64,000 nucleotides of DNA from positions 5,438,001 through 5,502,000 of the forward strand of contig NZ_CP069396.1 in NCBI RefSeq assembly GCF_016887565.1, in the 5' to 3' direction. Positions 1 through 64,000 of this stretch are shown one piece after another (within the stretch, counting starts at the first letter, position 1; each line of letters opens with the position of its first letter). The position numbers were made by a program, and so were the translations under genes. The notes beneath the pieces were generated by a model. That model saw only the letters and a program-made list of their open reading frames with translations. It had not been told where the DNA came from and did not search any database. This DNA is from Archangium violaceum (GTDB lineage Bacteria; Myxococcota; Myxococcia; Myxococcales; Myxococcaceae).

Positions 1-2
1 AC

Positions 3-317
3 TCCGGAGTGAGCTTCCACCAACACACGGCGGCCTGGAACGCGTTGCTCTTTGGCTACAAGCGGTGGTTCCTGCTCCCACCGTTCCACTTCCATGGCCC
101 CACGACGATCGCCATGCACGAGTGGGCCCGAGCCCACCGGGAGCCCTTCGCGGCGGAGCTGCACGAGTGCGTGCAAGGGCCGGGAGAGGTGCTGTTCGTG
201 CCGCAGCACTGGTACCACGCGGTGCTCAACGTCTCGGACTGCGTGGGGATCGCGGTGGAGCTGGGTCCCAACTCGAGGCTCTTGCAGCACCAACTCGACA
301 GTGCTGCTTCAGGGTGA
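3..317 (+). CDS. JmjC/cupin-like domain protein, C-terminal part (gene cut by window edge)
   Basis: The reading frame is open from the left edge, so the true start lies outside the window; the internal GTG at 9 is not a convincing start. The visible 104 residues match the second half of a JmjC-type cupin (cupin_8, JMJD6/FIH-like 2-oxoglutarate/Fe(II) oxygenases): a strand with FHQHTAAWNAL, then GYKRWFLLPP, and near the end GEVLFVPQHWYHAVLNV. The last segment carries the distal metal-binding His of this fold. The first metal site reads HQH rather than the usual HxD, so the iron ligands may differ from the classic set. Such proteins hydroxylate protein or small-molecule substrates; no substrate can be inferred here. 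It converges with the nuclease gene that follows, 24 bases away. Confidence 0.7.
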   Translation, partial: SGVSFHQHTAAWNALLFGYKRWFLLPPFHFHGPTTIAMHEWARAHREPFAAELHECVQGPGEVLFVPQHWYHAVLNVSDCVGIAVELGPNSRLLQHQLDSAASG

Positions 318-341
318 CTCGGTTCTTGAACCGCCCGTGTC

Positions 342-1727
342 CTACTTCGCCAGCTCGACCTTCTCCATGTACCCGGGGATATAGGCCGGCCAGCCGCGCG
401 CCTCGACCCGGCCCTTTAGCGCCTGCAGCGCCGAGGGCTCCCCGTGGACGAGCAGTGTCTGGCGTGGCGGGGCCTCGAAGCCGTCCATCCAGCGCAGCAT
501 CTCCGTCCAGTCCGCGTGCGCGGAGAAACCGCTCACCGTGCGCAGCTCCGCCTCCACCCGCACCATCTGCCCGTGGATCTTGATCTCCTTCTCGCCGTCC
601 AGCATGCGCCGGCCGCGCGAGCCCTCGGACTGGTAGCCCACGAAGAGCACCGTGTTGCGCGAGTCCGGCAGCCGGTGCTTCAGGTGGTGGAGGATGCGGC
701 CCCCGGTGGCCATGCCCGAGGCGGAGATGATGATGCCCGGGCCCTCGAACTGGTTGATCCGCTGGCTCTCCTTCGGCGAGGTGATGAAGCGCGTGCGCTT
801 CGTGGCCAGCGGTGACCCACCGCGCTCCACGATGGCGGACATGTCCAGGTCGTGCTCCTCCGCGTGCGCCAGGTAGATGGGCGTGGCGTCGCACGCCATG
901 GGCGAGTCCACGAACACATCCAGCTCCGGGATGCGCCGCGCTCGCTCCAGGTTGCCCAGGTGGTAGAGCAGCTCCTGGGTGCGCCCGATGGAGAAGGCAG
1001 GGATGACGACCATGCCCTTGCGCTCGACGGCCCTGTTCACGGCCTCGCACAGCGCGTCCACGGGGCGAGTCTCCGCGTGCTCGCGGTCGCCGTAGGTGCT
1101 CTCCACCAGGAGCGTGGTGGCCGAGCGGACCGTCTGCGGATCCCTCAGGATGGGCGCGTGGTAGCGGCCCAGATCGCCGCTGAACACCACGCGCTGGTTC
1201 GTGCTCTCCAGGTGGAACACGCACACCGCCGAGCCCAGGATGTGGCCCGCCCGGTAGAAGGTGAGGGTGATGCCGGGGAGGATCTCCCGGGTGCGCTCGT
1301 AGCCGAAGGTCTCGAAGAGCTTCAGCGCGCGCTGTGCGTCCTCCACCGAGTAGAGGGGGAGGGCGGGGTGGTGCTTCGAGTAGCCCTCCTTGTTGGCGTA
1401 GCGGGCCTCTTCCTCCTGGAGGTGCGCCGAGTCCGGGAGGAGCAGCGCGGACAGGTCCCTGGTGCCAGACGTGCAGTAGACGGGCCCGTGGAAGCCGTCG
1501 CGCACCACGCGGGGCAGGCCGCCCGTGTGGTCGATGTGGGCGTGCGTGAGGACGATGGCGTCGAGGCTCCGGGCGGGCACGGGCAGGGAGTGCCAGTTGC
1601 GCTGGCGCAACTCCTTGCGTCCCTGGAAGAGACCGCAATCGACGAGCACCCGCTTGCCCTGGTGCTCGAGGAGGAACTTGGAGCCGGTGACGGTGCCCGC
1701 CGCACCGAGGAACTGGATGGAGGCCAT
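342..1727 (-). CDS. MBL-fold beta-CASP RNA-processing nuclease (CPSF/YSH1-like)
   Basis: A 461-aa protein of the metallo-beta-lactamase superfamily. The zinc motif HAHIDH is at residues 62-67, after the strand DAIVLT, and an early VDCGLFQG segment is typical of the family. The middle of the protein (about residues 190-380) has the beta-CASP features of CPSF-73/YSH1-like nucleases: SGDLGR, a PAFSIGRTQELLYHL helix, and the later SASGMATGGRILHHL and SGFSAHADWTE segments, which supply the C-terminal His ligands. Length fits the bacterial family (about 450-470 aa). Members cut or degrade RNA from an end in the cytoplasm. The ATG start is followed at once by a beta strand (IQFLGAAG), so no leader is missing. 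It stands alone, divergent from the pilin-like gene at 1804. Confidence 0.9.
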   Translation of the reverse strand: MASIQFLGAAGTVTGSKFLLEHQGKRVLVDCGLFQGRKELRQRNWHSLPVPARSLDAIVLTHAHIDHTGGLPRVVRDGFHGPVYCTSGTRDLSALLLPDSAHLQEEEARYANKEGYSKHHPALPLYSVEDAQRALKLFETFGYERTREILPGITLTFYRAGHILGSAVCVFHLESTNQRVVFSGDLGRYHAPILRDPQTVRSATTLLVESTYGDREHAETRPVDALCEAVNRAVERKGMVVIPAFSIGRTQELLYHLGNLERARRIPELDVFVDSPMACDATPIYLAHAEEHDLDMSAIVERGGSPLATKRTRFITSPKESQRINQFEGPGIIISASGMATGGRILHHLKHRLPDSRNTVLFVGYQSEGSRGRRMLDGEKEIKIHGQMVRVEAELRTVSGFSAHADWTEMLRWMDGFEAPPRQTLLVHGEPSALQALKGRVEARGWPAYIPGYMEKVELAK

Positions 1728-1803
1728 GCGCGCGACTCTACCCGACCCCGCCTCATGGAGGGCACTCGTGGCGTAGTGTAGGGGTCATGAGAAGGGGGGC
1801 GTC

Positions 1804-2481
1804 ATGGACCAGGAGTCGAGGAGTCACACCCGGCTGGGGCCACTCGAGCTCACGCTGTTCTCCGTGGGATTCGTGTTGTTGCTGCTGCTCGGAGTCCGCT
1901 TCGCGCTCAGCTTCGTGAAGTTCGGCCCCACCAGGGTCCACGAGGCGAAGGCCAACCTCAAGGCGCTCTACACCAGCCAGAGAGCCTACTTGCAGGAGAA
2001 GGACCGGTACGGCCAGCGGCTCCATGAGATCGGCTTCCTGCCGGAGCGTGGCAACCGCTTCGCGTACTTCCTCCTGTCCTCCGGTCCCATCGAGCTGCGC
2101 GATGCCACGGTGGAGACGCGCGTCAACGATGCGGTCATCGTCTGGAGCGACCGCTATCGCTTCAAGAACGCCCCCGCGCCCACCGGCTTCGCCGGGACCG
2201 GCTGTCCCCTCATTCCCGGAAAGGACGAGGCGGGCAGACCCCTGGGCGTCGGCGTCTGGGGCACCCCTCCCCACGAGGCGTTCATCGCCGTGGCCGCGGG
2301 CAACCTCGACAACGATGCCACGCTCGAGTGCTGGTCCATCGCCTCGGTGCCTCGGGTGGATGCGTATGGCAACGTCATTCCCGAGGGCCAGCCCTACCTG
2401 GAGCAGGACGACCTGCCGCAGCCGACACGGTGGGAGCGCCTCCGGAAGCTGGTGCTCGGACCGCTGGATCCGAATGGCTGA
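1804..2481 (+). CDS. Pilin-like membrane-anchored protein of unknown role
   Basis: A 225-aa protein with one hydrophobic helix at about residues 16-36, preceded by a short charged N-terminus and followed by a helix (VHEAKANLKALYTSQRAYL) and a soluble domain. The single N-terminal helix and the 'NLKALYTSQRAYLQEKDRYG' wording resemble the conserved region of type IV pilin-like proteins in myxobacteria. However, a proper prepilin peptidase site (G followed four residues later by E) is not seen: the nearest text is LGPLEL. It may be a pilin relative that stays anchored by its helix. The rest has no motif I recognise. The ATG follows a purine-rich GGGGGG stretch. The next gene starts 76 bases downstream with its own ribosome site. 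Confidence 0.6.
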   Translation: MDQESRSHTRLGPLELTLFSVGFVLLLLLGVRFALSFVKFGPTRVHEAKANLKALYTSQRAYLQEKDRYGQRLHEIGFLPERGNRFAYFLLSSGPIELRDATVETRVNDAVIVWSDRYRFKNAPAPTGFAGTGCPLIPGKDEAGRPLGVGVWGTPPHEAFIAVAAGNLDNDATLECWSIASVPRVDAYGNVIPEGQPYLEQDDLPQPTRWERLRKLVLGPLDPNG

Positions 2482-2557
2482 GCCGCGCCCGCTTCCCTGG
2501 GGAGGGCATGCCCTCCTATCCTCTCGACAAACGTTTCATCAGGAGGATGTGCGAGCC

Positions 2558-2851
2558 ATGAATCGAGTGAAAAAGGCCTCGTGGTGGAGTGCGATGCTCG
2601 TCGGTGGAGTGCTGCTGGCGCTGCCGGCCGCGGCCGCTGGCAAGCAGACTCCGGATGAGTGCAAGGGCCAGTGCCTGGTGAAGGCCAACACGGCCATGAA
2701 TGCATGTGTCGCGGGCTGCCCGAAGGGCGGTGAGGCCGGCAAGGTCGACGAGAAGTACGGGGCCTGTGTGAACCGCTGCGCCGAGAAGCTCCAGTCCAGC
2801 ACCCAGTCCTGCGACAAGACCTGCGGGAAGTCGAAGCCCCAGGGGCACTAG
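2558..2851 (+). CDS. Small secreted protein with two twin-CX3C units
   Basis: A 97-aa protein. Residues 1-27 are a clear signal peptide (two lysines, a hydrophobic core, LPAAAA before the predicted cut). The mature part carries eight cysteines as four CX3C motifs at C35/C39, C50/C54, C70/C74 and C85/C89. They form two copies of CX3C-X10-CX3C joined by a Gly/Lys-rich linker, which suggests two disulfide-locked helical hairpins. I know no bacterial function for this arrangement; it is only formally similar to twin-CX3C chaperones of mitochondria. The start is the ATG with AGGAGG eleven bases upstream. A longer in-frame opening upstream lies over the preceding gene and is a shadow. Export to the periplasm or outside is inferred. 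Confidence 0.75.
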   Translation: MNRVKKASWWSAMLVGGVLLALPAAAAGKQTPDECKGQCLVKANTAMNACVAGCPKGGEAGKVDEKYGACVNRCAEKLQSSTQSCDKTCGKSKPQGH

Positions 2852-2867
2852 CCCGGGTTACGCATGC

Positions 2868-2903
2868 TCCCTCTCCCTCTGGGAGAGGGCGGGGGGTGAG
2901 GGT
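2868..2903. repeat. GC-rich palindromic repeat, copy 1 (REP-like)
   Basis: A short palindrome: CCCTCTCCC and GGGAGAGGG arms, followed by a G-run and GTGAGGG. The same unit occurs at 4124-4159 and 4192-4226 in the opposite orientation. It sits just after the CX3C gene and before the end of the convergent membrane-protein gene, as REP elements usually do. The stem could also stop transcription or protect mRNA 3' ends. Confidence 0.7.
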
Positions 2904-2922
2904 CGTCACCCGCGGAGGGCCC

Positions 2923-4047
2923 TCACGCCTCGCGCGTGAAGGCCTGGTACACCCCGGCGAAGCCCACCGCGGCCAGTCCCGCGAGGAACAGCAGGGGCCC
3001 TGGCAGCAGCGCCCCGCACGCGAGCGTCCAGACCAGGCCGAGCACCACCACGGCGATGGGAACGAAGCGCAGCCAGCCCGGCCGGGCCACCTCCGGGCGC
3101 AGCGCCAGCAGGGCCAGCACCGCCAGCAGCAGCAGCTCCATCGTCTCCGCCAACGGCTTGTCCCAGCCCTTGTCGTAGGCCTGGGCGAGCAGGCTGTAGA
3201 CGACGTCGTCCGACGGGCGCGGCGCGTCCACCACCTCCAGCCCCGGCGGGCCCTGGGTCGTCGGCACTGGCCCCGAATAGCTCCTCCCCGGCGTCCAGGT
3301 GAGGAACAGCGATACCAGGCACAGCACCACGCCTCCGAGCGCCACCCCGGATGTGCCGCGAATGAGCTGTCGCGGCTCGAAGAGGCGGCTGAACCCGGTC
3401 TCTCCCGCGTACACCTTGCGGTACTGGTCGTAGCCGATCAGCCCCGCGCCTCCCAGCCACAGCAGCGGCGTGAGGCCGATGCCCAGCATCCGGATCGCCA
3501 GCCCCACCGTCAGCACCGCGTACACCGCCGGTACCGCCGGGTGCAGCAGCGAGTCGGGCACCCAGTCCACCAACCCGTGCCTCGCGCCCGCCACCCGCAT
3601 CTCGCGCGCTGTTACCAGCCATCCGCCCACGAACACCGCCAGCGTGCCGAGCGCTCCGACTCCCGCGAAGAAGGGCAGGATGGAGAGCACCAGCGCCACT
3701 CCCAGCAGTCCTACGCCCAGTACGGTCGGCGAGTGTCCCGGCACGTGCGCCAGCCAGATCGGTCCGTCGTACGGTGGGGCTGCGGGTCTGCCTGGATCCG
3801 TGTGCTCGTCCGCGTCGTCCGTTCGCACGCGGCGCGGGCCGGGATTCGTGTCCTCGGCCTCGTCTCGGGCGGGCACCGCCCTCGCCGTCGATGTGCTCCG
3901 CGAGCGCCCCGTCGTCTGCACCGCCGCCGTTCCAACGGACGTCCGGCGAATGCTCCCCGGCGGCGGCGTCGGCATCTTCGCCCCGCAGTTCTCGCAGTAA
4001 CGCAGGGTCGGATCCTGCGCTCGCTCTCCGCACTCCTTGCACCGCAT
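2923..4047 (-). CDS. Zinc-ribbon membrane protein of unknown function
   Basis: A 374-aa protein. It opens with a four-cysteine zinc ribbon (C3, C6, C18, C21: CKEC...CENC), then a Pro/Arg/Asp-rich linker of about 85 residues, then several hydrophobic helices. These run from about residue 110 (VLGVGLLGVALVLSILPF) and are spaced through the rest of the chain, with more helices near the C-terminus. The ribbon-linker-membrane layout is common in myxobacterial proteins of unknown role; I can name no reaction. The ATG is placed directly before the ribbon. It lies downstream of the ccm operon on the same strand, but 190 bases and two palindromic repeats separate them, so joint transcription is doubtful. 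Confidence 0.65.
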   Translation of the reverse strand: MRCKECGERAQDPTLRYCENCGAKMPTPPPGSIRRTSVGTAAVQTTGRSRSTSTARAVPARDEAEDTNPGPRRVRTDDADEHTDPGRPAAPPYDGPIWLAHVPGHSPTVLGVGLLGVALVLSILPFFAGVGALGTLAVFVGGWLVTAREMRVAGARHGLVDWVPDSLLHPAVPAVYAVLTVGLAIRMLGIGLTPLLWLGGAGLIGYDQYRKVYAGETGFSRLFEPRQLIRGTSGVALGGVVLCLVSLFLTWTPGRSYSGPVPTTQGPPGLEVVDAPRPSDDVVYSLLAQAYDKGWDKPLAETMELLLLAVLALLALRPEVARPGWLRFVPIAVVVLGLVWTLACGALLPGPLLFLAGLAAVGFAGVYQAFTREA

Positions 4048-4123
4048 GGGTTACGGCCTCCTGCTCCCGGGCCCTCGGTGCTCCGGGTTCATGCCGCTCG
4101 GAGTGTACTGGATTCCGGGGATG

Positions 4124-4159
4124 ACCCTCACCCCAGCCCTCTCCCAGAGGGAGAGGGGG
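4124..4159. repeat. GC-rich palindromic repeat, copy 2 (REP-like)
   Basis: CCCTCACCCC followed by the hairpin CCCTCTCCC/AGAG/GGAGAGGGG. It has the same unit as 2868-2903 in reverse orientation, and lies in the 190-base gap between ccmG and the zinc-ribbon gene. Confidence 0.7.
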
Positions 4160-4191
4160 TTTGACACCTTGGCAACCCGGGGGACTCGGTA

Positions 4192-4226
4192 CCCTCACCC
4201 CGTCCCTCTCCCGGTGGGAGAGGGGT
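4192..4226. repeat. GC-rich palindromic repeat, copy 3 (REP-like)
   Basis: CCCTCACCCC, then the hairpin CCCTCTCCC/GGTG/GGGAGAGGG. It is in tandem with copy 2, about 68 bases away and in the same orientation. It ends 11 bases before the 3' end of ccmG, so the pair probably marks the end of the ccm transcript. Confidence 0.7.
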
Positions 4227-4237
4227 GGTTGTTGTTG

Positions 4238-4777
4238 TTACTGCTGCGCCGTCGGGGCGCTCGCGGACAGCTCCTTGATCCAGTTCGCCAACGACTGCGG
4301 ATCGATCGGTCCCACGTGCTTGCCCCGGATCGTCCCCTGCGCGTCGATGAAGTACGTCTCCGGCACTCCCGCCACCCCGTAGTCCACCGCCATCTGCGAC
4401 CGCGGATCCATCAGCTGCGGGAAGCTCGCCCCCATCTGCGACAGGAACTGTCTCGCGTTGTCCTCCGTGTCCTCGAAGATGACCCCCAGGAACGTCGCCT
4501 GGTTGCCGAACTCCCTCGAGCCCCACTCCAACACCGGGTGCTCCATCTTGCAGGGGCCGCACCACGACGCCCAGAAGTTGATCACCACCGGCCGGCCCTT
4601 GAGCTGCTCCAGCTTCACCAGCTGCCCGTTGTTCAGCGACCTCAGCCCGAACGCCGGCGCCGGTTTGCCCTTCAGCATGAAGGGCACCTCGTGCGGATCC
4701 CTCCCGAAGCCCTTGTTGAGCACCAGCAGCAGCCCCAGGCACAGGACGACGAAGCTCAGCGTGACGCGCCAGTTCAT
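4238..4777 (-). CDS. ccmG: Thiol:disulfide interchange protein CcmG/DsbE (TlpA-like thioredoxin)
   Basis: A 179-aa protein with an N-terminal signal anchor (about residues 4-20) and a periplasmic thioredoxin fold. The redox motif WCGPC (in NFWASWCGPCKMEHPV) and the cis-proline strand GVPETYFID are both present. In System I this protein keeps apocytochrome CXXCH cysteines reduced before haem ligation. It is the last gene of the ccm run: its ATG overlaps the ccmF stop by four bases, so the two are translationally coupled. Two palindromic repeats follow its 3' end. A general TlpA/ResA role is possible, but the position next to ccmF argues for CcmG. Confidence 0.88.
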   Translation of the reverse strand: MNWRVTLSFVVLCLGLLLVLNKGFGRDPHEVPFMLKGKPAPAFGLRSLNNGQLVKLEQLKGRPVVINFWASWCGPCKMEHPVLEWGSREFGNQATFLGVIFEDTEDNARQFLSQMGASFPQLMDPRSQMAVDYGVAGVPETYFIDAQGTIRGKHVGPIDPQSLANWIKELSASAPTAQQ

Positions 4778-6798
4778 GCCGCACCCCGGTTCATCTCACC
4801 GCCAGTCTCGGGCGACGCTCCAGCCGCCGACGTCTCCGCCCCGGCCACCGCGCGCGCCTTCCTCGCCGGCCACAGCGCGATCAGCGTCCCCAGCACCAGC
4901 ACCGGGATGCTCCACCAGATCCACCCCACCAGCGGGAAGACCCACGCGTTGAAGCTCGCCGTGCCACGCTCCTCGGAGAACGCCATCAGCGACAGGTACA
5001 GGTCTTCCTTCGCCGTCGTGCGCACCGCCGGCGTTCCCACCGGATCCGTCATGCGCTCGTAGTAGTTCATCCGCGGCGCCAGCTCGCTCACCGATCCATT
5101 CGGCGCCGTCACCTCGACCTTCGTGGCCACGAAGGTGCGGTGCGGCTCCTGCCCGCTCGCCAGTCCCAGGTACTTCACCTGGTACTCGCCCACCTTCATC
5201 GTCTGGCCCACCCGCACCGTGCCCGAGGTGTGCGTCACGTACGCCTGCGACGCTCCCACCGCCACCAGGATCATCACGATCCCCAGGTGCACGATGTAGC
5301 CGCCGAAGCGCCGCCGCGCCTTCGTCGCGCTGCCCACCAGCGCCGTGACGAAGCCCTCCTTGCGCTCGCTCATGCGCACCTTCACCGGCAGCGCCAGCTC
5401 CCGCAGGGTGATGACCGTGACGAAGCCCGCCAGTCCGAAGGTCAGCAGCGGGTAGAAGCCCCTCAGGCCTCCCAGCAGGCACGCGCCCACCACCGCCACG
5501 CCCACCCCCGCCGGAATCCAGAAGCGCTCGCGCACCGTCTTCGCATCCGAGCTGCCCCACGGCAGCATCGGGCCCACGCCCATCAGGAACAGCACCATGA
5601 TGCCGCCGGGCACCGCCATCTTGTTGAAGTACGGCTCGCCCACGCTCACCCGCACCCCGCGCACCGCCTCGGAGATGAGCGGGTAGAGCGTGCCCAGCAG
5701 CACCGTGAAGGTGATCGCCACGAACACCAGGTTGTTCACCAGGATCGTCGCCTCGCGCGACACCAGCGACTTGAGCTCGCTCTCGGCCACCAGCAGGTGC
5801 CCGCGCGTGGCCAGCAGCGCGATGGACACGAACAGCAGCACCGCGATGAACACCAGGAACGTCGGGCCGATGTCCGACTGCGTGAAGCTGTGCACCGAGT
5901 TGAAGATGCCGCTTCGCGTCATGAACGTGCCCAGAATGGTCAGCACGAAGCTGCTCAACACCAGGCTCAGCGTCCACAGCTTCAGCATCTTCTTGCGCTC
6001 GTGCACCAGCGTGGAGTGCATGAACGCGGTGGACGTCAGCCACGGCAGGAAGGACGCGTTCTCCACCGGATCCCACGCCCAGTAGCCGCCCCAGCCCAAC
6101 ACCGCGTACGCCCACCACGAGCCCAGGATGATGCCCACCGACAGGAACAGCCACGCCACCAGCGTCCAACGGCGCAGGGGCGCCATCCACGCATCGCCCA
6201 TCTCCCCGCGCAGCAGCGCGGCCACGGCGATGCCGAAGGGCACCGTCATCCCCACGTAGCCCAGGTACAGCATGGGCGGATGGATGACCATCAGGTAGTG
6301 GTTCTGCAGCAGCGCGTTGGGGCCCGGTCCGTCCGGCGGCACCGGCGACATCGCGTGGAACGGGTTGGCCGGCCCGGCGATGAGGAAGGTGAAGAACACG
6401 CCCACCGCCAGCATCGTGCCCAGCGCCAGGGACATGTAACGCGCGTGCTCGCGCCGGTGCACCAGCGCGAAGGCCAGCACGTAGCTGCCCATGATGAGGC
6501 CCCAGAAGAGGATGGAGCCCTCGAGCGCGCTCCACAGCGAGACGATCTTGAAGACCGTCGGCGTGGCCAGGCTGCCCACCTGCGCCACGTACTTCACGCT
6601 GAAGTCGTTGGTGAGCAGCGCCCACTCCATCACCAGGTTGGCGCCGAGCATGCAGGCGAAGAAGCCGTACACGCACCGCATCACCCAGGGGAAGGCCGCG
6701 TCGTCGCGGCGCATCCCGCCCACCAGGCCGACCAGCGCTCCGAAGCTCGCGAACGCGAGCCCGCCGAGCACCAGCCCGTATCCGAGCGTTCCGTTCAC
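4774..6798 (-). CDS. ccmF: Cytochrome c haem lyase subunit CcmF
   Basis: A 674-aa polytopic membrane protein. It has the tryptophan-rich WWD domain (SWWAYAVLGWGGYWAWDP, then NASFLPWL), which binds haem, and a conserved His-containing loop before it (NHYLMVIHPPMLYLGYVG). The many helices and a large periplasmic loop near the C-terminus (about residues 510-610) match the CcmF family length. Together with CcmH it transfers haem from CcmE to apocytochromes on the periplasmic side of the inner membrane. Its ATG overlaps the ccmE stop and its stop overlaps the ccmG start, so all three are coupled. No ccmH is found in the window. Confidence 0.95.
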   Translation of the reverse strand: MNGTLGYGLVLGGLAFASFGALVGLVGGMRRDDAAFPWVMRCVYGFFACMLGANLVMEWALLTNDFSVKYVAQVGSLATPTVFKIVSLWSALEGSILFWGLIMGSYVLAFALVHRREHARYMSLALGTMLAVGVFFTFLIAGPANPFHAMSPVPPDGPGPNALLQNHYLMVIHPPMLYLGYVGMTVPFGIAVAALLRGEMGDAWMAPLRRWTLVAWLFLSVGIILGSWWAYAVLGWGGYWAWDPVENASFLPWLTSTAFMHSTLVHERKKMLKLWTLSLVLSSFVLTILGTFMTRSGIFNSVHSFTQSDIGPTFLVFIAVLLFVSIALLATRGHLLVAESELKSLVSREATILVNNLVFVAITFTVLLGTLYPLISEAVRGVRVSVGEPYFNKMAVPGGIMVLFLMGVGPMLPWGSSDAKTVRERFWIPAGVGVAVVGACLLGGLRGFYPLLTFGLAGFVTVITLRELALPVKVRMSERKEGFVTALVGSATKARRRFGGYIVHLGIVMILVAVGASQAYVTHTSGTVRVGQTMKVGEYQVKYLGLASGQEPHRTFVATKVEVTAPNGSVSELAPRMNYYERMTDPVGTPAVRTTAKEDLYLSLMAFSEERGTASFNAWVFPLVGWIWWSIPVLVLGTLIALWPARKARAVAGAETSAAGASPETGGEMNRGAA

Positions 6799-7283
6799 GG
6801 GTTCCTCACCGCCGCCGTGGTGGCTTCCTGCTTCTGCATCTCCTCGAACATCTTCTTCACGTCGTCATCCGTCTTCGGCGCCCGGTACTCGTTGGAGTGG
6901 TTCACCATGAGCCGGCTGCCCTCGAAGACCCGCGACTTGTCGAAGGTGCCCTCCACCACCACGCCGATGCGCTCGCGGAACATCTGCGGCGGCACCTCGG
7001 TGGTGCGCACCATCACGTGCGCCGCGTCGGGCTGCTCGCTGTCCATCACCTCGAAGTTCAAGGTGGTGTGCTGCTCGTTCCACTGGATGCTGCCCGGCTT
7101 CACCTGGCCACCCAGGCGGATGGTGGGGCCGTAGGCCTTCTCGCCCTGGGCCAGCATCTCCGAGGGCCGCCAGTAGTAGACGAGGTTCTCACCGATGTTG
7201 CCGAAGGCCACCAGGGCCAGGCCCGCTCCGGCCACCAGCAGGGCCACCACGGCGATGAGGCGGTTGCGGTTCTGCTGAGTCAT
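6795..7283 (-). CDS. ccmE: Haem chaperone CcmE
   Basis: A 162-aa protein with one N-terminal transmembrane helix (about residues 8-30) and a periplasmic OB-fold domain. The haem-binding motif HxxxY is present as HSNEY near the C-terminus (in LMVNHSNEYRAPK), so this is the His-type CcmE in which haem is bound covalently to His, not the Cys variant. CcmE takes haem from the CcmABCD complex and hands it to CcmF. It starts three bases after the ccmD stop and overlaps ccmF by four bases. Confidence 0.93.
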   Translation of the reverse strand: MTQQNRNRLIAVVALLVAGAGLALVAFGNIGENLVYYWRPSEMLAQGEKAYGPTIRLGGQVKPGSIQWNEQHTTLNFEVMDSEQPDAAHVMVRTTEVPPQMFRERIGVVVEGTFDKSRVFEGSRLMVNHSNEYRAPKTDDDVKKMFEEMQKQEATTAAVRNP

Positions 7284-7286
7284 GGC

Positions 7287-7463
7287 TCACTCCTTCGCGT
7301 CATTGGCGGCCTTGCCGGGCCGGCGCAGCCAGAGGGACAGGGCATACAGCGAAAGCGACGCCCAGGCGATGCCGTAGGCGGACCAGATGTACTCCCAGCC
7401 ACCCTGGATGCGACCCATGCCCACCTGGGCGAGCAGCGTGTACGTGTGCAGTGCCGTGGTCAT
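7287..7463 (-). CDS. ccmD: Haem exporter small membrane protein CcmD
   Basis: A 58-aa protein with a single transmembrane helix (YIWSAYGIAWASLSLYALSLWL) and a positively charged tail (RRPGK), exactly the CcmD layout. CcmD helps release haem-loaded CcmE from CcmABC. The frame stays open further upstream over ccmC, but the ATG chosen here (MTTALHTY) lies one base after the ccmC stop and gives the usual family size. Its stop is three bases before the ccmE start. Confidence 0.85.
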   Translation of the reverse strand: MTTALHTYTLLAQVGMGRIQGGWEYIWSAYGIAWASLSLYALSLWLRRPGKAANDAKE

Positions 7464-7464
7464 G

Positions 7465-8292
7465 TCAGGCGACCTCCGAAGCGCGGTTGTCCCGCGAGGC
7501 CGGCGCGTCCGTGGGGAGCGCCTCGGGCAGCGCCACCTCCGCCTCACGCGTGGCGAGCGCCACCCGGTAGCGGTGCAGCAGGAAGAGGGTGAGGATCATC
7601 AGCGAGGCCCAGGCGTTGACGCGCAGCGACAGCACCATGTCCGGGTCCACCGTCTTCGGCGTCGACTGCACCTGGTGCAGGCTGCGCCACCACTTCACCG
7701 AGAACCACACGATGGGCAGGTTCACGAACGAGATGATGCCCACCACCGAGCTCCACACCGCCCGCTTCTCGGGGTCTTCCACGAAGCGGCGCAGCGCCAT
7801 GTAGGCCACGTACGTCACCAGCATGATCGCCATGGCGGTGAGCCGCGGATCCCAGTCCCAGTACGTGCCCCACGTCGGCTTGCCCCAGATGGCGCCCAGC
7901 ACCAGTCCGTAGCTGCCGAAGAGCAGCCCCACCTCGCCGGAGGCCTCCGCCAGCGCGTCCGTCTTCCAGCTCGACTTGAAGAGGTAGGCCACGCACAGGC
8001 CGAAGTTCAGCACCAGCGCCAGCATCGCCATCCACATGGCCGGCACGTGCACGTAGATGATGCGGTAGACGTGGCCCATCTCCCGGTCCTCTGGCGTCCA
8101 CACCAGTCCCAGGTACGTGCCCACCGCCAGCAGCGCCAGCGTCGCCACCGTCATGCCGGCCAGCACCGGACGCGCGTTGAAGCGCGAGCCCGGAGGCGCC
8201 CACTTGCGGCCCAGCCATACTCCCAGACCGACCGTCGTCAGCGCCGCCGCCGCCGAGCCCGTCTGCAGCACCGTGTTCATCACACCGCTCAT
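7465..8292 (-). CDS. ccmC: Haem transporter subunit CcmC
   Basis: A 275-aa protein with about six transmembrane helices and the WWD haem-handling motif as WGKPTWGTYWDWDPRLT in the middle of the chain. A conserved His precedes it (IIYVHVPAMWMAM). CcmC presents haem to CcmE. It is longer than the usual 230-250 aa because of an N-terminal extra helix and a polar C-terminal tail of about 25 residues. An alternative start four codons in (MNTVLQTG) would change little. It lies four bases downstream of ccmB and abuts ccmD. Confidence 0.92.
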   Translation of the reverse strand: MSGVMNTVLQTGSAAAALTTVGLGVWLGRKWAPPGSRFNARPVLAGMTVATLALLAVGTYLGLVWTPEDREMGHVYRIIYVHVPAMWMAMLALVLNFGLCVAYLFKSSWKTDALAEASGEVGLLFGSYGLVLGAIWGKPTWGTYWDWDPRLTAMAIMLVTYVAYMALRRFVEDPEKRAVWSSVVGIISFVNLPIVWFSVKWWRSLHQVQSTPKTVDPDMVLSLRVNAWASLMILTLFLLHRYRVALATREAEVALPEALPTDAPASRDNRASEVA

Positions 8293-8296
8293 GACC

Positions 8297-8992
8297 TCAA
8301 TCCTCGATGACCCGGGGGAACAGGAGGAATCCCAACCCCCAATAAATCAGATTGAACCCGAAGAGCAGCCCGAACCATGAGCCGAGCTGATTCATCGGGT
8401 CACCCTGCAACACGAGCGATGTCGCCTTCGCGGCGGCGAGCAGCGCTGGAATGATGAGCGGGAACAGCAACAGCGGGAGCAGCACATCTCTTGCCCGCGC
8501 ATTGCTCGCGATGGCCGAGTACACCGTGCCCGGCGCGCTGATGGCCATGCAGCCGAGCACCAGGGTGGTAGCGAAAGGTCCCACCCCCATGGCCACCTGT
8601 ACCCCGTAGAGGGCCACCATCACCGGAATCAGCAGGGCGCCCAGGGCGATGAGCAGCAGCGCGTTGCCCACCGCCTTCGACAGGAAGATGGCGCGCGCGT
8701 CCGCCGGGGCCAGCCGCAGCCCGTCCAGGGTGAGGTTCTCCTGCTCCACCCGGAAGGACTCGCCCAGCGCGAGCACGCTGGCGAACAGCAGCGCCAGCCA
8801 CAGGTAGCCGCCCGCGTTGCGCGCCAGCACCTTGCTGTCCGGCCCCACCGCGAAGGAGAAGAGCAGCAGCGTGGCCAGCGCGAAGAAGATGAGCGCGTTG
8901 AGCCGCGCGCGGGTCCGCCATTCGATCAGCAGATCCTTGGCCAGCAGCACCCCCACCGTCTTCAGCAGGGAGATGGGTCGCACGCGCTTCAT
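8297..8992 (-). CDS. ccmB: Haem exporter membrane subunit CcmB
   Basis: A 231-aa protein with six hydrophobic helices. Its N-terminal half carries the family signature (LLAKDLLIEWRTRARLNALIFFA, and later GESFRVEQENLTLDGLRLAP). CcmB is the permease partner of the CcmA ATPase in the CcmABCD complex, which uses ATP hydrolysis to release holo-CcmE. The ATG used (MKRVRP) overlaps the ccmA stop as ATGA. The longer opening upstream would run 15 codons into ccmA and is not needed. Confidence 0.92.
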   Translation of the reverse strand: MKRVRPISLLKTVGVLLAKDLLIEWRTRARLNALIFFALATLLLFSFAVGPDSKVLARNAGGYLWLALLFASVLALGESFRVEQENLTLDGLRLAPADARAIFLSKAVGNALLLIALGALLIPVMVALYGVQVAMGVGPFATTLVLGCMAISAPGTVYSAIASNARARDVLLPLLLFPLIIPALLAAAKATSLVLQGDPMNQLGSWFGLLFGFNLIYWGLGFLLFPRVIED

Positions 8993-9651
8993 GCCGCCAC
9001 CGCCCGGCCCTCTTGCAGGTGCAGGCGCTCCTCGCACAGGGCCATGCCCTGCTCGATGAGGTGCGTGGCCAGTACCACGGTGACGCCCGAGTCCTTCAGC
9101 TCGCCGATGATCTTCTCCATGTCCTGGATGCCCGAGGGGTCCAACTCACCGAAGGGCTCGTCCAGCAGCGCCAGGGCGGGGGACTTCATCAGCAGCCGGG
9201 CGATGGCCAGGCGCTTGCGCATGCCCGCGGAGAACTGGCGCACCGGACTGTCCGAGCGCTTCGTCAGCCCCACCTTCGTGAGCAGCTCGCCGGCCACGTC
9301 CGAGGGCCCGTCCATGCCGAGCAGCCTCGCCAGCACCACCAGGTTCTGGTGGGCGGTGAGGTCCTCGTAGAGGAAGCTCGCGTGTGACAGGAGCGCCACC
9401 TCGCGCCGCACGGTCTCCCGGTCCTGCACGCAGTCCTTGCCCCGCACCTCCACGCGGCCGTGGGTGGGGGAGAGCGCGGTGGCCACCAGCCGCAACAGCG
9501 TCGTCTTTCCGGAGCCGTTGTGCCCCGTGAGCAGCAGGGAGCGGCCCTGGGGCAGGGTGTAGCTGAGGCGCGCGAGTGCCCAGCGACGTCCATATCGCTT
9601 GCTGACATCGTGAAGGGCCAGCGCGGGGGGCGCTACGGAGGGAGCTTCCAT
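8989..9651 (-). CDS. ccmA: Haem exporter ATP-binding protein CcmA
   Basis: A 220-aa ABC ATPase. Walker A is GHNGSGKTT, the signature is FSAGMRKRLAIARLL, Walker B is LALLDEPFGELD, and the switch His is in VVLATHL. Size and order fit CcmA of System I cytochrome c maturation. The frame remains open for 40 codons upstream, but that stretch is Pro/Gly-rich non-ABC sequence. The ATG at 9651 (MEAPSVAPP) gives the normal N-terminus just before LHDVSKRYG. It is the first gene of the operon ccmABCDEFG; its promoter must lie in the 520-base gap to its right, shared with the divergent exoL. Confidence 0.93.
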   Translation of the reverse strand: MEAPSVAPPALALHDVSKRYGRRWALARLSYTLPQGRSLLLTGHNGSGKTTLLRLVATALSPTHGRVEVRGKDCVQDRETVRREVALLSHASFLYEDLTAHQNLVVLARLLGMDGPSDVAGELLTKVGLTKRSDSPVRQFSAGMRKRLAIARLLMKSPALALLDEPFGELDPSGIQDMEKIIGELKDSGVTVVLATHLIEQGMALCEERLHLQEGRAVAA

Positions 9652-9841
9652 CGGCGGGACCGTTCGTAACTGGAAACTCCCCCGCACTCCAGCGAAAGCA
9701 GGCCCGGCAGCCTGGCCAGGAACCTGGAGACGGGGCCCCGGGACGAGACCCGAGCCCCCAGGCGGGGTCATGGCCGCCCGAGGCTCGGCCGGAGGGCCCC
9801 GACGCGGAGGGTCGAGCCGTGGCCCGGGGAGGGAAATCCAA

Positions 9842-9871
9842 CGGTACGATCTGGGGTCTTCCGGTGCGATC
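9842..9871. promoter_or_regulatory. Direct repeat, possible activator binding sites
   Basis: CGGTACGATC at 9842-9851 and CGGTGCGATC at 9862-9871 differ at one base and are exactly 20 bases apart, two helical turns. They stand about 240 bases upstream of the sigma-54-like site before exoL, a workable distance for an enhancer-binding protein. The link is inference. Confidence 0.35.
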
Positions 9872-10105
9872 CGCGCGAGGCGTCAGAGGAACCCATTTTC
9901 AATCCCTGGGCCACACCGATGACCCTCACAGGGTGTCCGCGGGTTCGTGATGGGCGCGAATGGGGCTCTTGTCCTCCGCGAAACGGAAGATCTTTCACCC
10001 GCTGACACCCGACTTGCACCGGCCCTTGCGCGTGCACGTAGTGAATGGGCACGGAGTTACCGTCAACAGTGGCTCGATCTTCCAGGCAGGTCCTCGCTGT
10101 GCGGC

Positions 10106-10121
10106 TGGCATCGCGTGTGCA
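10106..10121 (+). promoter_or_regulatory. Likely sigma-54 (-24/-12) promoter of exoL
   Basis: The text TGGCATCGCGTGTGCA has GG and GC separated by exactly ten bases. It matches the sigma-54 consensus TGGCAY-N6-TTGCA at all but one conserved position (TG for TT in the -12 box). Transcription would begin near 10131, leaving about 40 bases before the exoL ATG. In M. xanthus the MXAN_3259 (exoL) operon is, as I recall, a target of the enhancer-binding protein Nla6, which fits. Confidence 0.55.
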
Positions 10122-10171
10122 GACTCCTGGCGCGGAGAATGGGCGGCGGCGTCATCTGGGAGGAAGCAGCG

Positions 10172-11341
10172 ATGGACATGCGGGGAATGGTGCGGCGGGC
10201 GATGAAAACAGCGGCGGCGGGTGTGTTCCACCACACCGGGCTGCGCAAGGCCATGGCGGCCTGGAGACGGCACCAGTCGGGTGGGCGCCGCATCCTCATC
10301 GTGAGCTACCACCGGGTGGTGAACGATTTCTCCGGGGAGCTCCAGCGCTCCATCCCGGGGCTGCTCATCTCCCAGGAGACGTTCCGCAAGCACCTGGAGG
10401 GGCTCGCCGAGGCCGACTACGAGTTCGCCTCCCTCGGCGATGCGCTGGACGTGATGGCCGGCAGGCGCACGGCGCGCAAGGACCTGTGCGTCGTCACCTT
10501 CGATGACGGCTACCGCGACGTGTACCGGTACGGCTACCCCGTCCTGAAGGAGATGGGCGTGCCGGCCATCACCTACCTGCCGGCGGACCTCATCGGCACC
10601 CAGCAGCGCTTCAACCACGATCGGCTCTTCCACCTGCTGCGGCTGCTGCAGTCCCAGCAGAAGCAGGTGCTGTTCGACGTGATGCCCGGGCCCGCCGCGG
10701 AGCTGGTGGAGGCGGTGCTCACCGGCCGCAAGCGGCTGTCCGCGGCGCTCGACGACTTCATCGGCCAGTACCCCACGGCCACGCTCGTGGAGACCATCCA
10801 GGCGCTGGAGGCGCGGCTCGAGCCCGGGACTCCGCTGCTCCCCGAGCAGGGGGACCTGATGGACTGGGAGGAGGTGCGGCGCATGGCCAGGGACGGCTTC
10901 GAGTTCGGCGCGCACACCCTGGGCCACGTGGTGCTCACGCACGAGCCGCTCGAGGTGGTGGAGCGCGAGGTGCGCGAGTCCAAGGCCCTCATCGAGCGCG
11001 AGGCCGGCATCACCGTGCGCGACTTCGCCTACTGCAACGGGTGGTACTCGGACGAGGTCATCGGCGTGCTCAAGCGCAATGGCTTCCGCTCGGCCGTCAC
11101 CACCGAGGACATGTCCAACCTCATCGGCGGAGACCCGTTCACCCTCAAGCGCAAGGTGCTCTGGGAGAACTTCAGCGTGGGCCTGACGGGGTACTCGCGC
11201 AGCCTCACCGTGTGCCAGCTGGATGACTGCTTCGGCGTGCTGGGCCTGCGCGAGCCCGTGCCGGGCCGGCGTCCGCAGCACTCGAAGGCCGTTCTGGGCA
11301 ACCCGCTCGTGGTGGGCCCGGTGGGGGAGGTGTCCTGGTGA
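10172..11341 (+). CDS. exoL: Polysaccharide deacetylase (ExoL-like), spore-coat polysaccharide cluster
   Basis: A 389-aa NodB-homology (carbohydrate esterase 4) protein. The metal and catalytic motifs are seen as TFDDGYRDVYRYGYPVL (the DD motif) and GAHTLGHVVLTH (the HxxxH metal site), with a family-typical SYHRV segment before them. Such enzymes remove N- or O-acetyl groups from glycans. The start is ATG 10172 with GGGAGGAA just upstream; the frame is open further left but without coding character. It heads a five-gene run whose order (deacetylase, flippase, acetyltransferase, two glycosyltransferases) equals M. xanthus MXAN_3259-3263 (exoL-P), needed for the spore coat. Its end overlaps the next gene by four bases. 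Confidence 0.85.
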   Translation: MDMRGMVRRAMKTAAAGVFHHTGLRKAMAAWRRHQSGGRRILIVSYHRVVNDFSGELQRSIPGLLISQETFRKHLEGLAEADYEFASLGDALDVMAGRRTARKDLCVVTFDDGYRDVYRYGYPVLKEMGVPAITYLPADLIGTQQRFNHDRLFHLLRLLQSQQKQVLFDVMPGPAAELVEAVLTGRKRLSAALDDFIGQYPTATLVETIQALEARLEPGTPLLPEQGDLMDWEEVRRMARDGFEFGAHTLGHVVLTHEPLEVVEREVRESKALIEREAGITVRDFAYCNGWYSDEVIGVLKRNGFRSAVTTEDMSNLIGGDPFTLKRKVLWENFSVGLTGYSRSLTVCQLDDCFGVLGLREPVPGRRPQHSKAVLGNPLVVGPVGEVSW

Positions 11342-12879
11342 ACGAGAAGTCCGCTCCCGCCTCCTCCTTCCTGGGGAAGGCGGGACCGCTGGTGCTGGCC
11401 CGGCTGTTCACCGCCGGGCTGACGTTGTCCATTCCCCTCGTCCTGGCGCGAGTGCTGAGCCTGGAGGACTACGGCACCTACTACCAGCTCTTCCTCATCG
11501 CCACGACGCTCTACTACGTGCTGCCCTTCGGGGTGGTGCAGAGCCTCTACTACTTCGTGCCTCGCGCCGAGGAGAAGCGGCCCTGGTTGGGCCAGGCGCT
11601 CCTCTTCACGTCCGGCGCGGGGCTGGTGGGCGCGGCGCTGGTGTGGGGCCTGCTCGGGTTCGTGGCCGACAGGTTCGGCAACCCGGCGCTGCTGCCGTAC
11701 CGGGCGACACTCGCGGCCTATACCGCCTTCCTGATCGGCTCCTTCCCGCTGGAGATCTCCCTCACGAGCCAGGGCCGCACGAAGCAGTCGGCGCTCGTGT
11801 ACCTGGTGTCGGACGTCGTACGCGCGGCCGTCATGGTGGTGCCGTGCCTGCTGGGCGCGGGCCTGCACGGGCTGATGATGGCGGTGGCGGGCTTCGCCTT
11901 CCTTCGCTACGTGGCCACCTGGGTGGTGGTGCCGCGCGGGGCCTCGGGTCCCCTGGTGCGCGCGAAGCTGTGGCGCGAGCAGATCGTGTACGCGGCGCCC
12001 TTCGGCGCGGCCATGGCGCTCGCCATTCCCCAGCAGAACGCCCACCTCTATATGGTCGCGGGCGCGGTGGCCCCGGCCCTCTATGCCCTCTACCGCGTGG
12101 GGTGCTTCCAGCTGCCCGTGGTGGACCTGCTCTACACGCCCACCAGCGAGGTGCTCATGGTGCGCCTGGGCGAGCTGGACAAGCAGGGGCGCCCGGAGGA
12201 GGGCGTCCTGGCCTTCCGAGAGGCGGCGGGCAAGCTGGCGTTCGTCTTCCTGCCCTTCGCCGCGTTCCTCTTCGCGGCGGCGCCCGAGTTCATCGGCGCG
12301 CTCTTCGGCGCCAAATTCCTTCCGGCCGTTCCCATCTTCCGGGTGAGCGTGCTGGGCGTGGTGCTCGCCATCCTGCCCATGGACGGCGTGCTGCGCGCTC
12401 GCGGACACACGCGCGCCATCTTCGTCTCGTACCTGCTGAAGGCGGTGGTGACGGTGCCGCTCGTGTGGTTGGGCGTGCGTCACTTCGGGATGATGGGCGG
12501 TGTCGTGTCCTGGGCGTTGGCCGAGGTGGTGGGCAAGTGCTCACTGCTCGTGCGCGTGCCGGCGGCGCTGTCCACTCCGGAGCACCCGCTGCGCGTCCGG
12601 GACGTCATCCCCTGGCGCGAGCTGGGCAAGGCGTCTGTCGCGGCCGTGGCCGCCGGGGTGGCCGTCTTCCTGCTGCGCGCCGGGACGGAGCACGCCTGGC
12701 TCGGACTGCCCGAGGGCTTCGTCTGGAGGATCCTGCCGCTCGCGCTGGCCGGCATGTTGTTCCTCGCGGGGTATGTAGGCGTCCTGTACGCCACGGGAGT
12801 GCGTCCGCTGAGCGTCCTCGCCAGCCTGCGTGCTCGCCGCGCCAGTTGCTCCTCCAGACATGTCACTGGTGGACGGTGA
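11338..12879 (+). CDS. exoM: Wzx-type polysaccharide flippase (ExoM-like)
   Basis: A 513-aa integral membrane protein with about twelve to fourteen helices and the features of the oligosaccharide flippase (MATE/MOP) superfamily: an N-terminal ARLFTAGLTLSIPLVLARVLSLEDYGTYYQLFLI helix-turn typical of Wzx, and paired helices throughout. It should move lipid-linked repeat units across the inner membrane. The start is a GTG that overlaps the exoL stop (GTGA), so translation is coupled; there is no better start nearby. In M. xanthus the gene at this place (MXAN_3260) was named exoM and assigned as the Wzx of the spore coat. No Wzy polymerase lies nearby; in M. xanthus that gene is also at a separate locus. 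Confidence 0.85.
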   Translation: MNEKSAPASSFLGKAGPLVLARLFTAGLTLSIPLVLARVLSLEDYGTYYQLFLIATTLYYVLPFGVVQSLYYFVPRAEEKRPWLGQALLFTSGAGLVGAALVWGLLGFVADRFGNPALLPYRATLAAYTAFLIGSFPLEISLTSQGRTKQSALVYLVSDVVRAAVMVVPCLLGAGLHGLMMAVAGFAFLRYVATWVVVPRGASGPLVRAKLWREQIVYAAPFGAAMALAIPQQNAHLYMVAGAVAPALYALYRVGCFQLPVVDLLYTPTSEVLMVRLGELDKQGRPEEGVLAFREAAGKLAFVFLPFAAFLFAAAPEFIGALFGAKFLPAVPIFRVSVLGVVLAILPMDGVLRARGHTRAIFVSYLLKAVVTVPLVWLGVRHFGMMGGVVSWALAEVVGKCSLLVRVPAALSTPEHPLRVRDVIPWRELGKASVAAVAAGVAVFLLRAGTEHAWLGLPEGFVWRILPLALAGMLFLAGYVGVLYATGVRPLSVLASLRARRASCSSRHVTGGR

Positions 12880-12955
12880 CGGGTCTGGGGGGACTCCCGC
12901 CCCAGGGGGCTGGTACCTAGCTTGGGGCTCCGTTCAACTGGGGAGGAGTGGCGTG

Positions 12956-13486
12956 ATGGGTATTGATGCGATGACGCTGTATCGGATGGCTCGCAAGCTG
13001 CACCTGCGGGGTGTCCCCGTGTTGCCGGCCGTACTGCGCAAGGCGATTCACTTCCTGCATGGCTCGTACATCCCCGCCGAGGCGGAGATCGGCGAGGGCA
13101 CGCAGCTGGGCTACGGCGGCATGGGCATCGTCATCCACAAGGATGCCCGGATCGGTCGTCACTGTCTCATCTCCCATCAGGTGACGATTGGCGGACGCTC
13201 GGGGCTCAAGGATCTGCCCGTCATCGGCGACTACGTGCGCATCGGCGCGGGCGCCAAGATTCTCGGCAACATCCACATCGGGGACTTCGCCGTCATTGGC
13301 GCGAACGCCGTGGTGGTGAGGGACGTGGCTCCCGGCGCGGTGGTGGGGGGCATCCCGGCCAAGGAGATTCGCAGGGATCCGGATCCGCTCGCCGCCTATG
13401 AGCGTGAGATGGGGCTGCGCCCGCCGGTGCGGCGCCCCGAGGCGGTCCCGTCCGTTCCTCCATCGGCGTCGTCCGCCGCGCGCTAG
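12956..13486 (+). CDS. exoN: Serine-acetyltransferase-like hexapeptide transferase (ExoN-like)
   Basis: A 176-aa protein with a left-handed parallel beta-helix built from hexapeptide repeats. Isoleucine-led repeats run from about residue 40 (AEIGEGTQLGYGG...) to 135 (IGANAVVVRDVAPGAVVGGIPAKEI), the usual CysE/LbH ending. The catalytic His is probably in IVIHKDARIGRHCLISH. It is shorter than true CysE and lacks its N-terminal domain, so an acetyl transfer onto a sugar or polysaccharide is more likely than serine acetylation. ATG 12956 follows GGGGAGGAG at good spacing; earlier in-frame codons lie in a Gly/Pro-rich stretch and were not used. The symbol rests on gene order, and I am less sure of it than of exoL and exoM. 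Confidence 0.75.
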   Translation: MGIDAMTLYRMARKLHLRGVPVLPAVLRKAIHFLHGSYIPAEAEIGEGTQLGYGGMGIVIHKDARIGRHCLISHQVTIGGRSGLKDLPVIGDYVRIGAGAKILGNIHIGDFAVIGANAVVVRDVAPGAVVGGIPAKEIRRDPDPLAAYEREMGLRPPVRRPEAVPSVPPSASSAAR

Positions 13487-13504
13487 TCCAGAAGGGAACC
13501 GAGC

Positions 13505-14566
13505 ATGCGAGTGCTCCTCGTCGGTGACTATCCGCCACCGCATGGTGGCGTGGCGATCCACGTCCAGCAGCTCCACGGGTACCTGCGCGAGCGCGGGGTG
13601 GAGGCGGTGGTGCTGGACATCGGGAAGGGCGGCCGGCCGGCTCCGGACGTCATCCCCGTCCGCACCCCCACGCAGTACGGCAAGCGGCTCGCGGGCTTCC
13701 TGCGGGACGGGTGGACGGTGCACGTCCACACCAGCGGCAACAACCCGAAGTCCTGGATGCTCGCCGCCACCGCGGGGGTGAGGGCGCCTCGCTCGCAGCG
13801 GATCATCACGCTGCACTCGGGGCTGCTGCCGGACTACCTGGGCGCCTCCGTGTCGCGCCGGGCCTTCGCCCGGGTGGCCCTGGCCGGCTACTCGCGTGTG
13901 GTGGCGGTGTCCGAGGCGGTGCGCGAGGCGCTCCTGCGCTGCGGCATCCCCGAGAAGAAGGTCGTCGTGTATCCGGCCTTCTGCGGCTCGCAGGTGAAGC
14001 CGGGGGTGGAGACCCTGGAGATCCGCGAGGCGCGCCGCCGCCGCCGGACCCTGCTGGCCATGGCGCACCACCCCTCTCCCGTCTACGGCCGCCAGCTGAT
14101 GTTCCGCGCGCTGCGGATGCTCGCCAACGAGCTGCCCGGCGTGGGGCTCGCCGTCTTCGGACCCGGTACCCGCTCGGAGGAGTTCCTCCGCGATGCCCGC
14201 GAGTCCCAGGTCGAGCAGCACCTGGAGGACCTGGGCGAGCTGGAGCACTCGCGGGCGCTGGCGCTGATCGCCCGCTGCGATGCCTTCATCCGGCCCACCA
14301 CGCACGACGGGGATGCCATCTCCGTGCGAGAGGCGCTCGCGCTCGGCGTGCCGTGCGTGGCCAGCGACGTGTGCACGCGGCCACACGGGGCCTACACCTT
14401 CCGCGCGGGCAACGCGATGGACCTGGCGGACCAGGTGAAGCGCGCGCTCGCGAACGGGCCCGCGCAGGTGGTGTCACCGGACGCCGGTCCGGTGCTGTTC
14501 GAGCTGTACGGCGCTCTGGCGCAATCCACGATGGTTGGAGGAGGCGAGACACATGCGGCGCAGTGA
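13505..14566 (+). CDS. exoO: GT4-family glycosyltransferase (ExoO-like)
   Basis: A 353-aa GT-B fold enzyme. The N-terminal donor/acceptor loop VGDYPPPHGGVAIHV is typical of GT4, and the C-terminal nucleotide-sugar domain shows RCDAFIRPTTHDGDAISVREALALGVPCVAS (the EX7E-like signature). It should add a sugar to the lipid-linked repeat unit on the cytoplasmic face. It starts 18 bases after exoN and overlaps the next gene by 14 bases. The assignment to exoO relies on the order deacetylase, Wzx, acetyltransferase, GT, GT of the M. xanthus spore-coat genes. Confidence 0.8.
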   Translation: MRVLLVGDYPPPHGGVAIHVQQLHGYLRERGVEAVVLDIGKGGRPAPDVIPVRTPTQYGKRLAGFLRDGWTVHVHTSGNNPKSWMLAATAGVRAPRSQRIITLHSGLLPDYLGASVSRRAFARVALAGYSRVVAVSEAVREALLRCGIPEKKVVVYPAFCGSQVKPGVETLEIREARRRRRTLLAMAHHPSPVYGRQLMFRALRMLANELPGVGLAVFGPGTRSEEFLRDARESQVEQHLEDLGELEHSRALALIARCDAFIRPTTHDGDAISVREALALGVPCVASDVCTRPHGAYTFRAGNAMDLADQVKRALANGPAQVVSPDAGPVLFELYGALAQSTMVGGGETHAAQ

Positions 14567-15755
14567 GGAATTGGAGGTGGCCCGCCGGGCCCTTCGTGGC
14601 AGGGACCTGGTGGTGTTCTCCAACGACTGGGATGGGGACCCGCTGTCCAAGGTCCACATCATGCGGATCCTCTCCCGGGACAACCGTGTCCTCTGGGTGA
14701 ACAGCATCGGCAACCGGGCCCCGAAGGCCAACGCGCACGATCTGCAGCGCATCTGGAAGAAGCTGGCCTCGTTCACCGAGGGCATTCGCGAGGTGGAGCC
14801 GAACCTCTTCGTGCTCGCCCCGCTGGCCATTCCCTTCTACGGCTCGGAGGCGGTGCGCGCGGCGAACCGCGAGCTGCTGCGCGCCCAGGTGCTGCGCGCC
14901 ATGAAGTCGCTGCACTTCAAGCGGCCCATCTCCTGGTCGTTCCTGCCGGCCTCGGCGCCGGTGTCCGGGCGGCTGGGCGAGGAGTTCGTCGTCTACCACT
15001 GCGTGGACGAGTTCTCCGCCTTCAGCGACACCAACGGCCGGCACATCGCCGAGCTGGAGGAGAAGCTGATGCGCCGGGCGGACCTGGTCATCACCTCGGC
15101 GGAGCGGCTGCGGGAGAACAAGGCGCGCGTCAACCCGAACACGGTGCTGGTGCGCCACGGCGTGGACTTCAACCACTTCGTGAAGGCGTGCGATGCGTCC
15201 ACGCCGATTCCGGAGGACATCGCGAAGCTGCCTCGGCCCATCCTGGGCTTCTTCGGGCTGGTGGCGGACTGGGTGGACCTGGAGGCCATCGCCGCGGCGG
15301 CGAAGGCGCACCCCGAGGGCTCGGTGGTGGTGATCGGCAAGGTGGCGCCGGACGTGGATCCGTCGGTGCTCAAGTCCGAGCCCAACATCCACCTGCTGGG
15401 GCGCAAGCAGTACGCGGAGCTGCCCGGCTACTGCCGTGCCTTCGACGTGGCGCTCATGCCCTTCAAGGTGAACGAGCTCACGCTCAACGCCAACCCGCTC
15501 AAGGTGCGCGAGTACCTGGCGGCGGGCCTGCCCGTGGTGTCCTCGGACATCCCCGAGGTGCGCAAGGTGGGCCTGTGCAAGCTGGCGAAGGACACCCAGG
15601 ACTTCGTGCGGAAGATCGACGAGTGCCTCGCGGAGGGCGCTGGCCCCACCCGTGAGCGCGCCGAGCGCATCCGCCACGAGAGCTGGGAGGCCAAGGTGGA
15701 GGAGATCCGCGGCTTCGTGGGCGAGGCGATGCTCAAGGCCGGGCGCGGTCTGTAG
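14553..15755 (+). CDS. exoP: GT-B glycosyltransferase (ExoP-like)
   Basis: A 400-aa glycosyltransferase. The N-terminal half has VVFSNDWDGDPLSKVHIMRIL and VVYHCVDEFSAF, and the C-terminal Rossmann half has ILGFFGLVADWVDLEAIAAAA and NANPLKVREYLAAGLPVVSSDIPEV, the sugar-nucleotide binding region with the conserved Glu. The ATG at 14553 follows GGAGGAGG (14537-14544) and lies inside the end of exoO; a TTG six codons earlier is an unlikely start. It is the last gene of the exo run and converges with fimU, with only 17 bases between stops. In M. xanthus the corresponding gene (MXAN_3263) is needed for an intact spore coat. Confidence 0.8.
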   Translation: MRRSEELEVARRALRGRDLVVFSNDWDGDPLSKVHIMRILSRDNRVLWVNSIGNRAPKANAHDLQRIWKKLASFTEGIREVEPNLFVLAPLAIPFYGSEAVRAANRELLRAQVLRAMKSLHFKRPISWSFLPASAPVSGRLGEEFVVYHCVDEFSAFSDTNGRHIAELEEKLMRRADLVITSAERLRENKARVNPNTVLVRHGVDFNHFVKACDASTPIPEDIAKLPRPILGFFGLVADWVDLEAIAAAAKAHPEGSVVVIGKVAPDVDPSVLKSEPNIHLLGRKQYAELPGYCRAFDVALMPFKVNELTLNANPLKVREYLAAGLPVVSSDIPEVRKVGLCKLAKDTQDFVRKIDECLAEGAGPTRERAERIRHESWEAKVEEIRGFVGEAMLKAGRGL

Positions 15756-15772
15756 TCACGCCCGGCTCGAGC

Positions 15773-16396
15773 TCAGGGCCCCGTGCAGGCGGGGTCCGGA
15801 TGGCTCCCGGTGCAGTCGATCATCCGCATCGCGCCGGTGAGCCCGTCCACCTGGAGCAGGTGGTGCACCACACCCCCGCGCTCCTTGATGCGAAGGGGCC
15901 CCTGGGGCGGCGCCGCGGTCTTGTCGCAGTCCTTGGGGGAACCCACCGTACCGCGCTGGCGCGGCTGGGCGCTCCGGGCCAGCCAGCACAGCCCGTCCAG
16001 GGCGGAGATGTCCAACGTGTCGGGCACGGGAATCGGCTCGCCCACCGCGACACAGGTGCAGCCCCCGGTGCCACAGGCGTTCGCCTGACAGGCCGCGGAG
16101 GGGCAGTCGACGCCCCACTTGTCGTCCGGGTTCGTACACCCCAGCTGCTCCCAGCGGATGATGTGTCCCGGGCGGTCCGCGCGCGGGTGCACGGCCAGTC
16201 GCACGGGGTACTGCCCCTTGCGGGCGGAGGTGCGGGCCTGGATCGCCAGGATGGAGATCTCCCGGAGCCCATCGCGCTCGTTCTGCTTGAGCCGCACGTC
16301 GTCCATGTTCACCAGGGCGATGGAGGCGATCACTCCGATCACCGCGAGCGTCACGGCGATCTCCATCAGGGTCGTTCCCCTCTGGGTGCGCTTCAT
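15773..16396 (-). CDS. fimU: Minor pilin, FimU/GspH-type
   Basis: A 207-aa class III signal protein: short basic leader (MKRTQR) cut at G7, then TTLMEIAVTLAVIGVIASIALV with Glu at position +5, the hallmark of type IV pilin-like proteins. The soluble part has two Cys-rich stretches (CTNPDDKWGVDC, then CQANACGTGGCTC), likely disulfide-bonded. Minor pilins of this class join the priming complex at the pilus tip with PilY1. It is the last gene of the minus-strand operon pilX-tfcP-pilY1-pilV-pilW-fimU, and its ATG overlaps the pilW stop by four bases. Confidence 0.8.
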   Translation of the reverse strand: MKRTQRGTTLMEIAVTLAVIGVIASIALVNMDDVRLKQNERDGLREISILAIQARTSARKGQYPVRLAVHPRADRPGHIIRWEQLGCTNPDDKWGVDCPSAACQANACGTGGCTCVAVGEPIPVPDTLDISALDGLCWLARSAQPRQRGTVGSPKDCDKTAAPPQGPLRIKERGGVVHHLLQVDGLTGAMRMIDCTGSHPDPACTGP

Positions 16397-17682
16397 GGAA
16401 TCACCCCCGCGTAGGAGTAGTTGCGAGGCATGACCTCGACGGTGGCGGTGCGCCGCTTGTAGCCGTCCTGGGGGTTGCCGTCCGCATCCAGGACGAAATC
16501 GCCGCCGCTCTTCCTGGCCAGCGCGGGATCCGCCCGCGAGGTGCGAGTGGTCACCGTGAGCTCCACCATGCGCAACCTGCGCATCAGCGCGTCCCTCGCG
16601 GTGGGCTCGTCCGCGCTGGCCGTCCAGAGAGTGCCGCCGGGCATGGGCACCAGCGCGTTGCAGGTCGCGTCACACGAGTCGATCGCCGGACGGGCGGGAG
16701 CGGCGGTCGTATCGGGGAACCAGAGGACATTCGCGTCCAGCTCGGCGAGGTTGTCCTTCACCCCCAGCCGCGCCCGCAGCTGCTCGACGTCCCGGGACAG
16801 GGCCACCCAGGGGGCGGGGGGCAGGCCCGGCCTCACGTCCGAGGTCTGCTCGTGACGCTCGAGCACCGGCCCGCCGCTCTTCCAGTTGATGCGGAAGGAG
16901 ATTCCGCGCACGGGCATGACGAAGGCGCCCGCGGTGTCGTGCTGCCAGAAGTTGGTGTACTCGGTCGACGGGGTCGCGCCGGGCGCCGAGCACAGGTCTC
17001 CCACGGGCGGAGGATTGCCCGGCAGCCCCGGGACGATCGTCACCTGCCAATAGGGGATGGGCACGCTCGTCACCTCGTTGGCGGCCCGCACCTGCATGAT
17101 GCAGGCGGTCCGCGTGGCGGGCTTGACCACCATCACCAGCCGGTCCATCAGCGCGGCGGGGTTGGTGAGCATGCACAACGTGTCGCCGCTCCGGTACAGG
17201 GAGGGGGCGGGGGGCGGCGTCGGGCACGTGTCCAGCGGGAGCATGGGGATGGGTTGGCCCGCCGCGTCCTCCGCCTCGGTGTCCCAGGTCCACACCTGCA
17301 GGGCGTCGGAGGCCCGCGTGGCATAGGGGCCCGTGGGCAGGGCGAAGGACGTGTCCTCGGGAAAGAGGCCACTGCCATTGAAGGGCTCGCTCGCGCTGAC
17401 GGTGATGGCATAGCGCACGTCGGCGGCCCCACTCGGCCGGCTGCCGAAGACCAGGCGCGCGCTTCCCGCGCCGGTGCCCGCGCGCTGCAGGTCGACCACG
17501 AGCAGGTCTCGCACCGCGCGCATCGCGTTCTGCGCGCTCATCAGCGACTCCTCCAGCGTGCCGCGCCGCTGCAGCTCCGCGGCGCTCCACAGGGCCGCCG
17601 CGAGCACGATCAGCGAGATGCTGCTGGCCACCATCACCTCGAGGAGGGAGAAGCCTCCGTTTCCAGCCACTCGTTGCTTCAT
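16393..17682 (-). CDS. pilW: Minor pilin, PilW-type
   Basis: A 429-aa prepilin-like protein with leader cut after G10 (MKQRVAGNGG) and FSLLEVMVASSISLIVLAAALWSAA, with Glu at +5. The large C-terminal domain, long for a pilin, fits PilW, the largest of the minor pilins. A late segment (MRRLRMVELTVTTRTSRADP) is typical of PilW-like proteins. It contributes to the tip complex that starts pilus assembly. It overlaps pilV upstream and fimU downstream by four bases each. Confidence 0.82.
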   Translation of the reverse strand: MKQRVAGNGGFSLLEVMVASSISLIVLAAALWSAAELQRRGTLEESLMSAQNAMRAVRDLLVVDLQRAGTGAGSARLVFGSRPSGAADVRYAITVSASEPFNGSGLFPEDTSFALPTGPYATRASDALQVWTWDTEAEDAAGQPIPMLPLDTCPTPPPAPSLYRSGDTLCMLTNPAALMDRLVMVVKPATRTACIMQVRAANEVTSVPIPYWQVTIVPGLPGNPPPVGDLCSAPGATPSTEYTNFWQHDTAGAFVMPVRGISFRINWKSGGPVLERHEQTSDVRPGLPPAPWVALSRDVEQLRARLGVKDNLAELDANVLWFPDTTAAPARPAIDSCDATCNALVPMPGGTLWTASADEPTARDALMRRLRMVELTVTTRTSRADPALARKSGGDFVLDADGNPQDGYKRRTATVEVMPRNYSYAGVIP

Positions 17683-18209
17683 GGTCCCACCCGCGTCTGC
17701 AGGGCCACTGCCTGGAAGGAGTCCCCGCTCCCCTCGTCCTGCCAGCCCACCGTCACGCGCACGTTGACCGCGCGCCTGAGCGTCACGCCCTTCTCCGTGC
17801 GGTTGAGGACCGGGTCTCCCAACTCATTGCCCTCCAGGGGCGGGTCCACGTCGATGCTCACCCGGTACGGCCGCCGCACCTCCGGGTCTCCCGCCGCGGG
17901 CACCTGCAGGGTGGGAGCCCCGCTGGCGCTCCAGTAGACGGTCTCTTCCTTGTGATCCAGGGCCGCGATGGCGCTGCAGGGGTGGTCCGGATCGGCCACC
18001 GCGTCACACCCGATGCGGGTGACGCGCTCCAACCACCACTCGGCGATGGTGTACGCCTGCGCCTGGGCCAGGTTGCGGCGGTTGAGCTTGGTGACGGTGA
18101 TCACCGTCCCGGCCACCATGCCGATGCCCAGGATGAGCACCACCGCGGTCACCATGGACTCCAGGAGGGAGACCCCGCGGACGCTCCGGTGGCGGTGGTG
18201 CTTCATCAT
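17679..18209 (-). CDS. pilV: Minor pilin, PilV-type
   Basis: A 176-aa prepilin-like protein: basic His/Arg-rich leader (MMKHHRHRSVRG), then VSLLESMVTAVVLILGIGMVAGTVITV with Glu at +5, the PilV/GspI pattern. The start is one of two adjacent ATG codons (18209 or 18206), eleven bases after the pilY1 stop. The longer frame upstream overlaps pilY1 and is not needed. Its stop overlaps the pilW start. The protein should bridge PilY1 and other minor pilins at the pilus tip. Confidence 0.8.
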   Translation of the reverse strand: MMKHHRHRSVRGVSLLESMVTAVVLILGIGMVAGTVITVTKLNRRNLAQAQAYTIAEWWLERVTRIGCDAVADPDHPCSAIAALDHKEETVYWSASGAPTLQVPAAGDPEVRRPYRVSIDVDPPLEGNELGDPVLNRTEKGVTLRRAVNVRVTVGWQDEGSGDSFQAVALQTRVGP

Positions 18210-18220
18210 GGTTCGAGTCC

Positions 18221-21200
18221 TCACGGCTGCAGGCGCCCGCTCGCGCTCGCGTCCCAGAGGCGGATGCGCACCGGCCCGGAGTTGGTGGTCGCGGTCTGGT
18301 TGTTCCACTTGGCGGGGTCGCCCTTGACCATCACTTTTCCGTCCGCGGTCAGCATGATCAGGTGCTCGTCGTGTACCACCGGGGTGGACAGGCCATGGCC
18401 ACCCAGCGACGTCCCGGAGTTGGGCATCGCCGCGCCAGTGGCACTGGCGAAGGCGTAGAAGTTGCCGCTGTCCGTCGCGCTGAGCTCACAGGCGTTGGCC
18501 GCCTTGCCCACCGCGGTGGTGGTGTACACGCTGTCTCCGGCGATGGCCACACCACCCCAGACGAGCTGGCCCTCGCCCAGCTGCTGGGTCCACAGGTGGG
18601 TGGCGTCGATGCAGGTGGTGGCCGTGGGGTTGGCGTCCTCGTAGGCGAGCACGTAGCCGTGCGGGCGGGGGTTCGCCAGGTCGGCCGGCTCGTTGGAGAT
18701 GTCCGGGTTGTTGGCGGTGCCCAGGTACACGCGCACCACCTTGCCGGCGGCGCCGGCCTGCAGGCGCACCGAGATGCTCGAGTAGATGCCCTGGTGGTTG
18801 GCGTCCGAGCGGCCCTCGGCCGTCAGCTTCTCCTTCACGTCCGCCAGCTCGCACACCTTGAACGTCTCGCCGAGACCGCGCTCGGGATCCACCTGGGTGG
18901 TGCTGATGCGGAAGAGCTTGCCGCCCGTCGTGGCGGCATAGAGGAGATCGTACGAGCCGTCCTCGTTGGCATCCACCGCCGCGGGCTCACCGCCCACGCC
19001 CTCGCCCTGGGCGAGGGGCACCACGCCGGCCAGACGGGACGCGGCCTTGGTGCCCGCGACCTGGACCGGCTGGCCCGTCTTCATGTCCAGCAGGTACAGC
19101 GCACCGGCGGTGCCGGCATTGGGCACGTAGTCGGTGCCCACGACGGCCACCCACTTGCGGCCGCCCTGCGCTCCGAAGTCCATCCGGACGATGGGCGTGG
19201 AGTGACGCGAGCCGCGCGTATCCGGCACCAGGTCGGCGTCCAGGTCGGCGAAGGCGTCCTCCACGGTCATCGCGGTGACGGAGGTGGGCGCATCGCTCAC
19301 CCCGCTCATCGACACGGCGTCACTGGCCATGTCGAACTCCCACATGGGCTGCGGGTAGGACGGATGGGAGGGGTCGGTGATGTCCAGCGCGAACACGACG
19401 CTGAGGCTGGGGCCGGTGGGCGACACGAGCACCGTCTTGGCGCCCTCGGTGGGGCCGGGGCTGTTGCCGATGGTCCAGGCCGGCTGGGTGGAGGTGTTGC
19501 CGCCCGTGGCGACGTACGGGCCGAAGCCCAGGTCCACGTCCGCCACGGAGGGCGAGGCGTCCACCGTGGCGCGCTTGCCATTGCCCTGGCGCAGGTAGGA
19601 GTCCACGTAGTTGGGCAGCAGCTTGCGCGGCAGGTAGGCGAACAGCTCGCGCGCGTTGCCGTAGTTGCGGTTCTCGTTGCAGCCCTCGAAGTGGCCGCGC
19701 GCGTCACGCTCCACCGTGCACGGGTCGTCCTTCATGCGCAGGGCTCCGGACTGCACGCCGTGCAGGTAGCCCTGGATGGTGCCCACGTAGGCCACGGTGG
19801 AGCGCTGGCTCACCCGCGCGTCCGACAGGAAGTTGGAGGTGAACTTCGCCTGCTCGGTGCCCGTGACGCGCGTCCACCAGGGCGGGGTGGAGCCGCCGCC
19901 GATGATGGCCGGCGTGGACAGCTGGACGCCGCCCATGGGCCAGGTGCGCTTCTCGTTCGTGGAGGACGAGCCGTTGCGGCGCTCCCAGCCGTACAGCCAG
20001 TTGCGCAGCAGCGCGCGATCCTCGCTGTCGGGCGCGCCGCCGCTGTTGTCCAGGTCGCACACCCAGTGACCGCCGTTGGCCCCACCGCAGTTGGTCGACG
20101 AGAAGGCCTCGCCGCCGTTGCTGTCGAGCAGCACGTCCTTGAGCTCGGCCCGGGTGTTGTTGGGCCGCATGGTGATGAGCTTGCGCCAGCCGGTGGGCTC
20201 CTCGCTGCGCACGACCTCGCCGAGCTTGCGACCGCCGTCCCACAGCATCTCGCCGCTGGTGGCCGTCGGGGTCTCCGGCTTGTAGAGCTCCTTGAGGTAG
20301 AGGTGGCCGCGCTCGGACAGATCCAACCGGCCGTCCACCACGCGGGTGGAGGGCGGAGTCGCGGTGCTCTCGAACCAGGTGCGGCCGGGCGTCTCGTACG
20401 CCCCGTACAGGACGGTGTTGGCCACGGTGGAGACGGCCGCGCGCCCGTAGTCACCGGCCTTCATCGCCTTGTAGGACACGTTGATGTTGCGGATGGTGGG
20501 CTGGCAGGTGTCGTCCTTGCTGCGCATGATGGAGCGCCAGCACAGCTGCGAGCCGGTGAGGCTGCGCTGCAGGAAGTCCCGGATGGTCGCCGACGAGTCG
20601 CGCTGCGCGCCACTCGTCGGGGGCTCATCCAGCGGCACGTCCGTCCAGGTGGGGTACTCGTTGACCGACAGGGTGGGGTTGGTCGTGCCGCAGTTGGCCG
20701 TGCACACCTTGCAGTCGAGCGCGACCTGGTAGGTGATGCGCGGCCGATCCTCCGCGGGACGGGTCCGGCAGTGGGCCGGATTGGTGGAGCTGTAATAGGG
20801 CTCGTCCACCGCCCGGAACGTCACCTCGGTGATGGTGTAGTCCTGGGAGATGCTCGGGGACAGATCGCCCGAGACCACGGCCGAGCGCACCACGCCGCCG
20901 TTGGACTTGTGGATCATGAAGCTCACGTCGTTGAAGTCGCGGTCACCGCCGCCGGACAGGTCCTCGAAGCCGAGGATCCACCGGTACTTGTCGGTGGAGG
21001 GGGCGCCCACCAGGACGTGGGGCAGCACGCTGCGGCCGCTCGTCGTGTCGGCCTTCACGTAGGCCTTCTCGTGCGGCATGTTCAGATTGCGGTAGGCCGG
21101 CTGCGTCTGCAGGCGGTTGAGCGTGGCCTGGTCCAGCCAGCCCTCGAGCGACTCACCCGTCTGGTTGCAGGTCCCCGAACCATACGCGCATCCGATGTCG

Positions 21201-22444
21201 CGCTTGGCCACCACGGAGATGTTGTTGCCCGCCGCGTCACTCGCGGTGGAGGGGGCCAGGGCGTTCTGATCCATGTTCAGCAACGTCTTGGAGAAGAAGA
21301 CCACCGTGGGGCTGACGAGGTGGAGCTTGCAGGCGCCTCCTGGGGTGGTGGAGTCGAAGCTCAGGCAGGGATACACCTGCGGAGACGAGCCGCCCGGAGC
21401 GTGGTTGGGGCCGCCCCAGGACACCATGTAGAAGACGATCTCCTGGTCGCCCTCGATCTCTCCCAGGTTGACCGTGCGGTCGCGCTCCTCGTTGAGGGTG
21501 TTGTCCGGAGCGGTGGCCAGGGGCCGGCCATCCTGGTCGTAGGCGGAGACGTTGTAGTCGGGGATGCCGTTGAACTGGTCCGAGGTGTCATTCGCCGGCG
21601 TCATGCTGTTGTAGACGCTGGTGTCGCCATCGTCGTCGGAGTGGAGGAAGACGAGATGACCGATGCCCCGGCCTTTTTCAGTGCTCGTGGCGCCCGACCT
21701 CTTGTTCTTGTTGTCGAGCGGCTCCAGGAGGTTGGGGATGGTGGGGTAGAGCCCCTGATCGCTGAACTGGGTGCCGGAGCGGCCAGCCGAGGGCGCCTGG
21801 CCCACGGTGGCGACCGTGATGTTCCGGCTGGTCTGGCCAGGGCGGGCGTCCTTCAGGGAGACGGTCGAGTTGTACGTCGCGTTGCAGTCCTTGGCGGCCA
21901 GCTCCGGCTCGAAGAATGTCTTCCCATTGAAGGTGAAGGTCCGCGTCGGGCAGCGGCGGGTGGTGCCGCCGATGTAGTCGCGGGTCGTGGACATCGAGTA
22001 GAGGTCCTCGTGGAAGTCCGCGATGCCGTTGTTGTCGGTGTCCGCCAGCTTGTCGTCGCTGCTGTCGCCCGGGGTGCCGTTGACGTTGATGTAACCGCGG
22101 GCGACGAGGTCTTTGTAATAGAAGTAGCCGAGCGCGGCGGAGTTGCCGGCGGACTCGTACAGGTAGCTGACGCTCACCTGCTGGGTGAAGGGGAAGTAGA
22201 TGCGCTCGGTGTTGAGCACCTCGAGGTTGGTGTTCAACCGGATCGCGGGCGGGCTGTCGTTGGTGAGGGTGACGGACGTCCAGTCGAAGCCGGCCGTGGG
22301 GCTGAAGTCCGGCTGACGGTCCTGTCCCGTGGTGTCGTGGCAGAGGGCCACCATGGCCCCGCCACCACCGGTTCCACCAGTCTGGGCCGTGGCGGCCGAG
22401 GCGCACAGCAGCGCCACCATCAATGTCTTACGAGGCGCGTGCAT
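18221..22444 (-). CDS. pilY1: PilY1-type pilus tip adhesin, calcium-binding
   Basis: A 1407-aa exported protein with a signal peptide (residues 1-20). Near residue 150 is a DTDNNGIADFHED stretch like a thrombospondin-type-3/EF calcium loop. Around residues 490-520 is a DUF4114-like segment (GFEDLSGGGDRDFNDVSF), also acidic. The C-terminal part (about residues 880-1400) is the PilY1/PilC beta-propeller; its calcium loop is seen as DANEDGSYD near residue 1155. PilY1 sits at the pilus tip, primes assembly with minor pilins and works in adhesion. It starts two bases before the tfcP stop region ends, in effect abutting it. No von Willebrand domain was recognised. A 1386-aa opening on the opposite strand is a GC shadow. 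Confidence 0.9.
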   Translation of the reverse strand: MHAPRKTLMVALLCASAATAQTGGTGGGGAMVALCHDTTGQDRQPDFSPTAGFDWTSVTLTNDSPPAIRLNTNLEVLNTERIYFPFTQQVSVSYLYESAGNSAALGYFYYKDLVARGYINVNGTPGDSSDDKLADTDNNGIADFHEDLYSMSTTRDYIGGTTRRCPTRTFTFNGKTFFEPELAAKDCNATYNSTVSLKDARPGQTSRNITVATVGQAPSAGRSGTQFSDQGLYPTIPNLLEPLDNKNKRSGATSTEKGRGIGHLVFLHSDDDGDTSVYNSMTPANDTSDQFNGIPDYNVSAYDQDGRPLATAPDNTLNEERDRTVNLGEIEGDQEIVFYMVSWGGPNHAPGGSSPQVYPCLSFDSTTPGGACKLHLVSPTVVFFSKTLLNMDQNALAPSTASDAAGNNISVVAKRDIGCAYGSGTCNQTGESLEGWLDQATLNRLQTQPAYRNLNMPHEKAYVKADTTSGRSVLPHVLVGAPSTDKYRWILGFEDLSGGGDRDFNDVSFMIHKSNGGVVRSAVVSGDLSPSISQDYTITEVTFRAVDEPYYSSTNPAHCRTRPAEDRPRITYQVALDCKVCTANCGTTNPTLSVNEYPTWTDVPLDEPPTSGAQRDSSATIRDFLQRSLTGSQLCWRSIMRSKDDTCQPTIRNINVSYKAMKAGDYGRAAVSTVANTVLYGAYETPGRTWFESTATPPSTRVVDGRLDLSERGHLYLKELYKPETPTATSGEMLWDGGRKLGEVVRSEEPTGWRKLITMRPNNTRAELKDVLLDSNGGEAFSSTNCGGANGGHWVCDLDNSGGAPDSEDRALLRNWLYGWERRNGSSSTNEKRTWPMGGVQLSTPAIIGGGSTPPWWTRVTGTEQAKFTSNFLSDARVSQRSTVAYVGTIQGYLHGVQSGALRMKDDPCTVERDARGHFEGCNENRNYGNARELFAYLPRKLLPNYVDSYLRQGNGKRATVDASPSVADVDLGFGPYVATGGNTSTQPAWTIGNSPGPTEGAKTVLVSPTGPSLSVVFALDITDPSHPSYPQPMWEFDMASDAVSMSGVSDAPTSVTAMTVEDAFADLDADLVPDTRGSRHSTPIVRMDFGAQGGRKWVAVVGTDYVPNAGTAGALYLLDMKTGQPVQVAGTKAASRLAGVVPLAQGEGVGGEPAAVDANEDGSYDLLYAATTGGKLFRISTTQVDPERGLGETFKVCELADVKEKLTAEGRSDANHQGIYSSISVRLQAGAAGKVVRVYLGTANNPDISNEPADLANPRPHGYVLAYEDANPTATTCIDATHLWTQQLGEGQLVWGGVAIAGDSVYTTTAVGKAANACELSATDSGNFYAFASATGAAMPNSGTSLGGHGLSTPVVHDEHLIMLTADGKVMVKGDPAKWNNQTATTNSGPVRIRLWDASASGRLQP

Positions 22445-22445
22445 T

Positions 22446-22805
22446 TCAGTTCCTCTTGGGGGGGGTCTGCGCGCCGGGGGCCGGGGTGGCCGGCGTCTGG
22501 GCGCTGCGCAGGTAGGAGATGAGGTCGCTGACGTACTGAGGCTGCAGCTGACGCGGATCGCACTGCGTGTCCGCGCGCACCTTCCAGGGGTCCTTCACCC
22601 ACTTGCGTAGCTCGGTGCCGGAGTGGGTGCTCAGCCAGAGGGAGAGGTTGGCCGGGGCGGTGGCGTTCTTTCCGTCCGCACGGGCGGGCTCCGCCACGTG
22701 GCACTGCGCGCACGCTGCCTCGAAGGCCTTCTTGCCGAAATCGGCGTCGCCCGCGCTCGCCGGGAGGGCCAGCAGGAGCGGGAGGAGCAGGAAGGGTCGG
22801 TTCAT
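22446..22805 (-). CDS. tfcP: Small non-canonical cytochrome c (TfcP-like) in the pilus operon
   Basis: A 119-aa secreted protein: signal peptide residues 1-18 (MNRPFLLLPLLLALPASA), one haem site CAQCH at C32-H36, and a C-terminal helix (YVSDLISYLRS) typical of class I cytochrome c. There is no methionine after Met1, so the usual distal haem ligand is missing. Instead Cys82 (in ADTQCDPRQL) stands where it would be expected, which is the unusual His/Cys ligation described for M. xanthus TfcP, a cytochrome that helps PilY1 bind calcium. The tail is Pro/Ala-rich. The ATG at 22805 was chosen because it starts the signal peptide; the longer frame runs into pilX. One base separates its stop from the pilY1 start. 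Confidence 0.85.
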   Translation of the reverse strand: MNRPFLLLPLLLALPASAGDADFGKKAFEAACAQCHVAEPARADGKNATAPANLSLWLSTHSGTELRKWVKDPWKVRADTQCDPRQLQPQYVSDLISYLRSAQTPATPAPGAQTPPKRN

Positions 22806-22851
22806 CACGAGCCTCGGAATACCGGTGGGGGGGTGGGGGCGGGGGGGAACT

Positions 22852-23628
22852 TCAGAAGGTGGTGCCTTGGGCGATGTTGGGGGGCGACACGTCCAGCGAC
22901 GAGCCCGACGTCTTGTCCGAGCCGCCGAGCTTCTGGCCGCCGTAGCCGCTGGCCGCCTGCGACGACAACCCCGCGGCCACGAGGACGCGCACCACCGACC
23001 TCGCGAGCACCACGCCGCCCTTCCCCTGCACCTCGCCCATGGACACCAGCCAGACGGACTTGTTGGTATCATCGCGGCGACCGTCGTTCGGGTTGCTTGG
23101 GTCGTCCTTGTCGTCGTCGTCGTCGTGCACGAAGACGCGGTAGAAGACCGTGGACTGCTCGGGGAAGGAGACGTAGGGGCGGCCGTTCGGATCGCGCATC
23201 TCCCGCAGGGGCGTCGCGAAGCTGGAGTCCAGCGCCTGGCCCGTGCCCGACAGCAGGCTGTAGCGGGTGAGGGGGAGCACCTCGTACCAATGGGCGCCGT
23301 TGCCCGGGAAGTCGGGCTCATTCACCGCCCCGTCCAGGCCGTTGCCGCTCGAGTAGATGTCGCCCAGCTTGGCCATCACCGCGTTGAAGTTGGTGGCGTT
23401 CGCGCTGCTGCCCAGCAACGTGGTGAGCACCTCGCGCCCTTCCGCCAGACCCGCCTCGGCGGCGAAGAAGGCCTCGCGCGCACGCCGCTCACCGCCTTGC
23501 AGCTCGCTCTCCTGGCTGACGATGCGCAAGCTCACCAGCGTGGCCGCGGTCACCACCGCCAATGTCCCGAGAGCCACCAGCAACGTCATTCCACGCGGAT
23601 GTCGACGATGTAGGCGAACCTGTTTCAT
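22852..23628 (-). CDS. pilX: Minor pilin, PilX-type, with Asp-rich loop
   Basis: A 258-aa prepilin-like protein: leader MKQVRLHRRHPRG, then MTLLVALGTLAVVTAATLVSLRIVSQESE. As in several PilX proteins, the +5 Glu is replaced (here by Val). A helix with EARRAREAFFAAEAGLAEG follows, the PilX_N pattern. At about residues 165-190 is a dense acidic tract (HDDDDDKDDPSNPNDGRRDD) that looks able to bind calcium. It is the first gene of the pilus operon, with a promoter and operator candidate just upstream, and lies 46 bases before tfcP. Confidence 0.8.
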   Translation of the reverse strand: MKQVRLHRRHPRGMTLLVALGTLAVVTAATLVSLRIVSQESELQGGERRAREAFFAAEAGLAEGREVLTTLLGSSANATNFNAVMAKLGDIYSSGNGLDGAVNEPDFPGNGAHWYEVLPLTRYSLLSGTGQALDSSFATPLREMRDPNGRPYVSFPEQSTVFYRVFVHDDDDDKDDPSNPNDGRRDDTNKSVWLVSMGEVQGKGGVVLARSVVRVLVAAGLSSQAASGYGGQKLGGSDKTSGSSLDVSPPNIAQGTTF

Positions 23629-23654
23629 CCTGGGCTCTCTCCAAACGGGAATAA

Positions 23655-23695
23655 AACGGGATATTCGATCATCCCGTTCGTTTCCAGTATGTCAA
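23655..23695 (-). promoter_or_regulatory. Promoter of the pilX-fimU operon with overlapping inverted repeat
   Basis: On the minus strand TTGACA (23690-23695) is followed after 16 bases by GATGAT (23668-23673), a plausible housekeeping -35/-10 pair. AACGGGAT (23655-23662) and ATCCCGTT (23671-23678) form a perfect 8-base inverted repeat that covers the -10. A third copy, AAACGGGA at 23643-23650, is 11 bases from the AAACGGGA at 23654-23661, one helical turn. This reads as an operator for a dimeric regulator. Confidence 0.55.
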
Positions 23696-23817
23696 GAACC
23701 GAATGGGTGACCAAGCCCGTAGGGCAGTTTTATTGGTAGCCGACACTTCCGCGCGGAGCCTGGAGCGGAGGGTACCCGGGTCGCCACACGACATCCGGGG
23801 TCGTCTCAAGGGGTGAG

Positions 23818-23838
23818 AAAAAAGAGGGCCGCCCCTCG
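23818..23838 (-). terminator. Intrinsic terminator of the GlcD-type oxidase gene
   Basis: On the minus strand GAGGG-GCGG-CCCTC is followed by six T residues, starting a few bases after the oxidase stop codon. The stem is short (5 bp) but GC-only, and the T-run is clear. Confidence 0.65.
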
Positions 23839-23841
23839 GAG

Positions 23842-25212
23842 TCAGAGCATCTTGCCGGGGTTGAGGAGGCCGAGCGGATCGAGCGCGGACTTGATGGCGT
23901 GGTGGAGCCGCAGGGACTCGGGGCCGAGCTGAGCGGCGAGGAAGGGGCGCTTGAGGGCGCCGACCCCGTGCTCGCCGGTGATGGTGCCGCCCATGTCGAG
24001 CACCACGCGGAGGATGTCGTCGAAGGCCGCCTTGGCCCGCCCCACCGCGTCCGGATCGTTCCGGTCGAAGACGAGGGTGGGGTGCATGTTCCCATCGCCC
24101 GCGTGGCCGAACGTGCCGATGAGCACGCCGCGCCGCTCGGCGATGAGCTCGACCGCCGCGAGCAGCTCGGCGATGCGCGAGAGCGGCACGCCCACGTCAT
24201 CGAGCAGTGTCGCCCCCTGGCGCTCGAGCGCGGGAAAGGCGAGCCGGCGCGCCACGAGCAGCAGCTCGCCCTCGGCCTCGTCGGCGGAGTGCGCGACGAA
24301 GGTGGCCCCGGCGGCCTCGCAGGCGGCCACCATCCGCGTGCACTCCGCCACGCCCTGCTCACCCCCGGCATCGGAGCGCGCCAGCAGGAGCGCCGCGGAC
24401 TCGACGTCCAGACCCAGGGGCTTGAAGGACTCCACGGCGCGCACCGTGGTCCGGTCCATGAGCTCGAGCACGGAGGGGCGGGTGCTCGCCATGATCTCCG
24501 TGACGGCCGCGCCGGCCCCGACGAGCGTCGGGAACGAGGCGACGAGCGTCGTGGCCGGGGGAGGGCGCGGGCGCAGCCGCAGCGTGGCCTCGGTGACGAC
24601 GCCGAGCGTGCCCTCGGAGCCGACGAAGAGCCGGGTGAGATCATATCCGGCGACGTTCTTGACCGTGCGGCCACCGGTGCGCACGACGGAGCCATCCGCG
24701 AGCACGGCCTCCAGCCCGAGCACGGCATCCCCGGTCACGCCGTACTTCACGCAGCACAGACCGCCGGCATTGGTGGCGACGTTGCCGCCGATCGTCGAGA
24801 ACTCCCAGCTCGCGGGATCCGGCGCGTACCAGAGCCCGTGCTCCGCCGCGGCCGCCTTGAGCGCGCCGTTGAGCACGCCCGGCTGGACGACGGCGAGCAG
24901 GCCGCGCCGGTCGATCTCCAGGATGCGGTTCATCCGCGTGAGCGAGAGCACGATGCAGCCGTCCGTGGCGTTCGCGCCGCCCGACAACCCCGAGCCCGCT
25001 CCTCGGGCGACCACCGGCACGCGCAGGGCCGCCGCCACGCGCAGCACGGCCTGGACCTCGGCCGTCGAGGCCGGACGGACGAGGACCCCCGGGACACCCG
25101 CCGCGGCCCATCCAGCCTGGTCGTGGCGGTGCGCTTCGAGCACGTCGGGATCGGTGACGAGGCCCTCGGGGGGCAGGACGGACGCGAGCTCGCGGATCAG
25201 GTTCACGCTCAT
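23842..25212 (-). CDS. FAD-linked oxidase, GlcD/D-lactate dehydrogenase type
   Basis: A 456-aa flavoprotein of the PCMH/VAO family. The FAD-binding loop [14 protein letters not shown] is near residue 75, followed by the glycolate-oxidase-type segments [38 protein letters not shown] and, in the C-terminal cap domain, HAGDGNMHP and GEHGVGALK. Such enzymes oxidise a 2-hydroxy acid (glycolate or D-lactate) to the 2-oxo acid. It stands alone, without GlcE/GlcF partners, which favours a single-subunit dehydrogenase of the D-lactate or D-2-hydroxyglutarate kind. The substrate is not decided by sequence. It ends in a short intrinsic terminator. Confidence 0.88.
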
Positions 25213-25239
25213 CGGCCCGTCACGCTACCACGGGGATGC

Positions 25240-26220
25240 TCAGGCCTCGGCGGTGATCACCCACTCGGCGAGCCCCTGGACCAGCTTCCGGGCCTGCTCG
25301 CGCGAAGGCAGCCCGGCGAGCCGGACGAACTCCTCCTGCTCGACGCTCTCCTCCACCTCGCGCTGAAGGGTGCGCAGGGCCTCGCGGCGCGCCTCCTGGA
25401 TGCGCCGCCGCGCCGCCTCGTCCAGCCGGCTCAGGGCCCACGCGTCGATCTCCCAGGACAGCTCGGCGTGCCGCAGCTCGTCCGGAGCGATGCGGGCCAG
25501 GGACTGGCGCACCTCCGAGTCTCCGGCGCACCGGGCCTGCCACCCGGCGAGCAGCGCGCCGAACGTCTCGCGCACGCACCCCTCCACGGCGTTCTCCAGC
25601 GCCAGCCGCTCCAGGGCGCGCGGCTGGAAGGGCTCGACCTCCACGGTGGGCACGGGGGCTCCGTGCCGCTCGGCCAGGGTGCCCATGGCCTGCGCATGCC
25701 GCACCTCGTCCGCGGCGGCGCGGCGGGCCGCGCGCACCAGGCGGGCCGGTGCCCCGTGTGCTTCCAGCTCCCGCGCGAGCCGCTCGAAGGCGGGGACGGA
25801 GGCGGCCTCCAGGTGGGCCATGCTCGCGAACAGCGCCCCGAGCGCGGACACACGGCCGTCCACGGAGCCGTCGCTGAGCAGGCCCTCGGGACGGCGGCCC
25901 TCGCACAGGAAGGTGACGGTACACGTCACCGTCTCGGGCGTGCCGCCATCACCGCTCTGGAGGCTGCAGGGCCCCGGGGGGTTGTCCTGGGGGGCCGCGA
26001 GGACGCACAGCTGCTCGCAGGACGCGCCCGGCTCGGGCGTACCGCCATCGGCCAGTTGGAGGTCCGCGATGCGGAACGTCTGGTTGACCTTGGACGGCTC
26101 GCCCGTGCCTTCGCCCGCGGGGCCGCACGAGCTCGTGTACATGTTGCAACCGAGCAGCGGGAGGGCGGGGGCGGCGAGCAGCAACCGGGCGAGGGTACGG
26201 CGGAGCATCCTGCGGGACAT
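25240..26220 (-). CDS. Ferritin-like (diiron) lipoprotein
   Basis: A 326-aa protein with a lipoprotein signal (MSRRMLRRTLARLLLAAPALPLLGC), a Gly/Pro/Cys-rich linker, and a helical domain with two ferritin-like metal half-sites: a helix with HLEAASVPAFERLARELE paired with EVRHAQAM, and ENAVEGCVRETFG paired with ELRHAELSWE. The paired E...ExxH motifs are those of diiron-carboxylate four-helix bundles. Its role (oxidation, iron handling or peroxide defence at the membrane) is unknown. The start at 26220 is preferred because it heads the lipoprotein signal; an ATG five codons earlier adds nothing. It lies downstream of the kelch lipoprotein on the same strand, 102 bases away. Confidence 0.75.
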   Translation of the reverse strand: MSRRMLRRTLARLLLAAPALPLLGCNMYTSSCGPAGEGTGEPSKVNQTFRIADLQLADGGTPEPGASCEQLCVLAAPQDNPPGPCSLQSGDGGTPETVTCTVTFLCEGRRPEGLLSDGSVDGRVSALGALFASMAHLEAASVPAFERLARELEAHGAPARLVRAARRAAADEVRHAQAMGTLAERHGAPVPTVEVEPFQPRALERLALENAVEGCVRETFGALLAGWQARCAGDSEVRQSLARIAPDELRHAELSWEIDAWALSRLDEAARRRIQEARREALRTLQREVEESVEQEEFVRLAGLPSREQARKLVQGLAEWVITAEA

Positions 26221-26322
26221 GGACACCTCGAGCATTCACGACCTGCCGGCCCACAGGCGCCCGAGAGTCTGTCACATCTCGCGCCGGGGTGAAGCCCCGA
26301 AGCGAGCGCGTCGTTCGCGGGC

Positions 26323-27450
26323 TCAGCGCTTGAAGCGCTCCACGGTGGAGGTCTCGGTGAAGGCCCCGTTGGAGCCGCCGCCCGTCACCAGCACCTCACC
26401 GGTGTGGAGCAGCGTCGCGGCGTGGCCCCAGCGCGACTGCTGCATGGGGCTCGTCGGCAGCCACGAGTTCGTCGACGGATCGTACAGGGCCGCGTTGGCC
26501 GTGCCGTTGCCCGCCACCAGCACCTCGCCCGAGAAGAGCAGCGTCGCGGTGAGATCGCCCCCCGACACCGGGCAGGGGGGCACCGGGAGCCACGTCTCGT
26601 TGTACGGGTTGAACAGCTCCGCCGTGCCAGCGGTGTCGCCACCGACGACCAGCACGTAGCCCGAGTAGAGCTCGACCGCGACGTGGTAGGCGCGCGACTG
26701 CTGCATGGGGGGCGCCGGCGTCCAGGTGTCCGTGGCCGGGTCGTACAGCTCCGTCGAGTTGCCCGGGCCGGACCACGAGCCGCCCGTCACCAGCACCTTG
26801 CCCGAGAAGAGGACCGTGGAGGTGTGGCCCTCGCGCTTCTCGTTCATGTAGCTGGCGATGCTCCAGGAGTCCGTGGCCGGGTCGTACACCTTCGCGTCCC
26901 GCGTGACATGGATGGAGCCGTAGTTGCCGCCCGTCACCAGCACCTTGCCCGAGTCCAGCAGCACGGCGGAGTGGCCGATCCGGCCTCCCAGGGTATTGGC
27001 CGTGTTGTTCCACGTATCCGTGGCCGGGTCATACACCTCCGCGGTGTCGGGCAGCCCGGGGCCCGCCGACGAGATGTGGCGGCCACCGGCGACCAGCACC
27101 TTGCCCGACGCGAGCAGCGTCGCGGTGTGGTCGTAGCGCGACTTCTTCATGAACCCCGCGGGGCGCCAGCTGTCCGTGTACGGGTTGTAGAGCTGCCCGC
27201 GCACCACGGTGCCCGCGCTGTCGTAGCCGCCCGCCACCAGCACCTCGCCCGAGTTGAGCAGGGTGGCGGTGTGGGACTGCTCCTCGGTGAACATGGGCCT
27301 GTTGCTGCTCCAACCTCCCAGTGTGGTGAGGGCCGACTCGTGCGTCTTCAACGCGGCGTCGGAGGCCGGCGCGGGGGCCTCGGGCTGGCAACCCGTGACG
27401 AGCGAAACGACACCGGCCATCAGCAATGACAAACGAAGCGTCTTCTGCAT
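26323..27450 (-). CDS. Kelch-repeat lipoprotein
   Basis: A 375-aa protein with a lipoprotein signal (LSLLMAGVVSLVTGC) and seven kelch repeats. Each has a W, an M..SR..H-type strand and the core (S/T)G.VLV.GG (seen at SGEVLVAGG, SGKVLVAGG, SGKVLVTGG, SGKVLVTGG, SGYVLVVGG, SGEVLVAGN, TGEVLVTGG). Seven repeats make one complete beta-propeller. Such surface lipoproteins are common in myxobacteria; binding partners are not known. The ATG at 27450 starts the signal peptide, and upstream in-frame sequence is non-coding in character. Confidence 0.8.
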   Translation of the reverse strand: MQKTLRLSLLMAGVVSLVTGCQPEAPAPASDAALKTHESALTTLGGWSSNRPMFTEEQSHTATLLNSGEVLVAGGYDSAGTVVRGQLYNPYTDSWRPAGFMKKSRYDHTATLLASGKVLVAGGRHISSAGPGLPDTAEVYDPATDTWNNTANTLGGRIGHSAVLLDSGKVLVTGGNYGSIHVTRDAKVYDPATDSWSIASYMNEKREGHTSTVLFSGKVLVTGGSWSGPGNSTELYDPATDTWTPAPPMQQSRAYHVAVELYSGYVLVVGGDTAGTAELFNPYNETWLPVPPCPVSGGDLTATLLFSGEVLVAGNGTANAALYDPSTNSWLPTSPMQQSRWGHAATLLHTGEVLVTGGGSNGAFTETSTVERFKR

Positions 27451-27745
27451 GGACACCACTCCCTGGGGTAGGTCGCGGCCCCCACGGCCCGGGCTCGCGC
27501 GAGGGCAGACTAGAGGGAAGGCTCTGGCATGCAAGGCAATTGGTAGTACCTGGAAATTCTCGCTCTCCAGGAGTGCCCCGGCACTAAAACGGGCCCACAT
27601 GCAACCCCCCGGTGACGCCTGCCTGTCCGCCCCATCCTTTGCTTGACATTCCCTCCCCCCCCGGGGTTAGTTAGTTTGCGTTCACTAACTTATCTCGGGC
27701 CGAGGAAATACCCCTCCATGAGGGGCACGGCGACGGGAGCACGGT
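27451..27745. other. 295-base divergent intergenic region between kelch and RND genes
   Basis: No gene is supported. It must hold promoters for both neighbours. On the plus side a TTGACA and a TetR-style inverted repeat are listed separately. The stretch 27520-27640 is less GC-rich than its surroundings. I saw no clear minus-strand promoter for the kelch gene. Confidence 0.6.
27643..27690 (+). promoter_or_regulatory. RND operon promoter with TetR-type operator
   Basis: TTGACA at 27643-27648 is a perfect -35 box. Seventeen bases later the -10 region (GTTAGT, weak) merges with an inverted repeat: AGTTAGT (27669-27675) and ACTAACT (27684-27690), separated by eight bases. The size and the TTAG...CTAA look are those of TetR-family operators that repress efflux genes. 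No TetR gene lies in this window. Confidence 0.55.
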
Positions 27746-28870
27746 ATGCGGAAACTTCATCGACAGGGCAGGACGGGCACGGCGCCGGTGTACAAGGTGC
27801 TGGTGGCGGGTGGGCTGGTGCTGACGCTGGGCGCTGGCTGCGGAACGCGGGTGGACGCCGCGCAGAGCAAGAAGGGGCAGCAGCAGGCCTCGGCGCAGGA
27901 GTCCGCGGTGAAGGCGGACACGGTGCAGGTCGGCGAGGCGAAGGTGCCGCGCTTCCTCACGCTCACCGGCTCCCTGTCGGCGTTCGAGGACTCGGACGTG
28001 GCGGCCGGTGCCATGGGCAAGGTGGTATCCGTGCACGTCGAGCGCGGCTCGGTGGTGAAGAAGGGCGACGTGCTGGTGAAGCTCGATGGGCGCTCGGCCA
28101 CGGCGAGCCTCGAGGAGGCGCGGGCCCAGCTCTCCCTGGCGAAGTCCCAGCAGCAGCTGGCCGACGCCGACTGCGCGCGCAGCGAGAGGCTCTCCAAGGA
28201 GGGCAGCATCTCCTCCGCGGATTTCGACCGCTCCCAGGCCCAATGCCGCAACGCGGCGGCCCAGGTCGCCTCCGCCACCGCGCGCCTGTCCATGCTGGAG
28301 ATCAGCATGACGGATACCACCATCCGCGCCCCCTTCGATGGGGTGGTGTCCGAGCGCGTGGTGTCCGTGGGTGAGTACGTCCGGCAGGACTCGAAGGTGG
28401 TGACGCTGGTGGCGTTGGATCCGCTGCGGCTGTCGCTCACCGTGCCGGAGTCCTCGGCGGCCTTCATCCAGAAGGATCAGTCGGTGGAGTTCACCCTGAC
28501 GGCGGCGCCCAACGTGGTGCACAAGACGAAGGTGTCCTTCGTGGGCGCGGGCCTGCGCAACGGCACCCGGGACCTGGTGGTGGAGGCGCTCGTGCCCAAC
28601 AAGGACCGCGCGCTGCTGCCGGGCCAGTTCGCCACCGCGAAGGTGCAGCTGGGCGAGCAGCAGTTGCCGGTGGTGCCGCGCTCGGCGGTGCTGGAGGACG
28701 GCGCGCGCCGCAAGCTCTTCGTGGTGAGCGACGGGCGGCTGGAGGAGCGCTTCGTCCAGGTGAGCGAGTCCTCCTCGGATTCGCTGGGTGTGATGGCGGG
28801 CGTGCGCGTGGGCGAGCGCGTGGTGGCGGTGGCGCGGGAAGACCTGCGCGACGGCCAGAAGCTGCAGTAG
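27746..28870 (+). CDS. RND efflux periplasmic adaptor (membrane fusion lipoprotein)
   Basis: A 374-aa HlyD/AcrA-type adaptor with a lipoprotein-like signal (about residues 20-35, ending LGAGC). The lipoyl half-motifs flank a coiled-coil hairpin: GAMGKVVSVHVERGSVVKKGDVLVKLD on one side and IRAPFDGVVSERVVSVGEYV on the other. The hairpin between is rich in Gln/Ala/Glu (about residues 110-180), and a beta-barrel and membrane-proximal domain follow. It links the inner-membrane pump to the outer-membrane channel. It is first in a three-gene operon, 15 bases before the pump gene. A TetR-type operator lies over its promoter. Confidence 0.9.
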   Translation: MRKLHRQGRTGTAPVYKVLVAGGLVLTLGAGCGTRVDAAQSKKGQQQASAQESAVKADTVQVGEAKVPRFLTLTGSLSAFEDSDVAAGAMGKVVSVHVERGSVVKKGDVLVKLDGRSATASLEEARAQLSLAKSQQQLADADCARSERLSKEGSISSADFDRSQAQCRNAAAQVASATARLSMLEISMTDTTIRAPFDGVVSERVVSVGEYVRQDSKVVTLVALDPLRLSLTVPESSAAFIQKDQSVEFTLTAAPNVVHKTKVSFVGAGLRNGTRDLVVEALVPNKDRALLPGQFATAKVQLGEQQLPVVPRSAVLEDGARRKLFVVSDGRLEERFVQVSESSSDSLGVMAGVRVGERVVAVAREDLRDGQKLQ

Positions 28871-28885
28871 GCGAGGACACCTCTC

Positions 28886-31800
28886 ATGCAATGGCTAGCC
28901 AGTATCTGTGTCCGTAAGCCCGTCTTCGCGACGGTGCTCATCCTGCTGATCTGCGTGCTCGGCATCGCCGGGTACGTGAAGCTCACCGTCGACCGCTTCC
29001 CCAAGCTCGACTTCCCCACCGTGGTGGTGATCACGCGCCTGCCCGGCTCCTCTCCCGAGGAGATGGAGACGGACGTCACCGAGAAGGTCGAGGAGGCGGT
29101 CAATACCATCTCCGGCATCGACGAGATGTCCTCCATCACCGCGGAGGGCGTCAGCCAGGTCATCGTCACGTTCGTTCTGGAGAAGAACGTGGACGTGGCC
29201 GTGCAGGAGGTGCGCGACCGCATCAACCAGATCACCTACGAGCTGCCGCGCGACGTGGAGACGCCGCTGGTGCAGAAGTTCGATCCGGACGCCGTGCCGG
29301 TCATCATCCTGGCGGTCCAGGGTGAGAAGCCCGTGCGCGAGCTCACCGAGTACGCGGACCGCGTGCTGCGCCGCCGGCTGGAGACGGTGCCGGGCGTGGG
29401 CCAGGTGTCGCTCATCGGTGGCCGCAAGCGCCAGGTGAACGTGTGGATGGACCCGGTGAAGATGCGCGCGGCGGGCGTGAGCTCGGCGGACGTGCAGCGG
29501 GCGCTGTCCGGGCAGAACATGTCGATGCCGGGCGGAAGCATCGAGACGGGTCCGGAGCGCCTCACCCTGCGTCTGCGCGGGCGCGTCTCCAGCGTGGAGG
29601 AGCTGGGCCAGCTCGTGCTGCGCGAGAGCAACGGCCACATCCTGCGCGTGCAGGACGTGGCCCGGGTCGAGGACGGCCAGGTGGAGGCGGACACGGCGGC
29701 CGTGCGTGATGGCAAGCCGGCGGTGCTCCTGTCCATCCGCAAGCAGTCCGGTGAGAACACCGTGGCCCTGGTGCAGGAGGTGCGCCGCCGCGTGGGTGAG
29801 CTCAGCCAGACGCTGCCGGCGGGCTACTCGCTGGAAGTGGTGCGCGATAACTCGGAGACCACCATCACCAGCGTGAACGCGGTGAAGGAGCACCTGCTGC
29901 TGGGCGGCGTCTTCGCCGCGCTGGTGGTGCTGCTGTTCCTGGGCAGCTGGCGCAGCACCCTCATCGCCGCGCTCGCCATTCCCACCTCCATCATCGGCAC
30001 CTTCGCGCTGATGAACGCGGCGGGGCTCAACCTCAACACCATCAGCCTGCTGGCGCTCGCGCTGGCGGTGGGCATCGTCATCGACGACGCCATCGTGGTG
30101 CTGGAGAACATCCACCGCTTCATCCACGAGAAGAAGCTCAAGCCCTTCCCGGCGGCCATCCTGGCCACGAAGGAGATCGGCCTCGCGGTGCTCGCGACCA
30201 CGCTGTCGCTCATCGCGGTGTTCCTCCCGGTGGCCTTCATGGGAGGCATCCCCGGCCGCTTCCTGAGCAGCTTCGGCTGGACGATGGCCTTCTCCATCGC
30301 CGTGTCGCTGCTGGTGTCCTTCACGCTCACGCCCATGCTGTGCGCGCGCTGGCTGGTGGGGGGCTCCGCGGCTCCTGATCACGGCCACCACCGCAAGCCG
30401 CTGCTCGAGCGCGTCACCGACGTGGTCTACATGCCCCTCGAGCGCGCCTACGAGCGCGCCCTGCGCTGGGTGATGGCGCACCGCTGGGTGATGGTGGTGG
30501 CGTCGGTGGTCACGCTCGGCTCCTGCATGCCCCTCATGAAGGCGGTGCCCACGGGCTTCCTCCCCAAGAGCGACGAGGCCCAGTACCAGGTGACCATCCG
30601 CATGCCGGAGGGCACCAGCCTGGACTCCACCCTCCTGGTGTCCGAACGCGTGGCGCGGGAGATCCGCGAGAAGATGCCCGAGTTGACGCGCTCCACGCTC
30701 GTCACCATCGGCGACAGCGCGGACAAGACCCCCAACGTGGCCGGCATCTTCGTGAGGATCGTCGACCCGGATCAGCGCCAGGAGACCCAGGACGACATCA
30801 TGAACCGGGTGCGCCAGGAGATCACCTCCAAGCTGCCCAAGCAGTACCGGGTGAGCGTGTCCAACGCGCCCCTCTTCAGCGGCGCCGGCACGCAGGCCGC
30901 GGTCCAGTACGTGGTGACGGGCCCCGACTTCGACGAGCTGGGCAAGCAGGCCAGCGTGCTGCTGGAGAAGATGAAGCAGATCCCCGGCGTGGTGGACGCG
31001 GACAGCAACCTCATCGTCGGCAAGCCCGAGGTGAGCGCGTACATCGACCGCTCGCGTGCCGCGGACCTGGGCGTGCAGGTGCCCGACGTGGCCAGCACCC
31101 TGCAGATGCTGGTGGGCGGCTTCGACGTGTCCACCTACGTGGAGAACGGCAACCTGTACGACGTGCGCCTGCGCGCCGAGCCGGGCTCGCGCGACAGCGT
31201 GGAGGCGCTCGGGCAGGTGACCGTGCCCTCCATGCGGCTGGGCGCCGTGCCCCTGACGGACGTGGTGAAGCTGCAGCACGAGGAGGGTCCCTCGCAGATC
31301 AACCGCATGAACCGCCAGCGGCAGATCATGCTCTCGGCCAACACCGCGCCGGGCGTGAGCACGGGTACGGTCGTGGAGCAGTTCAACAAGGTCATCGAGG
31401 AGACGAAGCTGCCGGCCGGCTACGTGGCCAAGCCCGCGGGTCAGTCCCGCGAGATCGCCCGCACGGCCATCAACTTCCTCATGGCCTTCGCGCTGGCCTT
31501 CATCTTCATGTACCTGATCCTCGCCGCGCAGTTCGAGTCGTGGATCCACCCCATCACCATCCTCGTCTCCCTGCCGCTCACCGTGCCCTTCGCGCTGGTG
31601 TCGCTGCTCATCTTCAGGCAGTCGCTCGACCTGTACTCGATGCTCGGCCTGCTGGTGCTCTTCGGCGTGGTGAAGAAGAACTCGATTCTGCAGATCGACC
31701 ACACCAACCAGCTGCGGCGCGAGGGTCTGCCCCGGCTGGAGGCCATCGTCCACGGAAGCAAGGACCGGTTGCGCCCCATCCTCATGACCACCCTGTCCTT

Positions 31801-32083
31801 CGTGGCGGGCATGATTCCCCTGCTGCTGTCCAAGGGCGTGGGCGCGAGCTTCAACCAGGCCACCGCGGGCGTGGTGGTGGGTGGTCAGACGCTGTCGCTG
31901 GTGCTCACGCTGTTGATGACGCCGGTGGTTTACTCGCTGTTCGATGACGCCTCGGCATGGTTCAGCCGCAAGTTCGGCTCCAAGCGCTCGCCCGAGGAGA
32001 CGGGCGAGGCCGAGGTAGCCCGGGCCTACGGCGGTGGTCACCTGACCGAGCTGCGGCCCTCGAATGATCAGGAGGCGGCATGA
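28886..32083 (+). CDS. RND efflux inner-membrane pump (HAE1/AcrB type)
   Basis: A 1065-aa transporter with the twelve-helix RND layout and two large periplasmic loops. The proton-relay aspartates are in TM4 (ALAVGIVIDDAIVVLEN), and the repeated motif occurs in the second half (MLGLLVLFGVVKKNSILQIDH, with VKKN in place of the AKN seen in AcrB). The N-terminus (FPKLDFPTVVV...PGSSPEEMETDVTEKVEE) matches hydrophobe/amphiphile exporters, not the metal (HME) branch. It exports drugs, detergents or lipids with proton influx; the substrate is not predictable. The ATG follows AGGA, and its stop overlaps the channel gene start (ATGA). Confidence 0.93.
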   Translation: MQWLASICVRKPVFATVLILLICVLGIAGYVKLTVDRFPKLDFPTVVVITRLPGSSPEEMETDVTEKVEEAVNTISGIDEMSSITAEGVSQVIVTFVLEKNVDVAVQEVRDRINQITYELPRDVETPLVQKFDPDAVPVIILAVQGEKPVRELTEYADRVLRRRLETVPGVGQVSLIGGRKRQVNVWMDPVKMRAAGVSSADVQRALSGQNMSMPGGSIETGPERLTLRLRGRVSSVEELGQLVLRESNGHILRVQDVARVEDGQVEADTAAVRDGKPAVLLSIRKQSGENTVALVQEVRRRVGELSQTLPAGYSLEVVRDNSETTITSVNAVKEHLLLGGVFAALVVLLFLGSWRSTLIAALAIPTSIIGTFALMNAAGLNLNTISLLALALAVGIVIDDAIVVLENIHRFIHEKKLKPFPAAILATKEIGLAVLATTLSLIAVFLPVAFMGGIPGRFLSSFGWTMAFSIAVSLLVSFTLTPMLCARWLVGGSAAPDHGHHRKPLLERVTDVVYMPLERAYERALRWVMAHRWVMVVASVVTLGSCMPLMKAVPTGFLPKSDEAQYQVTIRMPEGTSLDSTLLVSERVAREIREKMPELTRSTLVTIGDSADKTPNVAGIFVRIVDPDQRQETQDDIMNRVRQEITSKLPKQYRVSVSNAPLFSGAGTQAAVQYVVTGPDFDELGKQASVLLEKMKQIPGVVDADSNLIVGKPEVSAYIDRSRAADLGVQVPDVASTLQMLVGGFDVSTYVENGNLYDVRLRAEPGSRDSVEALGQVTVPSMRLGAVPLTDVVKLQHEEGPSQINRMNRQRQIMLSANTAPGVSTGTVVEQFNKVIEETKLPAGYVAKPAGQSREIARTAINFLMAFALAFIFMYLILAAQFESWIHPITILVSLPLTVPFALVSLLIFRQSLDLYSMLGLLVLFGVVKKNSILQIDHTNQLRREGLPRLEAIVHGSKDRLRPILMTTLSFVAGMIPLLLSKGVGASFNQATAGVVVGGQTLSLVLTLLMTPVVYSLFDDASAWFSRKFGSKRSPEETGEAEVARAYGGGHLTELRPSNDQEAA

Positions 32084-33342
32084 TTGCCCTGCTCGCACTG
32101 ACACTGACCGTGAGCGCCGCGACGCCGGTGCTCACCCTGGATGAGGCGCTCCAAGCCGCGCGCGACAACAACCTGGACCTGCAGGTGGCGCGCGCCCGGC
32201 TGGAGCAATCGAGGCTCCTGTCCAACCGGGCGTGGGCGGCCTACCTGCCCACGGTCTCCGTGGGCGGCAGCTACACCCGTAACTCCAACGAGGCGGTGGT
32301 GGCGTTGCCCGGTGGGCCGGAGATCGTCATCCAGCCGTACGACCAGTTCGCCGCCCAGGCGGAAATCCGGCAGGCGATCCTCGCGCCGTCCCTGATTCCC
32401 GCCATCCGCAACGCGGGCATCGCCGAGGACGTGGCGGAGCTGAACACGGAGAACGCGCGGCGGGAGATCCTCTTCGCCGTGGCCCAGGCCTACTTCGGGG
32501 CCGCGAGCTACCAGGAGGCCATCCGCGCCGCGGAGTTCCTGCTGCAGGTCAACCAGGCGCGCGAGCAGGACACGCAGAAGCGCTTCGACGCGGGCACGGT
32601 GACGCGGGTGGCGCTCCTCCGGGCGCAGCTCGACCGGGCGCGCGCCGAGCAGGACCTGGTGCGGGCCCGCAACGCCTTCGCCTCCTCGCGGCTGGCGCTC
32701 GCCACGCTCATCCAGCGCAACGCGGACTTCTCGCTGCAGTTGCCGCCGGTGCCACAGGTGCCGGCCGAGAGCGACGAGGAGCTCATCAAGCAGGGTCTGG
32801 AGCAGCGGCCGGACGTGGCCGCCGCGCGGCGCAACCTGGATCTGGCCATGGGCCGCCGCACGGGCGTGTGGTTCTCGTACGCTCCCTCGGTGGGGTTCTC
32901 GGGTGTCTACCGCCTCAGCAACGCGGCGGGCTTCACGGGGCAGAACGACTCGTGGGCGTTGACGCTCAGCGCGCAGTGGACGCTGTGGGACGGCGGCATC
33001 CGGGAGATCAACCTGCGCGAGGAGTCCGCCCGCGTGGCGGAGGCCTCGGCGCAGCAGAAGCAGGCGGAGGCGCGCACGGTGGAAGAGGTGTCGCGCGCCC
33101 GGCTGGACTACGAGAACGCCAAGGCCAACCTGTCCAAGGCCGAGGAGGCCCTGGCGCTGGCGCGTGAGACGCAGCGTCTCACGGAGATCAGCTTCAAGGC
33201 CGGTGTGGCCACCTACCTGGAGGTCGCGGACGCCAACTCGGCGCTGACGAACGCCGAGGTGGGTGCCATCTCCGAGCGCCTGCAGACGTCGCTGTCGGCC
33301 CTGCGCCTGCTCCGGGCCGCCGGGCTCTTCATGAAGGAGTAG
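32080..33342 (+). CDS. Outer-membrane efflux channel, TolC family
   Basis: A 420-aa TolC-like protein: signal peptide (residues 1-15), then two outer-membrane-efflux repeats of long helices (LDEALQAARDNNLDLQVARARLEQS and, later, ELIKQGLEQRPDVAAARRNLDLA), with beta-strand segments of the barrel between (LPTVSVGGSYTRNS; APSVGFSGVYRLSN). It forms the trimeric exit duct for the preceding adaptor and pump. Its ATG overlaps the pump stop. A GC-rich hairpin follows its stop and separates it from the convergent DUF2378 gene. Confidence 0.92.
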   Translation: MIALLALTLTVSAATPVLTLDEALQAARDNNLDLQVARARLEQSRLLSNRAWAAYLPTVSVGGSYTRNSNEAVVALPGGPEIVIQPYDQFAAQAEIRQAILAPSLIPAIRNAGIAEDVAELNTENARREILFAVAQAYFGAASYQEAIRAAEFLLQVNQAREQDTQKRFDAGTVTRVALLRAQLDRARAEQDLVRARNAFASSRLALATLIQRNADFSLQLPPVPQVPAESDEELIKQGLEQRPDVAAARRNLDLAMGRRTGVWFSYAPSVGFSGVYRLSNAAGFTGQNDSWALTLSAQWTLWDGGIREINLREESARVAEASAQQKQAEARTVEEVSRARLDYENAKANLSKAEEALALARETQRLTEISFKAGVATYLEVADANSALTNAEVGAISERLQTSLSALRLLRAAGLFMKE

Positions 33343-33364
33343 GGGGCCGACAGGCCCTCGGTCC

Positions 33365-33391
33365 GGGCCCCGCTCCTGGCGGGCGGGGTCC
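33365..33391. terminator. GC-rich hairpin between convergent genes
   Basis: GGGCCCCGC (33365-33373) pairs with GCGGGGTCC (33383-33391), nine pairs including one G-U, with a nine-base loop. It lies in the 49-base gap between the TolC-like gene and the DUF2378 gene, which run towards each other. It could stop both, although no T-run follows. Confidence 0.5.
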
Positions 33392-34018
33392 TCAGTCCCA
33401 CGTCATGTGGTACTCGGTGTCGAGCGGACCGATGGGGTGGGCGGTGATCTTGAAGCCCTTCACCTTGGCGGCCTCGAACGTGCCCTGCATGCCGCCTTCC
33501 GTATAGGCGCGGGGCATGAAGTCTCGCTTGTAGGTGAGCACGGCGCTCCGGGGCCCCGTCAGGTGCGTGGAGACCTCCGCGCTCTTCCACGTGGTGTGGA
33601 ACGCCGAGGGCATGGTGTCGAGCAGCCGGGCCGGCCCTCCCCGCGACAGCAGCAGCACGGCCCTTCCCGCCGTGGACGAGTAGAAGCTCATGGCGGACTG
33701 ATAGCCCATCTGCCACAGCGCCTTCTCGGTGCTCCCGTACTTCTTCGCCAGGAGCTCCGCCGCCGTGTAGGTCATCTCGATGAGCGAGCGGAAGGGGTAG
33801 TTGAAGTAGTCCATGAAGCGCCCCTCGTGCGCGACCTCGAGGCAGCGCTCGACCGCGTGCTCGTCACCCAGCTGCCGCACCACCTCCAGCACGCTGTTGA
33901 ACACGACGCCCCGGATGCTCTCCGCAGGGTCGATGAGGGACAGGCGCCACTCCAGCTCTTCCCGCGAGCCGGGGGACATGGTTGGGCTGCTGAGACTCCG
34001 GCTTTCCATGTGCGTCAC
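33392..34018 (-). CDS. TIGR02265 (DUF2378) family protein
   Basis: A 208-aa soluble protein without signal or membrane segment. It matches the myxobacteria-specific TIGR02265/DUF2378 family: RGVVFNSVLEVVRQLG near the start, then a FMDYFNYPFRSLIEMTYTAAELL helix, a segment ALWQMGYQSAMSFYSSTAGRAVLLL, and a C-terminal beta-rich half (VLTYKRDFMPRAYTEGGMQGTFEAAKVKGFKI). The family has many paralogs in M. xanthus and no assigned biochemical function. An alternative start is the ATG three codons in. About 190 bases separate it from the DUF4350 gene on the same strand, so it probably has its own promoter. Confidence 0.8.
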   Translation of the reverse strand: MTHMESRSLSSPTMSPGSREELEWRLSLIDPAESIRGVVFNSVLEVVRQLGDEHAVERCLEVAHEGRFMDYFNYPFRSLIEMTYTAAELLAKKYGSTEKALWQMGYQSAMSFYSSTAGRAVLLLSRGGPARLLDTMPSAFHTTWKSAEVSTHLTGPRSAVLTYKRDFMPRAYTEGGMQGTFEAAKVKGFKITAHPIGPLDTEYHMTWD

Positions 34019-34210
34019 CGTTCCGCCTGAAGGGCCCGGCTGGGCAGGCCTTCAGAGGGGCCCGAAGGCCCGAGAGTGAGAGACCACTCCCCCCTCGACG
34101 AGACTACTCCGTTGGACCGTGGGACTGTAAGAGGGGTCTCTGGGAAGGTGGTGGAGACGTCCTCTCCCAGGCACTTCCGCCTCTCATGGCTGGTTGCTGT
34201 GTAGGGCGTT

Positions 34211-35413
34211 TTACTGAGCGCGTGGATCAGTGGCCGCACGCCCTGTGATGATTTCCTCGATCCTCGCGTATTGGCGCGCCAGGCGCGCGTAGTCACCGGG
34301 GCGGATGTCGCGTTGGTCCAGGGTGCGGCTCAGGTCTTCCCGGACGGCCAGGTAGTCCGCGGCGGGAAGTCCGCAGGTGTGCTCCAGGGCGCGTGCCGCC
34401 TCGTCCTCCGGCAGCGTGAGGGGAATGCCCAGCCGCTCGTGCATCCGCCGCCGGAGCTGCCGGGCCAGCTCCGGTACCAGCTCGCGCTCCACCTTCGAGC
34501 GCCGGGCGAGCCAGCCCAGGGACCGCACGTACTCCAGCGCCGAGCGGTGCTTCTCCACCACGAGCGGCCGGGGTGGACCGAAGCGCGTCCCGCGCGATAC
34601 CGCGTAGAGCAGCCCCACGACCAGGCCCTGCGCCACGAACACCCAGAGGGCGCGGGCCGACGGCGGCTCCGGCCTGGGCCCCACGCCGTGGTGGTACTCG
34701 TCGAACGCGATCGGCCCTCGCGCCGCCAGCGCGTCCCAGAAGCGCAGGTTGTCCAGCAGCTCCAGCCGCCGGTTCTCCGCCAGGTCCACCCCCGCCAGCA
34801 CGTACACCTCGCCGAGGCCCACCGGCACCCGCCACACCACCGCCGCGCCCTTCGTCCCCGCCAGGGGCACCGCCTCCGGCCGCTCCACCACGAGGCCGCG
34901 ATCCAGCGACACCCGGAAGCGCTCCAGGCCTCGCGCCGCGCCCACCGGCACCCAGACGCGCGCCGTCGTCCCCGTGAGATCCTTCTCCCCCTCGGGGAGT
35001 CCCTCGGAGCTCGGTGACAGCATCGGGCCCGAGGAGACCTGGAGCCAGTCGTCCAGGTGCGGCTGCTTGCCCTTCGACTCCCTCGACACGAGGTAGACGA
35101 GCGTCCCGCCCCCGGAGACCCACGCGCGAAGGGCCTCGGCCTCCGTCTCCGACACGGCTCGCCCCGCGGGCGCCGCCACCACCAGCGTGCGCACGCTCGA
35201 GGGAGGTCCCGCTTCGCCAAACGCCTCCCGAGGCGCCGAGACCTGCGCGCCCGACTCCTGGAGGTACAGGTACAGCGCTCGCAGGCCCTGGGGCCCCGGG
35301 TTGTCCACCGAGGGCACCGTCGAGCGGGGCGGCGTCTGGTTCACCGCGAGCCCCAGCGCCAGCGCGAGCGCCACCAGCACGCCGTAGATGGCCGCCGTCC
35401 TCAGCCCCTTCAT
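34211..35413 (-). CDS. DUF4350 domain membrane protein
   Basis: A 400-aa protein: one helix at the N-terminus (about residues 5-25), then a DUF4350 domain (VDNPGPQGLRALYLYLQESGAQV, and LRAWVSGGGTLVYLVSRES, a ThuA/GATase-like fold), a second helix at about residue 258 (ALWVFVAQGLVVGLLYAV), and a cytoplasmic C-terminus. In many bacteria this protein is part of a MoxR-ATPase/DUF58/DUF4129/DUF4350 operon of unknown role linked to envelope stress and chaperone-type activity. Here it is the third gene of the set 37313-34211, overlapping the DUF4129 gene by four bases. No MoxR ATPase or DUF58 gene follows. Confidence 0.75.
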   Translation of the reverse strand: MKGLRTAAIYGVLVALALALGLAVNQTPPRSTVPSVDNPGPQGLRALYLYLQESGAQVSAPREAFGEAGPPSSVRTLVVAAPAGRAVSETEAEALRAWVSGGGTLVYLVSRESKGKQPHLDDWLQVSSGPMLSPSSEGLPEGEKDLTGTTARVWVPVGAARGLERFRVSLDRGLVVERPEAVPLAGTKGAAVVWRVPVGLGEVYVLAGVDLAENRRLELLDNLRFWDALAARGPIAFDEYHHGVGPRPEPPSARALWVFVAQGLVVGLLYAVSRGTRFGPPRPLVVEKHRSALEYVRSLGWLARRSKVERELVPELARQLRRRMHERLGIPLTLPEDEAARALEHTCGLPAADYLAVREDLSRTLDQRDIRPGDYARLARQYARIEEIITGRAATDPRAQ

Positions 35414-36291
35414 GCCACGGCTCCCGCCAGCTCGCGGTGGAGCCGCTCCACCTGATCCACGAAGAGCGCGGCGTCCTCCGCGGGCACCGGCTCCAGCGAG
35501 TAGAAGGCCCGGTCGTACCAGCGCACCAGCCGCTCCACCTCACGCGTGAGCTGCGTGGATGCCCCCCGCCCAGGCAGCTCGCCCACCAGCTCGCGGTTCG
35601 TCCTCACGCGATCCGGCCGGGCCAGCCGCTTCGCCTCGAGGGAGGACAGCAGCGCCAGCAGTGCCTCCCGGATGGCCTCGCGTGGCTGTCCCGCCAGCGC
35701 CTTCCGGGCCCGCGTCAGGTGCTCACCGGGGGAGTCGAGCACCAGCGCCGTCGCCGGGCCCGTGCCCGCCTCCTCCCTTCGCCGGGAGGGGCCCCGCCTC
35801 CAGTGGCGCAAGCGCAGCAGCGCGAAGAGCACCACCGCGAACCCCAGCACCAGCACCGCCGTCCGCGTGCCCGTCGCGAAGCTCTGCGCCTCGCTCGTTT
35901 GCAACAGGTCCTCCAGCCACGCTCTCACCGTGCGCACCAGCCGTTGGAGCAGATCCCCCTGGCGATCCCGTGCCAGGGCGAACTCGGGCCGCGAGAGGAT
36001 CTCCCGCAGCCGGGCCTGATCCGAGTGGGGTGGGGGGCTCTCCGTGCTCGCGGGGGCCTCGAGCTGAGCGCAGACGCCCTGGAGACGGCGGGCCGCCGTC
36101 CGGGCGCGCTCCTCGGGCGTGTGGTCGTCCGGCGAGCGCAGCGTCAGTCCTCCCCAGCGCTGCTCCAGGGACTCGAGCCGTGCGTCCACTGACTCCGGCG
36201 CTCGCGTGGCCAGCTCCACGAGCTGCCGCGCTTCCCGTTCATGTCCCTCGCAGGGCACGGCCGCGAGCCACAGCAGCACCCACCCGGACAT
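35410..36291 (-). CDS. DUF4129 domain membrane protein
   Basis: A 293-aa protein with a short signal sequence (MSGWVLLWLAAVPCEG), an extracytoplasmic helical region, one transmembrane helix at about residues 144-164 (TAVLVLGFAVVLFALLRL), and a cytoplasmic DUF4129 domain at the C-terminus (KALAGQPREAIREALLALLSSLEAKRLARPDRVRTN, then LTREVERLVRWYDRAFYS). Its start codon shares one base with the stop of the upstream gene (TGATG), and its end overlaps the DUF4350 start, so the three genes are one coupled unit. A longer in-frame opening upstream overlaps the neighbour and is a shadow. Confidence 0.75.
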   Translation of the reverse strand: MSGWVLLWLAAVPCEGHEREARQLVELATRAPESVDARLESLEQRWGGLTLRSPDDHTPEERARTAARRLQGVCAQLEAPASTESPPPHSDQARLREILSRPEFALARDRQGDLLQRLVRTVRAWLEDLLQTSEAQSFATGTRTAVLVLGFAVVLFALLRLRHWRRGPSRRREEAGTGPATALVLDSPGEHLTRARKALAGQPREAIREALLALLSSLEAKRLARPDRVRTNRELVGELPGRGASTQLTREVERLVRWYDRAFYSLEPVPAEDAALFVDQVERLHRELAGAVA

Positions 36292-37313
36292 CAACGCGCC
36301 TCCAGGCGCCGCTCGAGGTCCAACCCCTCCCGGCGCACGCGCATGTCCAGATAGAACAGGGCGTAGAAGACGAGCGCCAGCGGGCTGAACACGGCCTGTC
36401 CCACCACCTGGAGCAGCTCGGCGGGGACGAGGAGGGTCTGGGGCACCGGGTTGGCCGCCACGGACGCCGGATCGAGCGGATTGCGGTAGGAGAACTGGAC
36501 GATCAGCGCGGGCAGGCCGGACAGCAGGCTCACCGCGAGCAGGATGACCGACACCACGGTGACGAGGATCATCGCCCGCACCGTCACGCGCCCGAGGAAG
36601 CCCGGCTCCACCCGCCCCGACAGCAGCAGGCCCGAGCGCCGGAAGGCGCTCATCGCCGACAGGTCCTCCATGGCCACCACCGGGGCCAGCAGCGAGAAGC
36701 GCAGCAGGTACCAGAGGATGCCGCCCGCCAGGCCGAGCAGCACCAGGATCAGCCCCACCCCCATCACAACACCGCCGGCAAGCCGGCCGCCCGGGCCGTC
36801 CGACAGCGCCAGCAGGCCCGCGCCCGCCCCGGTCAACAGCCCTCCGGGGAGCGCCATCAGCAGGTTGGCTCCCACCGCCCACAGGAGCGAGAGCACGAAC
36901 GCGCCGGTGAGCGTCCCGAGCCGATTCAGCCCGCGTCGCAAGCCCTCCACCGGGCTCACCGTCTCGCCGAGCAGCGTGGGCACCACGTACCGGGACACCA
37001 CCAGGGTGGACATCCAGTACAGCCAGAAGGTCACCACCAGGGTCCCGGTCAGCACTCCGAAGAACCGGCCGTACTCGCCCAGCACCGTGGCGGGATCTCC
37101 CCGGCCCACCGCCGCTTCCTGGAAGACCTTGAGGCTGCGCTGCATCGCCAGCTGCATGGCCTTCGTGACGATGTAGGTCACCAGGTTGAAGCCGAGGCTC
37201 AGCAGGAACAGGGTCTTGAGGTGCTTGCGCCAGAACGTGGCCGAGCGGTCGATGATCTCACCGAGCGCCAGGGGGCGCAGCTCCGAGAGGGGATGGCTCA
37301 CGGGCCGCAGCAT
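36291..37313 (-). CDS. Polytopic membrane protein, first gene of DUF4129/DUF4350 operon
   Basis: A 340-aa membrane protein with about six to eight helices and the pattern of proteins found beside DUF4129: an opening RPLALGEIIDRSATFWRKHLKTLFLLSLGFNLVTY, then helices near residues 80, 130, 180, 230 and 300. The opening resembles bacterial 'glycerophosphoryl diester phosphodiesterase membrane domain' proteins, which are not enzymes. The ATG at 37313 (MLRPVS) puts the N-terminus close to the conserved start; an ATG 12 codons earlier is possible. It heads the minus-strand three-gene operon. Confidence 0.6.
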   Translation of the reverse strand: MLRPVSHPLSELRPLALGEIIDRSATFWRKHLKTLFLLSLGFNLVTYIVTKAMQLAMQRSLKVFQEAAVGRGDPATVLGEYGRFFGVLTGTLVVTFWLYWMSTLVVSRYVVPTLLGETVSPVEGLRRGLNRLGTLTGAFVLSLLWAVGANLLMALPGGLLTGAGAGLLALSDGPGGRLAGGVVMGVGLILVLLGLAGGILWYLLRFSLLAPVVAMEDLSAMSAFRRSGLLLSGRVEPGFLGRVTVRAMILVTVVSVILLAVSLLSGLPALIVQFSYRNPLDPASVAANPVPQTLLVPAELLQVVGQAVFSPLALVFYALFYLDMRVRREGLDLERRLEAR

Positions 37314-37557
37314 ACTTGCGCCACGGACGGGTGGGGGGAAGACGCTCACCTGACCTCCGGTCGCGGAGATTCACCGGATATTCCTGGAATCCAGCCCACT
37401 CCAAGCAGGCAGGCCGCCGGGCGCACTCCCACCGGCGCGGTCCCCCTGTATCGCTTTTTCGTTCCGACAAGCGCTGTGCACCCGCGGGTGGAGCCTCCAG
37501 TTTCCTGCCACACGCCGGGGAGGTTTCTTCCTCGGTGAGCGATGAAAGGAGCAGCAC

Positions 37558-38130
37558 ATGCGGAAGCTCATGATGGCGGTGGTGGCGGTGTCGGGGCTGG
37601 GGCTGATGGCGGGCTGCAAGAGCAACAACGTCGAGGAGAAGCGTGAGGACGTGGCCGAGGCCCGTCAGGACGTGGCTCAGGAGCAGCAGAGCGCGCAGCA
37701 GGAGGTCGCCGAGGCCCGCCAGGACGCGCAGAAGGACGTGCTGGATGCCCAGAAGGACCTGACCGAGGAGCAGCGCGAGCTGGCCGCGGCCGAGAACCAG
37801 CAGCTGAACGACGCTGCCCGGACCGACGACGCCACGGGCGGCAGCGGCATGGCCAACGTCAAGACCGAGGAGGTGGAGGGCACCATCCAGTCCACGTCCG
37901 GCAACACCCTCAAGCTGATCGTCCCGGACAAGAACAACCAGGTCATGCAGTTCCAGGCGAACTCGCAGGTCCGGGTGATGAAGGACGACAAGCCGGTGGC
38001 CCTCAAGGACCTGAAGGCGGGTGACGAGGTCCGCGCCTCCTACCAGCTGGACTCGAGCGGCAAGATGATCCTCCAGAGCATCGAGGTGGAGAAGATGAGC
38101 GCCCAGCACCCGGGCCAGAAGAAGGAATAA
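37558..38130 (+). CDS. Coiled-coil lipoprotein with C-terminal DUF5666-like domain
   Basis: A 190-aa lipoprotein (MRKLMMAVVAVSGLGLMAGC). Residues 24-85 are a highly charged coiled coil made of imperfect repeats (VAEARQDVAQEQQSAQQ, VAEARQDAQKDVLDAQK, and LTEEQRELAAAE). Residues 100-175 form a small beta domain (EEVEGTIQSTSGNTLKLIV, then VKDLKAGDEVRASYQ-like strands) of the DUF5666/OB type. It probably sits at the inner face of the outer membrane. The ATG follows AAAGGAG at good spacing, and a strong hairpin terminator follows its stop. No partner gene is evident. Confidence 0.75.
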   Translation: MRKLMMAVVAVSGLGLMAGCKSNNVEEKREDVAEARQDVAQEQQSAQQEVAEARQDAQKDVLDAQKDLTEEQRELAAAENQQLNDAARTDDATGGSGMANVKTEEVEGTIQSTSGNTLKLIVPDKNNQVMQFQANSQVRVMKDDKPVALKDLKAGDEVRASYQLDSSGKMILQSIEVEKMSAQHPGQKKE

Positions 38131-38151
38131 CCTCCTCGTCACGGAGCAGAC

Positions 38152-38179
38152 GCGGCCTCCGCCCTCGGGCGGGGGCCGC
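38152..38179 (+). terminator. Strong hairpin after the coiled-coil lipoprotein gene
   Basis: A 12-pair stem (one G-U) with a CTCG tetraloop: CGGCCTCCGCC against GGCGGGGGCCG plus one outer pair. It begins 22 bases after the lipoprotein stop and ends just before the dipeptidase gene. There is only a weak T content after it. Confidence 0.6.
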
Positions 38180-38230
38180 CGTCGTTCCGGGATGCTTGTG
38201 GTGGGATGCCGGAGCGCCGAGACTGCCACC

Positions 38231-39241
38231 ATGGACACGAGCAAGGTGCTGGAGCTCCACCAACGCTGGTGCATCGCGGACGGGCACGCGGACTCGTTGA
38301 TGTGGAACCGCGACCTGTGCGAGCGCTCCTCCGAGGGTCACGTGGATTTCCCCCGCCTGCGCGAGGTGGGGATGAAGCTGCAGTGCTTCACCATCGTCAC
38401 CCGCGGCTTTCCCTTCATCGGAGGCTTCGAGGCCTTCGCCATCTGGCGGGGCTGGCCTCGCGAGGCCCGCGAGAGCGAGTGGTCTCGCGCCCTCTGGCAG
38501 ATCGACCGGCTGGCCGACTTCTGCCGCCGCTCCGAGGGACAGGTGGGCATCACCACCTCGGGACGGGCGCTGGAGGAGCACCTCGCCCAGGGCCGGTTGT
38601 CGGCCGTGCTCGGCATCGAGGGGGCTCACGCCATCGAGGGGCAGGTGGAGCGCGTGGCCGAGCTGCACCGGCGGGGCGTACGCTTCATGGGCCTCACCCA
38701 CCTGTCCAACAACGAGGCGGGTGGCTCCTCGTTCCCGTTGATGGGCAACCGGCCGCTGTCGCCCCTGGGCCACTCGGTGCTGGAGGAGATGGTCCGCACG
38801 GGCATGAGCGTGGACGTGGCCCATGCCTCCGAGCGGACGCTGGAGGACATCCTGGCCCACCCCAAGGCGCGCGTCTTCTCCTCACACACGGGAGTGCGTG
38901 GAGCGGGTGGTGGCTGGCGCAACCTCTCCGACGAGGTGCTGCGCCGCATCGCCGAGCGGGGCGGCGTGGTGGGCATCATCCTGGCGCCCGTGTACCTGGG
39001 CGGGGACGCCATCGACGACGTCGTGCGGCACATCGAGCATGCCCTGGGAGTGATGGGGGAGGAGGGGGTGGGTATCGGCTCGGACTACGACGGCATGGTG
39101 GCCCTGCCCAAGGGCATCCGGGACGTGACGGACCTGCCCAAGCTCACCGAGGCCCTGCTGCGCCGCCACCCGGAGGCGCTCGTGGAGCGAATCCTCGGGG
39201 GCAACTTCCGGAGGTACTTCCGCGAGACGCTCGGGGAGTGA
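38231..39241 (+). CDS. Membrane dipeptidase, family M19
   Basis: A 336-aa metallopeptidase of the renal-dipeptidase family. All zinc-site segments are visible: DGHADS (HxD) at the start, LGIEGAHAIEG (bridging Glu), DVAHAS (His), FSSHTG (His) and GSDYDG (Asp). The enzymes split dipeptides, often with a D-residue at the second position, or act on related amides. The ATG at 38231 is chosen because it lies just before the conserved N-terminus and away from the terminator hairpin; an ATG at 38192 is an alternative giving 13 more residues, but no signal peptide. No export signal is seen, so it should be cytoplasmic despite the family name. Confidence 0.9.
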   Translation: MDTSKVLELHQRWCIADGHADSLMWNRDLCERSSEGHVDFPRLREVGMKLQCFTIVTRGFPFIGGFEAFAIWRGWPREARESEWSRALWQIDRLADFCRRSEGQVGITTSGRALEEHLAQGRLSAVLGIEGAHAIEGQVERVAELHRRGVRFMGLTHLSNNEAGGSSFPLMGNRPLSPLGHSVLEEMVRTGMSVDVAHASERTLEDILAHPKARVFSSHTGVRGAGGGWRNLSDEVLRRIAERGGVVGIILAPVYLGGDAIDDVVRHIEHALGVMGEEGVGIGSDYDGMVALPKGIRDVTDLPKLTEALLRRHPEALVERILGGNFRRYFRETLGE

Positions 39242-39287
39242 CTTGGGTTGACCGGGCTCGCGGCGCCTGGAATCGTCCGGCGCCGTG

Positions 39288-39662
39288 ATGAATCGCTCCT
39301 TCTTCCTGCTCCCGTTGCTCGGTTCCCTCGTGCTCTCCGCCTGTGGTGTCAAGGCGGGCGACAGTTGCGAGGGTGGTGGTTACACCTGTTCCTCCGAGAG
39401 TGAGGCTCTCGAGTGCCGCGACAAGGTGTGGCGCCCGCTGCCCTGCAAGGGCTCCGCCGGATGCACCGAGGATGACCAGACGGTGAGCTGCGACCTGACG
39501 GGCAACGTCGAGGGGGACGCGTGCGCGGCGTCCGCCGAGGGCCGAGGGCTGTGCACGGCCGACGGCAAGGCCGTGCTCGAGTGCCGCATGGGCTCGCTGG
39601 TGCAGGTCAAGACTTGCAGCGCGTGCACCATGGACAGCGCACGCGTCACCTGCCAGCCGTGA
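39288..39662 (+). CDS. Cysteine-rich lipoprotein with internal duplication
   Basis: A 124-aa lipoprotein (MNRSFFLLPLLGSLVLSAC). The mature part holds two copies of one unit with six Cys each: GDSC...C...LEC...C...C...VSC and GDAC...C...LEC...C...C...VTC. They probably form disulfide-bonded modules on the outer membrane or surface. A similar GDSC...LEC pattern occurs in other myxobacterial lipoproteins. The ATG at 39288 is preferred over the adjacent GTG at 39285. It lies 46 bases after the dipeptidase stop. Confidence 0.7.
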   Translation: MNRSFFLLPLLGSLVLSACGVKAGDSCEGGGYTCSSESEALECRDKVWRPLPCKGSAGCTEDDQTVSCDLTGNVEGDACAASAEGRGLCTADGKAVLECRMGSLVQVKTCSACTMDSARVTCQP

Positions 39663-39681
39663 GCCGCGCTCACCGCGCCGC

Positions 39682-40233
39682 TCAGGCGTTGACCGGCCCG
39701 GTCGTCAGATAGGTGTGCTTGCCCCAGCGCGCTCCGACCTGACCCCGGTAGTCCGTCAGGGCGGAGAAGACGATGTAGCCCACGCCCGCCAGCACCTGGC
39801 CCAGTGCCACCGCGGGCGCCTTCTTCGCGTAGCCGAACAGCCACGGGGTGGCGATGGTCGCGAGGCTCCACACGTAGTCGATGGCCTCGTGCACCTCGAT
39901 GGGCAGCCACTTCTTGACGCTCAGCCGGTAGTCGGTGACGAGCGACACGCCCACGCCGGACAGCGCGAGCATCAATCCCGCGGCGCGTCCGCGCGACGTG
40001 TCGCTGCAGATCGCGAGGGTGCCGACGCCCAGCGCGCCGAGGTAGTCGCCCACGCTGTGGATGTCCTGCGGGATGAGCCGCTTGAGCGGCAACACCCCGA
40101 ATAGGGCCTCGCTGGGGAAACCGGCGTCCGCCCCCCGATTGAAGGCACGGTGGACCGCGTGCTGTACGGAATGGGGTATGTGCGCATGAGTGTCGTCCTC
40201 GCGGGGCGGTTCGACATTCGTCTCCGTGGCCAC
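39682..40233 (-). CDS. Integral membrane protein of unknown function
   Basis: A 183-aa protein with a polar N-terminal third and about four helices after residue 70 (DYLGALGVGTLAICS, GRAAGLMLALSGVGVSLVTDY, AIDYVWSLATIATPWLFGYA, VALGQVLAGVGYIVFSALTDY). The layout suggests a small SPW/DoxX-like membrane protein, but no family is certain. The start is GTG 40233: AAGGAG stands eight bases before it, whereas the ATG 18 codons upstream has none. The gene is divergent from the SRPBCC gene and convergent with the lipoprotein at 39288. Confidence 0.65.
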   Translation of the reverse strand: MATETNVEPPREDDTHAHIPHSVQHAVHRAFNRGADAGFPSEALFGVLPLKRLIPQDIHSVGDYLGALGVGTLAICSDTSRGRAAGLMLALSGVGVSLVTDYRLSVKKWLPIEVHEAIDYVWSLATIATPWLFGYAKKAPAVALGQVLAGVGYIVFSALTDYRGQVGARWGKHTYLTTGPVNA

Positions 40234-40385
40234 GGCTGGAACTCCTTGTCTCGACGCGAGCAGCGTCCTGGATTCAACGCTGTGCACCGGCCCTGGCTCG
40301 AACCGCCGTGACGATCATGGCTGGCTGGAGCTCGAGCGGCCGGGCTCCGTGCGAAGATGGAGCGTCGACCCAAAGGAGAGAGCCC

Positions 40386-40808
40386 ATGAAGGAGTTCAAG
40401 GCCAGCACGACCATTCACGCGCCCGCCGAGAAGATCTGGGCGATCCTCACCCAGGTAGCCACCTGGCCCGAGTGGGATCCCTACTGCGAGAAGATCGAGG
40501 GCCGCGTGGCGCCCGGAGAGAAGATCAAGGCGTTCAGCAAGCTGAGTCCGGGCCGGGCGTTCCCGGTGAAGGTGACGGAGCTCGTTCCCAACCAGAAGAT
40601 GACCTGGACGGGGGGAATGCCGCTCGGGCTCTTCAAGGGGGTTCGGACGTTCAGCCTGACCCCGAAGGGCGACAACACCGACTTCACGCTCCACGAGGTG
40701 TTCAGCGGGCCCATGCTCGCGCTGATCGGCGGATCGATCCCCGACATGACCGACGCCTTCCAGAAGTTCGTGGCGGGACTGAAGAGCCGCGCGGAGGGGT
40801 CTCGCTGA
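40386..40808 (+). CDS. SRPBCC (START-like) ligand-binding protein
   Basis: A 140-aa protein with the SRPBCC/polyketide-cyclase-type fold: KEFKASTTIHAPAEKIWAILTQVATWPEWDPYCEKIEG is the usual opening (strand, helix, W.EWD), followed by KVTELVPNQKMTWTG and a long C-terminal helix (DMTDAFQKFVAGLKSR). Members bind hydrophobic ligands; a catalytic function is not implied. The ATG at 40386 has AAAGGAGAG just before it; the earlier ATG lies in the intergenic part. It stands alone. Confidence 0.8.
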   Translation: MKEFKASTTIHAPAEKIWAILTQVATWPEWDPYCEKIEGRVAPGEKIKAFSKLSPGRAFPVKVTELVPNQKMTWTGGMPLGLFKGVRTFSLTPKGDNTDFTLHEVFSGPMLALIGGSIPDMTDAFQKFVAGLKSRAEGSR

Positions 40809-40851
40809 GCCCCTCGCGCGGCTTCGAATCAATGCCGAGCGAGCTCGCGCG

Positions 40852-41820
40852 CTAGGGGGCGCCCGTACCTCCATCCGTCCCCGGAGGCGGGCCCATGCCG
40901 CCATCCCGAGGGGGACGGATGCCGCCATCGCCCGGAGGGGGACCACCGCCACCGCCCGGCATCTGGCAGGACGGGTTGGAGAGCGAGGAGCGGATGACGA
41001 GGGTCTTCCAGGCCAGCATCGCGCCGTCCGGCATGCGCTGGGTCTGGAACATGTAATCGGGGGCGCTCTCCGCGGAGACGACGTTGTCGTTCGCGTTCGT
41101 CGTGTCGCGCGGTCCGCGCGTGTTGTAGAGCGGCTGGTTGTTGATGACGTCGTCGTTCAGCGCGTCATCGAAGACGAGCTGGGAGGTCACGTACTCGGCG
41201 TCGTTGAGGCGGATGGTGAAGTGGATGTGGATCGTCCGGCTGCTGTACCAACCGGGGAAGCAGGTATCGAACTCCACCCGGCCGTTCGCGTCCGTCGTCT
41301 GCACACCGCGGAACCACCGCGCGGAGGTCGCGGTCGGATCATCCGCGGTGCAGAACGTGCTGGCGTCCTCACCCGAGTAGAGTCCTTCCGGCGCGGCATG
41401 CCAGATGTCGACGCTCGCGCCCGGGACGGGCTTGCAGGACTCGTCCACCACGAGCAGCACGATGCGCACGGGCAGACCATTGTGGCCCTCGCTGATGTCC
41501 TTGCGGACCAGGGTGTTCGCGTAGCAGGGCCCCAGGGTCGCCTCGCACGTCAGCTTGCACGTCGAGCCGATGCCCGAGGCGAACGGGTCGGGATAGCTGC
41601 TGACCGCCGTCATCGCGGCCGTGCCTCCGGTGGCCCAGGCTCCGGGATCGGTGATCGTCCCCGCGTCGTTTCCGCCCCCCGTGTCTCCCCCGGTGCCCTC
41701 ACCGCAGGCGGCGCTGAGATGGCCGAGCGGCGCGGCCATCAGGGCGAGACCGATACCGCCGAGGACCTTCCGGCGCGTCACGATCGTGGGGGGGGTGTCG
41801 TTCTTGGCGTCGCTGCTCAT
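40852..41820 (-). CDS. Exported intradiol ring-cleavage dioxygenase-like protein
   Basis: A 322-aa protein with a Tat-type signal (TRRKVLGGIGLALMAAPLG) and a Cys at about residue 40 that may be lipidated. The intradiol dioxygenase domain has the four non-haem iron ligands: Tyr in APEGLYSGED, and Tyr, His and His in FPGWYSSRTIHIHF. It also has the PVRIVLLVVDESCKPVPGASVDIWHA opening of the family. The last 40 residues are a Gly/Pro/Asp-rich tail. Catechol-type substrates are typical, but exported members act on unknown aromatics. A PmrA-type box lies about 80 bases upstream. Confidence 0.82.
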   Translation of the reverse strand: MSSDAKNDTPPTIVTRRKVLGGIGLALMAAPLGHLSAACGEGTGGDTGGGNDAGTITDPGAWATGGTAAMTAVSSYPDPFASGIGSTCKLTCEATLGPCYANTLVRKDISEGHNGLPVRIVLLVVDESCKPVPGASVDIWHAAPEGLYSGEDASTFCTADDPTATSARWFRGVQTTDANGRVEFDTCFPGWYSSRTIHIHFTIRLNDAEYVTSQLVFDDALNDDVINNQPLYNTRGPRDTTNANDNVVSAESAPDYMFQTQRMPDGAMLAWKTLVIRSSLSNPSCQMPGGGGGPPPGDGGIRPPRDGGMGPPPGTDGGTGAP

Positions 41821-41901
41821 CCCGATGCCTCCGGGAGCGGCGGGCGTGCCGCTCCTGTCTTGCCCATGTCGTTGGGCTCGACCCTTTCTTCGCGTGGAGA
41901 C

Positions 41902-41918
41902 CTTAAGAAGGCCTTAAG
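41902..41918 (-). promoter_or_regulatory. CTTAAG-N5-CTTAAG box upstream of the dioxygenase gene
   Basis: Two perfect CTTAAG half-sites are 11 bases apart (41902-41907 and 41913-41918). This is exactly the spacing of PmrA/BasR-type (OmpR-family) response-regulator boxes. It is 82 bases before the dioxygenase start codon and reads the same on both strands. Confidence 0.5.
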
Positions 41919-41969
41919 CGCTGAAATCCGGGGGGATGGTTGCAGGAGCGTGGATGCGGTGCGGTCCCC

Positions 41970-43649
41970 TCAGAACGGTGCCCGCCGCTCGAAGGCGACG
42001 TGCTGTCCCGTCCCTGGATGCCGGAAGGAGATGGACTCCGCATGCAGCAGCAGGCGGTCGTCCTGGCGGCCGTAGAGCCGGTCGCCGACAATGGGCGCGC
42101 CGAGGCCGAGGGGATGTGCCGCATGGACGCGCAGCTGGTGGGTCCTGCCGGTGAGGGGAAAGAAGGCCACGCGGGTGCGTCCTCCACCGCGCTCGAGCAC
42201 CTGCCACTCCGTCACGGCGGACTTTCCGTGCACGGGGTCGTGAATCTGCCGAGGCCGGTCGCCGAGGTCGACGCGCATCGGGAAGTCGATGGTGCCCCGC
42301 TCGCCCTGGACGTGCCCCTCGACCCAGGCCACGTAGCGCTTGCGGACCTCGCGGTGGAGGAACTGCCGCTGCAGGTCCGCGTGAGTCCTCGGGTCGAGCG
42401 CCGCGACGAGGAGGCCCGAGGTGTCCAGGTCGAGCCGGTGCACGAGGAGCGGGCCCGTGGCGTGCGGATACCGTGCGCGCAGCCGGGCGAACACTGAGTC
42501 CGTCACCGATTCGTCCTTCGCGGGCACGGAGAGCAGGCCATGGGGCTTGTCGACGACGACGAGCCAGGCGTCCTCGAAGACGATGGACAGACCCTGGGTC
42601 GCGACGGCCGGCGGGGAGAAGGTTCGCGGAGGCGCGACGTGCAGGCCGTCCAGCATGAACGGGAGGAGGGGAGCGCACTTGTCCCGGCAGGCGGCATAGA
42701 ACTCACCGGTCACGCGTCCTCCCGCGGGTGGCGGAGCGCCCCACCAGAACTCGGCGAGCGCCAGCGGACGCAGACCGTGTGTGAAGGCATGGGCGAGGAG
42801 CTTCGGGGCCGCGCAGTCGGCGGCGCCCGAGGGGGGCTCTCCGGGGGCGAACAGGGCGCGCAGGGGACGACGCTCACCGCGCGCATTGGGGACCTGATAG
42901 GTGTCGTGGATCCGCTTCATGAGCGCGCGACAGACGATCCATCGCAAGCGCTCGAGGGCCCGGAGACGCCGCTCGAGCCGCGCTCGTTTCGGCTCGATGG
43001 ACAGGCGCTCCGCGTCCTGAGCTGCCTCCAACCGGCGCAGCTCCGCCTTGTCGCCTCGGCTCTCCTGGTCGAGTGCGTGGAGGGCCGCGCGCTTCTCCGC
43101 CTCCGTGAGCGTGTCCGACGCCGAGATCTCGGCCCGCCGTACATGACGCCGCTTCTTTCTTTCTTCGTGCCGGGCGCGCAGCGCCGTCCGTTCTCCGGTG
43201 TGGCGCGCCTGCTGTGCTTCATGGGCGGCCCGGACCTCGACGAGCTCCGGCGAGTTCCGGAACACCTCGGCGCGGGCGAACAGTGCCTTCACCACGGCTT
43301 CGCCCGAGGGCTCCACCTGTGCGCGTGCCTCGCGATCGAAGAGCGGTGGAACGAAGCCCGGGACCTCCCATCGCCCCGCGAGCATGCCGGAGAAGGAGCG
43401 GAGATACCCGATGCGCCCGTCGGGCTGCTGGACGACCAGCACGCCGAACATCTTGCCGCCCTCCGGGCCGTCGAGCGTCGAGGCTGGAATCCCCGGCGCG
43501 ACGAAGCCCGTCCGGAGCTCCGCCTGCATCGCCTCCGCGGCTTGGCGCGCCAGGACATGGGGGCCAAGCTCATCGAAGGGGCTCGGGAAGGCTCCGGCGA
43601 CGTCGCGGGGGGCTGGCTGCGGCTCGAAGGGGGTGATCCACGTCTCCAC
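41970..43649 (-). CDS. RluA-family pseudouridine synthase with long N-terminal extension
   Basis: A 559-aa protein. The C-terminal 210 residues are an RluA-type pseudouridine synthase: LLVHRLDLDTSGLLVAA holds the catalytic Asp, followed by RTHADLQRQFLHREVRKRYVAWVEG and LTGRTHQLRVHAAHPLG. The first 340 residues contain a conserved domain (GKMFGVLVVQQPDGRIGYLRSFSGML) and a charged coiled coil (about residues 150-250). Long RluA relatives of this kind occur in several proteobacteria; the target uridine is in 23S rRNA or tRNA but cannot be told. The frame is open further upstream over the di-heme gene. The GTG at 43649 is the first start after that gene and lies before the conserved part; the choice is only moderately sure. 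Confidence 0.78.
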   Translation of the reverse strand: METWITPFEPQPAPRDVAGAFPSPFDELGPHVLARQAAEAMQAELRTGFVAPGIPASTLDGPEGGKMFGVLVVQQPDGRIGYLRSFSGMLAGRWEVPGFVPPLFDREARAQVEPSGEAVVKALFARAEVFRNSPELVEVRAAHEAQQARHTGERTALRARHEERKKRRHVRRAEISASDTLTEAEKRAALHALDQESRGDKAELRRLEAAQDAERLSIEPKRARLERRLRALERLRWIVCRALMKRIHDTYQVPNARGERRPLRALFAPGEPPSGAADCAAPKLLAHAFTHGLRPLALAEFWWGAPPPAGGRVTGEFYAACRDKCAPLLPFMLDGLHVAPPRTFSPPAVATQGLSIVFEDAWLVVVDKPHGLLSVPAKDESVTDSVFARLRARYPHATGPLLVHRLDLDTSGLLVAALDPRTHADLQRQFLHREVRKRYVAWVEGHVQGERGTIDFPMRVDLGDRPRQIHDPVHGKSAVTEWQVLERGGGRTRVAFFPLTGRTHQLRVHAAHPLGLGAPIVGDRLYGRQDDRLLLHAESISFRHPGTGQHVAFERRAPF

Positions 43650-43683
43650 GGCTCCCCGGTAACACGAAACCGTGGACGTGTGC

Positions 43684-43736
43684 GCGCGTACGCCTGAGAA
43701 CGTACCTCCCGAGGCGTGGGGAACGCGCCCCGGGAT
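43684..43736. repeat. Dispersed ~53-base repeat, copy 1
   Basis: Shares about 50 positions with 47834-47890, including TGAGAACGTACC, CCCGAGGCG, TGGGGAACGCGCC and CGGGATG. The second half folds as CCCGAGGCG against a matching GC arm. It lies between the di-heme gene's 3' end and the RluA gene. Confidence 0.65.
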
Positions 43737-43768
43737 GGGGGATGTACCTGAAGAGGGCTGGCTGCTCC

Positions 43769-45208
43769 TCAGAGCGCTCGCATGTAGTGGACGAGCGCTT
43801 CCTTCTCGCGGGGCTCCAGCTTGAGGCCCAGGACAAGGTTGAAGAACTCCACCGAGTCCTCGAGCGTCAGCAGGCGCCCGTCGTGCAGATAGGGAGGCGA
43901 ATCCTTGATCCCCCGGAGCGTGAACGCCTTGATGGGTCCATCGGCGTGGATGGCCTGATCGTTGATCGTCTGCGGCTTGAAGAATCGCTCGACCTTGAGG
44001 TCGTGCATGTTGTTGTCGAGAAAGAAGGGCGGCGGGTGGCAGGTCGCGCACTGCCCCTTCTCGAAGAAGACCTTCTCGCCCAGCTTCTCCATGTCCGTGG
44101 CCAGTGCCGGATCGAGGCGGCCCGTGGGCAGGAGCTTGGGAGCTGGCGGGAAGTCGAACATGTTCTGCATCTGAGCCATCATCGCCACCTGGGTGGGGCG
44201 GTCGGGCTCGTTCACGCCCTTCTTGGCGGCATCCGCGATGTCTCCGTTGAAATAGGCGGTGCGTTGCTCGAACTCGGTGAAATCCTCGATGGAGCGCAGA
44301 GAGCGCTTCGAGCCGTGGATCTGCTGGTTGAACATCCCCCGGAGGCTGACCGTGTCGAGCCGGAAGCGCGCGGCCTGGGGCCGGGTGTCCGGGTTCAGGT
44401 GGAAGGCTCCGTTCGTGTGGCCATTCACGTGACAGTCGAGGCAGGTGACGCCCAGGCTTCCCTCGGCCACCTTCCGACCGTCGGTCGCGTTGAACTCCGC
44501 CTGCGGGAACGGCGTGAGGAGCTGCCGGAGGCCATCCATCTGAACGGGGGTGAGCTTGCCGTTCATGATCTCGAAGAAGTTGCGGATGGTGAGGACCTTG
44601 CCCTGGGAGACGTCACCCAGCTCGGGTCGCTGCGAGAGGAAGATGGGCGGCGGGAACTCGGGCAGGAGGTGCTCGGGGAGATCGAAATCGACGTCGAAGC
44701 GCTCGAGCGAGCGGCCTTCCTGCTTGCGGATCTCGTCGATCTCCATCTTTGGAAACACCTGCCCCCCCACGGCGTGCTTGACATGAGGCAGTGGAAGGAA
44801 GCCCTGCGGGAAGAGGCCCTTCTCGCGGATCTCGTCTGGGCGCATGGCTGCGAGCTGCTCCCAGGTCACTCCATTCGGGAGCTTGACGCGGACCCCCTCC
44901 TGCACGGCCTTGCGGCCGCCCGCCATCATGGATTTCGCGGGCCGGTTGGAGAGGTCATATCGGGCCTCGAGGAGCGCCTGCTGGCGGCGCATGACCCCGG
45001 CCTTCTCTTTCATGTCGCGGGCCATGACGGCCTGGAAGCTCTCCTCGGCCACTATTGGAATCGTGTACGTCTGGTCGCCTGTGTCCTTGGGTGTAGGAGT
45101 CTTGAGACCACCCGGCTTGGGATCCTTGGCCGACTGCGCGAAGGCACAGCCCAAGGACAGCAGGACAGCGACTGAGGCGAGGACGGTGTGACGAAAAGTC
45201 CGAGGCAT
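43769..45208 (-). CDS. Exported di-heme cytochrome, CcpA/MauG superfamily
   Basis: A 479-aa protein with a signal peptide (residues 1-25) and two CXXCH haem sites: CLDCH at 256-260 and CATCH at 387-391. The C-terminal half has typical bacterial di-heme peroxidase text (KAFTLRGIKDSPPYLHDGRLLTLEDSVEFFNLV). It is longer at the N-terminus than classic CcpA (about 320 aa), which places it with the wider MauG-like group, so peroxide reduction or oxidation of another substrate are both possible. The haem would be attached by the ccm system encoded in this window. It lies downstream of the amine-oxidase gene on the same strand with an inverted repeat between. Confidence 0.85.
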   Translation of the reverse strand: MPRTFRHTVLASVAVLLSLGCAFAQSAKDPKPGGLKTPTPKDTGDQTYTIPIVAEESFQAVMARDMKEKAGVMRRQQALLEARYDLSNRPAKSMMAGGRKAVQEGVRVKLPNGVTWEQLAAMRPDEIREKGLFPQGFLPLPHVKHAVGGQVFPKMEIDEIRKQEGRSLERFDVDFDLPEHLLPEFPPPIFLSQRPELGDVSQGKVLTIRNFFEIMNGKLTPVQMDGLRQLLTPFPQAEFNATDGRKVAEGSLGVTCLDCHVNGHTNGAFHLNPDTRPQAARFRLDTVSLRGMFNQQIHGSKRSLRSIEDFTEFEQRTAYFNGDIADAAKKGVNEPDRPTQVAMMAQMQNMFDFPPAPKLLPTGRLDPALATDMEKLGEKVFFEKGQCATCHPPPFFLDNNMHDLKVERFFKPQTINDQAIHADGPIKAFTLRGIKDSPPYLHDGRLLTLEDSVEFFNLVLGLKLEPREKEALVHYMRAL

Positions 45209-45302
45209 TCGTGGGCTCCCTTCCCTGTGGAAAGGGACCGGACCCTACGCGCGACGGCTTCAGCGCTTCTGGGCTCCGGGTGGGCACTTTCGGAGCGTGT
45301 CA

Positions 45303-45324
45303 CTCCCATGACATCCCATGGGAG
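45303..45324. repeat. Inverted repeat upstream of the di-heme cytochrome gene
   Basis: CTCCCATG (45303-45310) and CATGGGAG (45317-45324), perfect over eight bases with a six-base loop. It lies between the amine-oxidase stop and the di-heme start, about 95 bases before the latter. It could be an operator or a terminator without T-run. Confidence 0.45.
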
Positions 45325-45352
45325 TCTCTCGTTTCCCAGATGACGCCATCGC

Positions 45353-46462
45353 TTACAGGGCGAAGCGCGAGAGCTCCCACGGCACCTTCCGGTCCGTGGC
45401 CATCCAGGCCGCGATGCGTCCGAGCAACACGGTGAACTTGAAACCGTGCCCGCTCAGTCCTCCCACGAGGGTGACGCGGGGCTCGCCCGGCAGATGGTCC
45501 ACCACGAAGTCGCTGTCCGGCGTCATCGTGTAGAGGCAGACCTTCTCGTAGGCAGTGCGCGACGACAGCCCGGGCAGGTGCCCGGCGCAATAGCGTCGGA
45601 GGGGCTCTCGGTCCTCCTCGTGGAGCGTCCAGTCCACCTGGTCGGGGTCCGTGGGCGTGCCGGGCATGTGCCATGCGACCTTCACGCCGGGCGATTGCCC
45701 ATCGTGCGGGAAGCCATAGAAGTTCGTCGCGAGGTCGATCCACACCGGGAACCGCTCCGCGCCGAAGTCCGCGAGTGGCGCCTCCGGCTCGAAGTGGCAA
45801 TACACCTGCCGGGTCACGGTGAAGGGCAGGGTGACGAAGGGGGCGAGCAGACGAGCGGTCCACGGCCCCGCCGTCACCACCAGCCGATCGATCTCGAGCG
45901 CTTCGCCGCCAGCCAGCGTGAGCCGGATGCCCCCCGGGCGGGGCTCGAGACCCTCCACGGGAGTGCGGGAGCGGACCCGGGCCCCGTGAGCGGTTGCCAG
46001 GCGGAGGTTGGCTCGCACACATGCCGAGGCCCGGAGAAAGCCAGCCTCCCGCTCGAACACGCCGGCCTCTCCGGGCAGGAGCTGGAGCCGTGGGAACCTC
46101 CGCGCGCACGTGCTGGGCTCCAGCTCCTCGAAGGGGACACCGTTGTCCTTCAGCGCGCGCCGGACGGCGGCCAGCTCCGGGTGGTCCTCGGGGCCGAAGA
46201 AGAGCCCGCCGGTGCGCGCGAACAGGGACTCGCCCGCCTCGCGTTCGAGCTCGTCCCAGAGCGGGTACGCCTCGCCCATCAACGCCGTGTAGAAGCCATC
46301 GGTGTACGTCTTCCGGATGATGCGCGAGGTCCCGTACGAGCTGCCCCGGTCGTGGTCGGTCTCGAATTGTTCGAGCACCGTGACCTCGTGTCCCTCGCGC
46401 GCGAGGAACCGCGCCGCTGCGCTCCCCACCCCACCTGCTCCGAGCACCGCGATGCGTGTCAT
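45353..46462 (-). CDS. Monomeric sarcosine oxidase / N-methyltryptophan oxidase-type flavoenzyme
   Basis: A 369-aa FAD amine oxidase. The dinucleotide-binding motif VLGAGGVGSAAARFLA is at the very start, the RGSSYGTSRIIR loop follows, and near the C-terminus are the Cys of YEKVCLYTMTPDSDFVVD (the covalent flavin attachment residue in this family) and SGHGFKF. These enzymes oxidise N-methyl amino acids to release formaldehyde and hydrogen peroxide. The ATG at 46462 is the only start that fits the Rossmann motif; the longer frame runs into the divergent intergenic region. It is divergent from the glycosyltransferase gene. Confidence 0.88.
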   Translation of the reverse strand: MTRIAVLGAGGVGSAAARFLAREGHEVTVLEQFETDHDRGSSYGTSRIIRKTYTDGFYTALMGEAYPLWDELEREAGESLFARTGGLFFGPEDHPELAAVRRALKDNGVPFEELEPSTCARRFPRLQLLPGEAGVFEREAGFLRASACVRANLRLATAHGARVRSRTPVEGLEPRPGGIRLTLAGGEALEIDRLVVTAGPWTARLLAPFVTLPFTVTRQVYCHFEPEAPLADFGAERFPVWIDLATNFYGFPHDGQSPGVKVAWHMPGTPTDPDQVDWTLHEEDREPLRRYCAGHLPGLSSRTAYEKVCLYTMTPDSDFVVDHLPGEPRVTLVGGLSGHGFKFTVLLGRIAAWMATDRKVPWELSRFAL

Positions 46463-46655
46463 TGCCCACCTCTGGACGGGAGTGGCGGAAACCTCCCTCC
46501 ATGGTAGCCGAGAAGCGCGGCCGCTGGAGAAGCCCGCCGTGGTGTCCCAGCACGTTCGCGGGCTGGGCGACGACCTGATGAAAAATCGCGTCACTCCCGC
46601 CACCGGTGTCTTCTCTCTCGAAGCGTCCAATGCGGGCGCCGAGAGGAGAACGACG

Positions 46656-47849
46656 GTGCGGGTACTTCTGTCAGGAATCGGGACGCGCGGCGACGTGCAA
46701 CCCATCGTGGCGTTGGCGGTGGAGCTGCGGGAGCGCGGTCACGATGTGCGGCTCTGTGTGCCGCCCAACTTCCTCGATTGGGTCGGGGGCTTCGGCTTCG
46801 ACGCGACACCGATCGGCATCGCGATGCGTGAGCCCCGAGGCGGGTCGGCGGGGACAGTGCCGACCCCGGAGCAGATGCGCGAGATGGTCCGACACCTGGT
46901 GACCAACCAGTTCGACGTGATCGCGTCGGCCATGGAGGGATGCGAGCTGATCGTCGGCGGAGGGGCGCACCAATACGCTGTCCGTTCCATTGCCGAGTCG
47001 CGAGGGATCCCCAGCGTCGTCGCTCTATATGCCCCGGTGGTGCTTCCGTCGCCGGACCACGCGCCGGGTGGAGAACCCGGGGGAGACCCGGTTGCGAACA
47101 TGCAGCGATGGGCGGACGAGTCGCGGGCGTGGGATCAGCGATTCCTCGAGCTCGTGAACGACAACCGGCGCCGGCTGGGGCTCGCCCCGCTGAGCGACGT
47201 GCTCAACCACGTCCTTTCCGATGAGCCGTGGCTCGCGGCCGACCCCACGTTGGGGCCGCTGCCCAGCACACCGGGGATGCGCGTCGTGCAGACCGGTGCC
47301 TGGATCCTCGCGGACGAGGAGCCGCTGGAGCCGGCGCTGGAGGAGTTCGTCGCGGCCGGAGCGCCGCCGGTCTACGTCGGCTTCGGCAGCATGCCCGCTG
47401 ATCAGGCGGCGGGCCGCACCGTCGTCGAGGCCGTGCGGTCGGTCGGCCGCCGTGTGGTGCTGTCGCGAGGATGGGCCGAGCTGAGCCTGAGCGACGACGC
47501 GGACGACGTGATCGCGATCGGCGATGTGAACCAACAGGCGTTGTTCCCACGCGTCGCGGCGGTGGTGCACCACGGGGGAGCGGGGACCACGACGACTGCC
47601 GCTCGGGCCGGCGTACCGCAGGTGCTCGTCCCGATGTTCTCCGACCAGCCGTACTGGGGTTCCCGGGTTCGCGCACTGGGGCTCGGAGCATCCGTCCCGC
47701 GCGCCGAGCTCAGCGTCGACTCGGTGGCCTCCGCTCTGCGCGTCGCCCTCGAGCCACGAGTCGCAAACCGCGCCGCGGCGCTGGCCGGCGACGTGAAAGG
47801 CGATGGCGCCGCGGTGGCCGCCCGTCTCCTCGAGCGCGAGTACGCATGA
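46656..47849 (+). CDS. GT1-family (MGT/UGT-type) glycosyltransferase
   Basis: A 397-aa GT-B enzyme. The N-terminus RVLLSGIGTRGDVQPIVALAVELRERGHDVRL and the C-terminal donor loop HHGGAGTTTTAARAGVPQVLVPMFSDQPYWGSRV are those of GT1 enzymes that glycosylate small molecules, sterols or antibiotics. The acceptor is unknown. Translation most likely starts at GTG 46656, with AGGAG seven bases upstream; the open frame to the left would extend into the amine-oxidase gene. The stop codon is part of a dispersed repeat. It may serve natural-product tailoring or a glycolipid, but no biosynthetic cluster surrounds it. Confidence 0.85.
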   Translation: MRVLLSGIGTRGDVQPIVALAVELRERGHDVRLCVPPNFLDWVGGFGFDATPIGIAMREPRGGSAGTVPTPEQMREMVRHLVTNQFDVIASAMEGCELIVGGGAHQYAVRSIAESRGIPSVVALYAPVVLPSPDHAPGGEPGGDPVANMQRWADESRAWDQRFLELVNDNRRRLGLAPLSDVLNHVLSDEPWLAADPTLGPLPSTPGMRVVQTGAWILADEEPLEPALEEFVAAGAPPVYVGFGSMPADQAAGRTVVEAVRSVGRRVVLSRGWAELSLSDDADDVIAIGDVNQQALFPRVAAVVHHGGAGTTTTAARAGVPQVLVPMFSDQPYWGSRVRALGLGASVPRAELSVDSVASALRVALEPRVANRAAALAGDVKGDGAAVAARLLEREYA

Positions 47850-47890
47850 GAACGTACCGTCCCGAGGCGTGGGGAACGCGCCTCGGGATG
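47834..47890. repeat. Dispersed ~53-base repeat, copy 2
   Basis: Same unit as 43684-43736. Here the shared TGAGAACGTACC includes the stop codon of the GT1 gene, and the hairpin CCCGAGGCG/CGCCTCGGG is perfect over nine pairs. It is placed between two convergent genes, as a terminator would be. Confidence 0.65.
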
Positions 47891-47894
47891 TGGC

Positions 47895-48470
47895 TCAACG
47901 GACTCGTGAGTAGTACAGGACCGCGTTGCCCCCGGGGAAGGTCTTCACGTCGTCGAGGTTGAAGTTCGTCGGTGAGAACCGGGAGCCGAAGGCGGTGCGG
48001 CCCGCGCCGGCGACAACGGGATACAGCTTCACGACGAGACGGTCGATCTCGTCGAGGAGTTGCCCGGCCAGCTCCCCACCTCCCGCGAGGTAGATGTCGA
48101 GCGCCAACTCCTCGCGCTTGAGCGCCCGGACTGTCTCCACCACGTCGCCGTTCACGATCCTGACGTTCGGGTCACGCGGCTCGAGGGTGCGGGAAAACAC
48201 GTACTGGCGCAGGTGAGCGTACGGACTCGTGATGCCGAGCTTGAGCGCGGGGTCGTAGGTGCGCCTGCCCATGACGATCGTGTCGAAGTGCCGGTTGGGT
48301 GCGTCGTCGATGCCGAGGTGCCGACGGACGTGGGTCGGAAGCGCATCGGGATAATCGGTCGCCATCCAGCGCATGTACTCGTCGGCTCCCGGATAGAAGT
48401 CGACTTCGTCGTTGGGGCCGGCGATGAACCCGTCAATCGAGAGAGCGATGTAGTAGACGAGCTTGCGCAT
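47895..48470 (-). CDS. RibD C-terminal / dihydrofolate-reductase-like protein
   Basis: A 191-aa protein of the bacterial bifunctional deaminase-reductase C-terminal (DHFR-like) family: RKLVYYIALSIDGFIAGPND at the start, a central FDTIVMGRRTYD, and ALDIYLAGGGELAGQLLDEIDRLVVKLYPVVAG. Members use NADPH; most are of unknown substrate and are not folate enzymes. The ATG at 48470 sits directly before the first strand; an upstream ATG 20 codons away has no support. It is convergent with the GT1 gene, separated by the dispersed repeat. Confidence 0.82.
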   Translation of the reverse strand: MRKLVYYIALSIDGFIAGPNDEVDFYPGADEYMRWMATDYPDALPTHVRRHLGIDDAPNRHFDTIVMGRRTYDPALKLGITSPYAHLRQYVFSRTLEPRDPNVRIVNGDVVETVRALKREELALDIYLAGGGELAGQLLDEIDRLVVKLYPVVAGAGRTAFGSRFSPTNFNLDDVKTFPGGNAVLYYSRVR

Positions 48471-48596
48471 TCGACGATCCTTTCCCTGAATACCGCACCC
48501 AACGTACTTCACGCGTAGTGGTTGCGCCACGAAGAGGAGCGATGGCCAGCCCCCGGCGGTCCGTGACGTTGGCGTCAGCGCGTGTCCATGCTGCGT

Positions 48597-49196
48597 TCAG
48601 TCGCCGGGCGGCGGGGGAAGGCCGGGAGGCGTCTGGTATGCCTTCTCCTCGGTGGGGCCGAGACGCTCTTGAACCCATCCAAAGAGCGGCTGCGCCTCTT
48701 CGCCCAGGCGCAGCTCGTCGGTCGCGGCTCGGGTCCCCGTGCACTGTGCTGTCTCGTACAGGCGCAGAACGTCCGAGCGCACCAGTTGTCCGTAGATGGC
48801 TTGGCCCGAGTCGAGGTGAAAGACGAGGCGGGCATCCCAGGGGGGCGGGGTCAGGGCCGCATCCGCGGAGAGCGTGGCCTGGGAGAGGGCCTGCTGGAGC
48901 TGCCGCAGAAGGGGGGGCGGCAGCGTCGCGATCCGTCTGCCTTCCGGGCACGAGACGAGCTCGATGGCGGTGAGGTGAGCGGCTTGCGTCTTGAGGATCT
49001 GCCCCGGCACCGGAGGCCGGGGGTTGGGGGCAGGTTCCGCGCTCGGGACGGACGACGGCTCCAGCTTGGTGGGGGGCGTCTCGGGTGTGCCCGGACGAGG
49101 TGCCTCCTTGCATGCGCCCCCCGCGAGCAGGATTGCGAGGAGGCCGGTGAGCAGCCGTGTGCGAGCCCTCTCAGAAAAGGATGTAGCCGGTGTCAT
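48597..49196 (-). CDS. Lipoprotein overlapping the 437-aa caspase-like gene
   Basis: A 199-aa lipoprotein: signal LLTGLLAILLAGGAC, a Pro/Glu/Thr-rich linker, and a globular domain from about residue 65 (ILKTQAAHLTAIELVSCPEG, and DARLVFHLDSGQAIYGQLVRSDVLRLY). I do not recognise the domain. The ATG at 49196 lies 26 bases inside the end of the gene upstream, so both are probably translated from one mRNA. The position directly behind an unusual signal-less protein fits an immunity protein or a partner in the same pathway; this is inference only. Confidence 0.65.
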   Translation of the reverse strand: MTPATSFSERARTRLLTGLLAILLAGGACKEAPRPGTPETPPTKLEPSSVPSAEPAPNPRPPVPGQILKTQAAHLTAIELVSCPEGRRIATLPPPLLRQLQQALSQATLSADAALTPPPWDARLVFHLDSGQAIYGQLVRSDVLRLYETAQCTGTRAATDELRLGEEAQPLFGWVQERLGPTEEKAYQTPPGLPPPPGD

Positions 49197-50484
49197 CGGG
49201 GACGAGTCCAAAGAGCTTGCTCAACGCCGTGTACTCAAGGGCGTAGGTGAGCTTGTTGATGTACATGTGATTGTGCTTCTTGCTGCCCACGGGGACTGCT
49301 CGGAGGTCCGCTCCCATTCCGGGAGGTGCTCCATAGACCTTCAGGCCGCCGCCGACCGCCGTGCTCAACTTCGCCATGTAGTTGAACTCGAAGATACTGT
49401 CTCGGAAGTATTTCTTCGCGTCCCCTGCGGTCATCTTCTTGGTGGTTTTGTTCCATTCGAAGGAGATGGTCTCGGAGTCGCTCTTGGCCTTGGCGATGGC
49501 TCGGAGGAGATTGCGGTAGGCGGTGGTCGCCATGCATCCCCAGATCTTGGCGATGGCATCCGCGGCGAACGCGGCCTTGAAGTCCTTCAGGCGGGGCATG
49601 TTGACGAGCTCGAAGTCCTTGATCCGGGGGTCCTTGTCGTTCGGATCCCGCAGGGTCTGTTGCGCGCCGCCCACGGCGTACGCGGAACCCTCATAGGTCT
49701 CGACGAGAATGGGCCCACCGGCCCATGCATGGGAGAAGATGTGGAGTTCCCTCAGCGAGCCAGGGGCCGCGGCACCCAGGGTGATGATGTAGTTGTAGAC
49801 ATGCTGGATGGAGATGGAATCGTCGAGATAGCGCTTCTGGACGTTCGTCGCGTCCTTGTAGGAGCCGAGATGGGTCTTGACGGTCCCTTGAAGGACTCGG
49901 TCCATCTCCATCCATCCCGAAGCGCTCTTCACCATCCGCGAGCGATTGCCCGTCTTGAAGTCGAAGATGGTCACGACCGTGGAGTTGTCGATTCTCCGGG
50001 GAATGCTCTGCCTGGCGCCGGTCCGGTAGGTCGTTCCCGAGGAGAGGTCATCGCGGTAGGTCTCGCAATAAGCGACGTTGTTCGTGCCCCCGCTGAAATC
50101 CCAGCCCGCGACGAGGATCACCTCGGAGTGCGTCTTGGTCAGGGTGAAGGCCAGGGTGTGAAGCTGTTTCGTGGAGGCTCCGGAGGTCTCACTGCTTGAC
50201 GTGATGGTCGGGCAGCACAGGGGCGCGCTTCCCGTGTACTTGGGGACCAATCCGGTGCCTTCCTTGACGAGGGACAGCGGGAAGACGAGATCTGGGTGAC
50301 CTGCGACGGAGATGCACAGCTCGTACTTTCCCGGGCTCAGGCCACTCAGGGCGAGGTGCGGTGTTTTTCCCGGCCCCACGGGAGTGCTCTTCGCGGGAGA
50401 GGGCTTCAGCTTGACGTCATTCACGAGGAGAGGGGTGCTGCTCTCATCAGTCGCGGTGACGACCAGAAAAGGACTCGCACTCAT
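49171..50484 (-). CDS. Unrecognised protein with caspase-like (clan CD) His/Cys signature
   Basis: A 437-aa protein without signal peptide or membrane segment. Residues 1-75 read as a small beta-sandwich (carboxypeptidase-regulatory type: LVVTATDESSTPLLVNDVKL, then LSPGKYELCISVAG). In the middle a hydrophobic strand ends in His252 (LHIFSHAWAGG), and a second one ends in Cys317 (IAKIWGCMAT). This is the strand-His and strand-Gly-Cys pattern of clan CD cysteine peptidases (caspase, CHAT, DUF4347), where the Cys nucleophile follows a hydrophobic strand 50-80 residues after the His. His is followed by Ala, not Gly, so the match is imperfect. The fold and activity are not established. Base composition is lower in GC than in neighbours. 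Two hairpins precede the start codon. Confidence 0.6.
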   Translation of the reverse strand: MSASPFLVVTATDESSTPLLVNDVKLKPSPAKSTPVGPGKTPHLALSGLSPGKYELCISVAGHPDLVFPLSLVKEGTGLVPKYTGSAPLCCPTITSSSETSGASTKQLHTLAFTLTKTHSEVILVAGWDFSGGTNNVAYCETYRDDLSSGTTYRTGARQSIPRRIDNSTVVTIFDFKTGNRSRMVKSASGWMEMDRVLQGTVKTHLGSYKDATNVQKRYLDDSISIQHVYNYIITLGAAAPGSLRELHIFSHAWAGGPILVETYEGSAYAVGGAQQTLRDPNDKDPRIKDFELVNMPRLKDFKAAFAADAIAKIWGCMATTAYRNLLRAIAKAKSDSETISFEWNKTTKKMTAGDAKKYFRDSIFEFNYMAKLSTAVGGGLKVYGAPPGMGADLRAVPVGSKKHNHMYINKLTYALEYTALSKLFGLVPDDTGYILF

Positions 50485-50885
50485 TGTGTGTGCCTCTCTC
50501 GAATGGAGGCACGAAGTGTACGAGCCGCCAGCGGCTCCCGTCGAGCATAAGACGAATGGGGATGCTGTGGAGGGAGCGAAAGGGTGAAGAGGGGCCGACC
50601 CTCGACACGGCTGCTACCTGTGCCACGCTCTCGACCGTTCTGGAACCTTCTCGCCGGAAGCATCCGGCGGCGGCTTCGATTCCCGCCGCCTCCAGTCGAG
50701 GTTGCCCGCCGCTCTGTCCAGGCCGCCCTCCCAGGAGGGGACGACAGCGACGAGGATGATTGGAGCACTTGGAACGACCCACGCCGCGCCATGCTTCGCC
50801 GCAACGCGGGTGCAGCAGGGCCAGCAGCCGGCCAGCAAGCCTGCGGCCCCGGCCACTCCCCCAGGAGCCCGCCGCGCCCCGCCGC
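50485..50885. other. 401-base intergenic region upstream of the 437-aa gene
   Basis: No gene is supported; long openings on both strands are GC shadows. The part nearest the 437-aa gene holds two inverted repeats, listed separately. Further right nothing clear was seen apart from a short GCCGG/CCGGC stem near 50653. The SLC13 gene ends at its right side, so the region must hold that gene's terminator and the 437-aa gene's promoter; neither is obvious. Confidence 0.5.
50490..50537 (-). promoter_or_regulatory. Tandem hairpins in the leader of the 437-aa gene
   Basis: GTGCCTC (50490-50496) and GAGGCAC (50506-50512) form a seven-pair stem that ends five bases before the ATG and would hide the GAGAGAGG ribosome site. 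Immediately upstream, GAGCCGC-CA-GCGGCTC (50522-50537) is a second perfect stem. They could control translation or bind a regulator. Confidence 0.45.
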
Positions 50886-52373
50886 TCAGCCGAGCACGAA
50901 GCGCACCCAGAGGAGGCCGTAGAGGGTGAGCAGGGCGCAGGCCAGCAGGTCCAGTGCCACGCCGAGCTTCATCATCGTGGGCAGGCGCACGTAGCCGCTG
51001 CCGAAAACGATGGCGTTGGGAGGAGTGCCCGCCGGCAGGGCGAAGTCGCAGGACGCCGCGAAGGTGCTCACCGCGAGCAGGGGCAGAGAGCCGGGTAGCA
51101 CGTTGAGCAGCACGTTCACCGTGGCGGTGTTGGAGGCCACGGCGGACAGTGCCACGGTGGACAGGGCCACGGCGCCGTACTGCGCGATGGGGCCGAGGGC
51201 CTCCAGGCCCGCCAGGCGCGCGGCCATGTATGTGGACAGGCCGCTGCCCTCGATGCCGGCGGCGAGCGCGAAGCCTCCTCCCAGCAGCAGCAGCGTGTCC
51301 CAGGGCACCCGGGCGAGGGCCCCGCGCGACAGCCGTCCCAGCAGCACCAGCGTCCCGGCGGCGAGCAGCGCCACGGCCGCCTCGTAGTGCTTGCCCAGCA
51401 GCTTGAAGCCCTCGAAGGCCGAGGCCACCCACGGCGCCAGCACGCCCCGGAAGAAGTCCCCGCCCATCCACAGCACCGCGGCTACCAGGAAGACGGTGCC
51501 CACCACCTTCTCGCCGCCCGAGAGGGGCCCGAGCGCGGCCAGCTCTCGTTGGATGATGTCCACCCCCTGCCCGGGGCCGAGTGCGTCCCGGCGGCCCTCG
51601 CGCCACAGCACCCACCACACGAGCGGCAGGAAGAGGACGACGAAGGGCAGGGCGGCCACCATGTACTCGACGAACCCCACCTCAGTGGCCAGCCGCCGCG
51701 AGGCCACGCCCGCGAAGACGGAGTTGGTGGGGCTGCCGATCTTGGTCCCGATGCCGCCCACGTTGGAGCCGTAGGCCACTGCCAGCATGAGCGCGGCGCC
51801 GAAGTGCTGGAGCTTGCGGCCCTCGGTGGACTCGAGCTGGGCGAGGAGCGCCATGCCGATGGGCACCATCATCACGGCGGTGGCGGTGTTGGAGATCCAA
51901 AGAGAGACGGAGGCGGTGGCCACCAGCATGCCGAGCAGCAGTCGCTGGGGCTGGGTGCCAATGGCATGCATGATGAGCAGGGCGATGCGGCGGTGCAGGT
52001 GCCACTGCTCCAGGGCGGCGCCCAGGGCCATGCCTCCGAGGAAGAGGAAGATGTAGGGGTCCACGTAGGGGAGGGCGGCGCGGCCCATGGCGGCGGGCAG
52101 GCCGTGCACGCCGAAGAGGCCCAACGCGGGGAAGAGGACGAGTGGGAGGAGGGCGGTCCAGGCGATGGGGACGGCCTCGGTGAACCACCAGAGGGCCATC
52201 CAGGCGGCCACGGCGGCGGCGGCGGCCGGACGGTGTCCCATACCGGGCACTTCGTGGAGTCCCGAGGGGATGAGCAGGAGGGCCGCGGCGGCGAGCGGCC
52301 CGGCGAGCAGCCCGAGCAGGCGCACACGTGACGGTGAAGTGGGGGTCGCACTCCGGGTCGAGCGGGAAGCCAC
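50886..52373 (-). CDS. SLC13/DASS-family anion:sodium symporter
   Basis: A 495-aa membrane protein with about eleven to twelve helices. It shows the two SNT motifs of the divalent anion:Na+ symporter family, SNTATAVMMVPIG in the first half and SNTATVNVLLNV in the second, which form the sodium and carboxylate site. The first helices read PAAAAAVAAWMALWWFTEAVPIAWTALLPLVLFP, also typical. Members import succinate, citrate or sulfate-like anions. The ATG at 52373 is the first in frame before the N-terminal polar stretch. It is on the same strand as, and 70 bases downstream of, the MocR gene. Confidence 0.9.
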   Translation of the reverse strand: MASRSTRSATPTSPSRVRLLGLLAGPLAAAALLLIPSGLHEVPGMGHRPAAAAAVAAWMALWWFTEAVPIAWTALLPLVLFPALGLFGVHGLPAAMGRAALPYVDPYIFLFLGGMALGAALEQWHLHRRIALLIMHAIGTQPQRLLLGMLVATASVSLWISNTATAVMMVPIGMALLAQLESTEGRKLQHFGAALMLAVAYGSNVGGIGTKIGSPTNSVFAGVASRRLATEVGFVEYMVAALPFVVLFLPLVWWVLWREGRRDALGPGQGVDIIQRELAALGPLSGGEKVVGTVFLVAAVLWMGGDFFRGVLAPWVASAFEGFKLLGKHYEAAVALLAAGTLVLLGRLSRGALARVPWDTLLLLGGGFALAAGIEGSGLSTYMAARLAGLEALGPIAQYGAVALSTVALSAVASNTATVNVLLNVLPGSLPLLAVSTFAASCDFALPAGTPPNAIVFGSGYVRLPTMMKLGVALDLLACALLTLYGLLWVRFVLG

Positions 52374-52443
52374 GTGCCCACCGTGGCACAGGTGGCGCGA
52401 GCGGGGCCATGGGCTCGGGGTGGGTTCCTGGTGGAGATGATTG

Positions 52444-53916
52444 TTACTGACCTACCACCCCGCACGGGGCACCGTTTGAAGGAGCCCGGCGCGCCAGCTC
52501 GATGGCTCGAGAGAGCCGGGACACCGCCTCCCTCGCGCGAGGAGCGGGCAGGGTGGTGAACCCGAGCAGCAATCCATCGAGCCGACCCTTCTCGGGGCTG
52601 AGCTGGTAGCTCGACAGTGCTCCTGGCGCGAGGCCTAGCGAGCTGGCGTGTGTGACCACCGCATCGTCACGGACACCGCTCAGGCGTGCCAGCAGGTGCA
52701 GCCCGCCCGTCGTGGGCTCGAGCTGGAGGGAGGGAGAGGAGAGCTCGTCGAGCGCACGCAGCAGCGCGGTCCGGCGCTCCGCATAGAGGTTGCGCATGCG
52801 CCGCAGGTGACGTGCGAAGTGCCCTTCACCCAGGAAGTCGGCGGCCGCGCGCTGTATCGCGAGGGGAGGGGCTGGCTGCAGCAGGTTGGCGACGCGGGCG
52901 AGCGCGTCGCGTGCCCTGTCCGGCACGACGAGGAAGCCGAGGCGCAGCGTGGGGAACATCGACTTGCTGAAGGTCCCCGCGTAGAGCACCCGGCCCTGGT
53001 CATCGAGGCTCTTGAGGGCGGGGAGCGGCGCCGAGTCGTACTGGAACTCCCCGTCGTAGTCGTCCTCGACGATCCATCCGTCCGCGCTCCGAGCCCAGGC
53101 CAGGAGGGCGAGCCTGCGAGGCAGTGAGAGCGCCATGCCCAGAGGCATCTGGTGGCCGGGCGTCACGAACGCGAACCTGGCGCGCGGGGCGAGGGCGACG
53201 CCCCTGGCGACGTCGAGCCCTTCGTCATCGACCGGCACGGCGGCGAGCCGCAACCCCGCGAGCGAGAGCGCCATGCGCGCCCGGTGGTAGCCCGGATCTT
53301 CAATCCAGGCCTGGTCTCCCGGGCTGGAGAGTGCGCGAGCCATCAGGCCGAGCGCACCGTGGTAGCCGCCGGTGATCAGGACCTGGTCCGGATGGGCGAT
53401 GACGCCCCGTGCGACCGCCAGGTGGGTGGCGATGGCCTCGCGCAGGGAACTGTCACCACTGGCGTCGGAGTGGGCGAGGTCCATGGCCCGAGCGCCGCGA
53501 GCATGACGACCCAGCAGCCGCGACCAGGTCGCGATGGGGAATGCGTCGACTCCGGGGATGCCGATCTGGAAGGGGTGAATCACCGGGCGGGCCCGAGTCT
53601 CGGCACGTCGAGGCTGCGGCGGGGCCGTCGAGGCTCCGCGAGGCGTGAGGGGGAGCGGGCTCGTGACGAACGTGCCGGCTGCTCCCCGTGTGACGAGGAA
53701 CCCCTCGACGATGAGGCGCGCGTACGCGACATCCACCGTGCCTCGAGAGACGCGGAGCTCCAGGGCCATGGCTCGCGCCGAGGGGAGCCGCGTGCCCGGG
53801 GTCAGTGTCCCGGCGAGGATGGCTTCTCGGAGCCGATCGTAGAGCTGCACGTGGAGGGGACGGTCACCCCGCCGCCGCGAGATCGAGGGATGAAGCATGG
53901 CTCCACGAGTGCTCAT
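52444..53916 (-). CDS. MocR-type regulator (GntR wHTH fused to PLP aminotransferase-like domain)
   Basis: A 490-aa protein. The N-terminal winged helix of the GntR family is at residues 15-85 (LHVQLYDRLREAILAGTLTPGTRLPSARAMALELRVSRGTVDVAYARLIVEGFL). The rest is a fold-type-I aminotransferase-like domain with VEDDYDGEF and the PLP-binding Lys in YAGTFSKSMFPTLRLGF. MocR proteins sense PLP or an amino compound and control adjacent genes. The ATG at 53916 gives the usual short leader before the HTH. It is divergent from the isocitrate-lyase/PEP-mutase gene with a 68-base gap, its likely target. Confidence 0.9.
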   Translation of the reverse strand: MSTRGAMLHPSISRRRGDRPLHVQLYDRLREAILAGTLTPGTRLPSARAMALELRVSRGTVDVAYARLIVEGFLVTRGAAGTFVTSPLPLTPRGASTAPPQPRRAETRARPVIHPFQIGIPGVDAFPIATWSRLLGRHARGARAMDLAHSDASGDSSLREAIATHLAVARGVIAHPDQVLITGGYHGALGLMARALSSPGDQAWIEDPGYHRARMALSLAGLRLAAVPVDDEGLDVARGVALAPRARFAFVTPGHQMPLGMALSLPRRLALLAWARSADGWIVEDDYDGEFQYDSAPLPALKSLDDQGRVLYAGTFSKSMFPTLRLGFLVVPDRARDALARVANLLQPAPPLAIQRAAADFLGEGHFARHLRRMRNLYAERRTALLRALDELSSPSLQLEPTTGGLHLLARLSGVRDDAVVTHASSLGLAPGALSSYQLSPEKGRLDGLLLGFTTLPAPRAREAVSRLSRAIELARRAPSNGAPCGVVGQ

Positions 53917-53984
53917 GATGGCCTGGTCATTTTCATCTTTCTTGGCCCTTTCTCTACTCCATCGTGAGCCTATCCTGCCGCGCC

Positions 53985-54836
53985 ATGACCACTGAATCCC
54001 TGGCTTCCGCGGACGCGGCGCGGTTCCGAGCACTCCATGCGCCAGGCCAGCTCCTCATCCTGGCCAACGCTTGGGACGCGGTCAGCGCCCGGCTGATCGA
54101 ATCCATTGGCGGTACCGCCATCGCCACCAGCAGTGCCGCGATGGCCTGGGCGCATGGAGCCGCCGATGGCGAGCGCCTTCCGTTCGACCGGCTGCTCGCC
54201 GCGACTCGCGACATCGTCCGCGCGGTGCATGTCCCGGTCAGCGTCGACTTCGAGAGAGGCTACAGCACGAGCCCGGCGGAAGTGGCCGACGCCATCTGCC
54301 GGCTCTCGGAGGTGGGCGTCGTCGGCGTGAACCTCGAGGATGGCGCCGAGCCGCCCGAATTGCTGGCCGCGAAGCTGTCGGCCTCACGGGAGGCGCTCCG
54401 GCGCGAGGGACGAGACATGTTCCTGAATGCGCGCACCGATGTGATCTTGCGTCGCATGGTGTCAGGCCCCCAGGCACTCGACGAGGTGGTGCGGCGCGCG
54501 AGGCGCTACGTGGACGCGGGCTGCGATGGTGTCTTCGTGCCAGGCTCCTTGACGGCCGAGGAGCTGGCTCGAGTCGTCGAGGAAGTGCGAGTCCCGCTCA
54601 ATGTCTGGGCCGCACCGACGTTGCCCCCGCTCGAGCAGCTCCGGGCGATCGGTGTACGCCGGGTGAGCGTGGGGCCCCGCCTCGTGCTGACGGCGCTCTC
54701 GGCCGTCAGACGGGACGCGGAGCAGGTGCTCGCGGGGCGGTGGGCTCCCGCACCCGAGGGAGCGACACCGACCTACGCCGAACTCAATGCCTGGTTCGGG
54801 CCTGATGTCGACGTCCGGGTGGGACACCCGCACTGA
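53985..54836 (+). CDS. Isocitrate lyase / PEP mutase superfamily protein
   Basis: A 283-aa TIM-barrel enzyme of the ICL/PEPM group: ILANAWDAVSARLIESIGGTAIATSSAAMAWAHG at the start, then VPVSVDFERGYSTSPAEVADAICRLSEVGVVGVNLEDG (the Mg-binding DFE and the EDG motif), and NARTDVIL. The Cys of the KKCGH-type loop found in true isocitrate lyases is absent, so a C-C or P-C lyase of the oxaloacetate hydrolase / carboxyphosphonoenolpyruvate-like kind is more likely. The ATG at 53985 is preferred to the GTG seven codons earlier. It is probably regulated by the divergent MocR gene. Confidence 0.85.
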   Translation: MTTESLASADAARFRALHAPGQLLILANAWDAVSARLIESIGGTAIATSSAAMAWAHGAADGERLPFDRLLAATRDIVRAVHVPVSVDFERGYSTSPAEVADAICRLSEVGVVGVNLEDGAEPPELLAAKLSASREALRREGRDMFLNARTDVILRRMVSGPQALDEVVRRARRYVDAGCDGVFVPGSLTAEELARVVEEVRVPLNVWAAPTLPPLEQLRAIGVRRVSVGPRLVLTALSAVRRDAEQVLAGRWAPAPEGATPTYAELNAWFGPDVDVRVGHPH

Positions 54837-54935
54837 TGCCCACCGTGCAGAGGAAGTGACGGGCCGCGCGTCTCCGACACGGGGGCGCACGGCGCGCTTG
54901 CGAGCGGCGGGGAATTGGAGCAGGAGGGGCCGGTC

Positions 54936-55871
54936 GTGATTGTCCGTCCCCGCCCCGGTGCCCTGAAGCTCCTCTTTGTCATGCGCGGCACCATCCTGCC
55001 GCGCGTCCTGCCCCACGTGCTGGGCATCGCGGCGCTGTCCTGCCTCGTCGTCTGGACGCTCCAGGCGGGCCACCTGCGGCTCCCGGTGACCTCGCCCGCG
55101 CCCTTGTCGCTGCTCGGCATCGCGCTGTCCATCTTCCTCGGGTTCCGGAACAACGCCTGCTACGACCGCTGGTGGGAGGCCCGGAAGCAGTGGGGCGCGC
55201 TGCTGATCGAACTGCGCGCGTTCTCACACCAGGCCATCGCGCTGCTGGACGACGGGGACGCCGAGGTGCCCGTCGTGGGGCGGCAGGCGGCGCGGCGGCT
55301 GATTCACCGGAACATCGCCTTCGCGCACGCGCTCGCCGCGCACCTGCGCGGGCATGACGCCCGGGAGGACATCTCCCGCTTCGTCGCGGAGCCGGAGCGC
55401 TCGCGCGTGCTGACCAGTGGAAATCGGCCTGGCGCGCTGCTGCGCGAGCACGAGGTCGAGCTGGCCGCGCTGCGGCGGGAGGGCCGGCTCTCCGACATCG
55501 TGTGGGGCTCGCTGGCCGCACGGGTCCACGCGTTGATGGGCGTGCTCTGCGCCTGCGAGCGCATCCGCTTCACGCCGCTGCCCTTCGCGTACACGGTGCT
55601 GCTCCACCGCACCGCGTATCTCTTCTGCCTGCTGCTGCCCTTCGGCCTCGCGGAGGCCCTGGGCTGGTTCACGCCGGTGCTCGCGGCGATGATTGCCTAC
55701 ACCTTCTTCGGCCTGGACCGGCTGAGCGACGAGTTGGAGGAGCCCTTCGGCACGGCTCCCAACGACCTGCCGCTGCTCGCGCTGGCCCGGACGGCGGAAA
55801 TCAACCTGCGCGAGGCGCTGGGCGAGCCGCGGCCCGAGCCGCTGCGCCCCGTGGACTTCATCCTCCCGTAG
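54936..55871 (+). CDS. Bestrophin-like anion channel (UPF0187/RFP-TM)
   Basis: A 311-aa membrane protein of the bestrophin/YneE family. The signature is LSIFLGFRNNACYDRWWEARKQWGALLIELRAFSHQAI, with the N-terminal helices RVLPHVLGIAALSCLVVWTL before it and C-terminal helices including VLLHRTAYLFCLLLPFGLAEALGWFTPVLAAMIAYTFFGLDRLSDELEEPFG. Bacterial members form pentameric ion channels. The GTG at 54936 has AGGAGG about nine bases upstream and starts just before the first conserved strand; a TTG 21 bases earlier is less likely. It is convergent with the DAHP synthase gene. Confidence 0.88.
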   Translation: MIVRPRPGALKLLFVMRGTILPRVLPHVLGIAALSCLVVWTLQAGHLRLPVTSPAPLSLLGIALSIFLGFRNNACYDRWWEARKQWGALLIELRAFSHQAIALLDDGDAEVPVVGRQAARRLIHRNIAFAHALAAHLRGHDAREDISRFVAEPERSRVLTSGNRPGALLREHEVELAALRREGRLSDIVWGSLAARVHALMGVLCACERIRFTPLPFAYTVLLHRTAYLFCLLLPFGLAEALGWFTPVLAAMIAYTFFGLDRLSDELEEPFGTAPNDLPLLALARTAEINLREALGEPRPEPLRPVDFILP

Positions 55872-55932
55872 GCGCCGGGCCGCTCGCCTCCGCTCGCGCT
55901 CGAGCTCCGCGGCAGCGTGCCAGCCCCCCGGC

Positions 55933-57300
<1,368 letters not shown>

Positions 57301-57342
57301 GCGGGGGGCAGGAATATCACACCCCGCTTCTTCAGCGCCCTG

Positions 57343-57705
57343 CTAGCAGAGCCCGGCCCAGCGGACGTACATGTCGCCGTAGTAGTTGCACACATAGCCA
57401 CTGGGGCAGGTGGGATAGCCACGGACCCAGTACTCACCATTCGACCAGAACACCTGGCTGTTCGTGTCGAAGTGGTGGCCGTAACTCAGGGTTTCGAGGA
57501 GCAGGCTGGACGTGGACGGCGACGAGTAGACGCCGAGAGCGCCCCAGCAGACCATGTAGACGGCCTGCTGATGGACCCCGCGCTCCGGTTCGGCCGAAGG
57601 CTGCTGCTTCGCCTCCGTCGTCTCCTCGGGCGCGCCACCGCACCCCATGCCGAACAGCGTGGCACCACCCACAAGACACACGAGCATTCGCAGGTTCTTC
57701 TTCAT
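57343..57705 (-). CDS. Small lipoprotein with SH3-like domain
   Basis: A 120-aa protein with a lipoprotein signal (MLVCLVGGATLFGMGC), a polar Glu/Gln/Pro linker, and a compact C-terminal domain (residues 50-120) with many aromatic residues: GVYSSPSTSSLLLETLSYG, FWSNGEYWVRGY, YVCNYYGDMYVRW. The strand pattern is that of a bacterial SH3 domain, often found on wall-binding proteins. Function unknown. It starts 43 bases upstream of the DAHP synthase ATG on the same strand. Confidence 0.65.
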   Translation of the reverse strand: MKKNLRMLVCLVGGATLFGMGCGGAPEETTEAKQQPSAEPERGVHQQAVYMVCWGALGVYSSPSTSSLLLETLSYGHHFDTNSQVFWSNGEYWVRGYPTCPSGYVCNYYGDMYVRWAGLC

Positions 57706-57867
57706 CGGATGTTCTCTCCGTGAGGGGAAATGATGACGCCCCGCGTCGTGAGCGGCCCGGGGCTCATGCGAAGAGAGATTGATCCGACGCGACCGTCATG
57801 GATCGAAGTGCAGCGCGAGACGCTCCGAGCGAGCATCGGGCAGGAGCCAAGGTGGCCACCAGCGGGA

Positions 57868-60177
57868 TTACGGCTCGCTCCCCCAAATGAGCTGACCGTT
57901 CCGGTAGAGCGTCACTCTCTCCCAATTGGTGAAAGAGGTCTTGGAGGGGTCGAAGGAGTAGTCATTGGATTCGTCGAAGTTCGACCAATCTGCCTTGTGG
58001 CCGCGGATCTGGATTTCGCCTGAATCGCCAACAGCCGGAATGCTACCAGCAGCGGAATTGAAGGCGATCTCCAGGTAATGATCCGCCCCCGTCTTCCCCA
58101 TGCCCATCTTCACCAGCTTGCCGGTGACGTTCGAGTTGCCGACGCGGGCATAATCACAGTAGATGGCAAGCGGCTTTTCCCCATCCATCGTGAACCAGTA
58201 GCGGATGGACAGCTCGCTCATCCCCACGGGCTCGCCGCCGTTGTTCTTGATCTTGAAGTGCGGCTTCAATCCGTTATCACCCACCAGGATGTCCGCCGCA
58301 CGGTATTGCAGCACGAGATTGCCCGAGGGAGGCGTCGATGTATCCCGAGGGGTTGCGCTCAGCTGCGCCGAGTTCCCGCTCTCGCCCGCGGCGTTTACCG
58401 CACTGATGGCGTAATGATACGTCGTTCCGTTCGTCACCGACGTGTCGGAGTAGCTCGTGCCGCTGACCGCTGCCAGGGGGGTGTACGGTCCGCCACTTGT
58501 CGTCGAGCGCTTGACTTTGTATGAGCTGGCATTGGTCGAGGTGCTCCAACTCAAATCGACCCTTCCATTGCCCGCCGTCGCGGTCAACCCGGTGGGTGGA
58601 GCGGGGACGGCGGACGCGTTCACGATGGCCCAGTAGGCCTGTTTGGATTGCAGACGCTCATTGAACAAGAGGGGCCAATTGTTTCGGGCCACCGGGAACG
58701 TTCGCAGCCAGGTATTTCCGTCATCCTTGCCCCACAACGTGACGCTGGTGACCAGGTTCTTGTGTCTTTTGAAGACCTCGAATAGCTGTTTGTAAAGAGA
58801 GGCCTGATTCTGCTTCAACTCCTCCGGGAACGTGTCGTACCGCTGCGAGGAGTCGTAGTACACGCTCATATCCAGTTCGGTGATGTGCGTCTCGACACCC
58901 AGATCGGCGAATTTGACGATGGAGCTCTCGATCTCCTGAATCGTCGGATAGTAGAGGCTGACGTGCGTCTGGTGTCCGACACCATCAATCGGAATCCCCT
59001 TGGCGATCAAACGCTTGACCAGGTCATACATGGCCTGGCTCTTGCCTGATTCGTGTGTATTGTAATCATTGATGAACAATACCGCGTCCGGGTCCGCTTC
59101 GCGGGCAAACAGGAACGCCTTCTCGATGAACTCCTCCCCGGCGATCTGGTACCACAAGCTGCGGCGCAATCCGTCAGGCTGCGAGGCATCGAGGACCTCG
59201 TTGACCACATCCCAGGCGTATATCTGGCCTTTGTAACGGCCCATGACCGCGTTGATGTGCGTCTTCATCCGTTGGAACAAGAGCTCCTTGCCCGCCAGAT
59301 TTCCGCTCGCATCACGGAAGACCCAGTCCGGCGTTTGTGAGTGCCAGACCAGCGTATGCCCCCGGACCTGCTGCCCATTTCCAACCGCGAACTGAACGGC
59401 GGCATCCGAACCGCTGAAGTCGAATACTCCTTCCCGCGGCTCCGTACTGTCCCATTTCAAGACATTTCCCGGTGTCGTGCTGTTGAAGTGCTTGGCGAGC
59501 AACTTCCTGTCCGCATCCGCCAGGAGCTCACTGTTGGAGAAGGAGGTCCCGATCAGGAAGTCATTGGCGAAGACGTCCTTGAGCGAAGGAATGCCTTCTT
59601 CGATGACGATGGGCCCGAGATCGGGCAGCCTCTCCAGACGGAAATCGTCGACATGGAAGACCAGCGAGGAGTCGTTCGGTGCTTCGAAGTAGACGGACAG
59701 GTTGTCCGCCGCCTCGAGAAGCTTGTACTGGGCCTGGAACCTCACCCAGTCATTGGACGTGGCCGTGTCGAAGTATATCCTCTCGTAGTAGGTGGTACTC
59801 GGCGTCTTGCGCTGGAGCGTCATATGAACGGTGGTGCTCGGAGCTGCCTGCGGTAGCTTGATCCACCCCGTGAACACGTAGGTCTGGCCCGGTTCCATGT
59901 ACGCCGTCACGTCCAGCGTCGGTCCGTGCCACGACTGCTTGCGGCCACCCACCTTCAGACCGTACGAGCCGCCGCGGGCCGCTTCCGCTACCGCCGCCAA
60001 CGTTTCCACACCACCGCGTCCAGTCCAGCCCTGCACCGTTCCATCTTCGAAATCAGTCTGGAGGAGCAGGATGTTTTCCGAATGTGCGGGATGCGGCGAA
60101 AAGAGCAGCGGAATCAAGAATGACGCCAGGAGCGTTTGAAGCACTCTCAGAACTGGCTTTTTCTTCATTGAGCTCAT
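57868..60177 (-). CDS. Modular endo-1,4-beta-xylanase (CBM-GH10-FN3-CBM3)
   Basis: A 769-aa secreted enzyme: signal peptide (residues 1-33), a carbohydrate-binding module of the CBM4/9/22 kind (about 36-185, LLLQTDFEDGTVQGWTGRG), a GH10 catalytic domain (about 195-525), a fibronectin type III domain (about 527-612) and a C-terminal CBM3 (about 618-769, LVLQYRAADILVGDNGLKPHFKIKN). Catalytic residues are Glu327 (acid/base, AWDVVNEVLD) and Glu434 (nucleophile, HITELDMSV). It should hydrolyse xylan outside the cell. GC content is clearly lower than in flanking genes, and the CBM3/FN3 layout is typical of Bacillota such as Paenibacillus, which suggests acquisition. An ATG three codons in is an alternative start. 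A promoter with operator lies upstream. Confidence 0.92.
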   Translation of the reverse strand: MSSMKKKPVLRVLQTLLASFLIPLLFSPHPAHSENILLLQTDFEDGTVQGWTGRGGVETLAAVAEAARGGSYGLKVGGRKQSWHGPTLDVTAYMEPGQTYVFTGWIKLPQAAPSTTVHMTLQRKTPSTTYYERIYFDTATSNDWVRFQAQYKLLEAADNLSVYFEAPNDSSLVFHVDDFRLERLPDLGPIVIEEGIPSLKDVFANDFLIGTSFSNSELLADADRKLLAKHFNSTTPGNVLKWDSTEPREGVFDFSGSDAAVQFAVGNGQQVRGHTLVWHSQTPDWVFRDASGNLAGKELLFQRMKTHINAVMGRYKGQIYAWDVVNEVLDASQPDGLRRSLWYQIAGEEFIEKAFLFAREADPDAVLFINDYNTHESGKSQAMYDLVKRLIAKGIPIDGVGHQTHVSLYYPTIQEIESSIVKFADLGVETHITELDMSVYYDSSQRYDTFPEELKQNQASLYKQLFEVFKRHKNLVTSVTLWGKDDGNTWLRTFPVARNNWPLLFNERLQSKQAYWAIVNASAVPAPPTGLTATAGNGRVDLSWSTSTNASSYKVKRSTTSGGPYTPLAAVSGTSYSDTSVTNGTTYHYAISAVNAAGESGNSAQLSATPRDTSTPPSGNLVLQYRAADILVGDNGLKPHFKIKNNGGEPVGMSELSIRYWFTMDGEKPLAIYCDYARVGNSNVTGKLVKMGMGKTGADHYLEIAFNSAAGSIPAVGDSGEIQIRGHKADWSNFDESNDYSFDPSKTSFTNWERVTLYRNGQLIWGSEP

Positions 60178-60447
60178 ACGTAGCGCGCCTCAGGGGTAAT
60201 AGTCAGGCGTAGTCAGTGATTGACGGTAAATCGAGCAAGCACCTTATTCAGTGATTTCACTGCGCGTCAAATGGTTCGAAGATAGGAGAATTTTCCGTTG
60301 AGCCGTCAGCGTCCCTCACCAATAGAGAGGGGCGGGGCGGCTTTTTCATGTTTTGAGAGTCATGGCGACCCCGCGATTCATCCGCGTCAGCGGACCGTTT
60401 GACGTAGAGTGAACGCTCGCGGTTCGCTCGGTGTGCTTGGAGGGCTC
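60178..60447. other. 270-base, AT-richer region between the xylanase and the epimerase gene
   Basis: No gene is supported. It is less GC-rich than the rest of the window. It contains the xylanase promoter/operator (60243-60270) and the direct repeats TAGTCAG at 60200 and 60210, ten bases apart. TCAGTGATT occurs at 60213 and 60248. The right part (60290-60447) is the leader of the epimerase gene. Confidence 0.55.
60243..60270 (-). promoter_or_regulatory. Xylanase promoter with palindrome in the spacer
   Basis: On the minus strand TTGACG (60265-60270) and AATAAG (60243-60248) are 16 bases apart. Between them is the perfect palindrome CAGTGA-AA-TCACTG (60249-60262). A protein bound there would cover the spacer and block RNA polymerase, a common layout for repression of sugar-induced genes. 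Confidence 0.5.
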
Positions 60448-61335
60448 ATGACGAAGCCTTGGAACTCCTATGGCGCGGCCACGGTTCCGCCTCCACGGAA
60501 GCTCCTCGTCACCGGCAGTTCGGGGCAGCTCGGCGCGGAGATCTGCCGACAGCTCTCCCTTGAGTACGAGGTGACGGGACTGGATGTGGTACCCGGCCCC
60601 TTTACCCAGGTGGTTGGAAGCATGGAGGAGCGCACACGGGTCTTCGACCTGGTGGCCCGGGTAGACGCGGTCATCCACGCCGCCTCCCTGCATGCGCCCC
60701 ATCGGGCCCATCTGCCAAAGTCACGCTTCATCGACGTGAACGTCCAAGGCACGCTCCACCTGCTCGAGGCGGCGGTGGAGCACGGCTGCAAGCGCTTCGT
60801 CTATACGAGCACCACCTCGGTCTACGGACGCGCGATGGAACCTCGAGGAGATGCCGCCGTGTGGGTGACGGAGGAACTGACGCCCGAGCCCCGGGACATC
60901 TACGACGTCACCAAGTTGGCCGCGGAACAGCTCTGCCGACTCATACACGAGGAGACAGGATTGCCCGTCATCATCCTGCGCACCTCGCGATTCTTCCCTC
61001 AATCACAGGAGACCCTGGCCATCCACCGGCTGAATCGGGGGCTGGACGTGCGTGACTGCGTGTGGGCACACCGGCTCGCGCTCGAGTCGCACATCCCCTT
61101 CGGGCTGTACAACATCTCTGCCCGCCCTCCCTTCCACCGAGAAGACATGGCGGAGCTGCTGCGTGACGCTCCTGGCGTCATCCGCCACAGGGCCCCGGAA
61201 GTCGTCAGGGAGCTCGAACGGTGTGGAATTCCCCTTCCCCCGAGCATGGATCGCGTCTACGTCATCGAGCGGGCGGAATCCGAGCTGGGATTCCACCCAC
61301 GTTTCAACGCACTCGAGTTCCTCCAGGGCGAATGA
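60448..61335 (+). CDS. NAD-dependent epimerase/dehydratase (SDR family)
   Basis: A 295-aa extended SDR. The nucleotide motif LLVTGSSGQLGAEICRQL (GxxGxxG) is at the N-terminus, followed by VIHAASLH, the catalytic SVYG and YDVTK (YxxxK) pair, and LRTSRFFP. Such enzymes act on nucleotide sugars (epimerase, dehydratase or reductase). The start is ATG 60448 with GGAGGG closely before it; a GTG 13 codons earlier is less likely. It lies between the two secreted polysaccharide-related proteins, but nothing shows a shared pathway. It is convergent with the beta-helix gene. Confidence 0.87.
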   Translation: MTKPWNSYGAATVPPPRKLLVTGSSGQLGAEICRQLSLEYEVTGLDVVPGPFTQVVGSMEERTRVFDLVARVDAVIHAASLHAPHRAHLPKSRFIDVNVQGTLHLLEAAVEHGCKRFVYTSTTSVYGRAMEPRGDAAVWVTEELTPEPRDIYDVTKLAAEQLCRLIHEETGLPVIILRTSRFFPQSQETLAIHRLNRGLDVRDCVWAHRLALESHIPFGLYNISARPPFHREDMAELLRDAPGVIRHRAPEVVRELERCGIPLPPSMDRVYVIERAESELGFHPRFNALEFLQGE

Positions 61336-61379
61336 GTCAACCGCCCTGCCGAACCATGAACAGCAGCAGGGACCGTGTA

Positions 61380-63650
61380 TCAGTAGGACGACTTCGACAC
61401 CATGTTCTGGTGGGTGACCGCGTTGCCCGTGCCGTTGATGATGTGGTTGATCGCCGCGCCCGGGGTACTGCCGAGGAACACGGTGATCATGTGCTGGAAC
61501 TTCACCCCGGCGTTGGTCGGCGACTCGATGGCGTTCTCCAGCACCACCGGGTTGTAGAACACGGAGTAGATGCCCAGGCCCCGGGCGTCATGGCTCGTCA
61601 CCGAGTTCGCCACCTTGTACGACGCGTATCCCCTCACGCCGTCGTGCGTCCACCGGCTCTGGTCCGGAACGTCGTAGGGAATCTCGGACTGGTAGAAGTA
61701 GACGCGGCCGCCGTTGCCATTCCAGACGGTCTGATACCCCTCGAAGTGCTCGACGAAGAGGCCATAGGCAGACACGTTGTTGCCATTGACGGTGATGCCG
61801 TTCGTGCTCTTGTTCACGTCCCAGCCCACGCCGTTGCCGTGATCGGCGCGCCACAGCCAGAGGTTGTCGATCAGGACGTCGTTGCTGTTGAGGGTGACGC
61901 AGCTCGTCGCGTTGCCGGCCTGCGCCCCGCCCACGCGGCAGGAGACGTCGAAGAGCGCCGTGGGGTTGGCCGCGTGGCTGACCGTGCTCGTCGCGTTGCC
62001 GAGCTTGAGCAGCACGGGGGAGTTGGTGGGACCCGCGTCGAAGAGGATGCCCGCGATGGTCACACCATCGACGTCCGCGACGTTCATCGCGGCGGTGCCG
62101 TAGTCCGGGATGAGCGTCGCGAGGCCGAGCCCCAGGACGATGGTCCCCGGGTTCGACACCTGGAGGGGGCTCGCGAGGTGGTAGATGCCGGGGGTGATGA
62201 GCAGATGCTTGCCCGCGCTGAGCGCGGCGTTGAGCGTGTCGGCCGTGTCCCTGTCGGAACGGGCGATGTGGAACTTGTCGAGGGTCAACACCGCCCCGGC
62301 GGTCGTCCCGGCGCTCCACGTGGTCCCCTTGCTGTTCGTCCGCAGGGAGGGAACCTTGACCGCGTAGTTTCCGGCGCTGTCGATGAAGAGATAGGGCTTC
62401 TCCCGGATGACCGGCGTCGTGTCGACGACCGTGTAGACCTGGTTCGGCCAGGTGCCCGTCGGGGCCTGCTCGTCACCGACGAAGACCATGTTCCAGTTCT
62501 GGCCCACCCAGTAGTTCAGGCTGGTGTTGCGGGTGAGGAACTGCTGCTGGGTTCCGGAGTTGATGGTGTTGTCGATCTTGGAGTCCGCGATGAACCCGCC
62601 GCTCGACCAGGCGTTGGACCAGGCGTTATCCCAGAGATTGATGGAGCCCTTCACGTGGATGCGGCGCATGGTGGTCGCTTGTGAGACGGCCCACACCGCC
62701 GTGTTCGAGTCCTTCGTCGGGACGATCGAGAGGTTCTCGACGCCGCGCCAGAAGTTATGGGTGGCATTGCCCTGGAACCAGTCCGCCTTGGTGCGGACCG
62801 CTCCGGTGATCGTCACGTCGTCGGGCGATTGCCCGAGGCCGAACACGTTCATGTAGAACCCGACCTGGACGTCGAGGTTGTACTGGCCCGGCTTGAAGAA
62901 GTACGCGTACCGCTGGCTGCCGAACTGGTTCGTCTCCTGCTGCCGGAAGATGGTGTCGACCTGACTCTGGATCGTCGCCATCGACATGGAGGGGTCGAAG
63001 ATGCGGACGTTGGGTCCGAAGTCCGGGCCGGACCCGTTGCCTCCACCGCCGCTCAGGATGTTCAGCGTGAGCGTCTCCCACTCCCTCGCCGCGGGGGCGG
63101 ACGCGACGACGGTGCTGCCGCCGGCGTTGATGGCGGAGACGAACTGGCCGCTGACCGTCGTCTTCAGCGCGATCTTGTCGCCGCTGACGATGTCGCCGGT
63201 GCCGCTCAGCTTCACGATGCTGAACTCTTCCCAGGCCAGGGGCGTCGTCGCCGTGAACCGGATGTTGCCGCCGCCGCCGTTGATCGCCGAGCCCCACTGG
63301 CCGCTGATCGACCGCAGCGTCACCACGTCTCCGCTGACGAGCGAGCCGCCGTTGACGTCCGTGAGCGTGAACGTCTCCCACTCCTTGGCCTGCGTGCTGT
63401 ACGCCATCAGATCGGCGCCACCGCCCTGATCGGCGACGAGGTAATGGCCCGACCAGGTCCGCAGGGTGACCGTCAGCGGGTTCGCCGCGAGCGCCTTCTC
63501 CTCGTGGCCGGTGCGCTCGTCCCGCTCCGTGTCCGGGGGCACGGCGCAACTCGCGCTGGCCGCCAGCAGGGTCGATGCGGCGATCCCCAGGACACGTGTC
63601 CGGCGGGGATGAACGGCAAACAGCGATTCATCCGGGTTACCTCGGCTCAT
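61380..63650 (-). CDS. Secreted beta-trefoil / right-handed beta-helix protein
   Basis: A 756-aa lipoprotein-like export protein: leader with a hydrophobic core (TRVLGIAASTLLAASASC), then three similar repeats of about 50 residues (LRTWSGHYLVADQGG, LRSISGQWGSAINGG, LKTTVSGQFVSAINAGG). The three repeats make one fascin/ricin-like beta-trefoil, a likely sugar-binding module. From about residue 200 the chain has the look of a parallel beta-helix (GITVNGNNVSAYGLFVEHFEGYQTVWNGNGG) as in pectate-lyase-like and GH55-type enzymes. Actinobacterial relatives are often mislabelled adenylyl cyclase. Substrate unknown. The ATG at 63650 is preceded by GAGGAAG; a start 10 codons earlier is possible. Confidence 0.75.
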   Translation of the reverse strand: MSRGNPDESLFAVHPRRTRVLGIAASTLLAASASCAVPPDTERDERTGHEEKALAANPLTVTLRTWSGHYLVADQGGGADLMAYSTQAKEWETFTLTDVNGGSLVSGDVVTLRSISGQWGSAINGGGGNIRFTATTPLAWEEFSIVKLSGTGDIVSGDKIALKTTVSGQFVSAINAGGSTVVASAPAAREWETLTLNILSGGGGNGSGPDFGPNVRIFDPSMSMATIQSQVDTIFRQQETNQFGSQRYAYFFKPGQYNLDVQVGFYMNVFGLGQSPDDVTITGAVRTKADWFQGNATHNFWRGVENLSIVPTKDSNTAVWAVSQATTMRRIHVKGSINLWDNAWSNAWSSGGFIADSKIDNTINSGTQQQFLTRNTSLNYWVGQNWNMVFVGDEQAPTGTWPNQVYTVVDTTPVIREKPYLFIDSAGNYAVKVPSLRTNSKGTTWSAGTTAGAVLTLDKFHIARSDRDTADTLNAALSAGKHLLITPGIYHLASPLQVSNPGTIVLGLGLATLIPDYGTAAMNVADVDGVTIAGILFDAGPTNSPVLLKLGNATSTVSHAANPTALFDVSCRVGGAQAGNATSCVTLNSNDVLIDNLWLWRADHGNGVGWDVNKSTNGITVNGNNVSAYGLFVEHFEGYQTVWNGNGGRVYFYQSEIPYDVPDQSRWTHDGVRGYASYKVANSVTSHDARGLGIYSVFYNPVVLENAIESPTNAGVKFQHMITVFLGSTPGAAINHIINGTGNAVTHQNMVSKSSY

Positions 63651-63975
63651 GGTGCTTCCTCTGCGTTGGAGTGGGTTCATCGAGATTGCCCTGTCGAGCA
63701 CTCTCCGGGCTATCTGCAACAACTCGACCATCAAACAAATCCGCTTTTACTTGATATTTCCGGCTGGCCCCTGCCGTCCCACGCCAGAATGGAGCCGAGG
63801 ACCCCCCATCCCTGGTGACAGCAGTCACCAGGGGTGAGGACCGCGGTCACCAGGGTCACGAAGCCAGGAAGCGCATGGGTGAGCAGGCAATGACCCGAAA
63901 AACGGGGGGCGGCCCTCTACATGGCACCGAGTGAGGACGAATCCGTCTCATTCGAACCATCTCGAGGAGAGCAAC
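63651..63975. other. 325-base divergent intergenic region at the right end
   Basis: No gene is supported. It separates the beta-helix gene from the gene starting at 63976. The stretch 63715-63770 is AT-rich and probably holds the beta-helix promoter, though no clear pair of boxes was fixed. The CCCTGGTGAC repeats are listed separately. Confidence 0.55.
63810..63855. promoter_or_regulatory. Inverted and direct GTCACCAGGG repeats
   Basis: CCCTGGTGAC (63810-63819) and GTCACCAGGG (63824-63833) are a perfect ten-base inverted repeat with a four-base loop. A third copy, GTCACCAGGG at 63846-63855, is 22 bases from the second, two helical turns. This could be a multi-site operator for the gene at 63976 or the beta-helix gene. 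Confidence 0.5.
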
Positions 63976-64000
63976 ATGTCTCGTATGAGTGTGTACCGTT
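63976..64000 (+). CDS. Start of a gene cut by the window end
   Basis: ATG at 63976 with GAGGAGA seven bases upstream gives the first eight codons (MSRMSVYR). The spacing and strength of the ribosome site make a real start likely. Nothing more can be said about the product. Confidence 0.5.

What the first reader, a model, noticed from the sequence alone, without database searches (positions are those of the whole stretch)
15773..23628. Six-gene pilus-tip operon that includes a cytochrome c
pilX-tfcP-pilY1-pilV-pilW-fimU are on one strand, overlapping or nearly so. A haem protein between two pilus-tip proteins links redox or haem chemistry to pilus priming. M. xanthus has three minor-pilin/PilY1 clusters, and the one with TfcP is the match. 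Here the whole set is compact enough to suggest a single complex.
Basis: partly seen in the sequence, partly recalled or inferred. Interest (0 to 1): 0.75.

Follow-up and report, generated by a model that had tools for sequence, protein, structure and literature searches.

The report
Pilus-tip operon with helper cytochrome
This soil bacterium carries a known kind of gene set for building the tip of its gripping hairs, including a small haem protein thought to help the tip protein take up calcium, but its tip genes belong to a different branch than expected and its haem protein lacks a tail that is needed in the studied relative.

Summary
In detail: pilX-tfcP-pilY1-pilV-pilW-fimU lie on the minus strand (23628-15773), nearly gapless. 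The 119-aa protein is a TfcP-type cytochrome c (CAQCH, then one further Cys, 82). The system is known from Myxococcus xanthus cluster_1, where TfcP is a periplasmic helper for calcium loading of PilY1 and is not in the pilus; "redox priming" and "single complex" are not supported.

New here: (1) PilY1 and, separately, the four minor pilins put this operon with M. xanthus cluster_2, not cluster_1 (support 98/98; 100/99; AU rejects cluster_1), although tfcP is said to mark pilY1.1-type clusters only. TfcP probably predates the split and was lost in cluster_2. (2) Its TfcP lacks the charged C-terminal part that M. xanthus TfcP needs, yet tfcP has the lowest dN/dS of the six genes. (3) Residues shared with cluster_1 but changed throughout the TfcP-less cluster_2 PilY1 concentrate in the DUF4114 calcium pocket; TfcP core divergence tracks that pocket, the C-terminal extension tracks the propeller. 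I propose that TfcP acts on the DUF4114 pocket: inference, testable in M. xanthus.

The parts
23668..23695 (-). promoter-like site (TTGACA-16-GATGAT) before pilX
   Evidence: consensus scan, 1 found, shuffles mean 0.3; not evidence of function
22852..23628 (-). pilX, minor pilin, 258 aa
   Evidence: PilX_N below cut-off, E 0.021; relatives upstream of tfcP or pilY1 in 75 of 80 loci
22446..22805 (-). tfcP, c-type cytochrome, 119 aa, hydrophobic N terminus, no charged C-terminal extension
22698..22712 (-). haem attachment motif CAQCH (residues 32-36)
   Evidence: CxxCH in 52 of 52
22560..22562 (-). Cys82, predicted distal haem ligand
   Evidence: only Cys after CxxCH; exactly one such Cys in 52 of 52, 44-64 residues after the haem His
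18221..22444 (-). pilY1, tip adhesin, 1407 aa
   Evidence: PF13448; 3hx6 by profile
20885..21322 (-). PilY1 residues 375-520: DUF4114 region with 18 of the 24 residues shared with C1 and changed in all C2
20927..20944 (-). DRDFND, putative DUF4114 calcium pocket (PilY1 501-506)
   Evidence: intact in 5 of 5 A and 46 of 46 C1 rows, D503T in 23 of 23 C2 rows; pocket proposed in PMC9109919
18947..18973 (-). DANEDGSYD, EF-hand-like motif of the propeller (PilY1 1158-1166)
17679..18209 (-). pilV, minor pilin (alternative GTG start at 18224)
16393..17682 (-). pilW, minor pilin, 429 aa
   Evidence: N_methyl over cut-off
15773..16396 (-). fimU, minor pilin, 207 aa
   Evidence: IV_pilin_GFxxxE over cut-off

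Best explanation
One transcript probably makes four minor pilins, the tip adhesin PilY1 and TfcP. The pilins and PilY1 form the priming and tip complex of type IVa pili. TfcP is a periplasmic cytochrome c whose haem (predicted His36/Cys82 ligation) is structural. It binds new PilY1 transiently and helps it load calcium before assembly, so that pili form at low calcium (supported by experiments on M. xanthus cluster_1, inferred here). Here the pilins and PilY1 descend from the cluster_2 side, which kept tfcP in this lineage and lost it in Myxococcus-type cluster_2. The window TfcP works without the charged C-terminal extension, so the cytochrome core is the essential client-binding part. The likeliest client site of the core is the DUF4114 calcium pocket of PilY1 (inferred). 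The confidence given is for identity, descent and helper role; for the client site alone it is about 0.3.
For: Layout. TfcP features: CxxCH and one later Cys in 52 of 52, PF00034, fold. M. xanthus function: PMC8833165. Descent: careful PilY1 tree of 37 chosen of 80 rows, window clade A with the PilY1.2 clade 98/98, A held with PilY1.1 rejected (AU 1.9e-64 with 16 C1 rows, 3.0e-6 with 14); quick tree of all 80 rows agrees, 99; concatenated minor pilins, 37 rows, 100/99. In the 80-row tree a 44-row PilY1.1 clade (100) holds only rows with tfcP directly before pilY1, the 5-row clade A likewise, and the 23-row PilY1.2 clade (100) holds none, all with at least 2.5 kb upstream; early-branching G090 has it too. 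Selection: tfcP dN/dS 0.116 (NG86) / 0.045 (YN00) against 0.23-0.42 / 0.07-0.16 for the other five genes, one pair of genomes. Sites: 18 of 24 C2-changed residues in DUF4114, scan permutation p 5e-5, control contrasts 2 of 14 and 0 of 10. Co-divergence in 46 C1 operons: TfcP core best with PilY1 386-525, extension best with 1191-1330.
Against: TfcP loss and DUF4114 change fall on one branch (one event), so their link may be chance or a shift in ligand. M. xanthus PilY1.1 D498A (window D506 by a one-residue numbering offset, inferred) was expressed and still let pili form, in lower amounts (PMC9109919 section 10 read), so that pocket is not strictly needed when TfcP is present. Core co-divergence with DUF4114 is modest and other windows come close (1-140, 246-385). 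The careful tree leaves L155, L156 and two outgroup rows unresolved and C1 as one clade unsupported (49/54), and the root rests on two distant rows of odd composition. TfcP is too short to place by tree: a C1 TfcP clade apart from A is neither shown nor rejected (p 0.34), so transfer of tfcP into clade A is not excluded. Nothing was measured in this organism.
Confidence: 0.7

Rival explanations
1. Plain ortholog of M. xanthus cluster_1, nothing different.
For: Same gene content with tfcP directly before pilY1; a 2026 survey states that tfcP upstream of pilY1 is conserved for the pilY1.1-type cluster only.
Against: PilY1 and minor pilins each group with cluster_2; AU rejects cluster_1. TfcP lacks the extension.
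Confidence: 0.12
2. A cluster_2-side operon that lost tfcP like its relatives and regained it by transfer or recombination from a cluster_1 operon.
For: The TfcP tree does not resolve the A branch relative to C1; the operon is patchy (found in 2 of 6 genomes of the genus and 3 of 4 of g6, with capped candidates per genome), and the two genes that flank it in the window are not neighbours in 8 of 10 genomes searched.
Against: A TfcPs form their own long branch (99/97), 29-35% identical to the 21 C1 TfcPs aligned; G090, outside C1 and C2 in the quick tree, has tfcP in the same place, so ancestral presence is simpler.
Confidence: 0.15
3. The cytochrome carries electrons to or from the pilus tip, or senses redox state.
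For: It is a c-type cytochrome in a pilus operon.
Against: Cys distal ligand, very low potential, similar growth of the mutant and absence from pili in M. xanthus; its authors do not rule out signalling. The Cys is kept here.
Confidence: 0.04
4. TfcP is decaying in this lineage: extension lost first, gene next, as in cluster_2.
For: Extension lost in 5 of 5 A genomes, in the clade next to the TfcP-less clade.
Against: Lowest dN/dS of the six genes; haem and distal Cys motifs invariant in 6 A-type proteins.
Confidence: 0.05

Closest known systems
M. xanthus cluster_1 (four minor pilins, PilY1.1, TfcP), PMC8833165
   Same: gene content, tfcP immediately upstream of pilY1, tight spacing, CxxCH and distal-Cys TfcP, DUF4114 PilY1 with EF-hand-like motif
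   Different: PilY1 and minor pilins belong to the cluster_2 side; TfcP is 119 aa without the charged extension (M. xanthus TfcP lacking 118-153 was non-functional); tfcP-pilY1 gap of +1 nt where C1 operons overlap by 1 or 4
M. xanthus cluster_2 (PilY1.2)
   Same: closest by descent of PilY1 and of the four minor pilins
   Different: the 23-row PilY1.2 clade has no tfcP and carries D503T, D485N and a deleted 418-426 loop in DUF4114
P. aeruginosa PilY1 (3hx6)
   Same: propeller part by profile
   Different: N-terminal VWA domain in place of DUF4114 (stated in PMC9109919)

Membership tests
TfcP (T4aP formation cytochrome c) | single CxxCH in a cytochrome c domain | tested here: met
   CAQCH 32-36, PF00034 28.2 bits
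TfcP (T4aP formation cytochrome c) | Cys in place of distal Met/His | tested here: met
   Cys82 aligned with the M. xanthus AM003 Cys, invariant in 27 aligned rows; one Cys after CxxCH in 52 of 52. Ligation itself not measured
TfcP (T4aP formation cytochrome c) | encoded beside pilY1 and minor pilins | tested here: met
TfcP (T4aP formation cytochrome c) | type I signal peptide | tested here: inconclusive
   hydrophobic N terminus ending ALPASA seen in the sequence; no predictor was run
TfcP (T4aP formation cytochrome c) | charged C-terminal extension (the paper says TfcP and most of its homologs have it, so not strictly defining) | tested here: not met
   tail after Cys82 37 aa with 2 charged residues beyond its residue 24, against 49-67 aa and 8-19 in the 45 of 46 C1 rows that the script measured
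TfcP (T4aP formation cytochrome c) | covalent haem, about -310 mV, PilY1 stabilisation at low calcium | not testable with these tools
   needs protein and mutants
PilY1.1 / cluster_1 clade | PilY1 groups with PilY1.1 | tested here: not met
   AU p 1.9e-64 (16 C1 rows) / 3.0e-6 (14)
PilY1.2 / cluster_2 clade | PilY1 within the PilY1.2 clade | tested here: not met
   next to it (98/98), not inside; C2 itself 100/100
PilY1.2 / cluster_2 clade | no tfcP; DUF4114 pocket lacking an Asp | tested here: not met
   tfcP present; DRDFND intact
PilY1 / PilC tip adhesins | C-terminal propeller | tested here: met
   profile of 22 sequences hits 3hx6, E 4.7e-7; PF05567 not reached by the window protein itself

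The most novel reading that the evidence does not exclude
TfcP grips PilY1 at two places: its cytochrome core at the N-terminal DUF4114 calcium pocket, its charged C-terminal extension at the propeller beside the EF-hand-like site. The need for TfcP comes from the acidic DUF4114 pocket, which cannot fold unaided at low calcium; cluster_2 PilY1 escaped by swapping acidic residues (D485N, D503T) and then lost tfcP. The Archangium/Cystobacter TfcP is a natural core-only form serving an intact pocket.
Probability: 0.25. Interest if true: 0.68.

Novelty: new variant of a known kind. Interest (0 to 1): 0.48.

Why it matters
How a haem protein that itself shows no calcium binding makes an adhesin bind calcium was left open by the 2022 study. 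This operon separates variables that are tied together in M. xanthus: TfcP without PilY1.1 ancestry and without the charged extension. It yields a site-specific prediction (DUF4114 pocket for the core, propeller for the extension) that a few M. xanthus strains could settle, and it qualifies the published rule that tfcP goes with pilY1.1-type clusters only.

Tried and rejected
A scan of named genomes with the window TfcP alone confirmed no relative, so a PilY1 alignment was used as bait (36 loci). A protein search with TfcP gave 5 hits, all without the extension.

A second cytochrome as TfcP substitute: 22 of 23 C2 loci (the other lacks the sequence) have a small cytochrome on the same strand after fimU2 (CxxCH 122-194 nt past its stop); the M. 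xanthus AM003 one scores PF13442 and PF00034, and its distal Met is my reading of the sequence. Rejected as a substitute: one homolog was found in each of 6 genomes searched, far from the operon in the two Archangium and two g6 genomes, and about 1.6 kb from tfcP in G068. It looks like a neighbour.

Acidic residues in PilX (HDDDDDKDD...) were considered as a calcium feature; 9 loci looked at differ in extent and position; dropped. The propeller EF-hand-like motif as TfcP's client: all 22 of 23 C2 rows shown keep it without TfcP, and it ends in E instead of D in 3 of 5 A and some C1 rows, so it does not track TfcP.

Rows dropped before counting: of the matches I did not use G108:C56 (a stop inside), G067 and G059 (in pieces) and the many that cover only the N-terminal half or less. 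C1 and C2 were labelled by neighbour gene (tfcP, or downstream cytochrome plus L098), not by an outside list; that the labels fall into clades is the tree's result. Genome searches score a capped number of candidates per genome (up to 31, 6), so 'not found' in a genome is not proof of absence.

The first co-divergence test against EF windows used 3 of the 4 that hold the motif; one search repeats it with all 4 and the difference shrinks (0.17 to 0.11; above 0 in 96% of resamples). The propeller window was chosen. In one search the expression missed the distal Cys context in L126 and L082, which still show the third Cys at +59 and +52.
Full report
WHAT IS THERE. The window lies in a single-contig genome of 13.2 Mb. 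Its genus holds G045, whose contig of 269,683 bases has the length listed for Archangium lipolyticum proteins, so I call the host Archangium-like (inference). Six genes run on the minus strand from 23628 to 15773: pilX, a 119-aa cytochrome, pilY1, pilV, pilW, fimU. Spacing is 46 nt, 1 nt, then 4-nt overlaps (for pilY1-pilV this depends on the start chosen). The only promoter-like site in the region is just upstream of pilX. Downstream the next gene is convergent (glycosyltransferase, 14535-15755). Co-transcription is likely, not shown.

WHAT TFCP DOES IN M. XANTHUS (PMC8833165). Cluster_1 is an operon by RT-PCR. TfcP is periplasmic, not detected in purified pili, not polar, has His/Cys-ligated haem at about -312 mV, showed no calcium binding, and is needed for PilY1.1 stability unless about 1 mM calcium is added. 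Changes to the haem Cys pair or to Cys91, and removal of residues 118-153, abolish function. So a redox link and a shared complex are not supported; a transient helper role is what the authors propose.

THE EXPECTED BRANCH IS WRONG. I collected 80 DUF4114-type PilY1 genes with flanks: the window's and 79 from stretches L078-L156, most of them found with PilY1 profile A2 in 96 genomes of the family. A TfcP lies directly upstream in 52; 22 others have none but a different cytochrome downstream; 6 have neither call: three start at contig ends, two are distant forms, one lacks downstream sequence. M. xanthus AM003 is among them (contigs of 50,491 and 165,335 bases, named). I labelled C1 (46 rows with tfcP outside the window's group and G090; holds M. 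xanthus PilY1.1), C2 (23 rows; holds M. xanthus PilY1.2) and A (the window, the A. lipolyticum contig and three g6 genomes, Cystobacter by the 1,618,303-base contig). In a quick tree of all 80, 44 of the C1 rows form one clade with no row lacking tfcP, the 23 C2 rows form one clade with none having it, and A lies with C2 (99). A careful tree of 37 chosen rows with a mixture model gives A with C2 at 98/98. Holding A with C1 costs 73-86 log units and is rejected (AU 1.9e-64 with 16 C1 rows, 3.0e-6 with 14); C2 plus the 14 core C1 rows apart from A is rejected too (1.1e-5). I had seen the quick tree before these tests, but A-with-C1 is what the literature rule implies. Weak points: L155, L156, L082 and L083 are unresolved, C1 as one group has 49/54 support, and the root rests on two distant rows. 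The four minor pilins, concatenated and without PilY1, give A with C2 at 100/99. So both parts of the operon are on the cluster_2 side.

CONSEQUENCE. PMC13190605 (abstract, section 4 part 1, section 7, section 9 part 1 and further passages seen) states that tfcP upstream of pilY1 is conserved for the pilY1.1-type cluster only. Clade A breaks that rule: cluster_2 descent with tfcP, in 5 of 5 rows. G090, outside C1 and C2 in the quick tree, also has tfcP before pilY1. The simplest history is tfcP in the ancestor and one loss in C2. The alternative, tfcP moved into A later, is not excluded because TfcP trees are weak. I could not see that paper's figures or supplements, so I cannot say how its authors placed Cystobacter.

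THE MISSING EXTENSION. C1 TfcPs have 49-67 residues after the distal Cys with 8-19 charged residues in the end part (45 of 46 rows measured); A has 30-40 with 0-3. Six A-type proteins lack it. The early branches G090 and G124 have charged tails, and G049 a charged tail cut by the contig end (read by eye), so A most likely lost it. In M. xanthus that part is needed for TfcP to accumulate and function. Yet tfcP is the most constrained of the six genes between the window and G045 (dN/dS 0.116 NG86, 0.045 YN00; others 0.23-0.42 and 0.07-0.16; one pair, a short gene). So it is probably in use. PMC8833165 already says that most homologs carry the extension, so forms without it may have been seen.

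WHERE TFCP MAY ACT. I asked which PilY1 residues are shared by A and C1 but absent from all 23 C2. There are 24, of 289 eligible; 18 lie in residues 375-520, the DUF4114 region, which holds 50 of the eligible ones. The region was picked after seeing the list, so the fairer test is the scan: the best 125-residue window holds 15 of 21 events (a deletion counted once), none of 20,000 permutations reached it (largest 11). Two control contrasts give 2 of 14 and 0 of 10 in the region. The changes include D503T and D485N (23 of 23), F504Y, and loss of a two-Cys loop at 418-426. PMC9109919 (section 10 and passages read) had proposed a calcium pocket in DUF4114, conserved in PilY1.1 and lacking an Asp in PilY1.2. 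The window keeps DRDFND. The propeller EF-hand-like motif, in contrast, is kept in the 22 of 23 C2 rows shown.

A second line uses C1 alone (46 operons) and does not depend on the C2 event: TfcP divergence, corrected for PilW divergence, correlates best with PilY1 386-525 (0.62; the overlapping 421-560 equals it, 246-385 and 1-140 reach 0.60) and less with the four windows that hold the EF motif (0.24-0.52). Split in two, the TfcP core peaks at 386-525 (0.63; in 145 of 200 resamples the top window is one of the three there), while the charged extension peaks at 1191-1330 (0.54; 0 of 200 there). The split holds under four sets of controls and is not matched by any of 200 random core subsets of equal size. 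These are correlations among related sequences, with windows chosen after looking and a low-complexity extension; they are leads.

PUTTING IT TOGETHER. Shown by sequence: gene set, TfcP-type cytochrome, cluster_2 descent, missing extension, constraint on tfcP, DUF4114 pattern. Known elsewhere: helper role in calcium loading. Inferred: the same role here, with the core acting at the DUF4114 pocket. Against the last step: D498A (window D506 by a one-residue offset inferred from a public M. xanthus sequence) still allows some pili in M. xanthus with TfcP present; this fits a model in which removing the acidic side chain removes the need for help, but it also fits no role at all. The decisive strain is D498A without tfcP.

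NOVELTY. Searches of open-access text for TfcP with PilY1, TfcP with Myxococcus, PilY1.2 with cytochrome c, DUF4114 with calcium, and minor pilin / cytochrome c / Myxococcus / cluster_2 listed 2, 2, 2, 5 and 17 papers. I read parts of PMC8833165, PMC13190605 and PMC9109919 and two passages of PMC7541494; the others I saw as listings only. In what I read, none reports tfcP on the cluster_2 side or ties TfcP to DUF4114. Subscription papers and supplements were not seen. The system is known; the variant and the inference are the new part.

Noticed in passing
L037:14744-15070 (M. xanthus AM003) and the other cluster_2 loci: A small cytochrome c sits on the same strand just after fimU2 in the 22 of 23 C2 loci with sequence there; one homolog was found in each of 6 genomes searched, elsewhere in the window's genome (G000:C1:11114878).
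   Followed up: yes
G058:C1:876379-882571 and others: Open frames of about 600-900 aa match only PilY1 residues 38-648 (the DUF4114 half), three in tandem in G058; the window genome has a 107-aa frame of this kind at C1:3364056.
   Followed up: no
L086:1410-4461 (G124): pilX and tfcP are followed, with a 4-nt overlap, by a repetitive Cys-rich ORF of over 600 aa, open at the contig end, instead of a usual PilY1 start.
   Followed up: no
G000:C1:9533481-9539177: A second PilY1-like gene (PF05567) with prepilin-type N termini nearby in the same genome; further groups of prepilin-type N termini at about 1463-1465 kb, 3965-3968 kb and 10770 kb, which may be secretion pseudopilins.
   Followed up: no
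window 14535-15755 and 23842-25212: The genes flanking the operon were found in 10 of 10 Archangium/g6 genomes but lie far apart or on different contigs in the 8 other than G000 and G045, so the operon sits at a rearrangement point.
   Followed up: partly
G056, G062, G069, G070, G095, G111, G120: These seven genomes each carry two tfcP-pilY1 clusters (side by side in G120, L096), so cluster_1 has multiplied further in some lineages.
   Followed up: no
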